Assembly (NCBI GenBank): GCA_003009755.1
Contig: PXUB01000047.1
Location: 1-53,920 of the forward strand
Direction: 5' to 3'
From: Thermoplasmatales archaeon SW_10_69_26
GTDB lineage: Archaea > Thermoplasmatota > SW-10-69-26
DNA: 53,920 nt
In this document: one piece after another, positions 1 to 53,920 of the stretch
How positions within the stretch are numbered: position 1 is the first letter of the stretch
Layout of the letters: every line of letters starts with the position of its first letter
Program-made: the position numbers and the translations under genes
Notes under the pieces: model-generated
Seen by the model: the letters and a program-made list of their open reading frames with translations, nothing else
The model's database searches: none
What the model was told of the DNA's origin: nothing

Positions 1-96
1 CGGCCTGGCCCCCCCTACGGGAGCGGGTCTTGCGTCCGCCGCAGTTGGCCAGGCTATGCTACCTCCGCAACCTGGGAGCCCGGCAACCGAGAACGA
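1..96. other. No recognisable gene at window edge
   Basis: I see no credible coding frame here. The stretch is GC-rich with short self-complementary pieces and ends just before a run of six T at 97-102. That run could be the terminator of something starting upstream of the window, for example the 3' end of a structured RNA, but no signature motif identifies one. Confidence 0.3.
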
Positions 97-104
97 TTTT
101 TTAT
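97..104 (+). promoter_or_regulatory. Putative TATA box for the candidate RNA at about 127-305
   Basis: The T-rich box TTTTTTAT is the only AT-rich stretch in the first 290 bases. An archaeal start about 25 nt downstream would fall near 127, just before the first of three consecutive hairpins. The same T run could alternatively terminate an upstream transcript. Confidence 0.35.
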
Positions 105-126
105 CCTTACCGCAACCAACCGGTCG

Positions 127-305
127 ACAGCGACCCGTGCGGGGACGGGAGCGGTCAGCGATCGGTGGCGCTGACGCTGGGAAGGAGAAGAAAGTGTGGA
201 AGGGTGCTGGCCTCACTAGGAGGGGATGGGATGCACTTACCTAAGGACACCAGCCGGGCCCTTCCACACGTACGTATAGACAGGAGCTTCCTATATCAGG
301 TTTTT
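127..305 (+). ncRNA. Candidate structured small RNA of unknown class
   Basis: Three hairpins follow each other without a gap. Hairpin 1 is CCCGT (134-138) with ACGGG (145-149). Hairpin 2 is GTCAGCG (154-160) with CGCTGAC (169-175), extended by AGC/GCT at 150-152 and 176-178. Hairpin 3 is GTGTGGAAGGG at 194-204 with its exact complement ending at 269, continued inward by GCTGG/CCAGC and smaller pairs. A run of five T at 301-305 follows, and a TATA-like box lies about 25 nt before the first hairpin. I tested it by eye against SRP RNA, RNase P RNA, 5S rRNA and tRNA and found none of their conserved motifs. Ends are approximate. A structured untranslated region or a mobile remnant remains possible. 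Confidence 0.4.
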
Positions 306-360
306 GACGCCGGGCTTCGACCCTTTCGGGTGGCCCGACAGGAGCCTGTCGAAGGAAGGG
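306..360. repeat. Palindromic element downstream of LSm
   Basis: The arms CTTCGAC (314-320) and GTCGAAG (350-356) enclose a smaller perfect palindrome, GACAGGAGCCTGTC, at 339-352. It sits between the candidate RNA and the 3' end of the LSm gene. It could be a bidirectional terminator or a REP-like palindrome. No second copy was found in this window. Confidence 0.35.
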
Positions 361-401
361 ACGGCCGTTTCAGGCGGTGAAAGCACCGATCGGGAACCCG
401 A

Positions 402-620
402 TCACTCGTCGAGGACCATCGAGACGACGTTGTTGCCGCGGAGCACGACGGTGCCCAGACGGCGGGTCGACTCGTCGGTCTCCTCCTCGGTGTCCTCGAG
501 CACGACGTTCATGTACTGGTCGTAACCGATGAACTCCCCCCTCAGGCGGCGACCATCCTTCAAGATCAGCCGCATACGGCTCTCGAGGTTGTCGTCGAGG
601 ACGTCCAGGGGCAAGACCAT
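402..620 (-). CDS. LSm/Sm-like archaeal RNA-binding protein
   Basis: A 72-residue protein with the whole Sm fold. The Sm1 motif is LILKDGRRLRGEFIGYDQYMN with the conserved DxxMNVVLED continuation, and Sm2 is VVLRGNNVVSM near the C terminus. Archaeal Sm proteins assemble into heptameric rings that bind U-rich RNA and take part in RNA processing. The ATG at 620 is chosen because a box reading AACCTTTTAT on this strand lies 24-33 nt upstream, which implies a nearly leaderless message. Length is typical for the family (70-80 residues). In other archaea the gene is often next to L37e; here it stands alone, flanked by repeats. Confidence 0.93.
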   Translation of the reverse strand: MVLPLDVLDDNLESRMRLILKDGRRLRGEFIGYDQYMNVVLEDTEEETDESTRRLGTVVLRGNNVVSMVLDE

Positions 621-643
621 GGGTCCCCATCCCCCTCTCCGTC

Positions 644-653
644 ATAAAAGGTT
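644..653 (-). promoter_or_regulatory. TATA-like promoter of LSm gene
   Basis: On the minus strand this reads AACCTTTTAT, centred about 28 nt from the LSm ATG. It matches the CCTTTT-type box seen before several other genes in the window. Confidence 0.6.
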
Positions 654-665
654 CGAGTCCCCCGA

Positions 666-835
666 CCCGCGCTGTAAGGGTAAGAGACGGGGGGACCACC
701 AAGGACGCGAGGGGACGCCAGGGCACAACGGGGAGCAGCTGCCGTGGCAGAGCCGCCCGGCGGCGAGTCACAGGCCCTTCGTGGCCTTGGCGATCCTTCG
801 TGTCCTTCGCGGTACCTGCTTAACGAGACAGCCGG
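666..835. repeat. 170-bp dispersed foldback repeat, copy 1
   Basis: The same 170 bases occur again at 28761-28930, with about a dozen substitutions and no length change. Within the unit, the left part (ACCACCAAGGACGCGA and what follows) is an imperfect inverted copy of the right part (CCTTCGTGGCCTTGGC, CCTTCGTGTCCTTCGC). The element can therefore fold back on itself, as MITE-like elements do. There is no open frame shared between the copies. It fills most of the gap between LSm and the next gene; 836-998 shows nothing else I can name. Confidence 0.75.
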
Positions 836-998
836 CCCCCGACCCGCATGGCGCCCCGCGCGGGCGCGAGCTGAAAAGCCCAGGTGGGCGGGGACCGGTG
901 ACCGGTGGGAGCCAAGCGTGGCGGAGGGGAGCCCGCCGGCCGCTGGCTTGCTCGCCGATCTCGGTCGGTGATCGCTCGCCTACGGGGAGCGCGCCGGT

Positions 999-1382
999 TC
1001 AGGCTTCCTGTTCTCGGCTGGCCCAGAGGTCGTCGGGGAGCTCGTCGTAGACGGAGTCGTCCTCGTCCTCGCGGGCCATGCGCTCGCGGAACTGCTCGGC
1101 GAACCCGAGGATCTCCTCCTTGCGGAACTGCCAGTAGTGGGTTCGCCACTCCCGGCCGTCGTAGAGGGTGGTCTCCTCGCGCTCGGTCGTGAGCAGACCC
1201 CACTCCTCGAGCATGTAGAACAACTGTCGGTCCTCGGGCTCGAGGACGTTGTCGATGATCCGGTCGTTGAACCCGAAGATGTCCATCACGAACTCCGCGT
1301 CGCGAGATGCTTCGGAGGACTGCAGTCCTGTCTTCTCCTCGATCGCAGACGAGAGGTCGTCGACGGTGATGATATCAACCAT
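999..1382 (-). CDS. Small conserved archaeal protein (DUF6015-like)
   Basis: 127 residues starting MVDIITVDDL. The core carries the pattern FGFNDRIIDNVLEPEDRQLFYMLEEWGLLTTEREE and a segment rich in W, Y and R (EWRTHYWQF). This agrees with what I remember of archaeal family DUF6015, whose function is unknown. The arrangement looks like a winged-helix core followed by a helical tail, without a metal site or membrane segment. I chose the ATG at 1382 over an upstream GTG/ATG extension because the longer N terminus is low-complexity. The leader contains a 6-bp hairpin (GCGGCC/GGCCGC) and a GGAG-type ribosome site. An AACCTTTTTGG box lies about 60 nt upstream. Confidence 0.7.
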   Translation of the reverse strand: MVDIITVDDLSSAIEEKTGLQSSEASRDAEFVMDIFGFNDRIIDNVLEPEDRQLFYMLEEWGLLTTEREETTLYDGREWRTHYWQFRKEEILGFAEQFRERMAREDEDDSVYDELPDDLWASREQEA

Positions 1383-1546
1383 GGAGGCTCCCACCACGCG
1401 GCCTGTCGGCCGCATCCCTACGTGGCCGCCTCCGCCCCCAAAAAGGTTTCGTGGTCCCTCGTGGCATGGACAAGGGGTCACTCACCCCCGCGATCCGAGG
1501 GAGACCGGCGCGAAGGTGAGCTCCGCGTGTGTCCGTGGGCGCTGGG

Positions 1547-1554
1547 CTTTTATA
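1547..1554 (+). promoter_or_regulatory. TATA box of rps8e-srp19
   Basis: CTTTTATA preceded by GGG, centred 27 nt before the rps8e ATG. This is the spacing of a leaderless archaeal transcript, and it is one of the best-matching boxes in the window. Confidence 0.65.
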
Positions 1555-1577
1555 CACCTTGTCCGGTGCTGGCGGTG

Positions 1578-1961
1578 ATGGCACTCTGGCACGGCACCTC
1601 CAAGCGGACCCCGAGCGGTGGCCGACGGATCCGACATCAGAAGAAGCGCCGCCGCGAGATCGGGCGGGAGACCGCGCCGACCACGATCGACGAGGACGAG
1701 CGCGTCAAGGCTCGCGTCCACGGTGGCGGCGAGAAGACGCGCGCCGTCAGCGTCGAGCAGGCCAACGTGACCGACCCCGAGACGGGCGAGACGGAGCCGG
1801 CGGACATCGAGACCGTGGTCGAGAACCCGGCCAACCCGCACTTCGTGCGCCGGAACTTCATCACGAAGGGCGCCGTCATCGAGACCGAGAAGGGTCCGGC
1901 TCGCGTCACGTCGCGACCCGGCCAGCACGGCGACGTCAACGCTGTGCTCGTCGAGGAGTAG
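1578..1961 (+). CDS. rps8e: 30S ribosomal protein S8e
   Basis: 127 residues. The N terminus ALWHGTSKRTPSGGRRIRHQKKRRREIG is the signature basic start of S8e, and the C-terminal part NPHFVRRNFITKGAVIETEKGPARVTSRPGQHG is equally characteristic. S8e is an archaeal/eukaryotic small-subunit protein. The length is typical of the short archaeal form. The ATG at 1578 fits the TATA box about 27 nt upstream. The srp19 gene follows after 5 nt, so the two are almost certainly co-transcribed, a common archaeal pairing of translation and protein-targeting genes. Confidence 0.97.
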   Translation: MALWHGTSKRTPSGGRRIRHQKKRRREIGRETAPTTIDEDERVKARVHGGGEKTRAVSVEQANVTDPETGETEPADIETVVENPANPHFVRRNFITKGAVIETEKGPARVTSRPGQHGDVNAVLVEE

Positions 1962-1966
1962 CCCTC

Positions 1967-2257
1967 ATGGTCTCGCGCGGCGACGAGCAATACGTCCTCT
2001 ACCCTGTTTACTTCGATCGGGCCGAACCACGCCCGCTCCGCCGCGTCCCGCAAGAGCTGGCCGTCCACGGGCCGACCGCCGACCTGGTCGCCCAAGCCTG
2101 TACGAAGCTCCGGTTGAAGCCGGTCGTCGAGCGCGACCGCCACCATCCGTCCCGCTGGGACGAGGCCGATGGCCGGGTGCTCGTGCCCGAGCGTGGCTCC
2201 AAAGAGGTGCTCCTCCGCCAGATCGGCGAGGAGCTCGTCGACCTGCGCGGCGACTAA
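1967..2257 (+). CDS. srp19: Signal recognition particle 19 kDa protein
   Basis: 96 residues. Recognisable SRP19 features are the N-terminal YVLYPVYFDRAEPR (usual form IWPxYxD), the RRVPQELAVHGPTADLVAQACTKLRLKPVVERDRHHPS core, and the basic/aromatic segment that contacts SRP RNA helices 6 and 8. SRP19 stabilises the RNA fold so that SRP54 can bind. It follows rps8e by 5 nt in an apparent operon. Its 3' end overlaps the convergent HAD phosphatase gene by 4 nt. The SRP RNA itself was not found in this window. Confidence 0.92.
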   Translation: MVSRGDEQYVLYPVYFDRAEPRPLRRVPQELAVHGPTADLVAQACTKLRLKPVVERDRHHPSRWDEADGRVLVPERGSKEVLLRQIGEELVDLRGD

Positions 2258-2868
2258 CCGATCTCGTCGAGGATCGGCGCCAAGCTGTCGGCCTCGATCG
2301 CGGCGCCGGCGGCCTCGCTGACGGCTGGCGTCGACGGGTTGAACGCCACGGCGCCGCCGACAGCCTCGAACACCGGGATGTCGTTCTCCCCGTTGCCGAC
2401 GTGCACGATCTCCTCGGCCGCTCGCCTCTGCGCGGCCAGCCGGTCGAGGAGCGCGGGCTTCTTCTCGAACGCGACGTCGACGGCGGCTCCGATCGATCGA
2501 TCCTGCCAGCGCGAGGTCCGCGTGTAGACCCCGTCCCGGATGCCGAAGCCCTCGAGGTAGCTCACGGCCCAGTCGGGCTGGTCGGTGAGGACCCACACCT
2601 CGTGGCCGCGCTCGCGGAGCACCTCGACCGTCGATCGGATCTTTCCCACCCAGTCGCCGTCGTCGAGGGCCTCGTGGGCCCGGTCGACGGGCACGCCGAG
2701 GAACAGCGGGTACTCGGCGTACCAGGCGGTGCGAAGGGAGACGAGCCCGCGCTCGTAGAGGTCGTCCACGAACCGGATGCGGTCCCCGTAGCCGAGAGCC
2801 TCCCCCACGATCTGGAACACGGTCGAGCCAAGCAGCGTCCCGTCGAGGTCCAGCGTGACCAGGGCCAC
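2254..2868 (-). CDS. HAD-superfamily phosphatase (phosphoserine phosphatase-like)
   Basis: 204 residues from a GTG start (VALVTLDLDGTLLGST). HAD motif I is D-L-D-G-T at residues 7-11, the motif II region is VWVLTDQPDW, the conserved Lys lies in AFEKKPALL, and motifs III/IV are GNGENDIPVF. An all-helical cap is inserted between motifs I and II (residues about 15-85), as in the C1-cap phosphatases related to SerB and HAD-IB enzymes. The substrate cannot be read from sequence. It is divergent from the ureohydrolase gene, with an almost perfect palindrome between them that may coordinate the two promoters. No ATG exists near the conserved start, so GTG at 2868 is the best choice. Confidence 0.8.
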   Translation of the reverse strand: MALVTLDLDGTLLGSTVFQIVGEALGYGDRIRFVDDLYERGLVSLRTAWYAEYPLFLGVPVDRAHEALDDGDWVGKIRSTVEVLRERGHEVWVLTDQPDWAVSYLEGFGIRDGVYTRTSRWQDRSIGAAVDVAFEKKPALLDRLAAQRRAAEEIVHVGNGENDIPVFEAVGGAVAFNPSTPAVSEAAGAAIEADSLAPILDEIG

Positions 2869-2880
2869 GCGGTCCCGACC

Positions 2881-2899
2881 GGGTTCAACGTTGAAACCC
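2881..2899. promoter_or_regulatory. Palindrome between divergent HAD and ureohydrolase genes
   Basis: GGGTTCAACGTTGAAACCC: the inner 12 bases TTCAACGTTGAA form a perfect palindrome, and the outer GGGTT/AACCC arms extend it with one extra A. It lies in the 52-bp gap between two divergent starts, 13 nt from the HAD start. This is where an operator controlling both genes would be expected. The binding protein is unknown. Confidence 0.4.
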
Positions 2900-2920
2900 T
2901 TGCGTCCGTTTCCCCGCTCC

Positions 2921-3760
2921 GTGTCGGCGTCGTCTCGTCCGTGGACGTTCCTGCTGGCGCCGGTCGACCAAGGCATCCGCAACGTCGGAGGCCGGCCGGG
3001 AGCCTGCCAGGCACCCGAGCACCTGTGGGCGGGCTTGCAGACCGAGGACATGGTGCCCGAGAGCGCTCGCGTGCGCGAGGTCGAGGTCGACAACACCGAC
3101 GACAGCCTCGAGACCGACCTCGACCGGCTCTCGCAGGCGGTGGCCGACGAGCTCGCCGACGACCGGTTGCCGATCGTGCTCGGCGGCGACCACGGCACGA
3201 CGTTCGCGACGGTTCGCGGGGCCGTCCGCGAGCTGGTGGACGTGGGCGTGGCCTACCTGGACGTCCACTTGGACGTGCGCGCCTTCGAGCCCCGGCACAC
3301 CAGCGGCTCGAGCTTCCGACGGTTGATCGAGGAGGGTTGGGTCGAGCCCGAGCACGTGCGGGCGCTGGGCATCCAGACGCCCGAGAACCCCGAGGAGGCC
3401 AGCGGCGACAAGGCTCCCTTCACCGAGCTGCGAGCCTGGGCGCGTGAGCAGGGGCTCGTCGTCGAGGGGCTGGACGAGGTCCGCCAGCGACCGGCTTGGG
3501 CCCTGGGCCAGGCCTTGTCCTCGGGCGTGGAGTGGTGCTTGTCGCTGGACTTGGACGCGCTCGACGCGCGGTGGGCGCCGGGCGTGTCGGCTCCCGGCAG
3601 CCCTCGGTTCACGCTGGAGGAGGCCTGTCGGGCGGCCGAGGCCGCCCGCGGGGGCTACCGGGTGCTGGACGTCGTCGAGTACAGCCCGCCGCTCGACGAG
3701 GACGAGCGGACGTTGGACAGCTGTCTGCAGCTGTTGGCGGCCGCGCTGGGCGAGGCCTGA
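2921..3760 (+). CDS. Ureohydrolase (arginase/agmatinase/formiminoglutamase family)
   Basis: 279 residues from the GTG at 2921. The manganese-binding motifs of the family are present in order: GGDH (LGGDHGTTFA), D-x-H-x-D (YLDVHLDVRAF, where most members have DAHLD), and S-x-D-x-D (LSLDLDALDARWAPGVSAPG, where most members have DPAxAPG). The HTSGSSF loop after the second motif is also typical. Family members hydrolyse guanidino groups of arginine, agmatine, formiminoglutamate or related compounds. The substitutions in the second and third motifs prevent choosing a substrate. It is divergent from a HAD phosphatase across a palindrome and convergent with the PKD protein gene. The start is uncertain because in-frame sequence extends upstream to 2855. 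Confidence 0.82.
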   Translation: MSASSRPWTFLLAPVDQGIRNVGGRPGACQAPEHLWAGLQTEDMVPESARVREVEVDNTDDSLETDLDRLSQAVADELADDRLPIVLGGDHGTTFATVRGAVRELVDVGVAYLDVHLDVRAFEPRHTSGSSFRRLIEEGWVEPEHVRALGIQTPENPEEASGDKAPFTELRAWAREQGLVVEGLDEVRQRPAWALGQALSSGVEWCLSLDLDALDARWAPGVSAPGSPRFTLEEACRAAEAARGGYRVLDVVEYSPPLDEDERTLDSCLQLLAAALGEA

Positions 3761-3763
3761 GCC

Positions 3764-6700
3764 TCACTCGGCCTGCTCGTCCTGCTCGTCGAGCTCGGCG
3801 AAGATGCCGGCGGGATCCTCGACGAAGGAGGCGGACACGACGTCCGAGGTCGGGCCGACGTCGGCGGTCAGCTGGACGCGGTATTGACCCGGCAGGTAGG
3901 CGACGCCCGGCGTGTCGAGGACCGCCGAGTCGGTCGGTTCGGCCTCGAGCAGGGGCGCGGGGACCCGTTCGACGAGCGTGCCGTTGTCGGGGATAATGAC
4001 GCGGTCGTCGTGGTAGTCGAGCGCTGGACCCTGCAACGCCTCGATGCTGCGGTAGGAGACATCGAGGTCCAGCGGGAGGTTGCGCGCCAGGGTGCCCTCG
4101 ACCCAGCGGACCTGGGCCGTCACGTAGACCTGCGTCGTCGGATCGCTGTAGGTGTCGTTGTCCTCGGACTGGGACGGTTGCCCGGGCGAGAACACGTTGA
4201 CGTCCTCGAAGCTCAACGGGGCGTAGGTGAGGCGGAGGCTGCGGTCGACGAGCTGCTGGTCGGCCGACAGGCGGTAGGTCTTCGTCTTCTCGGCGGGGCC
4301 AGCTTCGACCCGGGCGGTCAGCTGGTCGCCGATGGACCAGGTGCCGGCGGGGAGCGTGTGCAGCAGCGTGCACGGGCTCGTCGTCTCCCAGTTGACGTCG
4401 CCATCGCGGAGACCGATCGTCGTCGGCTGGGCGAGGTTCGTGGCCTGGACCTCCACCTTGCTGGAGTCGATGTTCAGGCACTGGTTGTCCGGCAACCGAG
4501 GCTCGAACACGAGGTCGTAGCCGCTGTTGCCGGTGACGCGGACCTCCGTGTTCAGGCGGCGCACCTCGCCGCGGTCGGCGTGGATCTCGACCTCGAGATC
4601 GAAGCGTCGGGGCTCGTCGTAGGTGTGGGTCGTGGTTTGCACGCCCGAGCCCGTGGTCTGCCGGTCGCCGTCGCCGAAGTCCCACTCGATCCTCTGGATC
4701 TCGCGCCCGTCTTCGACGGAGACCGTGAACGTCACGGTCTCGCCGACCTGCGGGGAGGAGGGATCGAGGGTGAGGTTGGCGCCCAGCGGGGGCGTGTCCA
4801 CGTCCAGGCGCTCGTTGCGTTGAACGGTGGCGCCGGCCTCGTCGGTGACGGCCAGGCGCACGCGGTAGGTGCCGCCCTTCTCGTAGGTGTGCGTGGTGGG
4901 GGAGCCGGTGGCTTCGTTGCCGTCGTCGAAGACCCACTCGTAGGTCAGGTTGCTATCGTCGCCGTCGGGGTCGCTGGCGCCGGCCGAGAACGTGAGCGCC
5001 TCGCCGGCGACGGGATCGTCCGTCGAGACGGAGATCTCGGCCGTGGGGACCTGGTTGACGTCCACGAAGAAGGTCGAGCGCTGGGCGGCGCCGTCGTCGT
5101 CGGTGGCGCGCACCTCGACGGTGTGGTTGCCCGGCTCGTCGAAGCGGTGGTCGATCTCGGAGCCGACCCCGGCTCGTTGCTCGTCGACGAACCAGACGAG
5201 TTCTTCGACCCTGCCGTCGGGATCGCTGGCGTCGGCCTGGATCGTCACGGATTGGCCGACGTTGACGACGTCGGTTAACAGGTAGGGGTTCACCGAGGGC
5301 GCGCGGTTGAGGACGAGCACCTCGGTGCGGGCCGGGGTCGAGGCGCCCTCCTCGTCGCGGGCTTGCATCCGGATGAGGTGGCGGCCATCGTCGGGCCATG
5401 CGCACTGCAGGCGCGAACGGTTCCCGTCGGGGGCCAGCGTGCAGCGGTTCGTCTCCCGGGGACTGTTCCCGTCGACGCTCCAGGACAGCGTCACGTCGTC
5501 GCTGTCCGGGTCGTTCACGCGTGCGGTGAGGGTGAAGAGCTCGGAGGTTTGGACGGCGAGCTGCGTCGTCGGGTCGCCGTTGAGCGGCCCCAGCGCGGCG
5601 TCGGGGGCCTTGTTGACGTAGAACGTCCGGTTCGTCGTGGTCCAGGCTCCGTCGGCATCCTGGACGCGCAGGGTGACTTCGTAGGTGCCGCCCTCGTCGA
5701 AGGTGCGGACGGTGCGCAGCTCCTCGCGTTGGACCCCGTCGGAGAAGGTCCACTCGGCTCGACTGATCGCGTCGTCGTCGGTGACGTCGGCGGTGAACTC
5801 GATCGGTGTCCCCGGGTTCAACGGCTGCGGGTTGATCGCGATCGAGACCTGGGGCGGTGCGTTCTGCACGGTCACGTTCTTCGTGATCTGGTCGCTTCGG
5901 CCCTGGTCGTCGCGGACCTGGAGCGTGACCTTCTGCACGCCGTCACTCTTGAACCTGACCTTGACGACCTCCCCGTCGCGGGTGCCCAGGGAGCTGATCT
6001 TCCAGCGGTGGTCGACGACCTCGCCGTCGCCGTAGTCCGTGGAGGTGGATTCCAGGAAGACGGGCTCGCGGGCGACCGGCTGGCTGGGATCCACGGTGAA
6101 GTCGGCTTCGGGGGGCGCGTTGGCGACCTCGATCTGTCGGGTGGCCTTCGCCTGGGCGCCTTCTTCGTCGGTGACGACGACCTGGACCTCGTAGATCCCC
6201 TCCTCGGCGAAGGTGTGGTTGACGACGGGCCCGCGCGGGCCGTCGGTGCGGTTGGGGATCGACCACTCGTAGGCGATGATCTCGCCGTCGCGGTCGGTAG
6301 CGTCGGCTTCCAGCGTCGCGACGTCGCCCTCGACGGCGGGGTCGGGGGTGACGTTGAGGCTGACGATGGGGCGGGAGTTCACGATCTCGAGGGTGCGGGT
6401 CTGGGTGTCGGTGCGTCCGAGGACGTCGGTGACGGTGAGCGTGACGTCGTAGCTGCCGGAGGAGGCGTAGGTGTGCTCGGGTTGGCGCGCCTCGGAGCGG
6501 GCACCGTCGCCGAACGCCCACTCCCAGGAGCGGATGAGCGCCTCGTCGCTGGCGTTGGCTTGGAAGTGCACGGTCTCGCCGGCTTGGGGGACGGCGGGCC
6601 GATACGTGAAGTTCGCGCTCGGGGGGTCCTTGGGGTCGGAGGGGTGGACGACGACCTCCTGGTGGACCTCGCGGTCCACGCCCTCGCCGAACACCTCGAC

Positions 6701-7426
6701 CTCGGCGAACCCGTCGACCTCGAGGCGGACCCGGTCGGGGCCGACCTCGGCGACGGCGACGACGCCGGTGAAGCCCGACAGGCGCACGCGGACCGTCTGC
6801 TCGAAGGGGAGGGGCTCGTCGTCCGTCGTCAGCGTCGGCACCTCGCCGTCCGCGGGCGGGACGATCGTGAAGGCGACCTCGTCGAAGGCGCCGGCTCGCT
6901 CGAAGCTGCTGGTGACCGGTTCGCCGCCGAGCGTGACGTTGGCGGCGGGCACGGTGGCCCGGTCGCCTTGCTCGGTCCCGACGGCCGGAGCGCTCGGGGG
7001 ATCGACCTCGAGCGTGGTCGCGGTCCCGGTGATGGACACGTCGACGCCGGGACGGGCCGGGGTCAGGTCCAGGGTGCCCGAGACCCCTTCGACGGTGACG
7101 GTGGATCCGGCCGGCATCGGCATCTGTTTGTCGCCGAAGTCGACCTGCTGGGGGGCCTCGGGGCTGACGAGGAACGTGATCGACTCGAACCCACCCTCCA
7201 AGGTGGCGGGCGGGGTCGCCGCTCCCTGCGAGGTGACGACGTCGTAGGCCGTGACGCCGGTCATCTCGATCTCGGTCGGTTCGTCGGCGAGCGCACGCGT
7301 GGCGTCTCCACCGACCTCCTCGATCGCGACGGTTCCCGCTCCCTCATCCCCGGCTGGGACGAGCACGGAACCGAAGAGCACGACGGCGCCGGCCAGAAGA
7401 CTGGCCAGCTCGCGGATTCCTATCAA
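3764..7426 (-). CDS. Large secreted multi-PKD-domain surface protein
   Basis: 1220 residues. The N terminus MIGIRELASLLAGAVVLFGSVLVPAG is a signal peptide. A 240-residue beta-rich region of unknown type follows, then about eight tandem PKD-type Ig-like repeats between residues 265 and 1000. Diagnostic cores include WEWAFGDG, YEWSIPN, AEWTFSDG, YEWVFDDG and IEWDFGDGD, each followed by HTY/RTF-type strands. The last 220 residues form another beta-rich domain. There is no C-terminal membrane anchor or obvious sorting motif. PKD arrays usually act as spacers or adhesion modules at the archaeal cell surface. The start codon is TTG at 7426, with a TATA-like GGCTTATC about 50 nt upstream. The protein is strongly acidic. 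Confidence 0.85.
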   Translation of the reverse strand: MIGIRELASLLAGAVVLFGSVLVPAGDEGAGTVAIEEVGGDATRALADEPTEIEMTGVTAYDVVTSQGAATPPATLEGGFESITFLVSPEAPQQVDFGDKQMPMPAGSTVTVEGVSGTLDLTPARPGVDVSITGTATTLEVDPPSAPAVGTEQGDRATVPAANVTLGGEPVTSSFERAGAFDEVAFTIVPPADGEVPTLTTDDEPLPFEQTVRVRLSGFTGVVAVAEVGPDRVRLEVDGFAEVEVFGEGVDREVHQEVVVHPSDPKDPPSANFTYRPAVPQAGETVHFQANASDEALIRSWEWAFGDGARSEARQPEHTYASSGSYDVTLTVTDVLGRTDTQTRTLEIVNSRPIVSLNVTPDPAVEGDVATLEADATDRDGEIIAYEWSIPNRTDGPRGPVVNHTFAEEGIYEVQVVVTDEEGAQAKATRQIEVANAPPEADFTVDPSQPVAREPVFLESTSTDYGDGEVVDHRWKISSLGTRDGEVVKVRFKSDGVQKVTLQVRDDQGRSDQITKNVTVQNAPPQVSIAINPQPLNPGTPIEFTADVTDDDAISRAEWTFSDGVQREELRTVRTFDEGGTYEVTLRVQDADGAWTTTNRTFYVNKAPDAALGPLNGDPTTQLAVQTSELFTLTARVNDPDSDDVTLSWSVDGNSPRETNRCTLAPDGNRSRLQCAWPDDGRHLIRMQARDEEGASTPARTEVLVLNRAPSVNPYLLTDVVNVGQSVTIQADASDPDGRVEELVWFVDEQRAGVGSEIDHRFDEPGNHTVEVRATDDDGAAQRSTFFVDVNQVPTAEISVSTDDPVAGEALTFSAGASDPDGDDSNLTYEWVFDDGNEATGSPTTHTYEKGGTYRVRLAVTDEAGATVQRNERLDVDTPPLGANLTLDPSSPQVGETVTFTVSVEDGREIQRIEWDFGDGDRQTTGSGVQTTTHTYDEPRRFDLEVEIHADRGEVRRLNTEVRVTGNSGYDLVFEPRLPDNQCLNIDSSKVEVQATNLAQPTTIGLRDGDVNWETTSPCTLLHTLPAGTWSIGDQLTARVEAGPAEKTKTYRLSADQQLVDRSLRLTYAPLSFEDVNVFSPGQPSQSEDNDTYSDPTTQVYVTAQVRWVEGTLARNLPLDLDVSYRSIEALQGPALDYHDDRVIIPDNGTLVERVPAPLLEAEPTDSAVLDTPGVAYLPGQYRVQLTADVGPTSDVVSASFVEDPAGIFAELDEQDEQAE

Positions 7427-7619
7427 CGTTCAAGCCCCCTGGAAAGCCTCGCCGAGAGAGGGGCTGGCATACAGATAAGCCGGTCTGTGTCACGTGCGTC
7501 GGGAACAGGGCCTTCCGTTCCCAGCAGCGGCGGGCTCCGGGCGGGGCCGGCAGGGGAAACGCTAAACCTGCGGGATCGCTCATGCGGGGACGCGGGGACG
7601 GTCCCCGGAGGAACCTCCG
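7427..7619. other. Divergent promoter region between PKD protein and mutase genes
   Basis: About 190 bp with no gene. On the minus strand GGCTTATC near 7473-7480 is a plausible TATA box for the PKD gene. Near the mutase start the strand reads GGAGGAACCTCCGATG, a palindromic stretch that includes a ribosome-binding GGAGG. Confidence 0.4.
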
Positions 7620-9284
7620 ATGAGCGACGACAGCCCCGAGCTCGGTTCGGCACGCGAAGCGTGGGAGGAAGCCTACGAACAGCAGGGCGAGCGCGATGCC
7701 CTGTTCGAGACCACGTCCGGGAAGGAGGTGCCGCCGCTTCGTGGGCCCACCGACCAGGAGGGCTTCGATCCCGACGGGAAGCTCTCTCAGCCGGGCGAGT
7801 ACCCGTTCACCCGCGGCCCCTACGAGACGATGTACCGCGGCCGGCTGTGGACGATGCGCCAGTTCGCCGGTTTCGGGACGCCCGAGGAGACCAACGAGCG
7901 CTACCACTACCTGCTCGAGAACGGCCAGACCGGGCTGTCGGTCGCCTTCGACATGCCGACCCTGTACGGGTACGACTCCGATTCCGAGTACGCGCTCGGC
8001 GAGGTCGGGAAGTGCGGGGTCGCCATCGACTCGCTGGCGGACATGGAGACGCTGTTCGAGGGCATCCCTCTCGACGAGGTCTCCACCTCGATGACGATCA
8101 ACGCGCCTGCTCCGATGCTGTGGGCGATGTACCTCGCCATCGCCGAGAAGCAGGACGTGCCCTTCGAGGAGCTGCGCGGCACGATCCAGAACGACATGCT
8201 GAAGGAGTTCATCGCGCAGAAGGAGTGGGTCATGGGCCCCGAGCCCTCGATGAAGGTCGTGACGGACACGATCGAGTACGCGGTCGAGAACACGCCGAAG
8301 TGGAACGTGCTCTCGATCTCGGGCTACCACATCCGCGAGGCCGGATCCACGGCCGCCCAGGAGCTGGCGTTCACGCTCGCCGACGGGATGGAGTACGCCC
8401 GCTGGGCCGCCGACCGCGGTCTCGAACCCGACGAGTTCCTGCCGCAGTTCAGCTTCTTCTTCAACGCGCACAACGACCTCTTCGAGGAGGTCGCCAAGTA
8501 CCGGGCGGCTCGCCGCATCTGGGCCGACTTCACGAGGAACGAGCTCGGCGCCGAGAACCCGCGCTCGTGGAAGCTCAAGTTCCACACCCAGACGGCCGGC
8601 TGCTCGTTGACCGCCCAACAGCCGCTAAACAACATCGTGCGGACGACGGTGCAAGCGCTGGCCGGCGTGCTGGGCGGGACCCAGAGCCTGCACACGAACA
8701 GCTACGACGAGGCGCTGGCGCTCCCCAGCGAGCAGGCGGCTCGGGTGGCGCTCCGCACACAGCAGATCATCGCGCACGAGTCCGGCGTCGCGAACACGAT
8801 CGACCCGCTGGGCGGCTCCTACTACGTCGAGTGGCTGACCGACGAGCTCGAGGAGGAGGCCCGCTCGTACTTCGACGAGATCGAGGCCCAGGGCGGCCTC
8901 ATCCCGGCCGTCGAGAAGGGCTTCTTCCAGCGCGAGATCGCCCAGGCCTCTCACACCTACCAGCAGCAGACCGACGAGGGCGACCGCAAGATCGTCGGCG
9001 TCAACGCCTTCACCGAGGGCAACGACGAGGACGACATCGAGGTCCTGCACATCGACGCCGAGCAGGCTCGCGAGCGCCAGAACAAGCGCATCGAGGAGGT
9101 CAAGGCCGACCGCGACGAGAAGGAGGTTACCGACGCCCTGCACGCGTTCGAGGCCGCCTGCAAGGAGGGCGAGAACCAGATGCCCTACATCCTCGATTGC
9201 GTGAAGGCCTACGCCACCGTCGGCGAGATGTGCGAGGTCTGGCGCCGCGTCTACGGCGAGTACCGCGAGGACGCGGTGATCTAG
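7620..9284 (+). CDS. mcmA1: Methylmalonyl-CoA mutase large subunit, catalytic domain only
   Basis: 554 residues, the length of archaeal mutase subunits that contain only the substrate-binding TIM barrel and lack the C-terminal B12-binding domain. Conserved pieces include FTRGPYETMYRGRLWTMRQFAGFG, the active-site region ISGYHIREAGSTAAQELAF with the catalytic histidine, and the C-terminal IDPLGGSYYVEWLT. The enzyme interconverts succinyl-CoA and (R)-methylmalonyl-CoA by a cobalamin radical mechanism. The cobalamin domain must be encoded elsewhere, and no such gene lies in this window. A biotin ligase at 37302 is compatible with a biotin-dependent propionyl-CoA carboxylase in the same metabolism, but that is inference. 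Confidence 0.95.
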   Translation: MSDDSPELGSAREAWEEAYEQQGERDALFETTSGKEVPPLRGPTDQEGFDPDGKLSQPGEYPFTRGPYETMYRGRLWTMRQFAGFGTPEETNERYHYLLENGQTGLSVAFDMPTLYGYDSDSEYALGEVGKCGVAIDSLADMETLFEGIPLDEVSTSMTINAPAPMLWAMYLAIAEKQDVPFEELRGTIQNDMLKEFIAQKEWVMGPEPSMKVVTDTIEYAVENTPKWNVLSISGYHIREAGSTAAQELAFTLADGMEYARWAADRGLEPDEFLPQFSFFFNAHNDLFEEVAKYRAARRIWADFTRNELGAENPRSWKLKFHTQTAGCSLTAQQPLNNIVRTTVQALAGVLGGTQSLHTNSYDEALALPSEQAARVALRTQQIIAHESGVANTIDPLGGSYYVEWLTDELEEEARSYFDEIEAQGGLIPAVEKGFFQREIAQASHTYQQQTDEGDRKIVGVNAFTEGNDEDDIEVLHIDAEQARERQNKRIEEVKADRDEKEVTDALHAFEAACKEGENQMPYILDCVKAYATVGEMCEVWRRVYGEYREDAVI

Positions 9285-9375
9285 CGGGGTCGGTCGCCTC
9301 CCTCCTCCGCTCTCCGCGAGCCGAGGGCCCCGCCGGTGAGGGTTCTATGCAGTCCAGACGATCCCAGCCAGCGGC

Positions 9376-11185
9376 CTACGTCGCGCAGAGGTTGCCGAAG
9401 CCGTTGTCGACCAGCCACCCGCAGCTGCCGGGCTGCTCGATCGCGGTGGACAGACCCTCGGAGGCGGCGGTGTCGCTGCTGCTCTCGAGGGTTCGCTCAC
9501 CGGTGAGCAAGCCGCCCGAGCCCCACAGCAGCTGGCGGACGCGTTGGTCTTGCTCGAAGAACGTCTCGGCCAGGGGGCGCTCGGCGGGGGCCTGCCCGTT
9601 GGCGAGGCGGTCCCAGGCACGCTCGAGCGCGCCCTCGTTCACCACGCCGTAGCCCTGGTCGACGGGCGCGCTCGCTTGCGTGCTGGGCTCGGCACCGACC
9701 GCTGGCTGCGGGTCGGCCGGGCGGGCCTCGTGGAGCAGCTGCTCGCTGACCTCCTGGCGTTCGACCGTGAGCCCGTTGTCGTGGGACCGCTGCATGAGCT
9801 CGGCCCAATGCCCGATCGCGTTGGGCGTGGCCGCGCTCGTGCCGGAGTGCGAGTCGATGCCGGAGACGGAGGCGTGGTCGGCCGAGGGGACGGGCGTGGC
9901 GGCGATGGCGTCGACGGGGACGCAGTGCCACCAGGCGGGGTTCTCGCTGCCGGGCTCGGCGGCGCCGATGCGCGTCGCCGTGGGCGCCCCGGTGTAGCCG
10001 CTGGTGTACGTGGTGCAGTGGTCGGGGGCAAGGCCGGTCCCCGAGACGCCGTTGCCGGAGGCGACGTACACGGGCTTGCCGGCGTCGGTGGCCGTGTCGA
10101 TCGCCGTCTCGACGTCGGGGCCAAAGCCCAGCGGTTCGCTGGGGTAGGGCACGTTGGCGACGGTGCCGAGGCTGACCGTCATCGCGTCGATCCAGGGCTG
10201 TTGGGCAGCCCAGAAGAGGCCATCGTTGAACCCGCCGGCGGGCACCTCGACCGCGACCACGACGACGTCACCGTCGGCCTCGGCCAGGCTGGCGCCGGCG
10301 GCCAGCGCCGCGCTGCCGGTGCCGTGGCCGTCCTCGTCGAGGATGGCCCGGGTCCCGGCCTCGCCGCCCGTGGCGGCGTACTCGCCGAAGCTGATGCCGG
10401 CAGCTACGCGCGTCTGTGGGAAGGCGTACACGTGCTCGTCGAAGGTGTTGGCGTCCTGGTCGTAGCTGCTACGCTGCAGGCTGTTCCAGGTGTCGTTGTC
10501 GGCCTTCACCGCGGCGTCGTAGTCGTCGACGCCGAGGGAGAGGTCGACGGTCTGGGCATCGGAGGGGAACCCGTCGATCCACTGGCTGGGATGGTCGCCG
10601 AGGTTGGGGGCTGCGAAGACGTCGTGGTAGGGGTTGATGCCGGTGTCGACGACGGCGATCACGGTCTGCTCGTCGGCGGGATCGGCCGGGGTGACGTCGG
10701 CCAGCCCTCCGCCGGGTCCGCTCAGGGCGCCGCTGGTGGGGATCGGACGGGGGGCCGGCTCGCCGACGCCGAGGCTGAACAGGTAGGGGTGGCCGTCGAC
10801 GTAGGCGTACTCGAGGTAGTAGGTCCCGTCGCTGTCGGCCCTCGCGGTCAGGGTCGTCAGTTGGGTGTAGCCGACCGTGCAGCTGAACGCCAGCTCGGTC
10901 CCGTCGGCGGTCTTGATGTAGGCACACCCGAGGAGACCGTTGGCGCGGACCTCGATCGTGTCGCCGGCTTCGGCCTCGAAGGCGTAGTGGTCGCTCGTGT
11001 CGGTGGGGAAGCCCTCGAGCAGTCCGTCGTAGCTTTCCCCGGACGCGATCGTCACGTCGTCGGCCGGTTGCCCGGGGGCATCCCGACCGCTGCCGGCGTC
11101 GTCCTGGGGGGGCCAGGGCGCCCGCCGCCGTCCCAGCGATCGCAAGGAGACCTACCAAGCAGGCCGTCACCCATGCCCAGCGCAT
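9376..11185 (-). CDS. Secreted subtilisin-like serine protease (S8), frameshift in signal region
   Basis: The mature part carries the S8 triad: Asp in VIAVVDTGIN, His in EDGHGTGSAALAAG, Ser in GTSAATPNAIGHW, plus the oxyanion Asn in YVASGNG. Before the protease domain lies a 110-residue beta-rich PPC-like domain (SDHYAFEAEAGDTIEVRA). In this frame no signal peptide is visible. A perfect one (MRWAWVTACLVGLLAIAGTA, then AGALA) starts at ATG 11185 in another frame and meets the mature frame exactly at a run of seven G at 11106-11112. Removing one base joins them as ALA-PQDDAGSG. The gene is therefore probably intact and the run miscounted, although slippage or true mutation is possible. Reading only the uninterrupted frame would wrongly give a leaderless protein of 589 residues. 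Confidence 0.82.
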
Positions 11186-11306
11186 GGATCTGCAGCCGTC
11201 CGCGAGTGGTTAAGGTTGTCCTGTCCTGGACCGGTCACCGGCAGGTCGGTTCAGGCGAGTCGCGAAGCGAAGCCTTGAGGGGTGGCCAGCGTGGCTTGGC
11301 TGGCAC

Positions 11307-11942
11307 ATGGCGGACGAACAAGGGACGAGCGGGAACGGGGCCTCGCGCCCGGACCCCCAACGGGGCGAGGAGGGGCAGGCCTCGCCTTCCCGGTGGGCTC
11401 GGCGCTGCGAGGAAGCCAACGAAGAGACGCTGGCGGCCGCGATCGAGCAACAGGCCAAGCTCCGGCGGCGGACCCACGCCCAGGCCGACGAGCTCGTGGA
11501 GCGAGCCCGGACCTCGATGCGGTGGATCCGCAGCCTGTCGCTGGCCACGTTCGTCGTCGGCATCGTCCTGCTCGGGACGGCTCTCTCGTTGGCGGTCTCC
11601 GGGGGCGAGGCCAGCTCGGTGCTGGGGTTGGGGGCCACGGGCACGGCCTCGATGTTGGGGGTTCTGTTCTACCGGCCGATGGAGAGGATGCAGGAGGCGA
11701 CCTCGGATCTGGCCCAGCAGGAGACCCTGCTGCGCACCTGGGCGATCGGGGTCGATCTCGAGCTGATGGCGGCCGACACCTTCGAACCCGCCACCGTCCG
11801 GCAGGCGGCCGGTCGGCTGCAGCGATCGGCGGTGAGGTTGAGCCGATCGCTGGAGGCCCACGTCGAGGACGACGTCTCCCGCGACGGGATGGGCCCTGAC
11901 ACCGACAACGAGAGCCAGGCGACGGACGATGGGAACGCCTGA
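11307..11942 (+). CDS. Two-helix membrane protein with coiled coils, unknown function
   Basis: 211 residues. An acidic, disordered N terminus (residues 1-30) is followed by a charged helix (33-70, EEANEETLAAAIEQQAKLRRR). Two membrane helices come next, at about 77-99 (SLATFVVGIVLLGTALSLAV) and 102-121 (VLGLGATGTASMLGVLFY), separated by a short loop. A second amphipathic helical region (122-185) and an acidic tail end the protein. The pattern of a hairpin in the membrane between coiled coils resembles small helical-hairpin domains attached to signalling proteins, but I do not recognise the family. It is tandem with nothing and convergent with the GGCT-like gene. Confidence 0.6.
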   Translation: MADEQGTSGNGASRPDPQRGEEGQASPSRWARRCEEANEETLAAAIEQQAKLRRRTHAQADELVERARTSMRWIRSLSLATFVVGIVLLGTALSLAVSGGEASSVLGLGATGTASMLGVLFYRPMERMQEATSDLAQQETLLRTWAIGVDLELMAADTFEPATVRQAAGRLQRSAVRLSRSLEAHVEDDVSRDGMGPDTDNESQATDDGNA

Positions 11943-11957
11943 CGCTCGAGGGTCCCC

Positions 11958-12374
11958 TCAGCCCTCCGCGTCGAGGTAGGCGATCCAGTCGCCGGAGGGG
12001 ATCCGTGAGTTCGGCGGGGGCGTCTTGGTCCAGGCGTAGGTCCAGGCTTCATGGGTGGAGCCGTCGGCCACCTCGACCGGCAACCGGCGACGGTCGTAGG
12101 GGAGAGGGTCCCGGCCGCGGGCGCCCTCGTAGCGATCCAGGCGCCCTAGCCCCTCCGCTGGCTCGTGCACGAGCTCGTAGAGCTCCCCGTGCACCGGGCC
12201 CGGATCCTCTCCCGGGTGGATCAGGGCAGGGTAGGCGCCGAGGTCGTGGAGTTGACCGTGGACCCAGCCGTCGTCGATCGGGCGCGCGTGCTCGTCGAGG
12301 ATGGCACGGCCGGGGTTGGAGAAGCCCTCGCGGAGGGTCCCGTAGACGAACACGCGAGCGAGGTCGAGGGCCAC
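11958..12374 (-). CDS. Gamma-glutamylcyclotransferase-like (AIG2/GGCT fold) protein
   Basis: 138 residues from GTG 12374. The N-terminal VFVYGTLREG is the nucleotide-like binding loop of the GGCT fold, and GxYPALIHPGED, VHGELYEL and LDRYEGA are further family signatures. Members cyclise gamma-glutamyl compounds or act on related amide bonds; the substrate here is unknown. It begins 13 nt after the nusA stop and is probably the last gene of the RNA polymerase transcript. That position is normally taken in archaea by rps12 and rps7, which are absent here. Confidence 0.78.
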   Translation of the reverse strand: MALDLARVFVYGTLREGFSNPGRAILDEHARPIDDGWVHGQLHDLGAYPALIHPGEDPGPVHGELYELVHEPAEGLGRLDRYEGARGRDPLPYDRRRLPVEVADGSTHEAWTYAWTKTPPPNSRIPSGDWIAYLDAEG

Positions 12375-12387
12375 GGTCCCAGCGGGC

Positions 12388-12849
12388 TCAGTCCTCGGTC
12401 GCCTCGACCTCGCCCTCGTCGACGACGACCTGGTCGATGTCCGTGTGGCGGCTGACGAGCTCGCCACAGAGCTTCACGTTGCGGCCGGCCTTCCCGATCG
12501 CCCGGCCCTTGTCCTTGGGAGCGACCTTGACGCGCGCGACGAGCGTGCCATCGCGGCGCTCCTGCATCTCGACGCCCTGCGTGTCGTGCGGGCGGAAGTA
12601 GTTGAGGACGAGCTCCTTGGGGTCCTCGCTGAACGCGACGACGTCGATCGTCATCCCCATCTTGTCGCGGATGTTCTGCAGGCGGGAGCCGCCCTTGCCG
12701 ACGGCCTTGCCGACCTGGTCGTCGGGGATGAGCACGACGAGGCGCTCGTCCTCCTCGGACTCGACCAGGTCGATCACGTCGACGCCGGAGAGCTCCTCGA
12801 ACGTCGAGAAGAGCTCCATGGACCGGCGGTCGATCTTGCGCTCGGTCAT
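12388..12849 (-). CDS. nusA: NusA-like transcription factor (two KH domains)
   Basis: 153 residues consisting of two KH domains. The GxxG loops are VGKAVGKGGSRLQNIRDKMG (about residues 45-65) and KGRAIGKAGRNVKLCGEL (about 113-130). Archaeal NusA lacks the S1 and N-terminal domains of the bacterial protein, so this length is normal. It is thought to bind nascent RNA and take part in transcription termination or antitermination. The start ATG overlaps the rpl30e stop (ATGA). The position directly after rpoA2 and rpl30e is the conserved archaeal order. Confidence 0.95.
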   Translation of the reverse strand: MTERKIDRRSMELFSTFEELSGVDVIDLVESEEDERLVVLIPDDQVGKAVGKGGSRLQNIRDKMGMTIDVVAFSEDPKELVLNYFRPHDTQGVEMQERRDGTLVARVKVAPKDKGRAIGKAGRNVKLCGELVSRHTDIDQVVVDEGEVEATED

Positions 12850-13154
12850 GCCGATCGCTTCGCGGCCTCGAGGATGTCGGATTCCCCGGGGTCGAGGATG
12901 GCGGCGGCGGACACGGAGAACGGTTCCCCCAGCGCCGGACCGAGTTCGACGTTGGTCCCCGGGAACTCGACAATGGGGACGCGGTGCTCGTCGGCGGCTT
13001 CCAGCACGCCCTCGCGGTGCTTGTCCGGCATGTTGCGGGCGAGGATGACCGCCTCGGCCTCCTCGTCGCTGACCGCGTCGCTGGTTTCCTTGTATCCGAA
13101 CTGCACGCTACCGGTCTTGGCTGCGGTCCGTAGGGCTCGCGAGATGTCGACCAT
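12846..13154 (-). CDS. rpl30e: 50S ribosomal protein L30e
   Basis: 102 residues of the L7Ae/L30e fold: MVDISRALRTAAKTGSVQFGYKETSDAV at the start, ILARNMPDKHREGVLEAADEHRVPIVEFPG in the middle and an LGEPFSVSAAAILDPGESDIL end. It is a large-subunit protein binding kink-turn RNA. It lies 6 nt after rpoA2 and overlaps nusA by 4 nt, a conserved archaeal arrangement. L7Ae itself differs in its RNA-contact loop, so L30e is the better call given the operon position. Confidence 0.93.
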   Translation of the reverse strand: MVDISRALRTAAKTGSVQFGYKETSDAVSDEEAEAVILARNMPDKHREGVLEAADEHRVPIVEFPGTNVELGPALGEPFSVSAAAILDPGESDILEAAKRSA

Positions 13155-13160
13155 CGTTGA

Positions 13161-15188
13161 TCACTCCTCCTCGACAGGGGTTGCCTCGGCGGGCTCGCCG
13201 GCTTCCTCTTCGTCGGCGGGCGGGGCCTGTTCACCGTCGGCCGCTTCGCCCTCTTCCTCGTCTTCGCGTTCGGCCAGCTCGTCCTCGCTGGCCATGTGCT
13301 CGGGCAGCTCCGGCATCTCGAAGTCCGGGAGCTCGGCGTCCTTGAACGCGTCGGTGTTGGCGGAGAGCTCGACGGCGCCGGTGCCGAGGCGGACCGGCTG
13401 GCCGACGATCACGTTCTCGGCGACGCCCTTGAGGGGGTCGCGTTCGCCGATGACGGCCGCTTCGAGCAGGTGGTTCACCGTGATCTCGAAGGCGGCGCGC
13501 GCGAGCACGGACGGCTTCTCGCCGCTGATGCCGTGGCGGCCGATCGGGCGGATCGTGCCGTCGGCGGTCATCACGTCGGCGACCAGCATCAGGTGGCGCT
13601 GGTCGACGTTGAGGCCCTGTTCTTCGAGGGTCTTGTTCGCCTCGCGGATGATCCCGCGGCGGGCGGCCTCGATGCCCAGGACCTCGTTGATCTCTCGGAA
13701 GTTGTTCGTGGTGGTCCGGGAGGTGTCGACACCGTCCACGGCCATCACGGCGGCGAGGTTGGATCCCTCGGTGTAGATGACCCACTCGTCGCCGGCCTTG
13801 CGGATGATCACGCGCTCGATGTCGCTGATGCCCTTGATCTTGAGGTTGCGGACCTCCTCGCTGACCGACAAAAGCTGCCGGTAGGAGGATTCCTCGGGCG
13901 TGAGGACGTAGGTGTCGCCCTCCTGGTCGATGTCGATGTCCTTGACACCGACGAGCTCGTCCTCGATCTCCTCGACCTCGATGAACTTGCGGTCGAGGTG
14001 GCGGGGGACCGGGCGGACGTTGACGGTCCCGGTCCCGAGATCGATGTCGACGTCGGCGACGTCCTTGAGCAGGGTCGTCTCGATCCGGGTGCCGACCTCG
14101 CGGACGGCGTCCTCGTCGTCGGGGACGTCCTCGTCGATGTAGACCTCCATCATCGGCGTCGACGGCGTGCGGCGGGCGTCCACGATCTCGATGAACCGCG
14201 GCAGGCCCTGCGTCACGTCGATCTCGGCGACGCCGGCGTAGTGGAAGGTGTTCATCGTCATCTGCGTGCCCGGCTCACCGATGCTTTGCGCGGACACGAT
14301 GCCGGCGGCCTCGGTGGAGTCGATGCGGTTGGCGTGGTACTCCTCCTCGGCGCGGCGCAGGATCTCCTCGAGCTCCTCGCGGGTGCCGTCGGTGTCCTGC
14401 CAGTGGACCGCGATGTCGGAGATGACGCTGGCGGGCAGGTCGACGCTTTCCATCTCGTCCATGACCTCGGCGATCTCGTCCTCGAGATCGGAGGTTTCCC
14501 GGACGGGGTACATCTCCTCGGACTCGGCGACCTCGATCATGCGGTCGCTGGGCGACAACGGCTCGTCGCCGACCTCCTGCTTGATGTTGTCGGCCAGACG
14601 GGAGTGGATGCCCTCGATGAGCGCGAGCTCGGCGGTGGTGGCGCGCCGCAGATCGTAGCGGGTTCGATAGCCGGCGTCCCAGATGTTCTGGGACTTCTTC
14701 ACGCCGACGCCGTCGAACTCCTGGAACGTCTTGAGGGCCTCCTCCTCGTTGATAACCTGGTCCTTGATGCGCTCGGCCAGGGCCTCGCCGACGTCGGGGA
14801 CGGCGGCCAGCTCCTGGTAGCGCACGCGCTTGAGGTCGTCGCGGGAGGTGATGCCGGCCTCGTTCAGGGATTCGGCGGCCTCGGGCGTCATGCCCTGCAG
14901 CTCCATCATGTCCGCCAGGGTGTCCGGCACGGACTTGACGGCCTGCAGCTCGTCGAGGCCGTCCTTGATCGATTCGGCCAGCTTGGGGCCGATGCCCTCG
15001 GCTTCGGCGATGTCGTCGGCCGTGGCGTCGCTGAGGTCCTCCAGGGATCCGAACCCGGCTTCCCACAGCGCCTCGGCCTTGAGCTCGCCGATGCCCGGCA
15101 GCTCCTCGAACGCGGAGACGGCGTCCTCGCGGGTGATCTCCTCGTCGGGTTCCTCCGGCTCCTCGGTCTCGTTCTCGTCTTCGGCCAT
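13161..15188 (-). CDS. rpoA2: RNA polymerase subunit A'' with N-terminal helix-hairpin-helix extension
   Basis: 675 residues, against about 390-400 in most archaea. The catalytic core starts near residue 250; [27 protein letters not shown] at about 293-319 forms the trigger-loop region, and the rest of the C-terminal jaw and clamp is present. Residues 1-20 are acidic. Residues about 28-205 form three tandem helix-hairpin-helix units: LPGIG with [23 protein letters not shown] with [12 protein letters not shown], and [12 protein letters not shown] with [12 protein letters not shown]. Such repeats usually bind double-stranded DNA without sequence specificity. The last 60 residues are acidic and Pro-rich. 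The ATG directly abuts the A' stop codon. The reading frame is continuous, so the extension is not an artefact of start choice. Confidence 0.96.
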
Positions 15189-17972
15189 CTACTCGGCCCC
15201 CTCGAAGTCGTCGGGGTTCTGGATGTCCATCTCGTCCTGCAGCGAGCGCATGAGCTCGGCATCCTGGCTGTCGTAGGCGTCCTCGTCGACCTGTTCGACG
15301 GGTTCGTCCTCGGCGGTCTCGCCGACGACATCGGACACGATCTGGGTGACGTTCACCGGTTTGCCACGGTGGCTCTTCGTCGGGTCGATGCCGTCCTCGC
15401 CGTACATGAACTGGATGACGGTGCCGACCGTGTTGCGGACCGTGCCGTCGTACTCGACGCGCAGGTCCTCGAGCGCGTTGATCAGCCGGCGCTGCATGTA
15501 TCCGCTGCGGGCTGTACGCACGGCCGTGTCGACCAGGCCCTCGCGTCCACCCATCGAGTGGAAGAAGAACTCGGTCGGGGACAGGCCGTCCTTGTAGGAT
15601 GACTCGACGAAGCCCTTGGCGTCGGCCCCCAGGTCGCCGCGTTCGAAGTGCGACAGGGTGCGGTCCTCGTACCCGCGCGTGATGCGCTCTCCGCGCACGG
15701 CTTGCTGGCCGACGACGCCGGCCATCTGGGAGAGGTTGAGCATCGAACCGCGGGCACCGGACCGGGCCATGATGACGCTGGGATTCTCCATGCCGAGGTG
15801 CTCCCCGGCGATCTTCCCGGCTTGGTCGCGGGCTTCGCCCAGCTCCTGCATGATCTTGAGCTCGAGCGTCTCCTCGAGCCCTCGGCCCGGCATCTGCTCG
15901 AGTTCGCCCTCCTCGAACTGGCGGATGAGGTCCTCGACGTTGTCGCGGGCCTCCTGGACGTTGTCGTCGATCTGTTGCTGGGCTTGGGCCGGGATGTCCT
16001 CGTCGTCGATCGCCGTCGAGAAGCCGTCGTGCATGATGGCGCCCAGCACGAGCCGCGTCATGCGGTCGATGAACTCGCGCGTGAACGAGGCGCCGTGGCG
16101 GCGGATGATGCGGTTGATGAACTCGCCCTGGAAGGCGCCGATCGACTTCTCGTCGATGGTGCCGGCGACCAGCTCGCCGTCCTCGACGACGACGTAGCCG
16201 TCGAACTCGCAGCCTTCGCCGGTCTCGGGGTCCCACGGGTCGCAATCCTTGTGCGGGCAGATCTCCGAGCGGTACTTCAGGTTCAGATCGGACGGGAGCA
16301 GCAGGCTGAAGATCTGCTTGCCCGTGAAGTACTCGGTCCCGTCCTCGACCTTGTCCGGTTCGGGCAGCTCGGACTGGAAGCGGGCCCGGGACAGGATGTC
16401 CAGGGCCTCCTTCTTGGCGTAGTGCTTGTGCTTGTGGGTGAGCACGAAGCCGCCGGACACCTCGTCGTGGATGCCGCCCACGATCGGGCCACCGAAGCGG
16501 GGGGACAGGATGTGCTCCTGCACGCGCATCAGGATCTTGGCCTCGGCGCGGGCCTCCTCGCTTTGCAGCACGTGGAGGTTCATCTCGTCGCCGTCGAAGT
16601 CCGCGTTGTACGGCGGGCACACGGAGAGGTTGATGCGGAACGTCTTGGCGGGCATCACGCGCACCTCGTGCGCCATGATGCTCATCCGGTGCAGCGAGGG
16701 CTGCCGGTTGAACAGCACGATGTCGCCGTCGACGAGGTGTCGTTCGATCGTGTACCCGGGTTCCAGACGCAGCGCGAGGTTCTCGGCGTTGAGCTCGGTG
16801 ACCTTCAGGCGTCGACCGTCGGGCCGGACGACGTAGTTGGCACCAGGATGCTCCTTGGGGCCGTTCTTCACGAACTCTCGCGCCACGTCGATGTTGTACG
16901 GGGTGACGTTGAGCGGGACCGTGAGCTCGAGCGCGCTGGCCTCGGGCACGCCGACGTCGTTGATCGAGATGTTCGGGTCCGGCGAGATCACGGTCCGAGC
17001 CGAGAAGTTGACGCGCTTCCCGGAGAGGTTCTGCCGGAAACGGCCCTCCTTGCCTTTCAGGCGCTGGCTCAGGGTCTTGAGCGGGCGCCCGGAGCGGTGG
17101 CGAGCCGGCGGGATGCCGCTGGACTCGTTGTCGATGCAGGTCGTGATGTGGTACTGCAAAAGCTCCCAGAGGTCCTCGACGATGAGCTGGGGAGCACCGG
17201 CGTCGCGGTTCTCCTGCAGGCGCTGGTTGATGCGGAGAACGTCCACGAGCTTGTGCGTGAGGTCGTCCTCGGAGCGTTCGCCGCTCTCCAGCGTGATCGA
17301 GGGCCGCATCGTTACCGGCGGCACCGGCATCACGGTGAGGACCATCCACTCGGGCTTGGCGACGTCCGGGTTGAGGCCCAGCAGCTCGGCCTCCTCGGGG
17401 CGGACACGCTCGAGCCACTCGCGGATGTCGACCGGCGTGAGCTTGTGGCCCTCCTCGCGGTAGGTGCTCGGCTTGTCGAACTCGACCTTCTTCTGGATCT
17501 CACCGCAGTGAACGCACTCGTGACCCGACTTGCCACGGGTCTCCTTCTTGATCGTCTTCTTGATGAGCTCCCAGACGTCGCGGTTCTGGGTGCGCCACTC
17601 CTCCATCGTGGCGTGGTAGTCCTCGATCTCGGAGTCGGTCGCCAGCATGCGGCCGCAGTTGCGGCAGGTGGACCGCAGGATGTTGCGGATCATCCAGTTG
17701 TAGCCGACGTGGATGACGGGCATGGCCAGGTCGATGTGGCCGAAGTGGCCCGGGCAATCGCCCACGGTGTTGCCGCAGGTCTTGCAGCGCAGGCCGGGTT
17801 CGATGACGCCCAGGCGGGGGTCCATGAGCCCCATCTCGATCGGGAACCCGTCGTCGTCGTAGGTGTCGGCCGTGATGATCTTCGTCGCCGACATCGAGCG
17901 GATCTCCTGGGGGCCCAGGAGGCCGAACTGGATGTCGCCGATCTTCTTGGGGGTGCTTGCGACGTTCCTCAT
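15189..17972 (-). CDS. rpoA1: RNA polymerase subunit A'
   Basis: 927 residues. The N-terminal zinc site is [18 protein letters not shown], a second Cys cluster is CRNCGRML with HECVHCG, and the catalytic magnesium loop [10 protein letters not shown] lies near the middle. The bridge-helix region and [26 protein letters not shown] are intact. It forms the large half of the beta'-like subunit and is completed by A''. It overlaps rpoB1 by 4 nt (ATGA) and touches rpoA2 with no gap, so translation is coupled. One cysteine-rich loop, [21 protein letters not shown], lies in the middle of the chain. Confidence 0.98.
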
Positions 17973-19786
17973 ACCAGGTCCTCCAGGTTCAGGCGGGGGG
18001 CAAGAGCAAGGCTCTTCAGCTCGTCGAGGAGGAGCTTGAACGCGTAGCTCATCTCGACCGGGTAGACCTCGGCTTCCTCACCGCAGTTGCCGCAGCGGGT
18101 GAACCCGCGGCGATCCTCGAAGGCGACCATGCCGCACTCCTTGCAGACGAGAACCTCGACGGCGTCGGACTCGTCGAGCAGGCGGTCCTTGATGACCATG
18201 GCGGCGCCGTGGCCGATCAGGCAGTCGCGCTCCATCTCGCCGAACCGCAGACCGCCGTCGCGCGCGCGGCCCTCGGTCGGTTGGCGGGTGAGGATCTGGA
18301 CGGGACCTCGCGAGCGGGCGTGGTGCTTGCCGGACACCATGTGGTGGAGCTTCTGGTAGTAGATGGCTCCCTGGAAGATGTCGGCTTCGTACCGCTCGCC
18401 GGTGATGCCGTCGTACATCGGTTCGCGCCCGGAGTGGTGGAAGCCGTTCTCGACGAGGGCTTCACGCAGCTCGTCCTCGGGCTCGCCGTCGAACGGTGTA
18501 CCGTCGATCGATCGACCCTGGATCGAGCCGACCTTGCCGCCGATCATCTCGAGCAGGTGGGCGACGGTCATCCGGGACGGGATGGCGTGAGGGTTGAGCA
18601 GGACGTCCGGCTGGACCCCGTCGGGCGTGAACGGCATGTCCTCGGGCGGCGCGATGCGCCCGATGACGCCCTTCTGGCCGTGCCGGGAGGCGAACTTGTC
18701 GCCGAGCTCGGGTTCGCGCTCGTCGCGGACCTTGACCTTGACGAGCTTGGACCCGCCCTCGGACTCGGTGAACATGACGCTGTCCACGATCCCCCTCTCG
18801 CCGTGGCGGACCGTGACGCTGGTCTCGCGGCGCTTCTGCGGCGTGAGGAAGTCCTGGGGTTCCTCCAGGAAGCGCGGCGGGCTCGTCTTCCCGATGAGCA
18901 CCTCGCCGCTCTCGACCGGCGTCTCGGGGTTGATCAGGCCGTCCTCACCGAGGTTCTTGTAGGCTTCCTCGGGGCGGACGCCCTTCACGTCGGGGCTGGG
19001 GATCTCGAAGTGATCCTCTTGACCCCCGGGATAGCGGCGCTCCTCGCTGGAGTAGCCGCGGAAGAACGCCGAGCGGGCGAGCGCGCGCTCGATGGAGGCC
19101 TCGTTGAACACGAGGGCGTCCTCCATGTTGTAGCCGTGGTAGGGCGCGATCGCCATCATGAAGTTCTGCCCGGCCGGTCGATCGTCGACGTAGGAGTACT
19201 GCTGGCCCTGCGTGCGGACGATCGGAGCCTGGGGGTAGTGCATCACGTGGCCGCGCGTGTCCGGGCGGGTGCGATAGTTGGCGGCGGGGAGGCCGATGGA
19301 TTGCTTCCCCATGCTCGCACCCATCGTGATGCGGGGGCTGGAGTTGTGCTCGGGGTAGGGGACGATGTTGGCCGAGATGCCGAGGACGACCATGGGGTCG
19401 ATCTCCATGTGGGTGTGGTCCTCGGTGACGTCCTCGGGTTCGACGGCGACGTAGATGTTCTCCTCCTCGTCGGCGTCGATGTACTCGACGAGGCCTTCGC
19501 GGAGCAGATCGCTCCAGGAGAGGTCGCCCTGGCGGATGCGTTCGAGGTGGTCCTCGGTGACGCGGGGCTCGCCATCCTCGACGACGACGAGCGGACGGCG
19601 CAGGCGGCCGCTGTCGGCGTTGATGTAGATGTCCTCGCTCTCCTCGTCGATGCGAACGTTCACCTCGTCGGAGAGCAGGCCCTGCCGACGGCGCTGCTTG
19701 ATCTTCTCCAGCAGGTCTCGCGGGTTGTCGTGGAGGCCCACGATGTCCCCGTTGAGGAAGACGCGGGCTCCTTCCATGTCCGTCAT
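17969..19786 (-). CDS. rpoB1: RNA polymerase subunit B'
   Basis: 605 residues, the C-terminal half of the split second-largest subunit. Signatures: [17 protein letters not shown], the [20 protein letters not shown] region, [15 protein letters not shown], and a C-terminal zinc ribbon [23 protein letters not shown]'' and B' are encoded separately, which in archaea is typical of methanogen, Archaeoglobus and haloarchaeal relatives. Its start overlaps the B'' stop by 4 nt. Confidence 0.98.
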
Positions 19787-21360
19787 TCGTCGTCACCTCC
19801 GGTGACCTCGGAGACCTCCAGCGGTTCGACGCCGAGGTCGTACAGCGAGTGGCGGATGTCCTCGCCTTCGGCGCCTTCGGAGACCTCCGTCGTGAGGGCC
19901 ATGTTCTTCACGAGACCGCAGTTCGGGCCCTCGGGGGTCTCGTTCGGGCAAAGCCGGCCCCACTGCGTGGGGTGCAGGTCGCGGGCCTCGAAGTGCGGCT
20001 GGCTGCGGGCCAGCGGCGACACGACGCGGCGCACGTGGGAGTAGGCGGCCAAGGCGGCCGTCCGGTCGAGCAGCTGCGAGACACCGCTGCGCCCGCCGAC
20101 CCAGTTCCCGGTCGAGAGGGCGTGCAGCAGGCGTTGGGACAGCACGTCGGAGCGGACGGCGGTGGACACCTTGAGCTCGCGGTTGCGGGAGTGGGCGCGC
20201 TCGATCTGGTACTTGATGTCCTTGGCGAGCTGCGTGAAGGACACGCGGAAGAGGTCCTCCATCAGGTTGCCGGCGAGCTTGATCCGCTTGTTCGCGTAGT
20301 GGTCCTTGTCGTCCTCCTCGTTGCGACCCTGGGCGAGCTCGAGCACCGAGCGGGCCATCCGGCCGAGGTAGACGGCCTTCTTGAGGCGCTCGGCGGGGTC
20401 GTGGCCGAGGTGGGGCAACAGGGTGCGGTCCATCAGGGACTCGGCGCGCTGGCGGCGGTACTCGCGGGCTTGGCCGCCGGCGAGCTTGCGGCCGAGGAAC
20501 TCGATCGCTTCGTCGCGGTCGGCGACGTCGTGCTCCTCGCGTGCGTCCTCGATGTTGGCGAGGACGGTCGGCATCATGTCCGGATGGGTCACGATAGCCT
20601 TGACGAGCTCCTCGTCGGTTTGCAGGCCCAGCGCCCGCATGAACACGATGAGAGGGATCTGGTTGCTGGCGTTGGGGACGTCGACCATCAGCGAGCCGTC
20701 TCGCTTCTTCTCGACGCTGATGAGCGCCCGGTAGCCGTTGCGTTGGCTGAAGACCTTGGCGACCTCGACCTGGCGTCCGTAGCGCTTCTTGAACTCGACC
20801 ATGACCTTGTTCGGGGCCAGGTCTTCCAGGGAGACGAGGACGCGCTCGCTACCGTTGGCGATGAAGTACCCGCCCGGGTCCAGGGGGTCCTCCTGGAGGC
20901 GCTGGAGCTCCTGGTAGTACTCCTCGTGCGTGTAGGAGGCGTTCTGGAGCTCCTCGAGGTTGTCCTTCTCGATGTTGCAGCGGGAGCTGCCAACCATGAT
21001 CGGGAGGTTGCCGATGTTGACCTCCTCGGGCTCGTGCTCGATGCCCTCGAGCACGGGGATGAACTCCATGAAGATGGGCGCGTCGTAGGTCATGTCGCGC
21101 AGCCGGGCTTCCATCGGGGTCAGGTAGTCCGTGGAACCGTCGGCCTCCTTGCGTTGGGGGCGACCGACCCGGATGCTGCCCATCTTGATCTTGTAGCCTT
21201 CGACGTCGGTCTGGATGATCCCGTCGGGGACCTCGTCGTCGCCGACGCTGATGTTGTCGACGACGCTCTGGATCCAGTTGTCGACGAAGTCGTTGTAGCT
21301 GGAGATGTGGTGCTGGGCGGCGCTTCGTTCGTCGAAGAACGCGTTCACGAGCTCACGCAT
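19783..21360 (-). CDS. rpoB2: RNA polymerase subunit B''
   Basis: 525 residues, the N-terminal half of the split second-largest subunit. Recognisable parts include the lobe sequence [41 protein letters not shown], the fork region [19 protein letters not shown], and [26 protein letters not shown] near the end. It overlaps rpoH by 8 nt upstream and rpoB1 by 4 nt downstream. Confidence 0.98.
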
Positions 21361-21610
21361 CGGAAGCCTCCACGCAGAGTCGGTAGGCCGTGGCTTGGCC
21401 AGCCGTGTCGGATTTGCGTGTGATGCGAAGCACGTCGCCCGGGCGAGCTCTCACGGAGAGGGCGCCGGGGTCTGTGTTGAGGATGCGGGGAAGCTGCTCC
21501 TTGGAGATATCGTACTCCTCCTGCAGCTCCTCGACCTCTTCCTCGCTCATGATCTCGTGGCGAGGCACGAACTCGTGTTTCAGCACGTCGAACTTGAACG
21601 GCTTGGGCAT
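21353..21610 (-). CDS. rpoH: RNA polymerase subunit H (Rpb5-like)
   Basis: 85 residues. FDVLKHEFVPRHEIMSEEEVEELQEEYDIS and LPRILNTDPGALSVRARPGDVLRITRKS are the archaeal H / eukaryotic Rpb5 C-terminal fold. It is the first protein gene of the polymerase operon. The start is preceded by GGAGGTG 7-8 nt upstream, a strong ribosome site. That site lies inside a four-codon frame (MEVL) whose TGA overlaps the rpoH ATG. No convincing TATA box lies between it and tRNA-Lys, so read-through from the tRNA promoter is possible. Confidence 0.97.
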   Translation of the reverse strand: MPKPFKFDVLKHEFVPRHEIMSEEEVEELQEEYDISKEQLPRILNTDPGALSVRARPGDVLRITRKSDTAGQATAYRLCVEASDA

Positions 21611-21753
21611 CAGAGCACCTCCATGGAGACGGCCGGGTGGCCATCGGATCGGGGTCGGGCGGGGAGACGCGAGCCCGCGGCGAGGCTCGCATCGCCCTCC
21701 AGCGTCACGGGACGAACCGCTGGAGCACCAGCACAGCGAACGGTGACCGGGAG

Positions 21754-21827
21754 CGGGCCCGGAGGGATTCGAACCCTCGACCGTCCGGTTAAAAGCCGGA
21801 CGCTCTGCCTATCTGAGCTACGAGCCC
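21754..21827 (-). tRNA. tRNA-Lys (UUU)
   Basis: 74 nt on the minus strand. The acceptor stem GGGCTCG pairs with CGGGCCC (one G-T), the D arm is GCTC/GAGC, the anticodon stem is TCCGG/CCGGA with loop CTTTTAA giving anticodon TTT, and the T arm is GAGGG-TTCGAAT-CCCTC. The discriminator is G; no CCA is encoded and no intron is present. It stands 144 nt upstream of rpoH on the same strand. Confidence 0.96.
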
Positions 21828-21994
21828 GGGCGAGGGCCGAGGACGAAGGAACGGCTCGATCGACGTGCACGCCGTCGCCGATCGCCTCGTCGCTTCGGTC
21901 GCTCGACCCCAACCCGGTGCGTTCGATTGCGCTGCGGCCCACTGAGATTCGCCCTGGTGACCCCGGAAAGGCTGGCCGAGGCATCAGAGGTCAT

Positions 21995-22003
21995 GTATAA
22001 AAC
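21995..22003 (-). promoter_or_regulatory. TATA box, probably for the tRNA-Lys/RNA polymerase transcript
   Basis: On the minus strand the box reads GTTTTATAC within GGGTTTTATACATG, very close to the rps8e box GGGCTTTTATACACC. It lies about 170 nt before tRNA-Lys. On the plus strand the same bases read GTATAAAAC, about 100 nt before the thiolase, which is too far for the leaderless pattern seen elsewhere. Confidence 0.45.
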
Positions 22004-22101
22004 CCTTGCGGGCCGGCCGCGGTTGCGGCCTCGGGACACCGAGTGCGCTGGAGCTGGCCTTCGACAAACCCCTTGTAGGCTTCGGCCCGTCACGACGACC
22101 C

Positions 22102-23268
22102 ATGCCTGCAACCGACCCCGCCATCGCCGAGGTCTCCTGCCTCCGGTACGGCGAGCACGAGGAGACGGCCCGGGAGCTGGCCGTCGACGCGTCGCTCGAC
22201 GTGCTCGAGGAAGCCGGCCTCGAGGGAGACGAACTCGACTCGCTGTTCGTCGCGAACGCGTTCGGGATGGCCGACAAGCAAGGCCACGTGGGTCCGCTCA
22301 TCTCGACCGCGATCGGGGCGCCCAACGTGCCCTCGAGCACCACGGAGGCGGCCTGCGCCTCGGCGAGCGTGGCTTTCCGGCACGCGATCGCGCACGTTCG
22401 AGCGGGCATGGCGGAGACCGCTCTCGTGGTCGGGACCGAGAAGGTCTCCCACATCGACACGATGACGGCGACCTCGTACTTCTGCTACGGGTCCGATTAC
22501 TTCCTCGAGGGCGGCGTCGGGGCGACGTTTCCCGGCCTGTACGCCGCGATCGCTCGCGCGCACATGGACGAGTTCGGGACCAGCGAGGAGGACATGGCGC
22601 GGGTCGCGGTGAAGAACCACGCCAACGGGATCCACAACCCGACCGCGCACTTCCAGAAGGAGATCGAGATCGGGGACGTGCTCGACAGCTACGAGGTCGC
22701 GGCTCCCCTCAAGCTGTACGACGCCTGCCCGTTCAGCGACGGAGCGGCCGCGGCGATCGTCACGACCGAGGAGAAGGCGCGGGCGATGACAGATACGCCG
22801 GTCACGGTCGAGGCGAGCACGCAGCGCGGCACGATCGCGGCGTTGAGCGAGCGCGAGGACGTGACCGAGATCGAGGGCACCCAGCTGGCCGGCCAGGCTG
22901 CCTTCGAGCAGGCCGGCGTGTCCGCCGACGAGGTGGATCTCTTCGAGGTGCACGACTGCTTCACGATCGCCGAGCTCGTCGCGATGGAGGACCTGGGCCT
23001 GGCCGAGCCGGGCAAGGCGGCCGCGATGGTGCGCGAGGGGCAGACCAAGCCCGACGGTGACGTGCCGGTGAACGCCAGCGGCGGCCTGAAGTCGAAGGGC
23101 CACCCGGTGGGCGCGACCGGCATGGGCCAGATCTACGAGGCGGTCGAGCAGCTGCGTGGCGAGGCCGAGGGGCCCCGCCAGGTCGACGGCGCCGAGCGCG
23201 TGCTCACGCACAACGTGGGGGCGACCGGTGGCACGGTCACGGTCAACATCCTCGGGAGGGGCGATTAG
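22102..23268 (+). CDS. Archaeal acetyl-CoA acetyltransferase/thiolase
   Basis: 388 residues of the SCP-x type archaeal thiolase family. The nucleophilic cysteine is Cys85 in TTEAACASASVAF, the HDCF motif is EVHDCFTIAEL, and the histidine motif is GGLKSKGHPVGATGMGQ. It ends HNVGATGGTVTVNILGRGD. These enzymes condense two acetyl-CoA to acetoacetyl-CoA for the mevalonate pathway, or cleave acyl chains. The next gene, an OB-fold/zinc-ribbon DUF35 protein, starts 1 nt after the stop. In archaea that partner can bridge thiolase and HMG-CoA synthase; no HMG-CoA synthase was found in this window. The ATG at 22102 is chosen since upstream in-frame sequence is not conserved in character. Confidence 0.93.
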   Translation: MPATDPAIAEVSCLRYGEHEETARELAVDASLDVLEEAGLEGDELDSLFVANAFGMADKQGHVGPLISTAIGAPNVPSSTTEAACASASVAFRHAIAHVRAGMAETALVVGTEKVSHIDTMTATSYFCYGSDYFLEGGVGATFPGLYAAIARAHMDEFGTSEEDMARVAVKNHANGIHNPTAHFQKEIEIGDVLDSYEVAAPLKLYDACPFSDGAAAAIVTTEEKARAMTDTPVTVEASTQRGTIAALSEREDVTEIEGTQLAGQAAFEQAGVSADEVDLFEVHDCFTIAELVAMEDLGLAEPGKAAAMVREGQTKPDGDVPVNASGGLKSKGHPVGATGMGQIYEAVEQLRGEAEGPRQVDGAERVLTHNVGATGGTVTVNILGRGD

Positions 23269-23643
23269 ATGCCCGAGCAGGAGCTGGCCACGATCGCGGA
23301 GGTCGAGGACAAGCGCAAGGACGGGCAGCTCGTCGGCTTCCGCTGCGCCAACGATCACACGTTCGTCTCGCCCGTGCGCGCGTGCCCGAAGTGCGGCACC
23401 CGCGAGATCGAGAACGTCGAGCTGCCCGAACAGGGCACGGTCGTGACGTTCACGATCCAGAACGTCGCCAGCGAGGAGTTCATGAACGAGACCCCGTTCG
23501 CGTGGGCGATCATCGAGCTCGCCGACGGGAGCCGCGTGACGGGCTGGGTTCCCTTCGTCGGCAGCGAGGACGACCTCTCGATCGGCGACGAGGTCGCCTT
23601 CGAGCCGACGTACAAGCCCGGTGTGATGTTCGAGAAGGTCTGA
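23269..23643 (+). CDS. DUF35 OB-fold/zinc-ribbon thiolase partner
   Basis: 124 residues. A rubredoxin-like zinc ribbon (CANDHTFVSPVRACPKCGTREI, with one ligand position occupied by CANDH instead of CxxC) is followed by an OB fold (GTVVTFTIQNVASEEFMNETPFAWAIIELADGSRVTGWVPF). In methanogens the homologous protein clamps thiolase and HMG-CoA synthase together and channels acetoacetyl-CoA; I infer the same role. It begins immediately after the thiolase stop codon. Confidence 0.9.
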   Translation: MPEQELATIAEVEDKRKDGQLVGFRCANDHTFVSPVRACPKCGTREIENVELPEQGTVVTFTIQNVASEEFMNETPFAWAIIELADGSRVTGWVPFVGSEDDLSIGDEVAFEPTYKPGVMFEKV

Positions 23644-23662
23644 CGACAACCACCCCAGACCT

Positions 23663-23777
23663 TCTCGAGAGTACGAACCCGAGCGCGGCATCAACCGCAG
23701 GAGCCAAGCGAGGGTTCGTACGGATTTCGAGACCCCGAGCCCGACTCCCGAAGGGCGGAGGGCGACGGGGTCTCGAA
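23663..23777. repeat. Hairpin repeat pair (copies A and A2)
   Basis: Hairpin A: outer arms TCTCGAG (23663-23669) and TTCGAGA (23726-23732), inner arms GTACGAACCC (23671-23680) and GGGTTCGTAC (23712-23721). Hairpin A2 shares the right outer arm: TTCGAGACCCC (23726-23736) pairs with GGGGTCTCGAA (23767-23777). A truncated copy (TTTCTCGAGCGTACGAACGCGAGCG) follows at about 23811-23835 without its right arm. The region lies between the convergent DUF35 and membrane-protein genes. Similar hairpins occur at 44643-44689, 53428-53456 and 53600-53627. Confidence 0.65.
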
Positions 23778-23932
23778 CCGCGCAGGAAGTCTGACAGAGA
23801 TCGCGCGGACTTTCTCGAGCGTACGAACGCGAGCGTGGGCTCTCTCGACCTGTGTCCCGGTACGCTGCCGTTGTGGCGACCTCGTCCCCCTCGGGCTTCG
23901 CCCCTGGCGGCTCCAGCCGGCCTCCAACGTTC

Positions 23933-25451
23933 CTACCCGAGCACCGCGGCGATCGCGATCGCCAGCGCCTCGCCGGCGAGGACGGCGGCGACGAGCACGT
24001 GGACGCGCAGCAGCTCGTAGCCGAGCTGGCCGCGCATGACGTAGCCCTCGCGGGCGCGGTCGAGCAGGCCCTTCTCCCAGAGGGCCCGCAGGAGGCTGCC
24101 GACGAGCACGAGCCCGGCCACGCCGGGGCCGGCGAGCGCGCCGAGGCCGATCCAGGCGCCGCGGCCGACGAAGGCTTGCACGAGGCCGCCGGCGGCCAGG
24201 CCCCACACGATGAGCAAGAGGCTTCGGCCCTCGACGAGCGCGGCCAAGCCGGCGTGGAGGCCGCGGGCGTGGGGGGCGGGGAACGGCGTCGAGCCGGCGA
24301 TGTCGGGGGCAACAGCGACGAGCAGGCCGACGGCGGCGACGGCGACGAGCAGGTAGGCCAGCGTCCACGGGGAGCGGAGGCCGCCGCCGGGGGCTTCGAT
24401 CGAGATGGAGGAGGCGTAGGTGGCCCCGGCGGAGCCGGCGCCGACGCCGACGAGGACGCCCAGCGCCCAGCTGGCCGCGATCGGGAGGAACAGGTGGGCG
24501 AGGCCGCCAAGTCCGGCGCCGACCAGCAAGGCGAGCCCGAGCTGGGCGCGGCGGGTCGTGACGGCGACGACGAGGGCGGAGGCGGCGAGCGTGAGGCCGA
24601 GCGCGAGCTGGACTGAACCGGCGTCGGCGGGCGACGGTGACGGCGCCGGCTCCGACGAGCAGACCTAGCGCGGAGGGGGCCAGGGCTTCGAGGGCGGCCA
24701 GGCCGGGGGTGCCGACGACGGAGACGGGGACCCAGGCGCCGGTGCTGGCGCGCACGGGGACCTCGAAGTAGACGGCGACGGGCGCCAGCGCGAGCACGGC
24801 GAGGCCACCCAGCGCCAACGGGGCCGAGCGCTTGGGCGAGGTGAGGAACCCCAGCGCGATCGGGGCAACGGACAGCGGGATCGCGACGGCCACGGTGGCC
24901 GAGGGGTCCGGCAGGACGATCGCTCCCTGCAGCGCGTAGGAGCCGAACACGGCCTCGGGGAGGGTGCGGGCGACCTCGCCCAGGCGGGCGATCGGCGCCT
25001 CGCGGAGCAGGGCGACCAGCGTCCCGGCGGGGACGGCGACGCCGGCGAGCAGGGCCAGGCCGCGGGCGTGTCGCTGCTCGAGGGCGTGGATGAACGACCA
25101 GCGGCGGTCCTCGTGGCGGTCGGTGGGGGGTTTGGGGGTGGCGGCGATGGCGGCCAGCGCGCCGGTGCCGGCGGCGACGACGGTCAGGCCGGCCCTCGCC
25201 CAGTCGGGACGCGGGATGCCATCGGCCATGCCGACGGCGGGCAGGAGGGCCAGGCCGACGCCGGCGCTGGCGGCGACGACGACGCGGGCGGCGTGGCGGC
25301 GGGCCTCGTCGCCGGGCTCCAGCGAGCGAGCCAGCGCGTAGGCGGGCCCGAACACGGCCAGCGGGACGAGCCCAGCCGTGACCATGCCTTGGAACAGGGC
25401 CAGCGCCGCGAGGGCGGTGGCGAGGGCGAGCCCGATCGGGAGCCAGCGCAT
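23933..25451 (-). CDS. Polytopic membrane protein, unknown function, frameshifted
   Basis: The first part from ATG 25451 (MRWLPIGLALATALAALALF) has about eight hydrophobic segments and runs to about 24640, where the frame becomes an implausible arginine-rich tail. The next frame then continues with strongly hydrophobic sequence (SVQLALGLTLAASALVVAV, then LVGAGLGGLAHLFLPIAASW) to the stop at 23933. The switch lies at or near a GGG at 24629-24631; removing one base would give a single protein of about 505 residues. No family is recognised; there are no charged transport or catalytic motifs. A GCGTTTTCAAC box lies about 30 nt upstream of the start. A sequencing error is likelier than a broken gene, because both halves keep perfect membrane-protein composition. 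Confidence 0.6.
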
Positions 25452-25509
25452 CCGCGGGCCGGGCAAGCCGGGGAGGGTTGAAAACGCTGCTGTATCGGAG
25501 TGAGAGTGT

Positions 25510-25530
25510 CCGGGGGGCAAGGCCCCCCGG
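25510..25530 (-). terminator. Hairpin just downstream of tRNA-Trp
   Basis: CCGGGGGGC and GCCCCCCGG form a perfect 9-bp stem with a 3-nt loop, beginning 2 nt after the tRNA 3' end. There is no T run, so it may be a processing or transcription-stop signal rather than a classical terminator. Confidence 0.5.
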
Positions 25531-25546
25531 TATGGGGGCACTGGGA

Positions 25547-25578
25547 TACTCACCTCGCCGGGGGGTGCCCGGCGCGGC
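25547..25578 (-). other. tRNA-Trp intron 2, in the T loop (59/60)
   Basis: 32-nt intron. BHB: the central helix TTCA (54-57) pairs with TGAG (one G-T), with a bulge AAG on the 5' side and TAT on the 3' side. The flanking helices are the T stem and an intron stem CCGC/GAGG continued by GCCGGG/CCCGGC. Cutting after the second base of each bulge leaves TTCAAA joined to T, the consensus 7-nt T loop. Confidence 0.88.
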
Positions 25579-25599
25579 TTTGAACCCAGATCGGCGGGT

Positions 25600-25681
25600 C
25601 TCTCCTACAGGGGTCAGTGCTCCAGTCAGTCAGCATCTCGACCGACTCAGCAGACCCGTACGGTCATCATACCCCAGATAA
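25600..25681 (-). ncRNA. tRNA-Trp intron 1 with C/D-box guide RNA
   Basis: 82-nt intron at 37/38. BHB: CTCC (positions 32-35) pairs with GGAG near the intron end, with bulges AGT and AGA cut after their second base. It carries box C ATGATGA (25670-25664), D' CTGA (25650-25647) and D CTGA (25617-25614). The guide before D (ACTGGAGCA) pairs with GCTCCAGT so that the fifth base faces C34. The guide before D' (CGGGTCTG) pairs with AGACCCG so that the fifth base faces position 39. Those are the two positions methylated by the intron of haloarchaeal pre-tRNA-Trp, so the function is well supported. Confidence 0.9.
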
Positions 25682-25719
25682 CTGGAGCCCACCATGATGC
25701 CGGGTTACACTATGCCCCC

Positions 25720-25899
25720 ATCGCCTTCGGGGCCGCTCCCGACAAGCGGGGGCCCGGCTTCCACGGGCGGTCCGGCCCGTCCGGGCGAGCCGTCGAAGGG
25801 AGGAGTTGTATTTAATCGTGGCGGATGACGGGAACCGTTGACAGCCCCGGCGACCGCCACGAGCCTGGGCGTAGCTGGAGGCGGGGAGAAGAGAGAAGG
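25720..25899. other. Gap between tRNA-Trp and secreted protein terminator
   Basis: About 180 bp. On the minus strand GATTAAATACAA near 25807-25818 is the only AT-rich box and could be the tRNA-Trp promoter, about 90 nt upstream. Otherwise I see only GC-rich sequence with no gene. Confidence 0.35.
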
Positions 25900-25923
25900 A
25901 AAAAGGCGGGGGCTCGCCCCCGC
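25900..25923 (-). terminator. Terminator of the secreted acidic protein gene
   Basis: On the minus strand, GCGGGGGC and GCCCCCGC form a 7-8 bp stem with a tiny loop, followed at once by CTTTTTCC. This is the most terminator-like structure in the window, 18 nt after the stop codon, and it fits a strongly expressed gene. Confidence 0.7.
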
Positions 25924-25941
25924 TAGGTAGCAGCGCCGCGA

Positions 25942-28407
25942 CTACGCGTCCGGAGCCGAGCTCTGGTCGTCGTTGCGGTCCGGGTTCCCGTCGAGCGGGT
26001 CGACGTCGGTCCACGTGTTCACGCCGGGCGAGAACCCGCCGAAGTCCGCCGTGATCTCGTTCACGGCGCTGAACCGCGGGAGGTCCTTGGAGCCCTTATC
26101 GAAGGTCCCGTCGCCGGGCGCCTCGAACACGTACTGCGTGACGATCGTGTCCCCCTCGCAGGACACCGCCTGGCAGTCGTGCGTGAACGACGGGATGGCG
26201 TCGAACCCGCCGGTGGACTCCTCGCACTGCTTCTCGAAGTCGCTGGTGAACCCGAACGCATCGCCGGGCATGCGGACGTCGGGCGCGGTCTCGGTGTCGG
26301 TTTCGGCGACGACCCAGTCCTGCAGATCGGCGATCGCCTGGTCGACCTCCTGCCCGAGCGGGTGGTCGTCGGTCGAGCTGACGTCGCCGTCCCACAGCTC
26401 CTTGACGCTCTGCGAGGCGAGCACGTAGATGTTGTTGCCGTCGGGGTAGATCTGGCGCTGGTCGGAGATCAGGCCCGCGTCGAATTGCGTCGGCTCGGAG
26501 AGGTAGACGAGCTGGAACAGCCCCGTGTTCGGGCCGTAGCCCAGCCGCTCGGCCTCCAGCGCGAGGTTGTAGTTCGAGGTGCTGTACTTGCACGCGCGGT
26601 CACTGGTGATCTCCGGCGAGTCGCCCGAGTCGTCGACCTTGATGTCCCACACCATCGGGTACGCGCCGGCGTTGTCGATCAGGTCGTTGCGGAACTGATC
26701 GCCAACGGTGTCGTAGTCGCCGTCGTCGTTCTTGTCGGTGAACAGGCCGACGTTGCCGGCGGTGGAGAAGCGGTCCGGGCCGGGGTTGTTCTCCTCGTCT
26801 TGGGTATCGTCGTTGTTGCCGTACAGCGTGGTGCTCGTGGCGGTGATCTCCGTCTGGCCGTCGATCACGTCCACCCACGGATCGAGGGTGTCCGGTTCCT
26901 CGTCGCTGGTTACCCTCTGGCACACCTCGTCGAGCGCGCCGGTGCGGTCGAGATCGACCGCGGACTGGCTGGTGTCCGCGAGCGGGTTCGCGGCGCCCGA
27001 GGCAGCGTTGGGCTCGACGCGGTTGTCCTTGTTGAGATCGCGGACGGTGTCGTTCTGCAGCTGGTCGATCTCGTCGTTGGCGTCGTCGGTCGCCTGGTCG
27101 ACCGTGTCGGTCACGGCATCGACGGTCTCGTCGACCAGCGGCAGATCGGGGATCGTGTTGAACACGGTGTCTGTCGGTCCGGCCGCGGCCTCGTCGGCGT
27201 ACGCCTCGGCCGGGCCCGGCGAGGCGCCGGCCGTCGACAGCCGCGTCGAGGGCGTGTACACGTCGAGGTCGTGGGCCAGGAACGGCGCCCCGGTCTCGTC
27301 GCTCTCGGTCAGGAAGCCGGGCTCCTGGGCCGAGCAGTCGGGGGACCGCGGAGCGACGACGAAGTGCCACTCGCGGTAGTTGTTGTTGCCAAAGCCGGAA
27401 TCGTCGGCCGCCCCGAGGTAGTTGAAGACACTATGGAGGGGCAGGCTGGCTCGCCAGTAGGCCCCGTTGGCGGCCTGGTTGCACATGTAGGTCGGCGAGT
27501 TGCAGCGGTCGCCGTAGCTCCTGAAGTCGGTGCTGCCGTCGTCTTCGGCATAGAAGAACGACAGTTCGCACGCCGCTGCGTCCTCGGCCCCGGCGGTCGT
27601 GATCGAGAAGTCGGGTGTGAAGCCGCAGATCCGCTCGTTGGCGACCCCGTCCAGGTCGGAGCTCTGGACGATCTCGGACAGCCGGTCGGCCCCGATCTGG
27701 TTGCCCTCGCCGTCTTCCAGGAAGGCGGCGAAGTAGTACGTGGCGCTGGGGGTCACCCACCCGTTCATGTCCCAGGCGTTGGTCTGGCCCTGGACGAACT
27801 GGGCGGCGTTGGGGAAGCCCACGTTGGCGTACGTGTACTGCCGGCGATCGTCCTTCTGGTTCTTGTCGGTCGTGTCGCTATCGTCGGTCAGCCCCGTCTG
27901 TTCGGCGGCGTTGTCGTAGAAGACCTCGTGGAGCTGGTCCGTGTACGTCCCGGACCCGAAGAAGCCCTCACCGGGCGGGCAGAACGGGGTGCAGAGCGTG
28001 AGGGCCGCCAGCGTGCTGGCCGAGTCCATGCGGACGACGTCGAACGTGGCGATCGGGTTGTCGGTGCCGATGTCCGGCGTGATCACCTGGTCTTCTGGGC
28101 TCTCCACGACGAGTTCGTCGTTGTCGTCGAGGTCCTCGTTGTACTTGAGCGCCGAGCAGAACCCGTCGGCCTCGGAGGCCCGCGCGACCTCCGTGAGCGT
28201 CGCCTCAGCCTCCGGTTCGTAGCACTCATCGGAGGGCAACGTCCCGACGTGGAAGGGGGAATCGGGTCCGTTGTCAGGCACCGAGGGTTCGTCGTCTTGC
28301 GTGACCAATACCTGGTCGTCGGCTCCCTGGCTGCGGTGCAACGCCATCCCCGAGGGGACCGAGCTCACCACCAAGATCAATGCTACGACCGCTGTCGCTT
28401 TCTTCAT
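25942..28407 (-). CDS. Abundant secreted acidic protein, possible surface-layer protein
   Basis: 821 residues. A clear signal peptide (MKKATAVVALILVVSSVPSG) is followed by a very acidic, Asp/Asn/Thr-rich chain with scattered cysteines (for example LCTPFCPPGEGFFG, CNSPTYMCNQ, CKYSTSNYN). A helical stretch near residue 430 (VDETVDAVTDTVDQATDDANDEIDQL) separates two beta-rich halves. There is no membrane anchor or family signature. Expression signals are unusually complete: TATA CCTATAAGG, an 8-base AGGAGGAAC ribosome site 8 nt before ATG, a leader of about 90 nt, and a terminator. These make a surface-layer or major exoprotein role attractive, but that is inference. Confidence 0.75.
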   Translation of the reverse strand: MKKATAVVALILVVSSVPSGMALHRSQGADDQVLVTQDDEPSVPDNGPDSPFHVGTLPSDECYEPEAEATLTEVARASEADGFCSALKYNEDLDDNDELVVESPEDQVITPDIGTDNPIATFDVVRMDSASTLAALTLCTPFCPPGEGFFGSGTYTDQLHEVFYDNAAEQTGLTDDSDTTDKNQKDDRRQYTYANVGFPNAAQFVQGQTNAWDMNGWVTPSATYYFAAFLEDGEGNQIGADRLSEIVQSSDLDGVANERICGFTPDFSITTAGAEDAAACELSFFYAEDDGSTDFRSYGDRCNSPTYMCNQAANGAYWRASLPLHSVFNYLGAADDSGFGNNNYREWHFVVAPRSPDCSAQEPGFLTESDETGAPFLAHDLDVYTPSTRLSTAGASPGPAEAYADEAAAGPTDTVFNTIPDLPLVDETVDAVTDTVDQATDDANDEIDQLQNDTVRDLNKDNRVEPNAASGAANPLADTSQSAVDLDRTGALDEVCQRVTSDEEPDTLDPWVDVIDGQTEITATSTTLYGNNDDTQDEENNPGPDRFSTAGNVGLFTDKNDDGDYDTVGDQFRNDLIDNAGAYPMVWDIKVDDSGDSPEITSDRACKYSTSNYNLALEAERLGYGPNTGLFQLVYLSEPTQFDAGLISDQRQIYPDGNNIYVLASQSVKELWDGDVSSTDDHPLGQEVDQAIADLQDWVVAETDTETAPDVRMPGDAFGFTSDFEKQCEESTGGFDAIPSFTHDCQAVSCEGDTIVTQYVFEAPGDGTFDKGSKDLPRFSAVNEITADFGGFSPGVNTWTDVDPLDGNPDRNDDQSSAPDA

Positions 28408-28415
28408 CGCTTCTC

Positions 28416-28522
28416 GTTCCTCCTAGTCGCCTCACTGGTCGGGTGCCCCCCTCGCCGGACGGGACGGTCACACACGGGCAGCCAGGGAGGACGATTGTGA
28501 AAGGAGGGTAGCACCTTATAGG
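28416..28522 (-). promoter_or_regulatory. Promoter, leader and ribosome site of the secreted acidic protein
   Basis: TATA box CCTATAAGG at 28522-28514 and ribosome-binding AGGAGGAAC at 28424-28416 on the minus strand, separated by a GC-rich leader. Most neighbours are leaderless, so the strong Shine-Dalgarno sequence marks this gene out. Confidence 0.6.
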
Positions 28523-28529
28523 CGTTTCC

Positions 28530-28760
28530 TAAACACTGGCCTCGGTGTCACGCCTGTTACCACGGGCAGGTGTCGCCAGAAGGCAAGCGGGCGACCGCGG
28601 CCGGGACCGGTACTGGCCCGCGCATGGCATGGAAACGAGAAGAGGGGACCGGCGGCGGGCCCCCGGCACCGCGAGCTCGATCCGCCGACGATGGGCGAAC
28701 CCGAGGGCGGGCCCGTGGACGGTTGGCTGATCTCGTGGGATCGTGCCCGACCTGGGCCGG
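28530..28760. other. GC-rich gap with no recognisable gene
   Basis: 230 bp with several short palindromic pieces (for example GGGCGGGCCCG near 28705) but no supported reading frame and no RNA family motif I recognise. It separates the secreted-protein promoter from the repeat. Confidence 0.3.
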
Positions 28761-28930
28761 CCCGCGCTGTAAGGATAAGAAACGGGGGGACCACCAAGTA
28801 CGCGACGGGACGTCAGGGCACAACGGGGAGCAGCTGCCGTGACAAGGCCGCCCGGCGGCGAGTCACAGGCCCTTCGTGGCCTTGGCGATCCTTCGTGTCC
28901 TTCGCGGCCCCTGCTTAACCAGACAGCCGG
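28761..28930. repeat. 170-bp dispersed foldback repeat, copy 2
   Basis: Same length and orientation as 666-835, differing at about a dozen bases and diverging abruptly at both ends. The internal inverted halves are conserved. It ends about 20 bp before the aIF5B TATA box, so it lies directly upstream of that promoter. Confidence 0.75.
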
Positions 28931-28947
28931 GGGCCGGCCAGGACGAC

Positions 28948-28956
28948 GATTTAAGG
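28948..28956 (+). promoter_or_regulatory. TATA box of the aIF5B gene
   Basis: GATTTAAGG centred 30 nt before ATG 28982, right after repeat copy 2. Confidence 0.55.
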
Positions 28957-28981
28957 GATGGGCCCCGTTCGGCGGGCCACG

Positions 28982-30748
28982 ATGGTCACCCGTCAACCGA
29001 TCGTCTCGATCCTGGGTCACGTGGACCACGGGAAGACCACGTTGCTCGACCGGATCCGCGGCACGGCCGTCGTCGAGGGCGAGGCCGGCGGCATCACCCA
29101 GCACATCGGGGCCACCGAGGTCCCGCTCGAGGCGATCACGGAGACCTGCGCTCCGTTGATGGGGGACCGCGAGTTCACGCTGCCGGGCCTTCTGTTCATC
29201 GACACGCCCGGCCACCGCGCGTTCACGACGCTTCGCGCGCGCGGCGGCGCGCTCGCCGACCTCGGCGTGGTCGTGGTCGACGTGCAGGAGGGGCTGATGC
29301 CGCAGACGAAGGAGTCCCTCTCGATCCTGAAGCGCAACAACACACCGTTCATCGTCGCCGCGAACAAGATCGACCGCATCCACGGCTGGAACCCCAACGA
29401 GGACGAGCCGTTCGTCGAGAGCTTCCCCCAGCAGTCCGAGCGGGTGCAGGACCGCTTCCAGGATGCCCTCTACGACGTGATCGGTGACCTCTACGACGCC
29501 GGGTTCCCGGCCGACCGATACGACCAGATCGAGGACTTCACCGACACGGTCGCCATCGTCCCGATGAGCGCCCTCACCGGCGAGGGCCTGGCCGACCTGC
29601 TGCTCGTCATGACCGGCTTGGCTCAGCGGTTCCTCGAGCAGGAGGGCGGCCTAGAGGCCAACCCCGAGGGTCAGGGCCAAGCCACCGTGCTCGAGGTCAA
29701 GGAGGAGAAGGGGTTCGGCGCGACCGTCGACGTCATCCTCTACGACGGCAAGCTCAACGAGGGCCAGGACGTCGTCGTCGGGACGACGAGCAAGCCCAAG
29801 GAGACCTCGATCCGCGCCCTGCTGCGGCCGAAGGCGATGGACGAGATCCGCGACCCCAGCGAGCGGTTCGACACCGTGGACGAGGTGAAGGCCGCCACCG
29901 GGCTCAAGGTGTCCGCCCCGGAGCTCGACGACGTGGTGCCCGGCGCCCCCCTGTACGGGGCCACGCCGGAGACGGTCGACGAGGTCGTCGCCGAGATCGA
30001 GAGCGAGCTGGAGCCCGACATCGATCTGGACGAGCACGAGGGCGTGTTCATCAAGGCCGACACGCTCGGCTCGCTGGAGGCGTTGGCCAGCGAGATGGCC
30101 GAGGCCGAGATCCCGATCCGCATGGCGCGGGTCGGCGACGTCAGCCCCCGCGACGTGATCGAGGCGGCCACGCTCGACCAGCGCGAGCACCAGTGCATCC
30201 TGGGCTTCGGCGTCGACGTGCTGGCCGAGGCCGAGGAGGAGCTCACCGAGCACGACATCGAGCTGATCACCGACGACGTCGTGTACAACCTGATCGACGC
30301 CTTCGAGGACTACCAGCACCGGCTCAAGTCCGAGCGCCAACAGCAGGCCCGCTCCCGGATCGCGTTCCCGGGCAAGCTCAAGACGCTGCCGGATCACAGC
30401 TTCCGCATGCGCAAGCCCGCGATCGTGGGCGTTCGCGTGCTGAAGGGTCGGATCCGCAACGGGCAGCGCATCCTGCGCGAGGACGGCCGCGTCGTCGGCG
30501 AGATCAAGTCGATCCGCGAGGAGGACAACCCGATCTCGGAGGCCGAGCAGGGCGCCGAGGTCGCGATCGCCGTCGCCGACGTGCAGCTCGGGCGCCAGAT
30601 GGACGAGGGCGAGATCTACTACGTCGACATCCCCGAGGGCGACTTCCAACAGCTGTCCGACTTCGACCTCACGCTCGACGAGCAGGAGGTCAAGCAGGAG
30701 GTCGCCGAGATCAAGCGCGAAGAGCACGAGCCCTACTGGGGCATGTGA
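28982..30748 (+). CDS. infB: Translation initiation factor aIF5B
   Basis: 588 residues. GTPase motifs: G1 GHVDHGKTT, G3 DTPGH, G4 NKID (AANKIDRIHGW), with switch sequence GGITQHIGATEVP. Domain II follows, then an alpha/beta domain III (DTLGSLEALASEMAEAEIPIRMARVGDVSPRDV) and a C-terminal beta barrel. Archaeal/eukaryotic IF5B promotes ribosomal subunit joining and initiator tRNA placement. An in-frame ATG at 28958 would add MGPVRRAT; the ATG at 28982 is preferred because it lies about 30 nt from the TATA box. Length is normal for archaea (about 590-600), with no intein. Confidence 0.97.
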   Translation: MVTRQPIVSILGHVDHGKTTLLDRIRGTAVVEGEAGGITQHIGATEVPLEAITETCAPLMGDREFTLPGLLFIDTPGHRAFTTLRARGGALADLGVVVVDVQEGLMPQTKESLSILKRNNTPFIVAANKIDRIHGWNPNEDEPFVESFPQQSERVQDRFQDALYDVIGDLYDAGFPADRYDQIEDFTDTVAIVPMSALTGEGLADLLLVMTGLAQRFLEQEGGLEANPEGQGQATVLEVKEEKGFGATVDVILYDGKLNEGQDVVVGTTSKPKETSIRALLRPKAMDEIRDPSERFDTVDEVKAATGLKVSAPELDDVVPGAPLYGATPETVDEVVAEIESELEPDIDLDEHEGVFIKADTLGSLEALASEMAEAEIPIRMARVGDVSPRDVIEAATLDQREHQCILGFGVDVLAEAEEELTEHDIELITDDVVYNLIDAFEDYQHRLKSERQQQARSRIAFPGKLKTLPDHSFRMRKPAIVGVRVLKGRIRNGQRILREDGRVVGEIKSIREEDNPISEAEQGAEVAIAVADVQLGRQMDEGEIYYVDIPEGDFQQLSDFDLTLDEQEVKQEVAEIKREEHEPYWGM

Positions 30749-33985
<3,237 letters not shown>

Positions 33986-34005
33986 CCGGGGACCCCGAGA
34001 CGACC

Positions 34006-34032
34006 GGCGGCCCCCGGCTGACGGGGGCCGCC
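34006..34032 (+). terminator. Hairpin between katG and fur
   Basis: GGCGGCCCCCG (34006-34016) and CGGGGGCCGCC (34022-34032): a perfect 11-bp stem with a GCTGA loop, followed by pyrimidine-rich TTCCGTCCCTCCTCC. It lies 20 nt after the katG stop and probably reduces read-through into the regulator. Confidence 0.6.
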
Positions 34033-34077
34033 TTCCGTCCCTCCTCCCGCCGGACCCGGCCGACACGCGAGGATACC

Positions 34078-34509
34078 ATGACGACCCCCACGGACCCGCT
34101 GGACCTGCTCCGCGACCACGGCCTCAGGGCCACCTCCCAACGGATCGAGATCCTGCACGCCGTCATGGAGCACGAGGAGCACCCGACGGCCGAGGACGTC
34201 TGGGAGCAGGCCCGCGAGGACCAGCCGACACTGAGCCTCAGCACCGTGTACGACACGCTGTCGCGGTTCGTCGAGCTGGGCTTGCTGGACGAGCTGCACG
34301 CCGGCGAGGGCGCCACCCGCTACGAGTTCTTCGACCGCCCCCACATCAACCTCGTCTGCACCGAGTGCGGGCACGTCGAGGACACCGACGCCGGCGAGCT
34401 GGGGGCCGTGATCGAGGAAGCCGAGGGCGCCTCCGCGTTCGCGGTCGATCCCCAACCGATCGAGCTCGAGGGCCGTTGCAGCGACTGCCGACCCTCGTCC
34501 ACATGCTAG
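34078..34509 (+). CDS. Fur-family metalloregulator, PerR-like
   Basis: 143 residues. A winged helix ([35 protein letters not shown], then [19 protein letters not shown]) is followed by a dimerisation domain. The structural zinc cysteines are Cys94/Cys97 (CTECG) and Cys134/Cys137 (CSDC). Regulatory-site candidates are Asp86, His89 and the His-rich EHEEH near residue 33. PerR-type sensors use Asp/His iron sites to sense peroxide, and the katG and dps-like neighbours favour that role over iron uptake control. That assignment is inference. Confidence 0.88.
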
Positions 34510-34552
34510 GCGGGGACGGGAACCAGTTGCCGGCCGGCCATGGCATATCTGG

Positions 34553-35182
34553 ATGACCATGGCCGAGAAGACGCATGCCAGCGGCTACGTCGAACCGGGG
34601 GACACCAGCGAACGCGTCGGCGTCAAATCGATCGAGGAGCGCGGCGTGGACGTCGAGGAGCTGCGCGAGAAGCTGATCGACGCGATCGCGGCCGAGTTCA
34701 CGACCTACTATTACTACACGAACCTCCGCATGCACCTGGCCGGCGAGGAGGACTACAAGGAGATCACCGAGGACGCCCGGCTGGAGGACCGGGCGCACTT
34801 CGAGCTGGCCGTTCCGCGCGTCTACGAGCTCGGTGGCTCGATCCCTCGCGACATCCGGGACTTCGCCGACCGGGCCTCCTGCCCGGACGCCTACCTGCCC
34901 GAGGATCCGACGCCGGAGGCCATCCTCGAGACGCTGCTCGAGGCCGAACGCTGCGCGATCCGGACGTGGAGCGAGGTGTGCGACATGACGCGCGGCAAGG
35001 ATCCGCGCACCTACGACATGGCGGCCCGCATCCTGCAGAAGGAGGTCGAGCACGAGGCGTGGTTCATCGAGCTGTTGGCCAAGGAGCGCGACGACGAGGT
35101 CGTGCCGGCCGGCCACTTCGTGCGCGGAGAACCGGGCGATGCGCCCTACTCGACGAACACCAACATCAACGAGTCCGCCTGA
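34553..35182 (+). CDS. Dps-like ferritin (DPSL type)
   Basis: 209 residues. A four-helix ferritin-like bundle with the di-iron pattern [18 protein letters not shown] and EVEHEAWF, and the cysteine pair Cys134/Cys143 in [24 protein letters not shown] that marks the archaeal Dps-like (DPSL, thioferritin) family. Such dodecamers oxidise iron with hydrogen peroxide and protect DNA. Placement after katG and a Fur-type gene fits this. The start is ATG 34553 or 34559; both follow a short spacer from the regulator. Confidence 0.9.
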
Positions 35183-35203
35183 GGCCGATCCGCTGGTGGC
35201 GCG

Positions 35204-35575
35204 ATGGTCGAGCACACGATCGCGATCGAGATCCCCGCCGACGCCGACAGCCCCGAGGCCGGCCAGACGGTGGAGCTGACCGTCGACGGGGACGACTCGA
35301 TCCTGGCGGCCGCCCGCGCCCACGGCCTGTGGCTGCCGGCCGACTGCCAGCAGGGGTGGTGCACGACGTGCGCGGCCCGGTTGATGGCCGGCGAGGTCGA
35401 CCAGACGGACGCCCGCCGCTTGTACCCGGTGGACGAGGAGGCGGGGTTCGTGTTGACCTGCGTGGCCAAGCCGCGCTCGGACGTGCAGATCACCTCGCAC
35501 CAGCACGAGACGATGCTCGTCCATCGCGCCAAGCACGATCTGCCGCCGGGCTCGGCCAAGCTCGGCGACGGGTGA
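35204..35575 (+). CDS. 2Fe-2S ferredoxin, plant/halophile type
   Basis: 123 residues with a beta-grasp fold and the cluster motif C-x4-C-x2-C in ADCQQGWCTTCAARL, plus the fourth Cys in FVLTCVAKP. It starts 21 nt after the ferritin stop. A reductant for iron release or for the stress response is plausible. It belongs to the chloroplast-type family rather than the adrenodoxin type. Confidence 0.9.
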   Translation: MVEHTIAIEIPADADSPEAGQTVELTVDGDDSILAAARAHGLWLPADCQQGWCTTCAARLMAGEVDQTDARRLYPVDEEAGFVLTCVAKPRSDVQITSHQHETMLVHRAKHDLPPGSAKLGDG

Positions 35576-35579
35576 GGCC

Positions 35580-35819
35580 TCACGCGTCGACGGAGAGGCG
35601 CTCGCCGATCGTGGGCTCGCTCGGGGCTTGCACCCACGTGCGGGCGCCGCCCGCCAGCTCGACGAGCGCGATCCAGCCCTCGGCCCCGCTCGTGTAGGTG
35701 AGCACCGTGCCCTCGGGATCCAAGGTTTCGTCGTCGGTCCGGGCCCGGCAGCCTTGGCAGCGATCCCTCGGCGGGGCAGCCACCCGCCCGCAGGCCGGGC
35801 ACCGCGAGGCCGCGATCAC
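35580..35819 (-). CDS. Short DUF35 zinc-ribbon/OB protein
   Basis: 79 residues from GTG 35819, whose GTGA overlaps the stop of the thiolase-like gene. The zinc ribbon is CPACGRVAAPPRDRCQGC, with all four cysteines, and the OB part is short (GTVLTYTSGAEGWIALVELAGGARTWVQAP). It is the partner of the upstream thiolase-like protein. It is about 45 residues shorter than the DUF35 protein at 23269. Confidence 0.85.
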   Translation of the reverse strand: MIAASRCPACGRVAAPPRDRCQGCRARTDDETLDPEGTVLTYTSGAEGWIALVELAGGARTWVQAPSEPTIGERLSVDA

Positions 35820-36940
35820 GGCCGGGCCTCCAAGAGGGCGACGTGGACGTTGTTGCCAAAGCCCCCGATGCTGTGGACGAGCGCCGTGCCAGCGTCCGCG
35901 ACGGGGTTGGCGGCTCGGTCGAGGCATTGGTCGACGCACTCGACGGTCTGCGCGAGCCCGGTGGCGCCGACGGGATGGCCGCGGGCCTTGAGCCCGCCGG
36001 AGGGGTTGACGGCCGGCGAGGGGCCCAGCGCGTCCGCCTCGGGCTCGGCGACGTGATCTAGCCCCTCGCCGTCGGGCACGAAGCCCAGATCCTCGAGGTT
36101 GATGGCCTCGAGGCTGACGAAGGCGTCGTGCAGCTCGACGACGTCCACGTCCGAGCGTTCGGTCTCGGTGCTCGCGAAGCAGGCCTCCGCGGCGTCCTGC
36201 GTCGCTTGGAACCGCTCGGGCGGGGTGCGGCGTTGGGTGTAGGCCAGGTGGTCGCTGGCGGCGCCCATCGAGGCGATCTCGACGGGGCCCTCGTCGGCGA
36301 CGACGAGCGCCGCCGCACCGTCCGTGAGGGGGGCACAGTGCATCAACCGCAGCGGGTCGGCGACGACGCGCGAGGCGGCGATCTCGTCCAGCGTGACCTC
36401 GCCGAACTGCGCGATCGGGTTGGCCTCGGCCAGGCGGTGGGCCTTGTGCGCGACCCGATCGAGCTCCGCGAGGCTGCGATCGTGACGGTCGAGGTAGGCT
36501 CTGGTCAGGCAGGCGACCAGCCGCGGCAGCGAGAGGCCGGCCTCGCGTTCGTCGGCGGCCATCAGGCCGGCCAGGATCTCGGTGGCCTCCTCGGTGGGGA
36601 CCGAGGTCATCGCCTCCCAGCCGAGGACGAGCACGTTGTCGATGCCGGGAGCCCCCAGCCAGCCCCGAGCGGTGGAGACCGCGGCCAGCCCGCTGGAGGG
36701 TCCAGTGTCGACCCGGATCGCGGGCGTTCCGGCGAGGCCGGCTTCGGTGGCGGTCCAGACGCTGACGTTCCCGATCGAGGTGAAGGCCTCGCCGGCCGCG
36801 TTGGCGACGACGAGCGCGTCGATCGCGTCGACGTCGAGACCGGCGTCGCTCAGGGCTCGGTCGACGGCGGCCCTGACGAGCGAGGACGGGTCCGGCTCCC
36901 GCCCGAGGGACGTGAGGCCCGACCCGCGGATCGCGACCAC
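35816..36940 (-). CDS. Thiolase-like protein lacking the nucleophilic cysteine
   Basis: 374 residues of the SCP-x/thiolase fold. ELHDAF and NPSGGLKARGHPVGATG are intact, but the segment that should read xACASG reads DTGPSSGLAAV, with no cysteine. The C-terminal part ends SIGGFGNNVHVALL. Thiolase activity by the usual mechanism is therefore unlikely. Thiolase-fold proteins paired with DUF35 and lacking this cysteine include the steroid side-chain retro-aldolases (Ltp2 type), which is one possible model. GTG start at 36940 with a CAACCTTCTTG box about 30 nt upstream. Confidence 0.85.
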   Translation of the reverse strand: MVAIRGSGLTSLGREPDPSSLVRAAVDRALSDAGLDVDAIDALVVANAAGEAFTSIGNVSVWTATEAGLAGTPAIRVDTGPSSGLAAVSTARGWLGAPGIDNVLVLGWEAMTSVPTEEATEILAGLMAADEREAGLSLPRLVACLTRAYLDRHDRSLAELDRVAHKAHRLAEANPIAQFGEVTLDEIAASRVVADPLRLMHCAPLTDGAAALVVADEGPVEIASMGAASDHLAYTQRRTPPERFQATQDAAEACFASTETERSDVDVVELHDAFVSLEAINLEDLGFVPDGEGLDHVAEPEADALGPSPAVNPSGGLKARGHPVGATGLAQTVECVDQCLDRAANPVADAGTALVHSIGGFGNNVHVALLEARP

Positions 36941-36963
36941 GGGCGGGCAGCCCAGCTATCCCG

Positions 36964-36975
36964 CAAGAAGGTTGC
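36964..36975 (-). promoter_or_regulatory. Promoter box of the Cys-less thiolase gene
   Basis: On the minus strand GCAACCTTCTTG, centred 30 nt before the GTG start. The identical 12-mer lies before the epimerase gene at 38977-38988, at nearly the same distance from its start. Confidence 0.5.
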
Positions 36976-36993
36976 CCGCGATCGTCGCGGGGG

Positions 36994-37188
36994 TCACCAG
37001 ACGACGGTGAGCTCGGAGCCCGAGCTCGCAGGGTCGTCGAACAGCGCGTGGCGCAGCGCGTCGTTGGCGTCCTCGTCGGGCTTGTTGCGAGCCTCGGCGG
37101 TCGGCTCGTCGCCGCCCATCCCGCAGAGCGGACAGGGGACGGGCTCGGTGCCGTAGACCTCGGCTTCGTCGCGGTGGTGACAGAACAT
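36994..37188 (-). CDS. Small protein with possible zinc site
   Basis: 64 residues: MFCHHRDEAEVYGTEPVPCPLCGMGG followed by an acidic helical tail. Cys3, His4/His5 and CPLC could hold one zinc ion. I do not recognise a family. A CAACCTTTTCTA box lies about 40 nt upstream; a TTG 18 nt earlier (37206) is an alternative start. Confidence 0.5.
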   Translation of the reverse strand: MFCHHRDEAEVYGTEPVPCPLCGMGGDEPTAEARNKPDEDANDALRHALFDDPASSGSELTVVW

Positions 37189-37301
37189 GGTACCCACTAC
37201 GCTCAACTAGTAGTCGGGGGTAGAAAAGGTTGCCCCCGCAGGGGTTCGTCGTTCGTCGAGGACGCAGGCTTTTCCCCTATGAGCGGCTGTGGACGACGGT
37301 C

Positions 37302-38000
37302 GTGACCTACCGATCGATCCGGTTCCCGGCCGTCGGGTCCACGAACGACGTCGCGCTCGACGCCGCCCAGGCGGGCCAGGATCCCGGTCTCGTCGTCTCT
37401 GCCGGCATCCAGACGGCCGGCAAGGGCCAAAGCGCACGCGACTGGGAGTCCAACCCGGGAGGGTTGTGGGCCAGCGTGATCCTCGACGTCGATCCGCCGG
37501 GACCGACGCGGGGGCTGATCCCGCTCGCGGTCGGGTGCGCGATCTGCCGAGCCTTGGACGATCTGGGCGCCGAGGTCCAGCTCCGGTGGCCCAACGACCT
37601 GATGCGAGGCGACGACAAGCTCGGCGGCATCCTCGTCGAGACGCGATCGACCCGCGAGGCGCTGGACGTCGTCGTGGCGGGGATGGGCCTCAACGTCGTC
37701 AACGAGCCGCCCGTCGCGGACGCCGAGAACCTCGCGGACCTGTCCCCCACGCCCAGCCCCGAGGACGTGCTGGCCGCGGTGCTCGAGCGGCTGCCGGCCA
37801 TGGAGCGAGCTCTCCGCGAGGGCGACGCGGACCGGATCTGCCGGGTGTTCATGGACAACGCCTGGGGCATGGGCGAGCCGATGGCGTTCGACGGCGAGCC
37901 CGTGGTGCCCAAGGACGTCGCCATCGACGGGGCCCTGATCGTCGAGGACCCCGAGGGCGAGGTGAGCGTGCACCGCAGCGGCTCGCTTCGGCGACGGTGA
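37302..38000 (+). CDS. birA: Biotin-protein ligase
   Basis: 232 residues. Family motifs: STNDVALDAAQAG, the biotinyl-AMP loop AGKGQSARDWESNPGGLWAS (usually GRGRxxRxW, here GKGQSARDW), RWPNDLMRGDDKLGGILVET and a C-terminal SH3-like piece. There is no N-terminal DNA-binding domain, so it is an enzyme rather than a repressor. It attaches biotin to carboxylase carrier domains. GTG start at 37302, with a GGCTTTTCC box (37268-37276) about 30 nt upstream. Confidence 0.9.
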   Translation: MTYRSIRFPAVGSTNDVALDAAQAGQDPGLVVSAGIQTAGKGQSARDWESNPGGLWASVILDVDPPGPTRGLIPLAVGCAICRALDDLGAEVQLRWPNDLMRGDDKLGGILVETRSTREALDVVVAGMGLNVVNEPPVADAENLADLSPTPSPEDVLAAVLERLPAMERALREGDADRICRVFMDNAWGMGEPMAFDGEPVVPKDVAIDGALIVEDPEGEVSVHRSGSLRRR

Positions 38001-38003
38001 GCC

Positions 38004-38951
38004 TCAGGCCACGGCTTTCTCCCGGCGCTGGGGCTCGTGGCCTCCGTCGCCGATGAGGTCCGCCAGGGCCTCGTCGATCGACGCGAAGCGGACGGTGAAC
38101 CCGGAACCCTCCAAGCGTTCGGGCACGACCCGCTGCGAGGCGAACAGCAGATCGGCGGCCTCGCCGTAGAGCAGCTGCAGGGCGAACCGTGGGACGGGGA
38201 GGTTGGCCGGCCGGTCGAGCACGTCCCCGATGGCGCTGGTGAGCTGCTTGTTGCGGATCTGGGTCCCGGCCACGAGGTTGAACGGGCCCTCCAGGCCCTC
38301 GTCGAGGATGTGCAGGATGGCGCGCACCTCGTCCTCCACGTGGATCCAGGGGAACCACTGCTCGCCGGACCCGACGGGGCCGCCCAAGCCCCAGTGGAAG
38401 GGCCTGACCGGACCCACGGGGTTCAGCATCTCGGCCAGGGCGCCCTCCTCGTCGTCGAGCACGATCCCCGTCCGGACGAAGGCGACGTCGGTCGGCACGG
38501 TTGGGTCGTCGGCGATCTCGGCGGCCTCGGCCTCCCAACGTTGGCAGACTTCGGCCAGGAAATCCTCGCCGGGCTCGGCATCCTCGGTCAAGCGTTCGTC
38601 GCCGCGGTCCCCGTAGTAGCCGACGGCGCTGCCGGAGACGAGGTGGTCGATCGATCCGTGCCGGCGGATCGCCTCGACGACGCGTCGGGTCCCTTGCACG
38701 CGGCTGTCGCGGATGGCTCGCTTGTGGTCCTCGTCCCAGCGCTGCCCGACGATCGGGGCCCCGGCGAGGTGGACGACGGCGTCGGTCTCCTCGGGCAGCT
38801 CGAGCGAGCCCTCCTCGTCCACGACCCAGCCGATCTCGTCGGGGCCGGTGGGGTCGCGGGAGACGACCGTGGCCTCGTCGCTGCGGTCGCGCAGGTGCTC
38901 GACCAGGTGGGACCCGATCAGGCCGGTACCGCCGGTGACAGCGACGTGCAT
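38004..38951 (-). CDS. TIGR01777-type NAD-dependent epimerase, copy 1
   Basis: 315 residues, Rossmann fold with TGGTGLIGSHLVEHL, VVHLAGAPIVGQRWDEDHKRAIRDSRV, the YYGDRG active-site region (SGSAVGYYGDRG) and the C-terminal DUF1731-like region (ASQRVVPERLEGSGFTVRF). The family includes bacterial YfcH and cell-division-associated SDR proteins; substrate unknown. It is a tandem paralogue of the gene at 39060, with high similarity throughout. Confidence 0.9.
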   Translation of the reverse strand: MHVAVTGGTGLIGSHLVEHLRDRSDEATVVSRDPTGPDEIGWVVDEEGSLELPEETDAVVHLAGAPIVGQRWDEDHKRAIRDSRVQGTRRVVEAIRRHGSIDHLVSGSAVGYYGDRGDERLTEDAEPGEDFLAEVCQRWEAEAAEIADDPTVPTDVAFVRTGIVLDDEEGALAEMLNPVGPVRPFHWGLGGPVGSGEQWFPWIHVEDEVRAILHILDEGLEGPFNLVAGTQIRNKQLTSAIGDVLDRPANLPVPRFALQLLYGEAADLLFASQRVVPERLEGSGFTVRFASIDEALADLIGDGGHEPQRREKAVA

Positions 38952-39059
38952 GGGTGGGCGTTGCGTGGCGATCGGGCAAGAAGGTTGCCAGCGACTAGCA
39001 GTCTGCGCCCACCGAGACCCTCAAATAGTGGACGCGCCCCGTCCCCTCGCCGCCTGGCC

Positions 39060-40019
39060 TCAGGCGAGCGCGGCTTCGGGTTCTCGGTCGCGCTCTTCGG
39101 GGACAGCGTCCTCCTCGCCGAGCAGGTCGGCCAGCGCCGGCCGGATGTGGGGGTAACGGAACGAGAACCCGGTCTCCTGCAACCGGTCGGATCGGACGCG
39201 CTGGCTGGCGGTGAGGACCTCGGCGACCTCGCCAACCATGAGCCGGAGCGCGAACTCGGGCACCGGGAACGGGGTGGGTCGGCCCAGCGCCTCGCCCAGG
39301 GCCTCGGTGAACTGCTCGTTGCGCACCACGCCGGGCGCGACGAGGTTGAACGGGCCCGAGAGGCCTTCGTCGAGGACGTGCAGGATGGCGCGCACCTCGT
39401 CCTCCACGTGGATCCAGGCGAACCACTGCTGGCCGTCGCCGAGCCGTCCGCCCATCCCCCAGTGGAACGGCTTCACGAAGCCGAACGGGTTCAGCATCTC
39501 GGGCAGCGCGCCGCTTTCTTCGGCGAGCACGGTCCCGGTGCGGATCCGGGCCGGATCCACGTCGACGGCCTCGTGGCCCTCCAGCCGCCGAGCCTCGGCC
39601 TCCCAGACCTGGGTGACCTGCGCCATGAAGTCCTCGCCGGGCTCGGCATGCTCGTCCAGGGGCTCCTCGCCGCGGTCGCCGTAATAGCCGACGGCGCTGC
39701 CGGAGACGACGTGCTGGATGTCGCCGTGCGCCTCGACGGCCTCCACGACCCGCTGGGTGCCCTGCACGCGGCTGCTGCGGATCGCTTGCTTGCGGTTCTC
39801 GTCCCAGCGCTCGCCCACGATCGGTGCCCCGGCCAGGTGCACCACGGCGTCGGTGGTGTCCGGCAGGACCAGCGAGCCCGGATCGTCGGGATCCCAGCCG
39901 ATCTGGTCCCCGCCGGTCGGGTCGCGGGAGACGACGGTGACCTCGTCGTCGCGCGCCCGCAGGCGATCGACCAGGTGCGATCCGATGAGGCCCGTCCCGC
40001 CGGTGACGACCACGTGCAT
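39060..40019 (-). CDS. TIGR01777-type NAD-dependent epimerase, copy 2
   Basis: 319 residues, same architecture and motifs as copy 1: TGGTGLIGSHLVDRL, HLAGAPIVGERWDENRKQAIRSSRV, SGSAVGYYGDRG, WIHVEDEVRAILHVLDEGL. The two genes follow each other on one strand with 108 bp between them. A CCCAATGTTGATG box lies about 30 nt upstream, different from copy 1, so regulation may have diverged after duplication. Confidence 0.9.
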   Translation of the reverse strand: MHVVVTGGTGLIGSHLVDRLRARDDEVTVVSRDPTGGDQIGWDPDDPGSLVLPDTTDAVVHLAGAPIVGERWDENRKQAIRSSRVQGTQRVVEAVEAHGDIQHVVSGSAVGYYGDRGEEPLDEHAEPGEDFMAQVTQVWEAEARRLEGHEAVDVDPARIRTGTVLAEESGALPEMLNPFGFVKPFHWGMGGRLGDGQQWFAWIHVEDEVRAILHVLDEGLSGPFNLVAPGVVRNEQFTEALGEALGRPTPFPVPEFALRLMVGEVAEVLTASQRVRSDRLQETGFSFRYPHIRPALADLLGEEDAVPEERDREPEAALA

Positions 40020-40092
40020 GTGTCCGCATGGTCGCGGACGAGGCATCAACATTGGGTGGCGACGGCGTCGGTCTCGCGACACCTTCTTGACC

Positions 40093-40541
40093 ATGGCGCC
40101 CGCATCGACACGTGCGCTCAATCGCGTCTCCCACGTCTCCATGGTCTTCCAGGACCAGCAGGAAGCGCTCGAGTGGTACACCGAGAAGCTCGGGTTCGAG
40201 GTCGTGGCCGACGAGCAGATGGGGGACCGCGAGGGGCGCTGGTTGACGATCGCGCCGCTGGCGCAAGCCGAGCTCGAGATCGTGCTCGAGCCGCTGGACG
40301 GGGGTCTGTCGGGAGCCCAGGCGGGCGGGAGGGAGAAGCTCGCGGGCCACGACGGGTCGTGTTCGGGACCGACGACTGCCGCGAGACCGCGGGGGAGCTG
40401 CGCAACGAGAGTGTCGAGATCGTGAGCGAGCCCGAGGAGGTGCCCTGGGGCGTCTGGGCCCTCTTCGCGGACCTGTACGGCAACGTGCACAACATCGTCG
40501 AACCCCACCCGACCGACACCGGCGTCCCCGACGTGGCCTGA
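40093..40541 (+). CDS. Glyoxalase/VOC-family protein, frameshifted
   Basis: The first half, from ATG 40093 (ALNRVSHVSMVFQDQQEALEWYTEKLGFEVVADEQ), is a classical VOC N-terminal module. The second half (VVFGTDDCRETAGELRNESV, then WALFADLYGNVHNIVEP) lies in the next frame. The join is at GGG 40354-40356 (GGHDGGTC context); adding one G restores KLAGHDG-VVFGTDD and a single protein of about 149 residues. Metal ligands His8-type and Glu in NIVE are preserved across the join. A sequencing error is the simplest explanation. Confidence 0.75.
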
Positions 40542-40580
40542 GGTGGGCTAGGCTTTTCGTTGCCTGCCCGTTGCCCTCGC

Positions 40581-42413
40581 GTGGACTTCCGAGCCTTGGC
40601 CGAGCGCATGGAGGCCGTCGAGGCCACGCCGAGCCGGCTGGAGATGGCCGAGCTGCTCGCCCAGACCCTGGTCCGGGCCAGCGCCGAGGAGACCCCGCCG
40701 ATCGCGTACATGTTGCTCGGAGGGTTGGCCCCGGAGTTCGAGGGCCTGGAGGTCGGCTTGGCCGAGAACCGCGTGCGCGAGCTGATCCGCACGCGGACCG
40801 GCGCCAGCCAGACCCAGGTCGACGAGCGGATGGCCGAGGACGGCGATCTGGGGCTCGTCGCCGAGCACCTGTGGGCCGAGTCCGAGGGCGGCCAGCGGGC
40901 GCTGGATGCGTTCGGCGACACCGAGCCCGACCCGGAGCTGGCCGTGCGGGACGTGCACGGCCGGTTGGCCGAGATCGGCCGCATCGAGGGCCAGGGCAGC
41001 CAAGAGAAGAAAAAGCGCCACGCGTTGCGGCTGCTCGACCAGGCGACGCCGGTCGAGGCGCGCTACCTCGTCCGGTTCCTCGTCGGCCAGCTTCGGTTGG
41101 GGGTGGCCGACCAGACGCTGCTGGATGGTGCTGCGATCGCCTACGCGCCCGACGAGGCCGTCGATGTCGGCGACGACGGGATGGCGCGGCCCCCCACCGA
41201 GCTCCGGGAGACGATGGAGCGGGCCTACAACCTGACCAGCGACATCGGGGACGTGCTCGGGACAGCGCGCGAGCACGGGATCGAGAGCCTAACCGGGGTC
41301 GAGGTCACGCCGGGCATGCCGGTGCGGCCGATGCTGGCCGAGCGAGGCAAGGACGCCGACGAGATCTTCGCCAACGTCGGCTCGCCCGCCCTGGCCGAGT
41401 ACAAGTACGACGGCCTGCGCATCCAAGCCCACGTGACCAGCGACGGGGTGGAGCTGTTCTCCCGCCGCCTCGAGGACGTGACCGACCCCTACCCGGACGT
41501 CGTCGACCAGCTCGAACAGGCCCTCGACGGGACGGCGGCCGTGGTCGAGGGCGAGGCGGTCCCGGTGGACCCCGAGACCGGCGAGATCCAACCCTTCCAA
41601 GAGATCGCCAAGCGCCGCGGCCGCAAGCACGACCTGGAAGCCGCCATCCAGGAGGTCCCGATCCACCTGTACGCGTTCGACTGCCTGTGGGTGGACGGCG
41701 AGGACCTCACGCGCGAGCCGTTGACCGAGCGACGCCAGCGGCTGGAGGCCATCCTCGGCGAGCACGAGCTCGTCGACGTCAGCTCGGCCGAGCACGTGCG
41801 GGACGCGACCGAGCTCGATCGGTTCTTCGAGGACGCGATGGCCGACGGCTGCGAGGGCCTGATGGTCAAGAAGCTCGGCGACGACAGCCACTACCAGGCC
41901 GGCGCTCGCGGGTACCGCTGGATCAAGTACAAGGCCGACTACCACGCCGATCTCGCCGACTCGCTGGACCTGGTCGTCGTCGGCGCCTGGCACGGCAAAG
42001 GCCGCCGAGCCGGCTGGTATGGCACCTTGCTCGGGGCCGCCTGGGACGAGACCGAGGACCGGTTCAAGACGGTGTGCAAGGTCGGGACCGGGTTCACCGA
42101 CGAGGACCTCGAGCAGTTGGACGAGCTGCTGGACCCGTTGACGCGGGGGGAGCCGGCCCGCCAGCTGGACGTCGACCTCGAGCCGGATGTGTACTTCGAG
42201 CCGGAGGTCGTCGCCGAGATCCACGGCGCCGATCTGACGCGCAGCCCCGTCCACACGGCCGCCCGCGACGACGAGGGCGGGATCGCGCTGCGGTTCCCAC
42301 GGTTCGTGCGCTGGCGCTCGGCCAAGGGACCCCGCGATGCGACGACGGTCGACGAGGTGCGGTCGATGTACTACGATCAACCGACCGTCGACGGGCCCGG
42401 GGCGGAGGGGTGA
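40581..42413 (+). CDS. lig: ATP-dependent DNA ligase
   Basis: 610 residues. N-terminal DNA-binding domain (1-230), adenylation domain with the nucleophile Lys275 in EYKYDGLRIQAH, motif III SRRLEDVTDPYPDV, motif IV EGEAVPVDP, motif V EGLMVKKLGD and RWIKYKADY, and an OB domain to the end. It seals nicks in replication and repair. The GTG at 40581 lies about 25 nt after a GGCTTTTCG box, consistent with a leaderless start. Length is typical for archaeal Lig. Confidence 0.97.
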   Translation: MDFRALAERMEAVEATPSRLEMAELLAQTLVRASAEETPPIAYMLLGGLAPEFEGLEVGLAENRVRELIRTRTGASQTQVDERMAEDGDLGLVAEHLWAESEGGQRALDAFGDTEPDPELAVRDVHGRLAEIGRIEGQGSQEKKKRHALRLLDQATPVEARYLVRFLVGQLRLGVADQTLLDGAAIAYAPDEAVDVGDDGMARPPTELRETMERAYNLTSDIGDVLGTAREHGIESLTGVEVTPGMPVRPMLAERGKDADEIFANVGSPALAEYKYDGLRIQAHVTSDGVELFSRRLEDVTDPYPDVVDQLEQALDGTAAVVEGEAVPVDPETGEIQPFQEIAKRRGRKHDLEAAIQEVPIHLYAFDCLWVDGEDLTREPLTERRQRLEAILGEHELVDVSSAEHVRDATELDRFFEDAMADGCEGLMVKKLGDDSHYQAGARGYRWIKYKADYHADLADSLDLVVVGAWHGKGRRAGWYGTLLGAAWDETEDRFKTVCKVGTGFTDEDLEQLDELLDPLTRGEPARQLDVDLEPDVYFEPEVVAEIHGADLTRSPVHTAARDDEGGIALRFPRFVRWRSAKGPRDATTVDEVRSMYYDQPTVDGPGAEG

Positions 42414-42466
42414 GGACGCCGAGCTCCGGGGCCGACCCCGCTCGTCCCGAAGCGTCCTTCACGAAC

Positions 42467-42477
42467 ATTTTTAAAAA
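42467..42477 (+). promoter_or_regulatory. TATA box of moxR and its leader frame
   Basis: ATTTTTAAAAA is the most AT-rich box in the window, centred 26 nt before ATG 42498 and 66 nt before the moxR GTG. Confidence 0.65.
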
Positions 42478-42497
42478 CGGGGAGACTCAAGAGTTCC

Positions 42498-42554
42498 ATG
42501 GTTGACGGGCCCACGCCCGCGACCGGAGGACCCCCTCGTGGCAACGCAAGGTAG
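42498..42554 (+). CDS. Possible 18-codon leader frame overlapping moxR start
   Basis: MVDGPTPATGGPPRGNAR, ATG at the predicted transcript start and stop 14 nt inside moxR, in a different frame. Its body contains the moxR ribosome site GGAGGA. It could couple or limit moxR translation. It may equally be chance, since GC-rich DNA is open by default. Confidence 0.25.
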   Translation: MVDGPTPATGGPPRGNAR

Positions 42555-43551
42555 CCAAGCCCGACGCACGTACGGTGGGATCGACGACACGGGCGAGCTG
42601 CAGAACGCCGTCGACTTCGTCTCGACGAAGGGCCAGAAGATGATCGACGAGGTCGGCAAGGTCATCGTCGGCAACCGACCGTTGCTGAAGAAGATCTTGT
42701 ACAACATCCTGTCCGGCGGGAACATCCTCTTCGAGGACTACCCCGGCACGGCCAAGTCGTTGATGGCCAACATGTTCTCGCAGGCGTCGGGCGCGGACTT
42801 CCGCCGCATCCAGTTCACGCCGGACCTGCTGCCCAGCGACATCACGGGCATCTACATGTACAACGAGAAGACGCAGGAGTTCGAGTTCCGGCCCGGTCCG
42901 GCATTCACGAACTTCCTGCTGGCCGACGAGATCAACCGCGCGCCGCCGAAGACGCAGGCGGCGATGCTGGAGACGATGCAGGAGCGCCAGGTCACCGTCG
43001 AGGGGACCACGCACCAGCTCACGCGGCCCTACGTGGTCATGGCCACCCAGAACCCCGTCGAGCAGGAGGGGACCTACCCGCTGCCCGAGGCCCAGATGGA
43101 CCGCTTCCTGATGAAGCTCAGCGTCGGGTTCCCCAACCACGAGGAAGAGGTCGAGGTGCTGCGCCGACGCGTGGACCGCCAGTCCGACGATCCCGAGGTC
43201 GAGGCCGTGTCCAGCCCCGAGGAGATCGTCAAGATGCAGGACGTCATCGAGTACGTGCAGATCGACCACGCCGTGCTCGAGTACATCTCCGAGATCGTGC
43301 AGCGCACGCGCGACGAGCCCCGCGTCGAGGTCGGCTCCTCGCCGCGCGGCTCCGAGGCGCTTTTGGCCCTCTCCCGAGCCCGCGCCGCGTTCCACGGTCG
43401 CACGTACGCGACCCCGGACGACGTCAAGGAGCTGGTGCCGGCCTCGCTGCACCACCGGCTCATGCTCAAGCCCGAGCCGCGGATCAAGGGCGTGGACCCC
43501 AAGACCGTGCTGAAGGACATCCTCAAGGACGTCCCGGCACCGAAGGTGTAG
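42538..43551 (+). CDS. MoxR-family AAA+ ATPase
   Basis: 337 residues from GTG 42538, preceded by GGAGGA at a 7-nt distance. Walker A is EDYPGTAKS (Ala in place of the usual Gly before Lys), Walker B LLADEINRAPP, sensor 1 VMATQNPVEQEGTYPLPEAQMDRF, and the C-terminal lid GSSPRGSEALLALSRARA. MoxR proteins act as chaperones that insert cofactors or remodel VWA-domain partners, and the gene is normally followed by DUF58 and VWA genes. None follows here; an insertion element begins 50 bp after the stop. Confidence 0.93.
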   Translation: MATQGSQARRTYGGIDDTGELQNAVDFVSTKGQKMIDEVGKVIVGNRPLLKKILYNILSGGNILFEDYPGTAKSLMANMFSQASGADFRRIQFTPDLLPSDITGIYMYNEKTQEFEFRPGPAFTNFLLADEINRAPPKTQAAMLETMQERQVTVEGTTHQLTRPYVVMATQNPVEQEGTYPLPEAQMDRFLMKLSVGFPNHEEEVEVLRRRVDRQSDDPEVEAVSSPEEIVKMQDVIEYVQIDHAVLEYISEIVQRTRDEPRVEVGSSPRGSEALLALSRARAAFHGRTYATPDDVKELVPASLHHRLMLKPEPRIKGVDPKTVLKDILKDVPAPKV

Positions 43552-43553
43552 AT

Positions 43554-43609
43554 CGCGAGAGACCGCTCGTCATCGGGTACCTCACGGACGAAGAGCGCGG
43601 TCTCTCGCG
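43554..43609. terminator. Long inverted repeat after moxR
   Basis: CGCGAGAGACCGCTC (43554-43568) pairs with GAGCGCGGTCTCTCGCG (43593-43609), 15 bp with a 2-base insertion, loop 24 nt. It starts 3 nt after the moxR stop. Its right arm contains the first eight bases of the IS left inverted repeat, so the element appears to have landed on, or grown from, this hairpin. Confidence 0.5.
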
Positions 43610-44649
43610 AGGGTGCTGAACGGGACCTCTCAATAGACGTCTAACCGTTCGCGGACAACACCTCGGACGAGCACCTCTATCCCCGAGTATGCCCAACGAC
43701 GACCTTCCCGGCGTTCTCTCCTTCCTCGAGCGCTTCCCCGACGAGGACACCTGCTGGCACCACCTACGCGATGCCCGCTGGCCCGACGGGTTCGAATGCC
43801 CGATGTGCGGCGAAGACGAGGACTGGATCTTCCTCGACAACCGCAAACGCTGGCACTGCTACGAATGCGGGCACCAACCCAGCATCACCAGCCAAACCAT
43901 CCTCGAGAACACCAACCTCGACCTGCAAACCTGGTTCCTAGCCGCCTACTTGGTGTTCACCACGAAGAAGGGATTCTCCAGCTACGAGCTGGCTCGCAAA
44001 TTGGAGGTCCACCAGGAGACCGCCTGGTACCTCCAACAACGCCTGGCCCTCATCGCCGGGCCCTACGCTCGCCGCTTGTTCGGCATCGTCGAAGCCGATG
44101 AATCCTACATCGGCGGCAAGCGCGACACCGAAACGAAGGGACGAAGCACCGCCAAGGCGCCCGTGTTCGGCGCCGTGGAAGACAAGGACGACTCCGCCGG
44201 GGACTTGGTGCTAAAGCATGTGCCCAACGCGCAGGCCGAAACGATCGACCCCCACGTCGAGGAGCACATCGCCAAGGACAAGGCCACGGTCCGGACGGAC
44301 GGGCTGAACACCTACCGCTATCTGGGCGAGCGAACGGGCGTAGACCACGAGCTCGTGCGCGTTAGCCAACAAGACGAGGAGGCGCACGAGATCTTCCCCT
44401 GGATCCACACGGTCTGGGGCAACCTCAAGCGCGTCCTCAGCGGCGTCCATACGAAGGCCAGCCGGGCCCAACTCCAGGACTACCTGGACCTGTTCTCGTA
44501 TCGGTTCAACCATCGGGCTCAGCTCGCCGAGGGGTTGGAGAAGGCGTTGGGGGCTCTCGTCCAGGCGGGGCGGGTGACGCGTGAGCAGCTCAAGGGCGGA
44601 GCGGCTGCGAAGTTGTATTGAAAGCCCACGGTCAGCACCCTCGCGAGAG
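43602..44649 (+). mobile_element. IS1595-type insertion sequence
   Basis: 1048 bp bounded by perfect 18-bp terminal inverted repeats: CTCTCGCGAGGGTGCTGA at 43602-43619 and its complement at 44632-44649. One transposase gene fills it. I see no flanking 8-bp target duplication (AGCGCGGT on the left, TACGTCCG on the right). The insertion is therefore old, recombined, or bounded differently. The outer ends abut hairpin-forming sequence on both sides. Confidence 0.88.
43689..44621 (+). CDS. IS1595-family transposase (ISXO2-like)
   Basis: 310 residues. An N-terminal zinc ribbon (CPMCGEDEDWIFLDNRKRWHCYECGHQ) is followed by a helical HTH region and a DDE-type nuclease (EADESYIGGKR; TVRTDGLNTY; the last acidic/Asn positions in FPWIHTVWGNLKRVL with the H-N-K pattern). 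This matches the ISXO2-like group of IS1595. The frame is intact, so the element may still be mobile. It is codon-biased like its hosts, apart from slightly more A in third positions. Confidence 0.93.
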   Translation: MPNDDLPGVLSFLERFPDEDTCWHHLRDARWPDGFECPMCGEDEDWIFLDNRKRWHCYECGHQPSITSQTILENTNLDLQTWFLAAYLVFTTKKGFSSYELARKLEVHQETAWYLQQRLALIAGPYARRLFGIVEADESYIGGKRDTETKGRSTAKAPVFGAVEDKDDSAGDLVLKHVPNAQAETIDPHVEEHIAKDKATVRTDGLNTYRYLGERTGVDHELVRVSQQDEEAHEIFPWIHTVWGNLKRVLSGVHTKASRAQLQDYLDLFSYRFNHRAQLAEGLEKALGALVQAGRVTREQLKGGAAAKLY

Positions 44650-44689
44650 TACGTCCGACCGCGACCACCGCTGAGGACGTACGGATCGC
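44643..44689. repeat. Hairpin repeat, copy C, at IS right end
   Basis: Outer arms GCGA (44643-44646) and TCGC (44686-44689); inner arms GTACGTCC (44649-44656) and GGACGTAC (44675-44682). Same layout as copy A, with different but still complementary bases. It overlaps the last bases of the IS. Confidence 0.6.
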
Positions 44690-44736
44690 CAGCATCGTTG
44701 ACCGGTCCCCACCGCGCGGTCCGATGCTGGCGAACG

Positions 44737-45167
44737 CTCGGTCGCCGACCTCCCTCGCATCGACGAGAACGCCGCAAGCGGGTCGAAGAACCCGCCGGGA
44801 ACGACAGGAGCCAGCAGATCGACCGACGATCCCGCCTCAGCCTCGTCGCCAGCAACCGCTCAGACGACGTGATAGGCGTGGCCCCCTGCCTCGGTCCGAA
44901 CAGCTCGGTCGCCGACCTCCCTCGCATCGACGAGAACGCCGCAAGCGGGTCGAAGAACCTGCCAGGAACGACGGAGCCAGCAGATCGACCGACGATCAGC
45001 GCCTCAGCCTCGTCGCCAGCAACCGCTCAGACGACGTGATAGGCGTGGCCCCCTGTCTCGGTCCGAACAGCTCGGTCGCCGACCTCCCTCGCATCGACGA
45101 AAACGCCGCAAGCGGGTCGAACAACCTGCCGGGAACGACCGGAGGCCAACAAATCGACCGACGATCA
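44737..45167. repeat. Three tandem 167-bp repeats
   Basis: Units begin at 44737, 44904 and 45071, each with CTCGGTCGCCGACCTCCC. The first two are full and nearly identical; the third breaks off at about 45167 after GACGATCAG. A period of 167 is not a multiple of three, so it is not a protein repeat. No RNA family or open frame is recognised. It occupies the gap between the IS and the cyclodeaminase-like gene; 45168-45270 holds nothing clear. Confidence 0.85.
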
Positions 45168-45270
45168 GCCTGGGTGCCGGTGGCGCCGTACACGACGACG
45201 TCTCGCTCGGCCGTGGGTCCGCCGAGCCCGCGAGCCGGGCAAGGGGGGTGCCCAGCCCGGCCAGGTGGCC

Positions 45271-46269
45271 TCACCAGGGGCGGTCCATGCCCTCGCTGGC
45301 CGGGGTCCACGCGATCGTGGACCCCAGCTCCTGCTCGCGGGCGCGCTCGCATAGCATCGCGCCGGCGGCGACGGTCTCGATCCCGGTGCCGCCGCTGTCG
45401 AACAGGGTGACGTCCTCGGGGCTGGTGCGGCCGGGGGCGACGTCGGCGACGACGGCGCCCAGCTCGGCGTGGACGTGGTCGGCACCGATCAGGCCCTCCT
45501 CGCGGGCTTGGCGGAAGGCGCCGGCGTCCTCGTCGACGCGGGCGCGAAGATCGGGCACGTACACCGAGCGGGCCACGGTCCGGCCGTCGACCTCGCGTCG
45601 GCGAGGGTGGTACCGGCCCATCGCGGTCACGTGCGTCCCCTCGCGCAGGTCCCGGTCGTCGAACACGGGCTCGCCGGACCTGGTCGCGGTGACCACGATG
45701 TCGCTGGCGACGGCGGCCTCGACGTGATCGACGGGTTCGACGTCGAGGCCCAGCTCGCCGGCGGCGTGCCTGGCGAAGGCCTGCCGGTGCTCGCGCGTGG
45801 GCGAGAACACGCGGACCTCGTCCAGATCGCGCACGACGTCGATCGCCTGCAGCTGGCCCCAGGCCTGGTTGCCCGAGCCGACGAGGCCCAGCGTGGCGGC
45901 CTCGGAGCGGGCCAGCTCGTCCACGGCGACGGCGCTCGCCGACCCGGTCTTGATCGGGTTCATCGAGGAGCCGTCGATCAAGGCCAGCGGTTCTCCCGAG
46001 CGGGCGTCGAACAGCGGGAGGAAGAACCAGCCGTCCGAGGAGCCGAACCCGGCCGCGTACATGTAGCCACCCATGGCGCCGGTGTCGGGCAGGATGGCGC
46101 TGTAGCCGGTCAGCATGCCCGGTGGATCCTCGCCCTCGAGCCTCGTGCGGGAGCGGGCGGGGGCGGCTTCGCCGCGCTGGCGGTAGCCCTCGCGCACGGC
46201 GTCCACGTAATCCCGCGGATCGGCCAGCTCGTCCACGACGTCGGCCGTGATCAGACGGACCTCGCTCAT
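45271..46269 (-). CDS. Ornithine cyclodeaminase/mu-crystallin family enzyme
   Basis: 332 residues. The dinucleotide-binding core LGLVGSGNQAWGQLQAI, the substrate loop GGYMYAAGFG, the ALIDGSSMNPIKTGSASAVAVDEL segment and VPDLRARVDEDAGAF are family signatures. Members include ornithine cyclodeaminase and archaeal alanine dehydrogenase (Ala + NAD to pyruvate + ammonia); the two cannot be separated here. It is divergent from the type III PKS gene, with about 100 bp between starts. Confidence 0.9.
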   Translation of the reverse strand: MSEVRLITADVVDELADPRDYVDAVREGYRQRGEAAPARSRTRLEGEDPPGMLTGYSAILPDTGAMGGYMYAAGFGSSDGWFFLPLFDARSGEPLALIDGSSMNPIKTGSASAVAVDELARSEAATLGLVGSGNQAWGQLQAIDVVRDLDEVRVFSPTREHRQAFARHAAGELGLDVEPVDHVEAAVASDIVVTATRSGEPVFDDRDLREGTHVTAMGRYHPRRREVDGRTVARSVYVPDLRARVDEDAGAFRQAREEGLIGADHVHAELGAVVADVAPGRTSPEDVTLFDSGGTGIETVAAGAMLCERAREQELGSTIAWTPASEGMDRPW

Positions 46270-46369
46270 CGACGGGGAAACACGAGCTTGCGGGTCGTGG
46301 CTTTCGCCTCGCCATCGCGGTCGGTTTCACCCAAGCCTCAAACCGATGCCCGTCCCTGCTGGGGCGGGC

Positions 46370-47422
46370 ATGCCGACCCTCGAGGCGCTGGCGACGGCGA
46401 CACCGGACCACGATCTCCCCCAGGACACCGTGCGCGAGCTGGCCGCCTCGCTCGTCGAGGACCAGGCCCCCGAGCACGAGGACGTGCTGCGCGTGTTCGA
46501 CAGCGCAGGCATCGAGCAGCGCTCGATCGCTCGCCCGTTGAAGTACTACCTCTCCTCGCCGGGCTGGAGCCAGCGTTCGAAGGTCTACGAGGAGGTGGGC
46601 ACCGATCTCGCCGCCGAGGTGACCCGAGGCTGCCTGGCCGAGGCCGAAGCCGACCGGGGCGACATCGACGGGATCGTGTTCGTGACCACGACCGGCTTGG
46701 CCACGCCGAGCCTCGAGACCGCGCTCGCCAACCGCCTGGATCTCGATCCCTCGATCCTGCGCGTCCCGGTGTGGGGGTTGGGCTGCGCCGGCGGCGTCGC
46801 CGGGCTGGCCCGGGCGGCCGATCTGGCCCGCGCCCACCCCGAGGGCCGGTTGCTGGCGGTCTCCGTCGAGCTGTGCTCGCTGGCGTTCATGCGCGAGGAA
46901 CTCTCGAAGAAGATGATCGTCGCCAGCGCCCTCTTCGGCGACGGTGCGGCCGGCGCGCTCGTCGCCGGCGACGACGTCGACGCGGACGGACCCAAGCTCC
47001 GTGGAGCCCGTTCCCACCAGTGGCCGGACACTGGCGACGTGATGGGGTGGGAGATCACCGACCGGGGCCTGGGTGTGGTCTTCTCGCCCGAGATCCCCGA
47101 CATCGTCGCCTCGAAGATGGACGACGTCGTCCCCGCGTTCCTCGACGAGCACGGGACGACGGTCGACGAGGCGCGGGTCCCCTTCCACCCCGGCGGTCCC
47201 AAGGTCGTGGACGCCTACGAGGAGGCCCTGGGCCTGCCCGAGGACGCCTTCACGGTCTCGCGCGAGGTGCTGCGGGACCACGGCAACATGTCGAGCCCGA
47301 CCGCGCTGTTCGTGTTGAAGCGCTCGTTGGCGAAGGACCCCCTGGCGCCCGGCGAGGATGCCCTCGTGGCCGCCGTCGGGCCCGGCTTCGCGGCCGAGCT
47401 GGCGCTGGTGACCGGCGCATGA
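46370..47422 (+). CDS. Type III polyketide synthase
   Basis: 350 residues of the chalcone-synthase fold. The catalytic triad is Cys139 (VWGLGCAGGVAGLARA), His273 (VPFHPGGPKVV) and Asn306 (DHGNMSSPTALFVL). HPGGP and GNMSS are diagnostic of type III PKS rather than HMG-CoA synthase or KAS III. The loading and cyclisation pocket cannot be predicted. The next gene, an ICMT-type methyltransferase, overlaps its stop (ATGA), as in bacterial alkylpyrone/alkylresorcinol operons where the methyltransferase caps the product. ATG 46370 is used; ATG 46346 is possible. Confidence 0.93.
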   Translation: MPTLEALATATPDHDLPQDTVRELAASLVEDQAPEHEDVLRVFDSAGIEQRSIARPLKYYLSSPGWSQRSKVYEEVGTDLAAEVTRGCLAEAEADRGDIDGIVFVTTTGLATPSLETALANRLDLDPSILRVPVWGLGCAGGVAGLARAADLARAHPEGRLLAVSVELCSLAFMREELSKKMIVASALFGDGAAGALVAGDDVDADGPKLRGARSHQWPDTGDVMGWEITDRGLGVVFSPEIPDIVASKMDDVVPAFLDEHGTTVDEARVPFHPGGPKVVDAYEEALGLPEDAFTVSREVLRDHGNMSSPTALFVLKRSLAKDPLAPGEDALVAAVGPGFAAELALVTGA

Positions 47423-47937
47423 TGTGGCTTTTTTGGGTGCTGGTGGCCGTGATCGGCCTCCAGCGCGTCGGCGAGCTGTTGTTGAACCGCCGCAACCAGC
47501 GGCGCCTGCTGTCGAAGGGGGCCCGCCTGGTGGAGGCGGACGGCTACCGGCTCATCGTGGCCGTCCACGCCCTGTGGTTCGTCGGCCTGATCGCCGAGGG
47601 CCCCGCGGGTCCATGGGCCGGCGTGTGGGCGGCCACGTGGCCGCTTTTGGCAGCCTACGGCGCGGCTGAGGGCCTTCGGCTGTGGACGATGGGGACCCTG
47701 GGCGAGCGGTGGACGACGCGCGTCATTGTGATCCCGGGAGCCGAGCCGATCGAGGCCGGGCCTTTCCGTATCCTCGATCACCCGATCTACGTGGCCGTGA
47801 CGATCGAGTTGGTCGCCTTGCCGGTCGCGTTCGGGTTGCCCGTCACGGCCGTCGCGATCGGCGTGGCCAACCTCCTCGCGCTGCGCTCGCGCATCCGGAC
47901 CGAGGAGGCGGCCCTGGCGAAGGCGGCCGCGAGCTGA
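47419..47937 (+). CDS. Isoprenylcysteine carboxyl methyltransferase-family membrane enzyme
   Basis: 172 residues, four membrane segments. The signature RLWTMGTLGERWTTRVIVIPGAEPIEAGPFRILDHPIYVAVTIE matches the YpbQ/BpsB group that O-methylates type III PKS products. RTEEAALAKAA closes the SAM site. It is translated by overlap with the PKS stop. Confidence 0.9.
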   Translation: MMWLFWVLVAVIGLQRVGELLLNRRNQRRLLSKGARLVEADGYRLIVAVHALWFVGLIAEGPAGPWAGVWAATWPLLAAYGAAEGLRLWTMGTLGERWTTRVIVIPGAEPIEAGPFRILDHPIYVAVTIELVALPVAFGLPVTAVAIGVANLLALRSRIRTEEAALAKAAAS

Positions 47938-48405
47938 TCACACCGGGCGGCGTTTGAGCTCGGTCCCGCACACCGGGCACTCGCCCTTGCGGTCGCCCTC
48001 GTGCTCGCCGCAGCCGGGGCAATACCAGATCCACTCCCGCTCCTCGCTGATGCCTTCCTGGGCGTGGCCGCGCACCTCGATGTCCATGCCCTTGGCGACG
48101 TTCTGTACGGCGTAGTCGTCGCTGACGAGCACGGCCTCCTCCTCGCCGGCGAGCGCGACCACCTCGATATCGGTGTCGGAGAGCACGTCGAGGTCGCCGG
48201 TCTCCTCGGCGTAGTCCCTCACGAGCTTCGTGGCGTAGTCGGTGGGGAACGTGGTCACGAGGCCGCGCTCGAGGATCTCGTAGTTGGAGACGTCGTGGTC
48301 CTCGAGCTCGCTCATGACCTTGGGAGGCACCAGGCACCGGTCGTCGTCCGGCGCGGTGAAGCCCTCCATCAGCGGTCCCGTGTCGACGACGAGGGTCTCG
48401 CCCAC
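47938..48405 (-). CDS. nob1: Nob1 endoribonuclease
   Basis: 155 residues. A PIN nuclease domain (LVVDTGPLM, acidic residues in GDLDVLSDTDIEVVALA and LVSDDYAVQNVA) is followed by a C-terminal zinc ribbon (CPGCGEHEGDRKGECPVCG). Nob1 cuts the 3' end of 16S rRNA precursor. Its stop abuts the ICMT stop (convergent). Confidence 0.93.
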   Translation of the reverse strand: MGETLVVDTGPLMEGFTAPDDDRCLVPPKVMSELEDHDVSNYEILERGLVTTFPTDYATKLVRDYAEETGDLDVLSDTDIEVVALAGEEEAVLVSDDYAVQNVAKGMDIEVRGHAQEGISEEREWIWYCPGCGEHEGDRKGECPVCGTELKRRPV

Positions 48406-48444
48406 GAGAGAGCGAGGGGGGCCGGTCGTTTGAACCTGACGGGC

Positions 48445-49416
48445 TCAGGTGCCGTGGAGCTCGTCGTGGGCGCCGACGCGGGAGTTGGTGAGCTGGACGC
48501 CCTCGACGTGGGCCTCGTTGTCGACGATGCAGTCGGTGAGCGTGGCGTCCTCGACGCGGGCGCCGGGCAAGAGCACGACGCGGTTCAGCGTCGCGTTGCG
48601 GGCTCGGGCGTCGCCGAAGACGTAGACGGCGTCCTTCTCGGTGCAGTTCGCGAGCGTGCCTTCGACGTGGCGGGGGCCCACGACGGCCTGCAGCGCGTCG
48701 AGGTAGCCCTCGGCGGTCCCGATGTCGAACCAGTCCTCCTCGAAGCTCCAGGCGTGCACGGGACGGTCGTCCTCGACGGCCCACTCGAGGATGCGGCCGG
48801 GCGCGTCGAACATCTCCTCGGGATCCTCGCTGGCTTGGGCGATGTTCTCGTAGGCGGCGAACAGCTCGTCCCAGCCGGCCGGGTAATGATACAAGGCGGT
48901 GGCGGCCAGCGTGGAGGGCGGCTCGTCGGGTTTCTCGTGGAAGGCCTCGATCTTCGCGTCGCTGGCGAGCTCGACGACGCCGAAGCTGCGGGCCTCCTCG
49001 CGTGTGGGCAGCTTCTTGGTGGCGACGGTCGGGCCCTCGGCCTCGCGGGCGTCCTCGACGAACGAGGACAGACTGAACCCGTAGTGGTTGTCGCCGCCGA
49101 CGACGAGCACGTCTTGGTCGGGATCGAGCTCGTCGACGACCTGGAAGAGCGCGCCCAGCGCGCCGGGCTTCTCCGCCTCGCTGGCCTGCTTCTCGATCGC
49201 CAGGCGGGCCCGGGGCCGGTCGGCGATCGCCTGCCCGAACTCGTCCTCGAACTTCTCGTTCGTGGAAACGATGACCTCGTCGGCGACGGGCTCGAGCTGG
49301 TCGAGCAGCCGGTCGAGGATCGTCTGCTCCCCCAGTGGAAGCAGGGGCTTGGGGCGGTCCCGCGTGATCGGCCACAGCCGGGTGGCGTGACCGCCGGCGA
49401 GCACGATCGCTTGCAC
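48445..49416 (-). CDS. Sugar-phosphate nucleotidyltransferase
   Basis: 323 residues from GTG 49416. LAGGHATRLWPITRDRPKPLLPLG is the nucleotide loop; VVGGDNHYGFS, SFGVVELA and a C-terminal left-handed beta-helix (ATLNRVVLLPGARVEDATLTDCIVDNEAHV) follow. Members make UDP-, dTDP- or GDP-sugars; substrate open. TATA GCTTATC (49441-49447) lies 28 nt upstream, so it is leaderless. Confidence 0.9.
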   Translation of the reverse strand: MQAIVLAGGHATRLWPITRDRPKPLLPLGEQTILDRLLDQLEPVADEVIVSTNEKFEDEFGQAIADRPRARLAIEKQASEAEKPGALGALFQVVDELDPDQDVLVVGGDNHYGFSLSSFVEDAREAEGPTVATKKLPTREEARSFGVVELASDAKIEAFHEKPDEPPSTLAATALYHYPAGWDELFAAYENIAQASEDPEEMFDAPGRILEWAVEDDRPVHAWSFEEDWFDIGTAEGYLDALQAVVGPRHVEGTLANCTEKDAVYVFGDARARNATLNRVVLLPGARVEDATLTDCIVDNEAHVEGVQLTNSRVGAHDELHGT

Positions 49417-49552
49417 GAGGGAGCAATCAGGCAGCCCCCTGATAAGCACCGTCCCGACCACGTTCGGGGGTGAGACGTGAAGCCACCCAGGCCGCTGAGC
49501 CCGAGCTTGGACTCTCGCGGAACCGGAGTTGAGGAAGTCTCGTTCGTTCCCG

Positions 49553-49655
49553 AACCTTTTCCTTCGCGTGGCCGATGGGGTCGGAGATCGGCGGACTTGG
49601 GAGGTCCCAGACGGGACCGCGAGGCGGTCCGCTGGCTGGCTCGCGGTCCGGCCCG
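49553..49655 (+). ncRNA. Second candidate structured RNA or structured leader
   Basis: A box AACCTTTTCC (49553-49562), identical in type to gene promoters here, precedes three hairpins: GCCGAT/ATCGGC (49571-49592), TTGGG/CCCAG (49597-49610) and GGACCGCGAG/CTCGCGGTCC (49614-49649). It lies in the 340-bp gap between divergent genes. It may be an RNA gene or the leader of the secreted protein gene. No family is recognised. Confidence 0.35.
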
Positions 49656-49758
49656 ATCGCAAGCCGGTGCCACGTGATACGATGATCCTCGACCGAGCGA
49701 CGTCCCGCTTGCAGCAGGCCCAGCCCGCGGATGCCCGTCAGACCGGGAGGCGACGGCG

Positions 49759-50910
49759 GTGAACCGTTCATCCGCGCTCGCTTGCACGCTCCTCCTCGTC
49801 CTGTCGGCGGCTGCCTCGATCCCCGGACCCGTCACGGCAGGGGACGGCGCCGACGATGATCCGCCCAGCGAGGTCCCCGACCTCATCCTGGACACGCCCC
49901 ACGTGAACGCCGACGATCGGCGCTACGTCACCCAGGCCCCCTCCTGGTCGTGGGGGGAGGCCACCGACGAGAGCGGCATCGACCACTACGAGATCACGCA
50001 GCATCAGCCCGACGGCGCGACGATCGAAGCCACGCGCGCCCCCGACGACCGGTCTTACACCGCCCAGGACCCCCTCCAGGGCGAGATCTGCATCGAGGTC
50101 ACCGCCGTCGACGGCGCCGGCAACGTGGGGCCCGCAACGGACCCCAACTGCGCGTTCCTGGACGATCGGCCTCCGGTCTCGGCGTTCACCCAGCCGTCCG
50201 CGAACGTGCTCCAGCTGGCCGATGGCGAAACGCGAGCCATCGATCCGCCCGAGAGCGCTCGCGCCGACGCAAGCTACGCGCTCGGCGACGTGGTCGTGTA
50301 CCTGAACAGCTCGGACCCGGGCGATCGGATGGCCGGTCTCGGGGACGCCCAGATCCTCGAGGACGACCGCCAGGACACCGAGCCTCGCGGCTGCGACAAC
50401 CGGCTGGGCGAACCCTACCCCGACGTTTGCCGCTGGGTGGACACCGAGCAGGCCACCCAGGACCCCAGCCGCCGGGATCTGTTCGCCGTCGTGAGCGACG
50501 ACGCGGGCAACAGCGCCGAGCAGCCGGTCGCCAACTACACGAAGGTCGACGTCGCCGCCGTGGAGCGACCCGACCGGGCCCAGGTCGGCACCGCCGGCGT
50601 CGTGCAGTGGGAGCCCAGCACGTCGGCCTCGTTCGACCGCTACGAGGTGTACGGCGTCCTCGCCGAGGGCGAGCCAGTCGCCCAGCCGGTCCGATCGGTG
50701 GCGACGGTGGAGGACCGCGAGCAGGTCGCCGCGCTCGATCCCGAGCCGGTGCCCGGCGAGACGTGGCGCTACGTCGTGGTTGCGTTCGAGACGGGCGCCG
50801 CCGGTCAGCCGGTCGTCTCGGGGATCACCCACGCGACCGAGCTCGCCTACACCGGCGACGACGGGCAAGCCAGCCGGCCGTCGAGCTGCGGGCTCGTCTC
50901 GTGCCGGTAG
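49759..50910 (+). CDS. Secreted protein with Ig/FN3-like domains
   Basis: 383 residues from GTG 49759 (GGGAGG upstream). A signal peptide MNRSSALACTLLLVLSAAAS; then Ig-like strands with ITAVDGAGNVGP-type motifs (residues 40-125), a second module with VFAVVSDDAGNSAE and an FN3-like one (VQWEPSTSASFDRYEVYG). It ends with two cysteines. No enzyme motif. A cell-surface or secreted adhesion role is possible. Confidence 0.75.
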   Translation: MNRSSALACTLLLVLSAAASIPGPVTAGDGADDDPPSEVPDLILDTPHVNADDRRYVTQAPSWSWGEATDESGIDHYEITQHQPDGATIEATRAPDDRSYTAQDPLQGEICIEVTAVDGAGNVGPATDPNCAFLDDRPPVSAFTQPSANVLQLADGETRAIDPPESARADASYALGDVVVYLNSSDPGDRMAGLGDAQILEDDRQDTEPRGCDNRLGEPYPDVCRWVDTEQATQDPSRRDLFAVVSDDAGNSAEQPVANYTKVDVAAVERPDRAQVGTAGVVQWEPSTSASFDRYEVYGVLAEGEPVAQPVRSVATVEDREQVAALDPEPVPGETWRYVVVAFETGAAGQPVVSGITHATELAYTGDDGQASRPSSCGLVSCR

Positions 50911-50926
50911 GCCCCGTGGGCGGCCG

Positions 50927-51160
50927 TCACGGTGAGCGATCCCAGTCGCTCCCGGAGCAGGACGGGAAGGCGTGGCCGACCTCGTCCATCCACTCCTGCA
51001 AACTGTCGCTGGGGTGATACTGGAAGGACCGGCCGATCCGGATGCGCCCGATCACCTCGTGCTCCCGCAGGGTTCGCAGGTGGTGGAGGACCGTGGTCTC
51101 CGAGAGCTCGACCTCGTCGGTCGACGACGATGGGGGACCTTCAACCCATCCCGTCCTTGT
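50927..51160 (-). pseudogene. Winged-helix regulator fragment
   Basis: The C-terminal part of an ArsR-type HTH: DEVELSETTVLHHLRTLREHEVIGRIRIGRSFQYHPSDSL. No ATG/GTG/TTG lies in frame before it within the space available. An ATG in another frame would join through a run of five G at 51132-51136 if one base were added, but the first helices would still be missing. So it is a truncated gene, or one with an error in its 5' end. Confidence 0.45.
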
Positions 51161-51250
51161 CGACGATCGCCGGCCATCGAGGGGCTGGCTCGACCCGGCA
51201 GAGGACGCTCGGGAGGGTAACCTGATAACCCGCCTCCGGGTTCGGCCCCC

Positions 51251-51865
51251 GTGCACGTCGTCGTGAACATGGCCGCCTCGCTGGACGGTCGCGTGGCCGG
51301 GCCAGGCGGCCAACCGGTGCAGCTCTCGGGCGAGGCCGACCTGCGCCGCGTCCACGCGTTGCGGGCCGCCAGCGACGCGGTCGTCGTCGGCGCCGGCACC
51401 GTGGCGGTCGACGATCCGCGGTTGACGGCACGCCCCGACCCGCGACCGCCGCGGGAGGCGCAACCGCTGCGCGTCGTCGTGACCAGCCAGCCCCAGCTGC
51501 CGGCCCAGGCCCGCGTGCTCGACGACACCGCGGACACGCTCGTGCTCGCCGGTCAGCCGGGCCAGATCGCGGGCGCCGACGTGCACGCCGCGCCGGGCGA
51601 GGCGGGCGTCGACCTGGCCCAGGCGTGGGAAGAGCTGGCCGAACGCGGGGTGGAGGACGTGATGGTCGAGGGCGGGCCCACGCTCGTCGCCTCGCTGCTC
51701 GCGGCCGACCTCGTCGACCGGTTCATGCTGTACACCGCGCCTCGCATCCTCGGCGAGGGCCCCTCGCTGGCCGCCGCCTTCGAGGGCCTGTCCCTCGAGC
51801 TCGAGCCGCGGACACGCACCGCGCTGGGCGAGGGGACCTTGACCACCTACGGTGTCCCGCCGTGA
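51251..51865 (+). CDS. arfC: 2,5-diamino-6-ribosylamino-pyrimidinone 5'-phosphate reductase
   Basis: 204 residues, the RibD-C/Rib7 reductase fold: VNMAASLDGRVAG, DAVVVGAGTVAVDDPRLTARP, VMVEGGPTLVASLLAADLVD. Acts in archaeal riboflavin (and F420) synthesis, with NADPH. GTG start 51251, 26 nt from CCTGATAACC (51221-51230). Overlaps the next gene (GTGA). Confidence 0.92.
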   Translation: MHVVVNMAASLDGRVAGPGGQPVQLSGEADLRRVHALRAASDAVVVGAGTVAVDDPRLTARPDPRPPREAQPLRVVVTSQPQLPAQARVLDDTADTLVLAGQPGQIAGADVHAAPGEAGVDLAQAWEELAERGVEDVMVEGGPTLVASLLAADLVDRFMLYTAPRILGEGPSLAAAFEGLSLELEPRTRTALGEGTLTTYGVPP

Positions 51866-52371
51866 GCGCGCCCCGGTTCCTGTGCGACGAGATGCTGGGC
51901 AAGCTCGCCCGCGAGCTGCGCACCCTCGGATACGATGCCACCTACGCGCACGGCAGCGACGACGAGGCGATCCTCGCCCGCGCCGAACGCGAGGACCGAC
52001 GATTGCTCACCCGCGACCGCGGCTTGGCCGACCGCGCCGGCTCGCAGGCGACGTTGCTGGCGAGCCGCGATCCCGGCGAGCAGCTGGCGAGCGTGATCGA
52101 GCGCGAGCGGTTGGCCCCGACCGCGGCCGGCTTCCTATCCAGATGTTTGGAGTGCAACGAGCCGCTGGTGGCGGCCGAGGACGCCGAGGAGGTGCCGGCC
52201 GACCACGCCGATGGACCTCAGTGGCGGTGCCCGGTCTGCGATCGGGTGTACTGGCCGGGTACCCACGCCCACGACATGCTCGAGCGGCTGGGCGAGCACT
52301 TGCCCGGCGAGCCGGACCCGAGCCAGGCCCTGGGGCCCCCTGACGGGACCGAGGGAGAACGGAAGCCTTAA
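51862..52371 (+). CDS. Mut7-C RNase domain protein
   Basis: 169 residues. A PIN-like Mut7-C domain (RFLCDEMLGKLARELRTLGYDATYAHGSDDEAILARAEREDRRLLTRDRGL) is followed by a zinc ribbon (CLECNEPL, CPVCDRVYWPGTH). Predicted RNase of unknown target. Its GTG overlaps the arfC TGA. Confidence 0.9.
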   Translation: MSAPRFLCDEMLGKLARELRTLGYDATYAHGSDDEAILARAEREDRRLLTRDRGLADRAGSQATLLASRDPGEQLASVIERERLAPTAAGFLSRCLECNEPLVAAEDAEEVPADHADGPQWRCPVCDRVYWPGTHAHDMLERLGEHLPGEPDPSQALGPPDGTEGERKP

Positions 52372-52397
52372 CCACCCAGCGGCGAGCTGTCGACGGC

Positions 52398-53033
52398 GTG
52401 GACGAGGTGCTCGGGCGCCTGGCGTCGGCTCGCAGCGAGCTGGACGCCAAGGACGAGATCCGCGACCGGATGCTGAACGCCAAACGCGGCGTCACGTCGA
52501 AGGCTCGCGAGAGCAGCAACCGCGCCCAGCAAGGCAAGCTGACCGAAGCCCGCGAGGCCTACGAGGACGCGCTCGAGCAGACCCAAGCCATCCGCGAGGA
52601 CCTCGGTCCGCGCCCGGATCTGTGGTACAGCGGGGCCCTCCGCAACGCGTTGCAGGAGGTCGCCGAGGCCTGGATCCTGCTGGAGCTGATGGGCGAGGGC
52701 GCCGAGCTACCAGAGGAGGCAACGACGGCCGAGGCGTTCGTGCTCGGAGCCGGGGACGCGGTCGGCGAGCTGCGCCGGCGGGCGCTGGACGCTTTGATCG
52801 AGCAAGATCCCGGTGAGGCCGAGGAGCGGCTGTCCGAGATGGCGGAGCTGTACGAGCAGCTGCGCACGATCGACGTACCCAGCGGCGTCGTGGACCTCAA
52901 GCACAAGGTCGACGTCGCTCGCACGCTCGTCGACAAGACCCGCGGCAAGATCGCGCTGGGCCGCATCGAGCAGCGGCTGACCCGGCTCGACCGCGAGATC
53001 GAGGACGACACCGGGCAAGCGACGACGAGGTGA
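52398..53033 (+). CDS. Translin/TRAX family protein
   Basis: 211 residues, all helical. Core pattern GALRNALQEVAEAWILLELM, FVLGAGDAVGELRRRALDALI, LYEQLRTIDVPSGVVDLKHKVDVARTLVDKTRGKI. Archaeal translins bind single-stranded nucleic acid and one subfamily has C3PO-type RNase activity. It follows a Mut7-C RNase, so an RNA role fits. GTG start 52398. Confidence 0.88.
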   Translation: MDEVLGRLASARSELDAKDEIRDRMLNAKRGVTSKARESSNRAQQGKLTEAREAYEDALEQTQAIREDLGPRPDLWYSGALRNALQEVAEAWILLELMGEGAELPEEATTAEAFVLGAGDAVGELRRRALDALIEQDPGEAEERLSEMAELYEQLRTIDVPSGVVDLKHKVDVARTLVDKTRGKIALGRIEQRLTRLDREIEDDTGQATTR

Positions 53034-53037
53034 CAAC

Positions 53038-53202
53038 GTGGTAGACGTCGAGGATATGATCGGCGAGCTCGAGGACGACGACACCTCCGAGGACGAGGAG
53101 GCCTCCAGCGAGGAGCAGGAGAAGGACACCGAGGAGCAGGAGGAGACCTTCGGCCTGGATCTGGATTCGGCCTGGAGCTCGCCCGACCGCACCGAGGACT
53201 AG
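53038..53202 (+). CDS. Small acidic protein after translin
   Basis: 54 residues from GTG 53038: MVDVEDMIGELEDDDTSEDEEAS, then Glu-rich sequence, ending TFGLDLDSAWSSPDRTED. It starts 4 nt after the translin stop, so it is coupled. About half the residues are acidic. No family; possibly a translin partner, or a short linear-motif protein. Confidence 0.6.
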   Translation: MVDVEDMIGELEDDDTSEDEEASSEEQEKDTEEQEETFGLDLDSAWSSPDRTED

Positions 53203-53290
53203 GCGGTCGTCCCCCTTCCCGGGGCTATGCCGCACGGGACCCGAGGATTCATTACGTTCGGGCCAGTGCGGCCCGATGCGTTCACCGCAC

Positions 53291-53375
53291 GCGGAGGTCG
53301 CCAAGCCTGGCCAACGGCGAAGCGTTCAGGGCGCTTTCCCGTAGGGGTTCGCAGGTTCAAATCCTGCCCTCCGCA
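53291..53375 (+). tRNA. tRNA-Leu (CAG)
   Basis: 85 nt. Acceptor GCGGAGG/CCTCCGC, D stem GCC/GGC, anticodon stem AAGCG/CGCTT with loop TTCAGGG (anticodon CAG), class II variable arm (TCCC/GGGG) and T arm GCAGG-TTCAAAT-CCTGC, discriminator A. No intron or CCA. Confidence 0.96.
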
Positions 53376-53650
53376 CTTCTCAACAGTCCCCCACCGGGTC
53401 ACAGCTAGTCGTGCGGAGGGCAGGAGAGTACGTCTCGAGCGAAGTGAGAGACGTACGAATCTCGAGGCCGCCGGCCCCACCGCTCGGCGGTCTCGATACG
53501 CCCAGAGCAAAGATCCTGTCCGCCATAGTCTGGAAGGGCAGGATTTGAACGGAGTTCGATCGCGAAGGAGCGGCAGCCATCGCTTGCTCCTTCGCGAGAG
53601 CACGTCCCGAGCCTGCGAGGGACGTGCGAAATCCCGCCCTCCGCACTTCT
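53359..53650. repeat. tRNA-Leu 3'-end copies and hairpins (att-like region)
   Basis: A 22-nt piece including the tRNA 3' end (53359-53380) recurs directly at 53629-53650 with one mismatch. Inverted pieces lie at 53411-53424 (14 nt exact) and 53535-53550 (16 nt exact, T-arm). Between them sit hairpins GTACGTCTC/GAGACGTAC (53428-53456), CGCGAAGGAGC/GCTCCTTCGCG (53561-53596) and GCACGTCCC/GGGACGTGC (53600-53627). A tRNA 3' end copied nearby is typical of integration sites. Confidence 0.7.
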
Positions 53651-53920
53651 TCCCTCGCGTTGATTCCTCAGGGACTCCCGTCGCCAGGCTCGCCTGAGGC
53701 GGCGCTGCCGGCGTCCTTCTGCATCGGAATCCCGCTGGGGGGATTCCTGCTTCGAACTCCTTGTCAGCACCACCCCAGACGGTGCATTTGTTCCCCGACC
53801 CTGGCTCGGTCCGTCCTTCGTCATCAACACTCCCTCAGACGCCACGACCGACCCGTTGCGCCCACACTCGCAAGGCACGCCAGCGCATCCGCAGCTGGAA
53901 GCACCCGCTCCGCGACCGGA
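53651..53920. other. Window end, no gene identified
   Basis: 270 bp beyond the last tRNA fragment. No supported coding frame or RNA; a possible start of an integrated element lies outside the window. Confidence 0.3.

Follow-up and report, generated by a model that had tools for sequence, protein, structure and literature searches.

A tRNA-Trp gene interrupted at both 37/38 and 59/60 in a class of Thermoplasmatota

Position 59/60 is among the listed non-canonical intron sites of archaeal tRNA genes, and archaeal tRNAs with several introns are known, chiefly from the Crenarchaeota and especially the Thermoproteales (PMC4090602). Among euryarchaea, two species are listed with multi-intron tRNAs (PMC4033280); a second, non-canonical intron has been described in Methanopyrus kandleri (tRNA-Glu, D loop; PMC3695527) and in Methanothermobacter thermautotrophicus (PMC4033280). 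The M. kandleri splicing endonuclease is an (alpha-beta)2 enzyme of constrained broad specificity, and the enzymes of A. fulgidus and Thermoplasma are listed as having narrow specificity (PMC6379350); euryarchaeal two-unit endonucleases are said to cut canonical motifs only (PMC4033280). Outside the archaea, the tRNA-Ile of Cyanidioschyzon merolae carries three introns, in its D, anticodon and T arms, all with strict bulge-helix-bulge motifs (PMC9602550).

Here we describe a tRNA-Trp gene in a 53,920-nucleotide stretch of contig PXUB01000047.1 (hereafter, the window) from the draft genome of Thermoplasmatales archaeon SW_10_69_26 (GCA_003009755.1). The gene resembles those of the Thermoproteales in the 59/60 site, in its bulge-helix-bulge signals and in having a 37/38 intron alongside. 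It differs from them in that its host belongs to the Thermoplasmatota and has a two-unit, single-chain endonuclease, in that its motif is strict, and in that one such gene, rather than many, was found in the genome, although it is conserved over the whole class. With M. kandleri and M. thermautotrophicus it shares a second, non-canonical intron in a euryarchaeal host, but the M. kandleri intron lies in another tRNA and at another site. C. merolae has a comparable T-arm intron, but it is a eukaryote (a red alga) and the intron is at 53/54. We put the probability at roughly 90% that the tRNA-Trp gene at this locus is functional and essential and that both of its introns are genuine archaeal bulge-helix-bulge introns, the second having been gained once and being spliced by the ordinary enzyme. 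We found no report of such introns in Thermoplasmatota in the literature that we covered, outside of which lay most subscription papers and the tRNA databases. The original prediction that they are rare outside the Crenarchaeota is supported. The intron is thus of a known kind, in a lineage where reviews do not list one, and it is both more widespread and more conserved than could be seen from the window.

Anatomy and copy number of the tRNA-Trp gene

The gene lies on the minus strand (25719 to 25533), a detail left out of the original prediction; it begins GGGGGCATAGTGTAACCCGG and finishes CCCAGTGCCCCCA (Table 1). Both introns, including the 32-nt insertion at 59/60, can be read directly in the sequence, as had been proposed. 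Their removal leaves a mature tRNA of 73 nt in which the CCA end is not encoded and the acceptor, D, anticodon and T stems are all intact, the anticodon stem (GTGGG/CCCGC) having five of five pairs. This doubly spliced 73-mer is called as tRNA-Trp by ARAGORN. The call is kept when only the 37/38 intron is retained and lost when the T-loop insert is retained. The gene was missed by ARAGORN in a scan of the raw window, and was not reported by the Rfam tRNA model in a search of the whole genome at either strict or relaxed settings.

Table 1. Features of the tRNA-Trp gene, in positions of the window
Feature	Position	Strand	Description	Basis
tRNA-Trp(CCA) gene	25533-25719	minus	187-nt precursor with two introns	sequence read; ARAGORN on spliced form; orthologs
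Exon 1	25682-25719	minus	nucleotides 1-37: acceptor 5' strand, D arm, anticodon arm 5' strand, anticodon CCA	
Intron 1 at 37/38	25600-25681	minus	82 nt; strict bulge-helix-bulge	
sR3-like box C/D guide RNA within intron 1	25612-25674	minus		Rfam RF01133; boxes and guides read
Exon 2	25579-25599	minus	nucleotides 38-59	sequence
Intron 2 at 59/60	25547-25578	minus	32-nt hairpin with 7-bp upper stem	position conserved in 7/7 class genomes
Intron 2 bulge-helix-bulge	25541-25589	minus	T stem 25589-25585/25545-25541; central helix 25584-25581/25552-25549; bulges 25580-25578 and 25548-25546	pairing and controls
Exon 3	25533-25546	minus	nucleotides 60-73: T60, T stem 3' strand, acceptor 3' strand, discriminator A	

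A second tRNA-Trp gene without the insertion would have counted against the original prediction, and none was found. A BLAST search of the source genome (2.8 Mb in 49 contigs, 95% complete) with the gene returned only the gene itself, and a sequence model of exon 1 (R1; 47.8 bits) had its sole match there; the model likewise has exactly one match in each of the seven genomes of the class. We recovered 40 other tRNA genes from the source genome with ARAGORN, as well as a tRNA-Tyr gene with a 37/38 intron that was read by eye, and none of these 41 has a T-loop insert. The tRNAs for Ala-GGC, Arg-GCG, Pro-TGG and Pro-GGG were not found in this genome and fall outside that check. A tRNA-like 3' end (GGTTCAAATCCCTCGGTCCCA) occurs elsewhere in the genome (L165; G000:C1:114050-114420) with no recognisable complete tRNA, and represents either an intron-broken tRNA or an integration remnant.

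Two features of the surrounding DNA were also noted. Both members of family f1, to which the source genome belongs, have a TATA-like TTAAATA (window, 25800-25820; L032) at a distance of ~90 to 112 nt before the mature 5' end, a placement which suggests that the tRNA-Trp of this family may have a long 5' leader. A short Arg/Lys-rich ORF that resembles ribosomal protein L41e (e.g., KKMRRRKRAQKMRNK) is found just upstream of tRNA-Trp in several lineages (L125-L128, L040 and L038), which suggests a conserved neighbourhood.

Splice motifs, splicing enzymes and order of events

Intron 2 has the strict hBHBh' form, with a 4-bp central helix and two 3-nt bulges on opposite strands. The T stem (CTGGG/CCCAG) supplies the outer helix, TTCA/TGAG is the central helix and AAG and TAT are the bulges; cuts between the second and third bases of both bulges (AA|G and TA|T) generate the T loop TTCAAAT, exactly as originally described. 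The complete central helix (4/4) together with the inner helix is reached by only ~0.15% of shuffles of intron 2. In isolation, the T arm with its insert folds at -28.0 kcal/mol (z = -4.2); in this fold the T stem and the intron hairpin are paired and the 3-4-3 region stays open, as is expected of a motif with two bulges. When 12 interrupted T arms were aligned, the motif was paired in 96.9% of cells, compared with 92.0% (sd 1.2) for shuffled partners and 18-60% when the partner was slid by one to three columns. The covariation score for these 12 introns was 0.153 against 0.076 (sd 0.018) in shuffles, a value matched by none of 500. In the central helix of these introns, 47 of 48 cells pair, despite the exon side being fixed by the T loop, and in the Aenigmatarchaeota gene (L132), where nucleotide 57 is G instead of A, the intron side has changed from U to C.

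A search of the window for further copies of intron 2 found none, and a generic T-loop-intron pattern gave 138 matches in the source genome and 59 in a reversed control, an uninformative outcome. We also considered duplication of the T arm as an origin of the intron, prompted by the intron end CTGGGTGAAAC in one ortholog (G004), and set it aside, since this likeness to the T arm is largely forced by the splice motif.

Intron 1 also has a strict bulge-helix-bulge, in which CTCC (nucleotides 32-35) pairs with GGAG between bulges AGT and AGA. It contains an sR3-like guide (RF01133, 35.2 bits, E 1.2e-6) which scores below the Rfam gathering score of 41, yet has C, D', C' and D boxes. When the fifth-nucleotide rule is applied, counting upstream from each box, the D and D' guides target C34 and C39 of the tRNA that hosts them. 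A guide for positions 34 and 39 is likewise found in the tRNA-Trp intron of Haloferax (PMC4090602). The arrangement is thus the same, a 37/38 intron with a box C/D guide for the same two targets, except that nucleotide 39 is C here and U in Haloferax. The CTCC/GGAG helix is that of the source family; the orthologs in other families of the class (L035, L039, L036, L040 and L038, in G002-G006) have CTCC/GAAG, with a C34.A mismatch. In families f3 and f4, intron 1 is without clear C/D boxes, and the exon-complementary stretches are kept.

The splicing endonuclease was found in six of the seven class genomes as two PF01974 units in one ORF; it was not found in the seventh (G001), which is 75% complete. 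In the source genome, the two units form one 348-aa chain (L055, 1465-2511), and equivalents of the active-site Tyr, His and Lys are kept in the C-terminal unit (NYRVY, SHAPY and HSVNK). Its best match is to M. kandleri chain 5x89, over the full length, and it also matches A. fulgidus EndA. Alignment to the latter showed nothing inserted where the Crenarchaea-specific loop would lie, and the enzyme of G002 gaps over the loop grafted in 3p1y. At the level of sequence, then, the class enzyme does not appear to be an (alpha-beta)2 or epsilon-2 enzyme with a specificity loop. The ligase RtcB is present in all seven genomes.

The original prediction had implied that a broad-specificity endonuclease might be needed. 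This is not borne out: intron 2 in the source genome is strict, lacking neither a helix nor a bulge, and a narrow, two-unit, single-chain enzyme without the crenarchaeal loop should cope with a strict motif in a new position. We propose that a homodimeric endonuclease with two fused units per chain (alpha-prime-2-like) would cut each motif at both 3-nt bulges, and that RtcB would then join the exons. The 32-nt intron would be discarded to leave the loop TTCAAAT. Intron 1 also carries the usual tRNA-Trp box C/D guide.

Nor does the earlier suggestion hold that the T arm is unable to form until intron 2 has been removed. The T stem is itself the outer helix of the motif and, in the modelled fold, it can form before splicing, capped by the intron hairpin; what is missing is just the 7-nt T loop. 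Neither intron motif needs prior removal of the other. T-loop modification would be expected only once intron 2 has been removed. In C. merolae, which offers a model for the order of removal, Pus4 is inactive on a precursor that still has its T-arm intron, and the anticodon intron is the last to leave, after those of the D and T arms (PMC9602550). M. kandleri removes its canonical intron first and the D-loop intron later (PMC3695527). Even for the mature tRNA, minimum-energy folds wrongly pair the D loop with the T arm; because nearest-neighbour energies do not favour the cloverleaf even for the spliced molecule, folding energies are uninformative on the order of splicing.

Distribution, origin and retention of the 59/60 intron

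An alignment of orthologous genes, which the original prediction had called for, shows that the insertion is not an oddity of one genome. All seven class genomes, from four families, have an insert at 59/60 (30, 32, 32, 32, 33, 33 and 75 nt) with the same motif, their genes being homologous and their agreement therefore not seven independent tests. The central helix is perfect in six, and G002 has TTCA/GGAA with an A.G mismatch. Except among close relatives, the intron sequences are dissimilar, whereas the position and a TTCA/TGAA-type helix are conserved. Since it is common to all seven available genomes of the class, intron 2 is almost certainly real and cut by the ordinary archaeal enzyme.

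The source genome is a draft in 49 contigs, and an error of assembly or sequencing in a single metagenome bin might have been invoked. This reading, to which we give next to no credence, is refuted by orthologs with inserts of differing sequence in independent assemblies from different sites, among them PWVY01000336.1 (CSSed11_322R1) and JAJPHT010000008.1 (Centralia_MAG_189). The latter (L130) is labelled Proteobacteria bacterium; it has an archaeal two-intron tRNA-Trp and matches class genome G006, and is probably mislabelled.

It is also highly improbable that the insert is retained, whether in a pseudogene or in a functional tRNA whose T loop has been enlarged. Insertions in tRNA arms are sometimes marks of pseudogenes, as stated for eukaryotes (PMC4090602), but this is the sole tRNA-Trp found in each of the seven genomes, its four stems are unbroken, and the splice motif has been conserved despite turnover of the intron sequence. 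A spliced, functional gene is the reading that we favour.

Elsewhere in the Thermoplasmatota, the T loop is intact in 70 tRNA-Trp genes from 26 other families, a count that excludes truncated or doubtful matches. Moreover, a pattern scan of 390 genomes of the phylum for inserts of 15-45 nt found them in this class alone. When GTDB genomes were scanned for a Trp-like pattern, eight loci emerged, and each proved to be a tRNA-Trp with an insert at 59/60; because the pattern demands a Trp-like acceptor stem, the scan is silent on other tRNAs. Two of the loci belong to this class, four to MAGs labelled Thermoplasmata or Methanomassiliicoccales (L125-L128), one to Micrarchaeota (L129) and one to Aenigmatarchaeota (L132). 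The last two have 43 and 20 nt at 59/60, respectively, plus an anticodon-loop intron. In family f21, the T-loop inserts are 284 nt (L173; G025:C210) and 148 nt (L133; G033:C167), beyond the 11-129 nt quoted for archaeal tRNA introns (PMC4090602). The 37/38 intron of G025 is also very long, at about 200 nt.

The 70 intact genes in 26 other families make a gain of intron 2 in the ancestor of the class most likely. One could suppose, alternatively, that the intron is ancient, dating from an ancestor of much of the Thermoplasmatota and lost many times, given that 59/60 is also interrupted in the four Thermoplasmata MAGs, family f21 and the two DPANN MAGs. We consider this unlikely in view of those intact T loops, of the 390-genome scan and of intron sequences that are unlike between lineages. 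As judged from these comparisons, the simplest reading would be a single gain in the class ancestor, with the intron retained since, and further separate gains at 59/60 elsewhere. A broader, tentative suggestion, for which we would give somewhat less than even odds, is that tRNA-Trp has, at 59/60, a hot spot where introns were gained independently in Thermoplasmatota and DPANN. Under this suggestion, unrelated introns, 20 to 284 nt long and for the most part with a strict motif fit for a narrow-specificity endonuclease, were each acquired at this one phosphate by this class, f21, at least two other Thermoplasmata lineages and the two DPANN MAGs.

The 3' half of a tRNA gene, which contains 59/60, is a common attachment site of mobile-element integrases. 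Intron 2 might accordingly have been kept for breaking this half, much as an integrase-blocking role has been proposed for tRNA introns of Sulfolobus (PMC4090602). We think this improbable, since no other recovered tRNA of the source genome has a T-loop insert. More plausibly, intron 2 probably has no function of its own and would have been kept because, in a single-copy essential gene, only its exact deletion is tolerated.

Gene finders that allow for one intron miss this tRNA-Trp, as both ARAGORN and the Rfam tRNA model did. In the reviews, multiple or misplaced tRNA introns are tied to broad-specificity endonucleases, and those of euryarchaea are described as single and located at 37/38. 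That a whole class combines a two-intron tRNA-Trp with an endonuclease of two units in one chain suggests that no more than a strict motif is needed at a new site. With a carrier class and intron-free sister families, the gain of the intron is datable, and the tRNA-Trp of this class lends itself as a simple system in which to study the origin of tRNA introns and whether, once gained, they can be lost.
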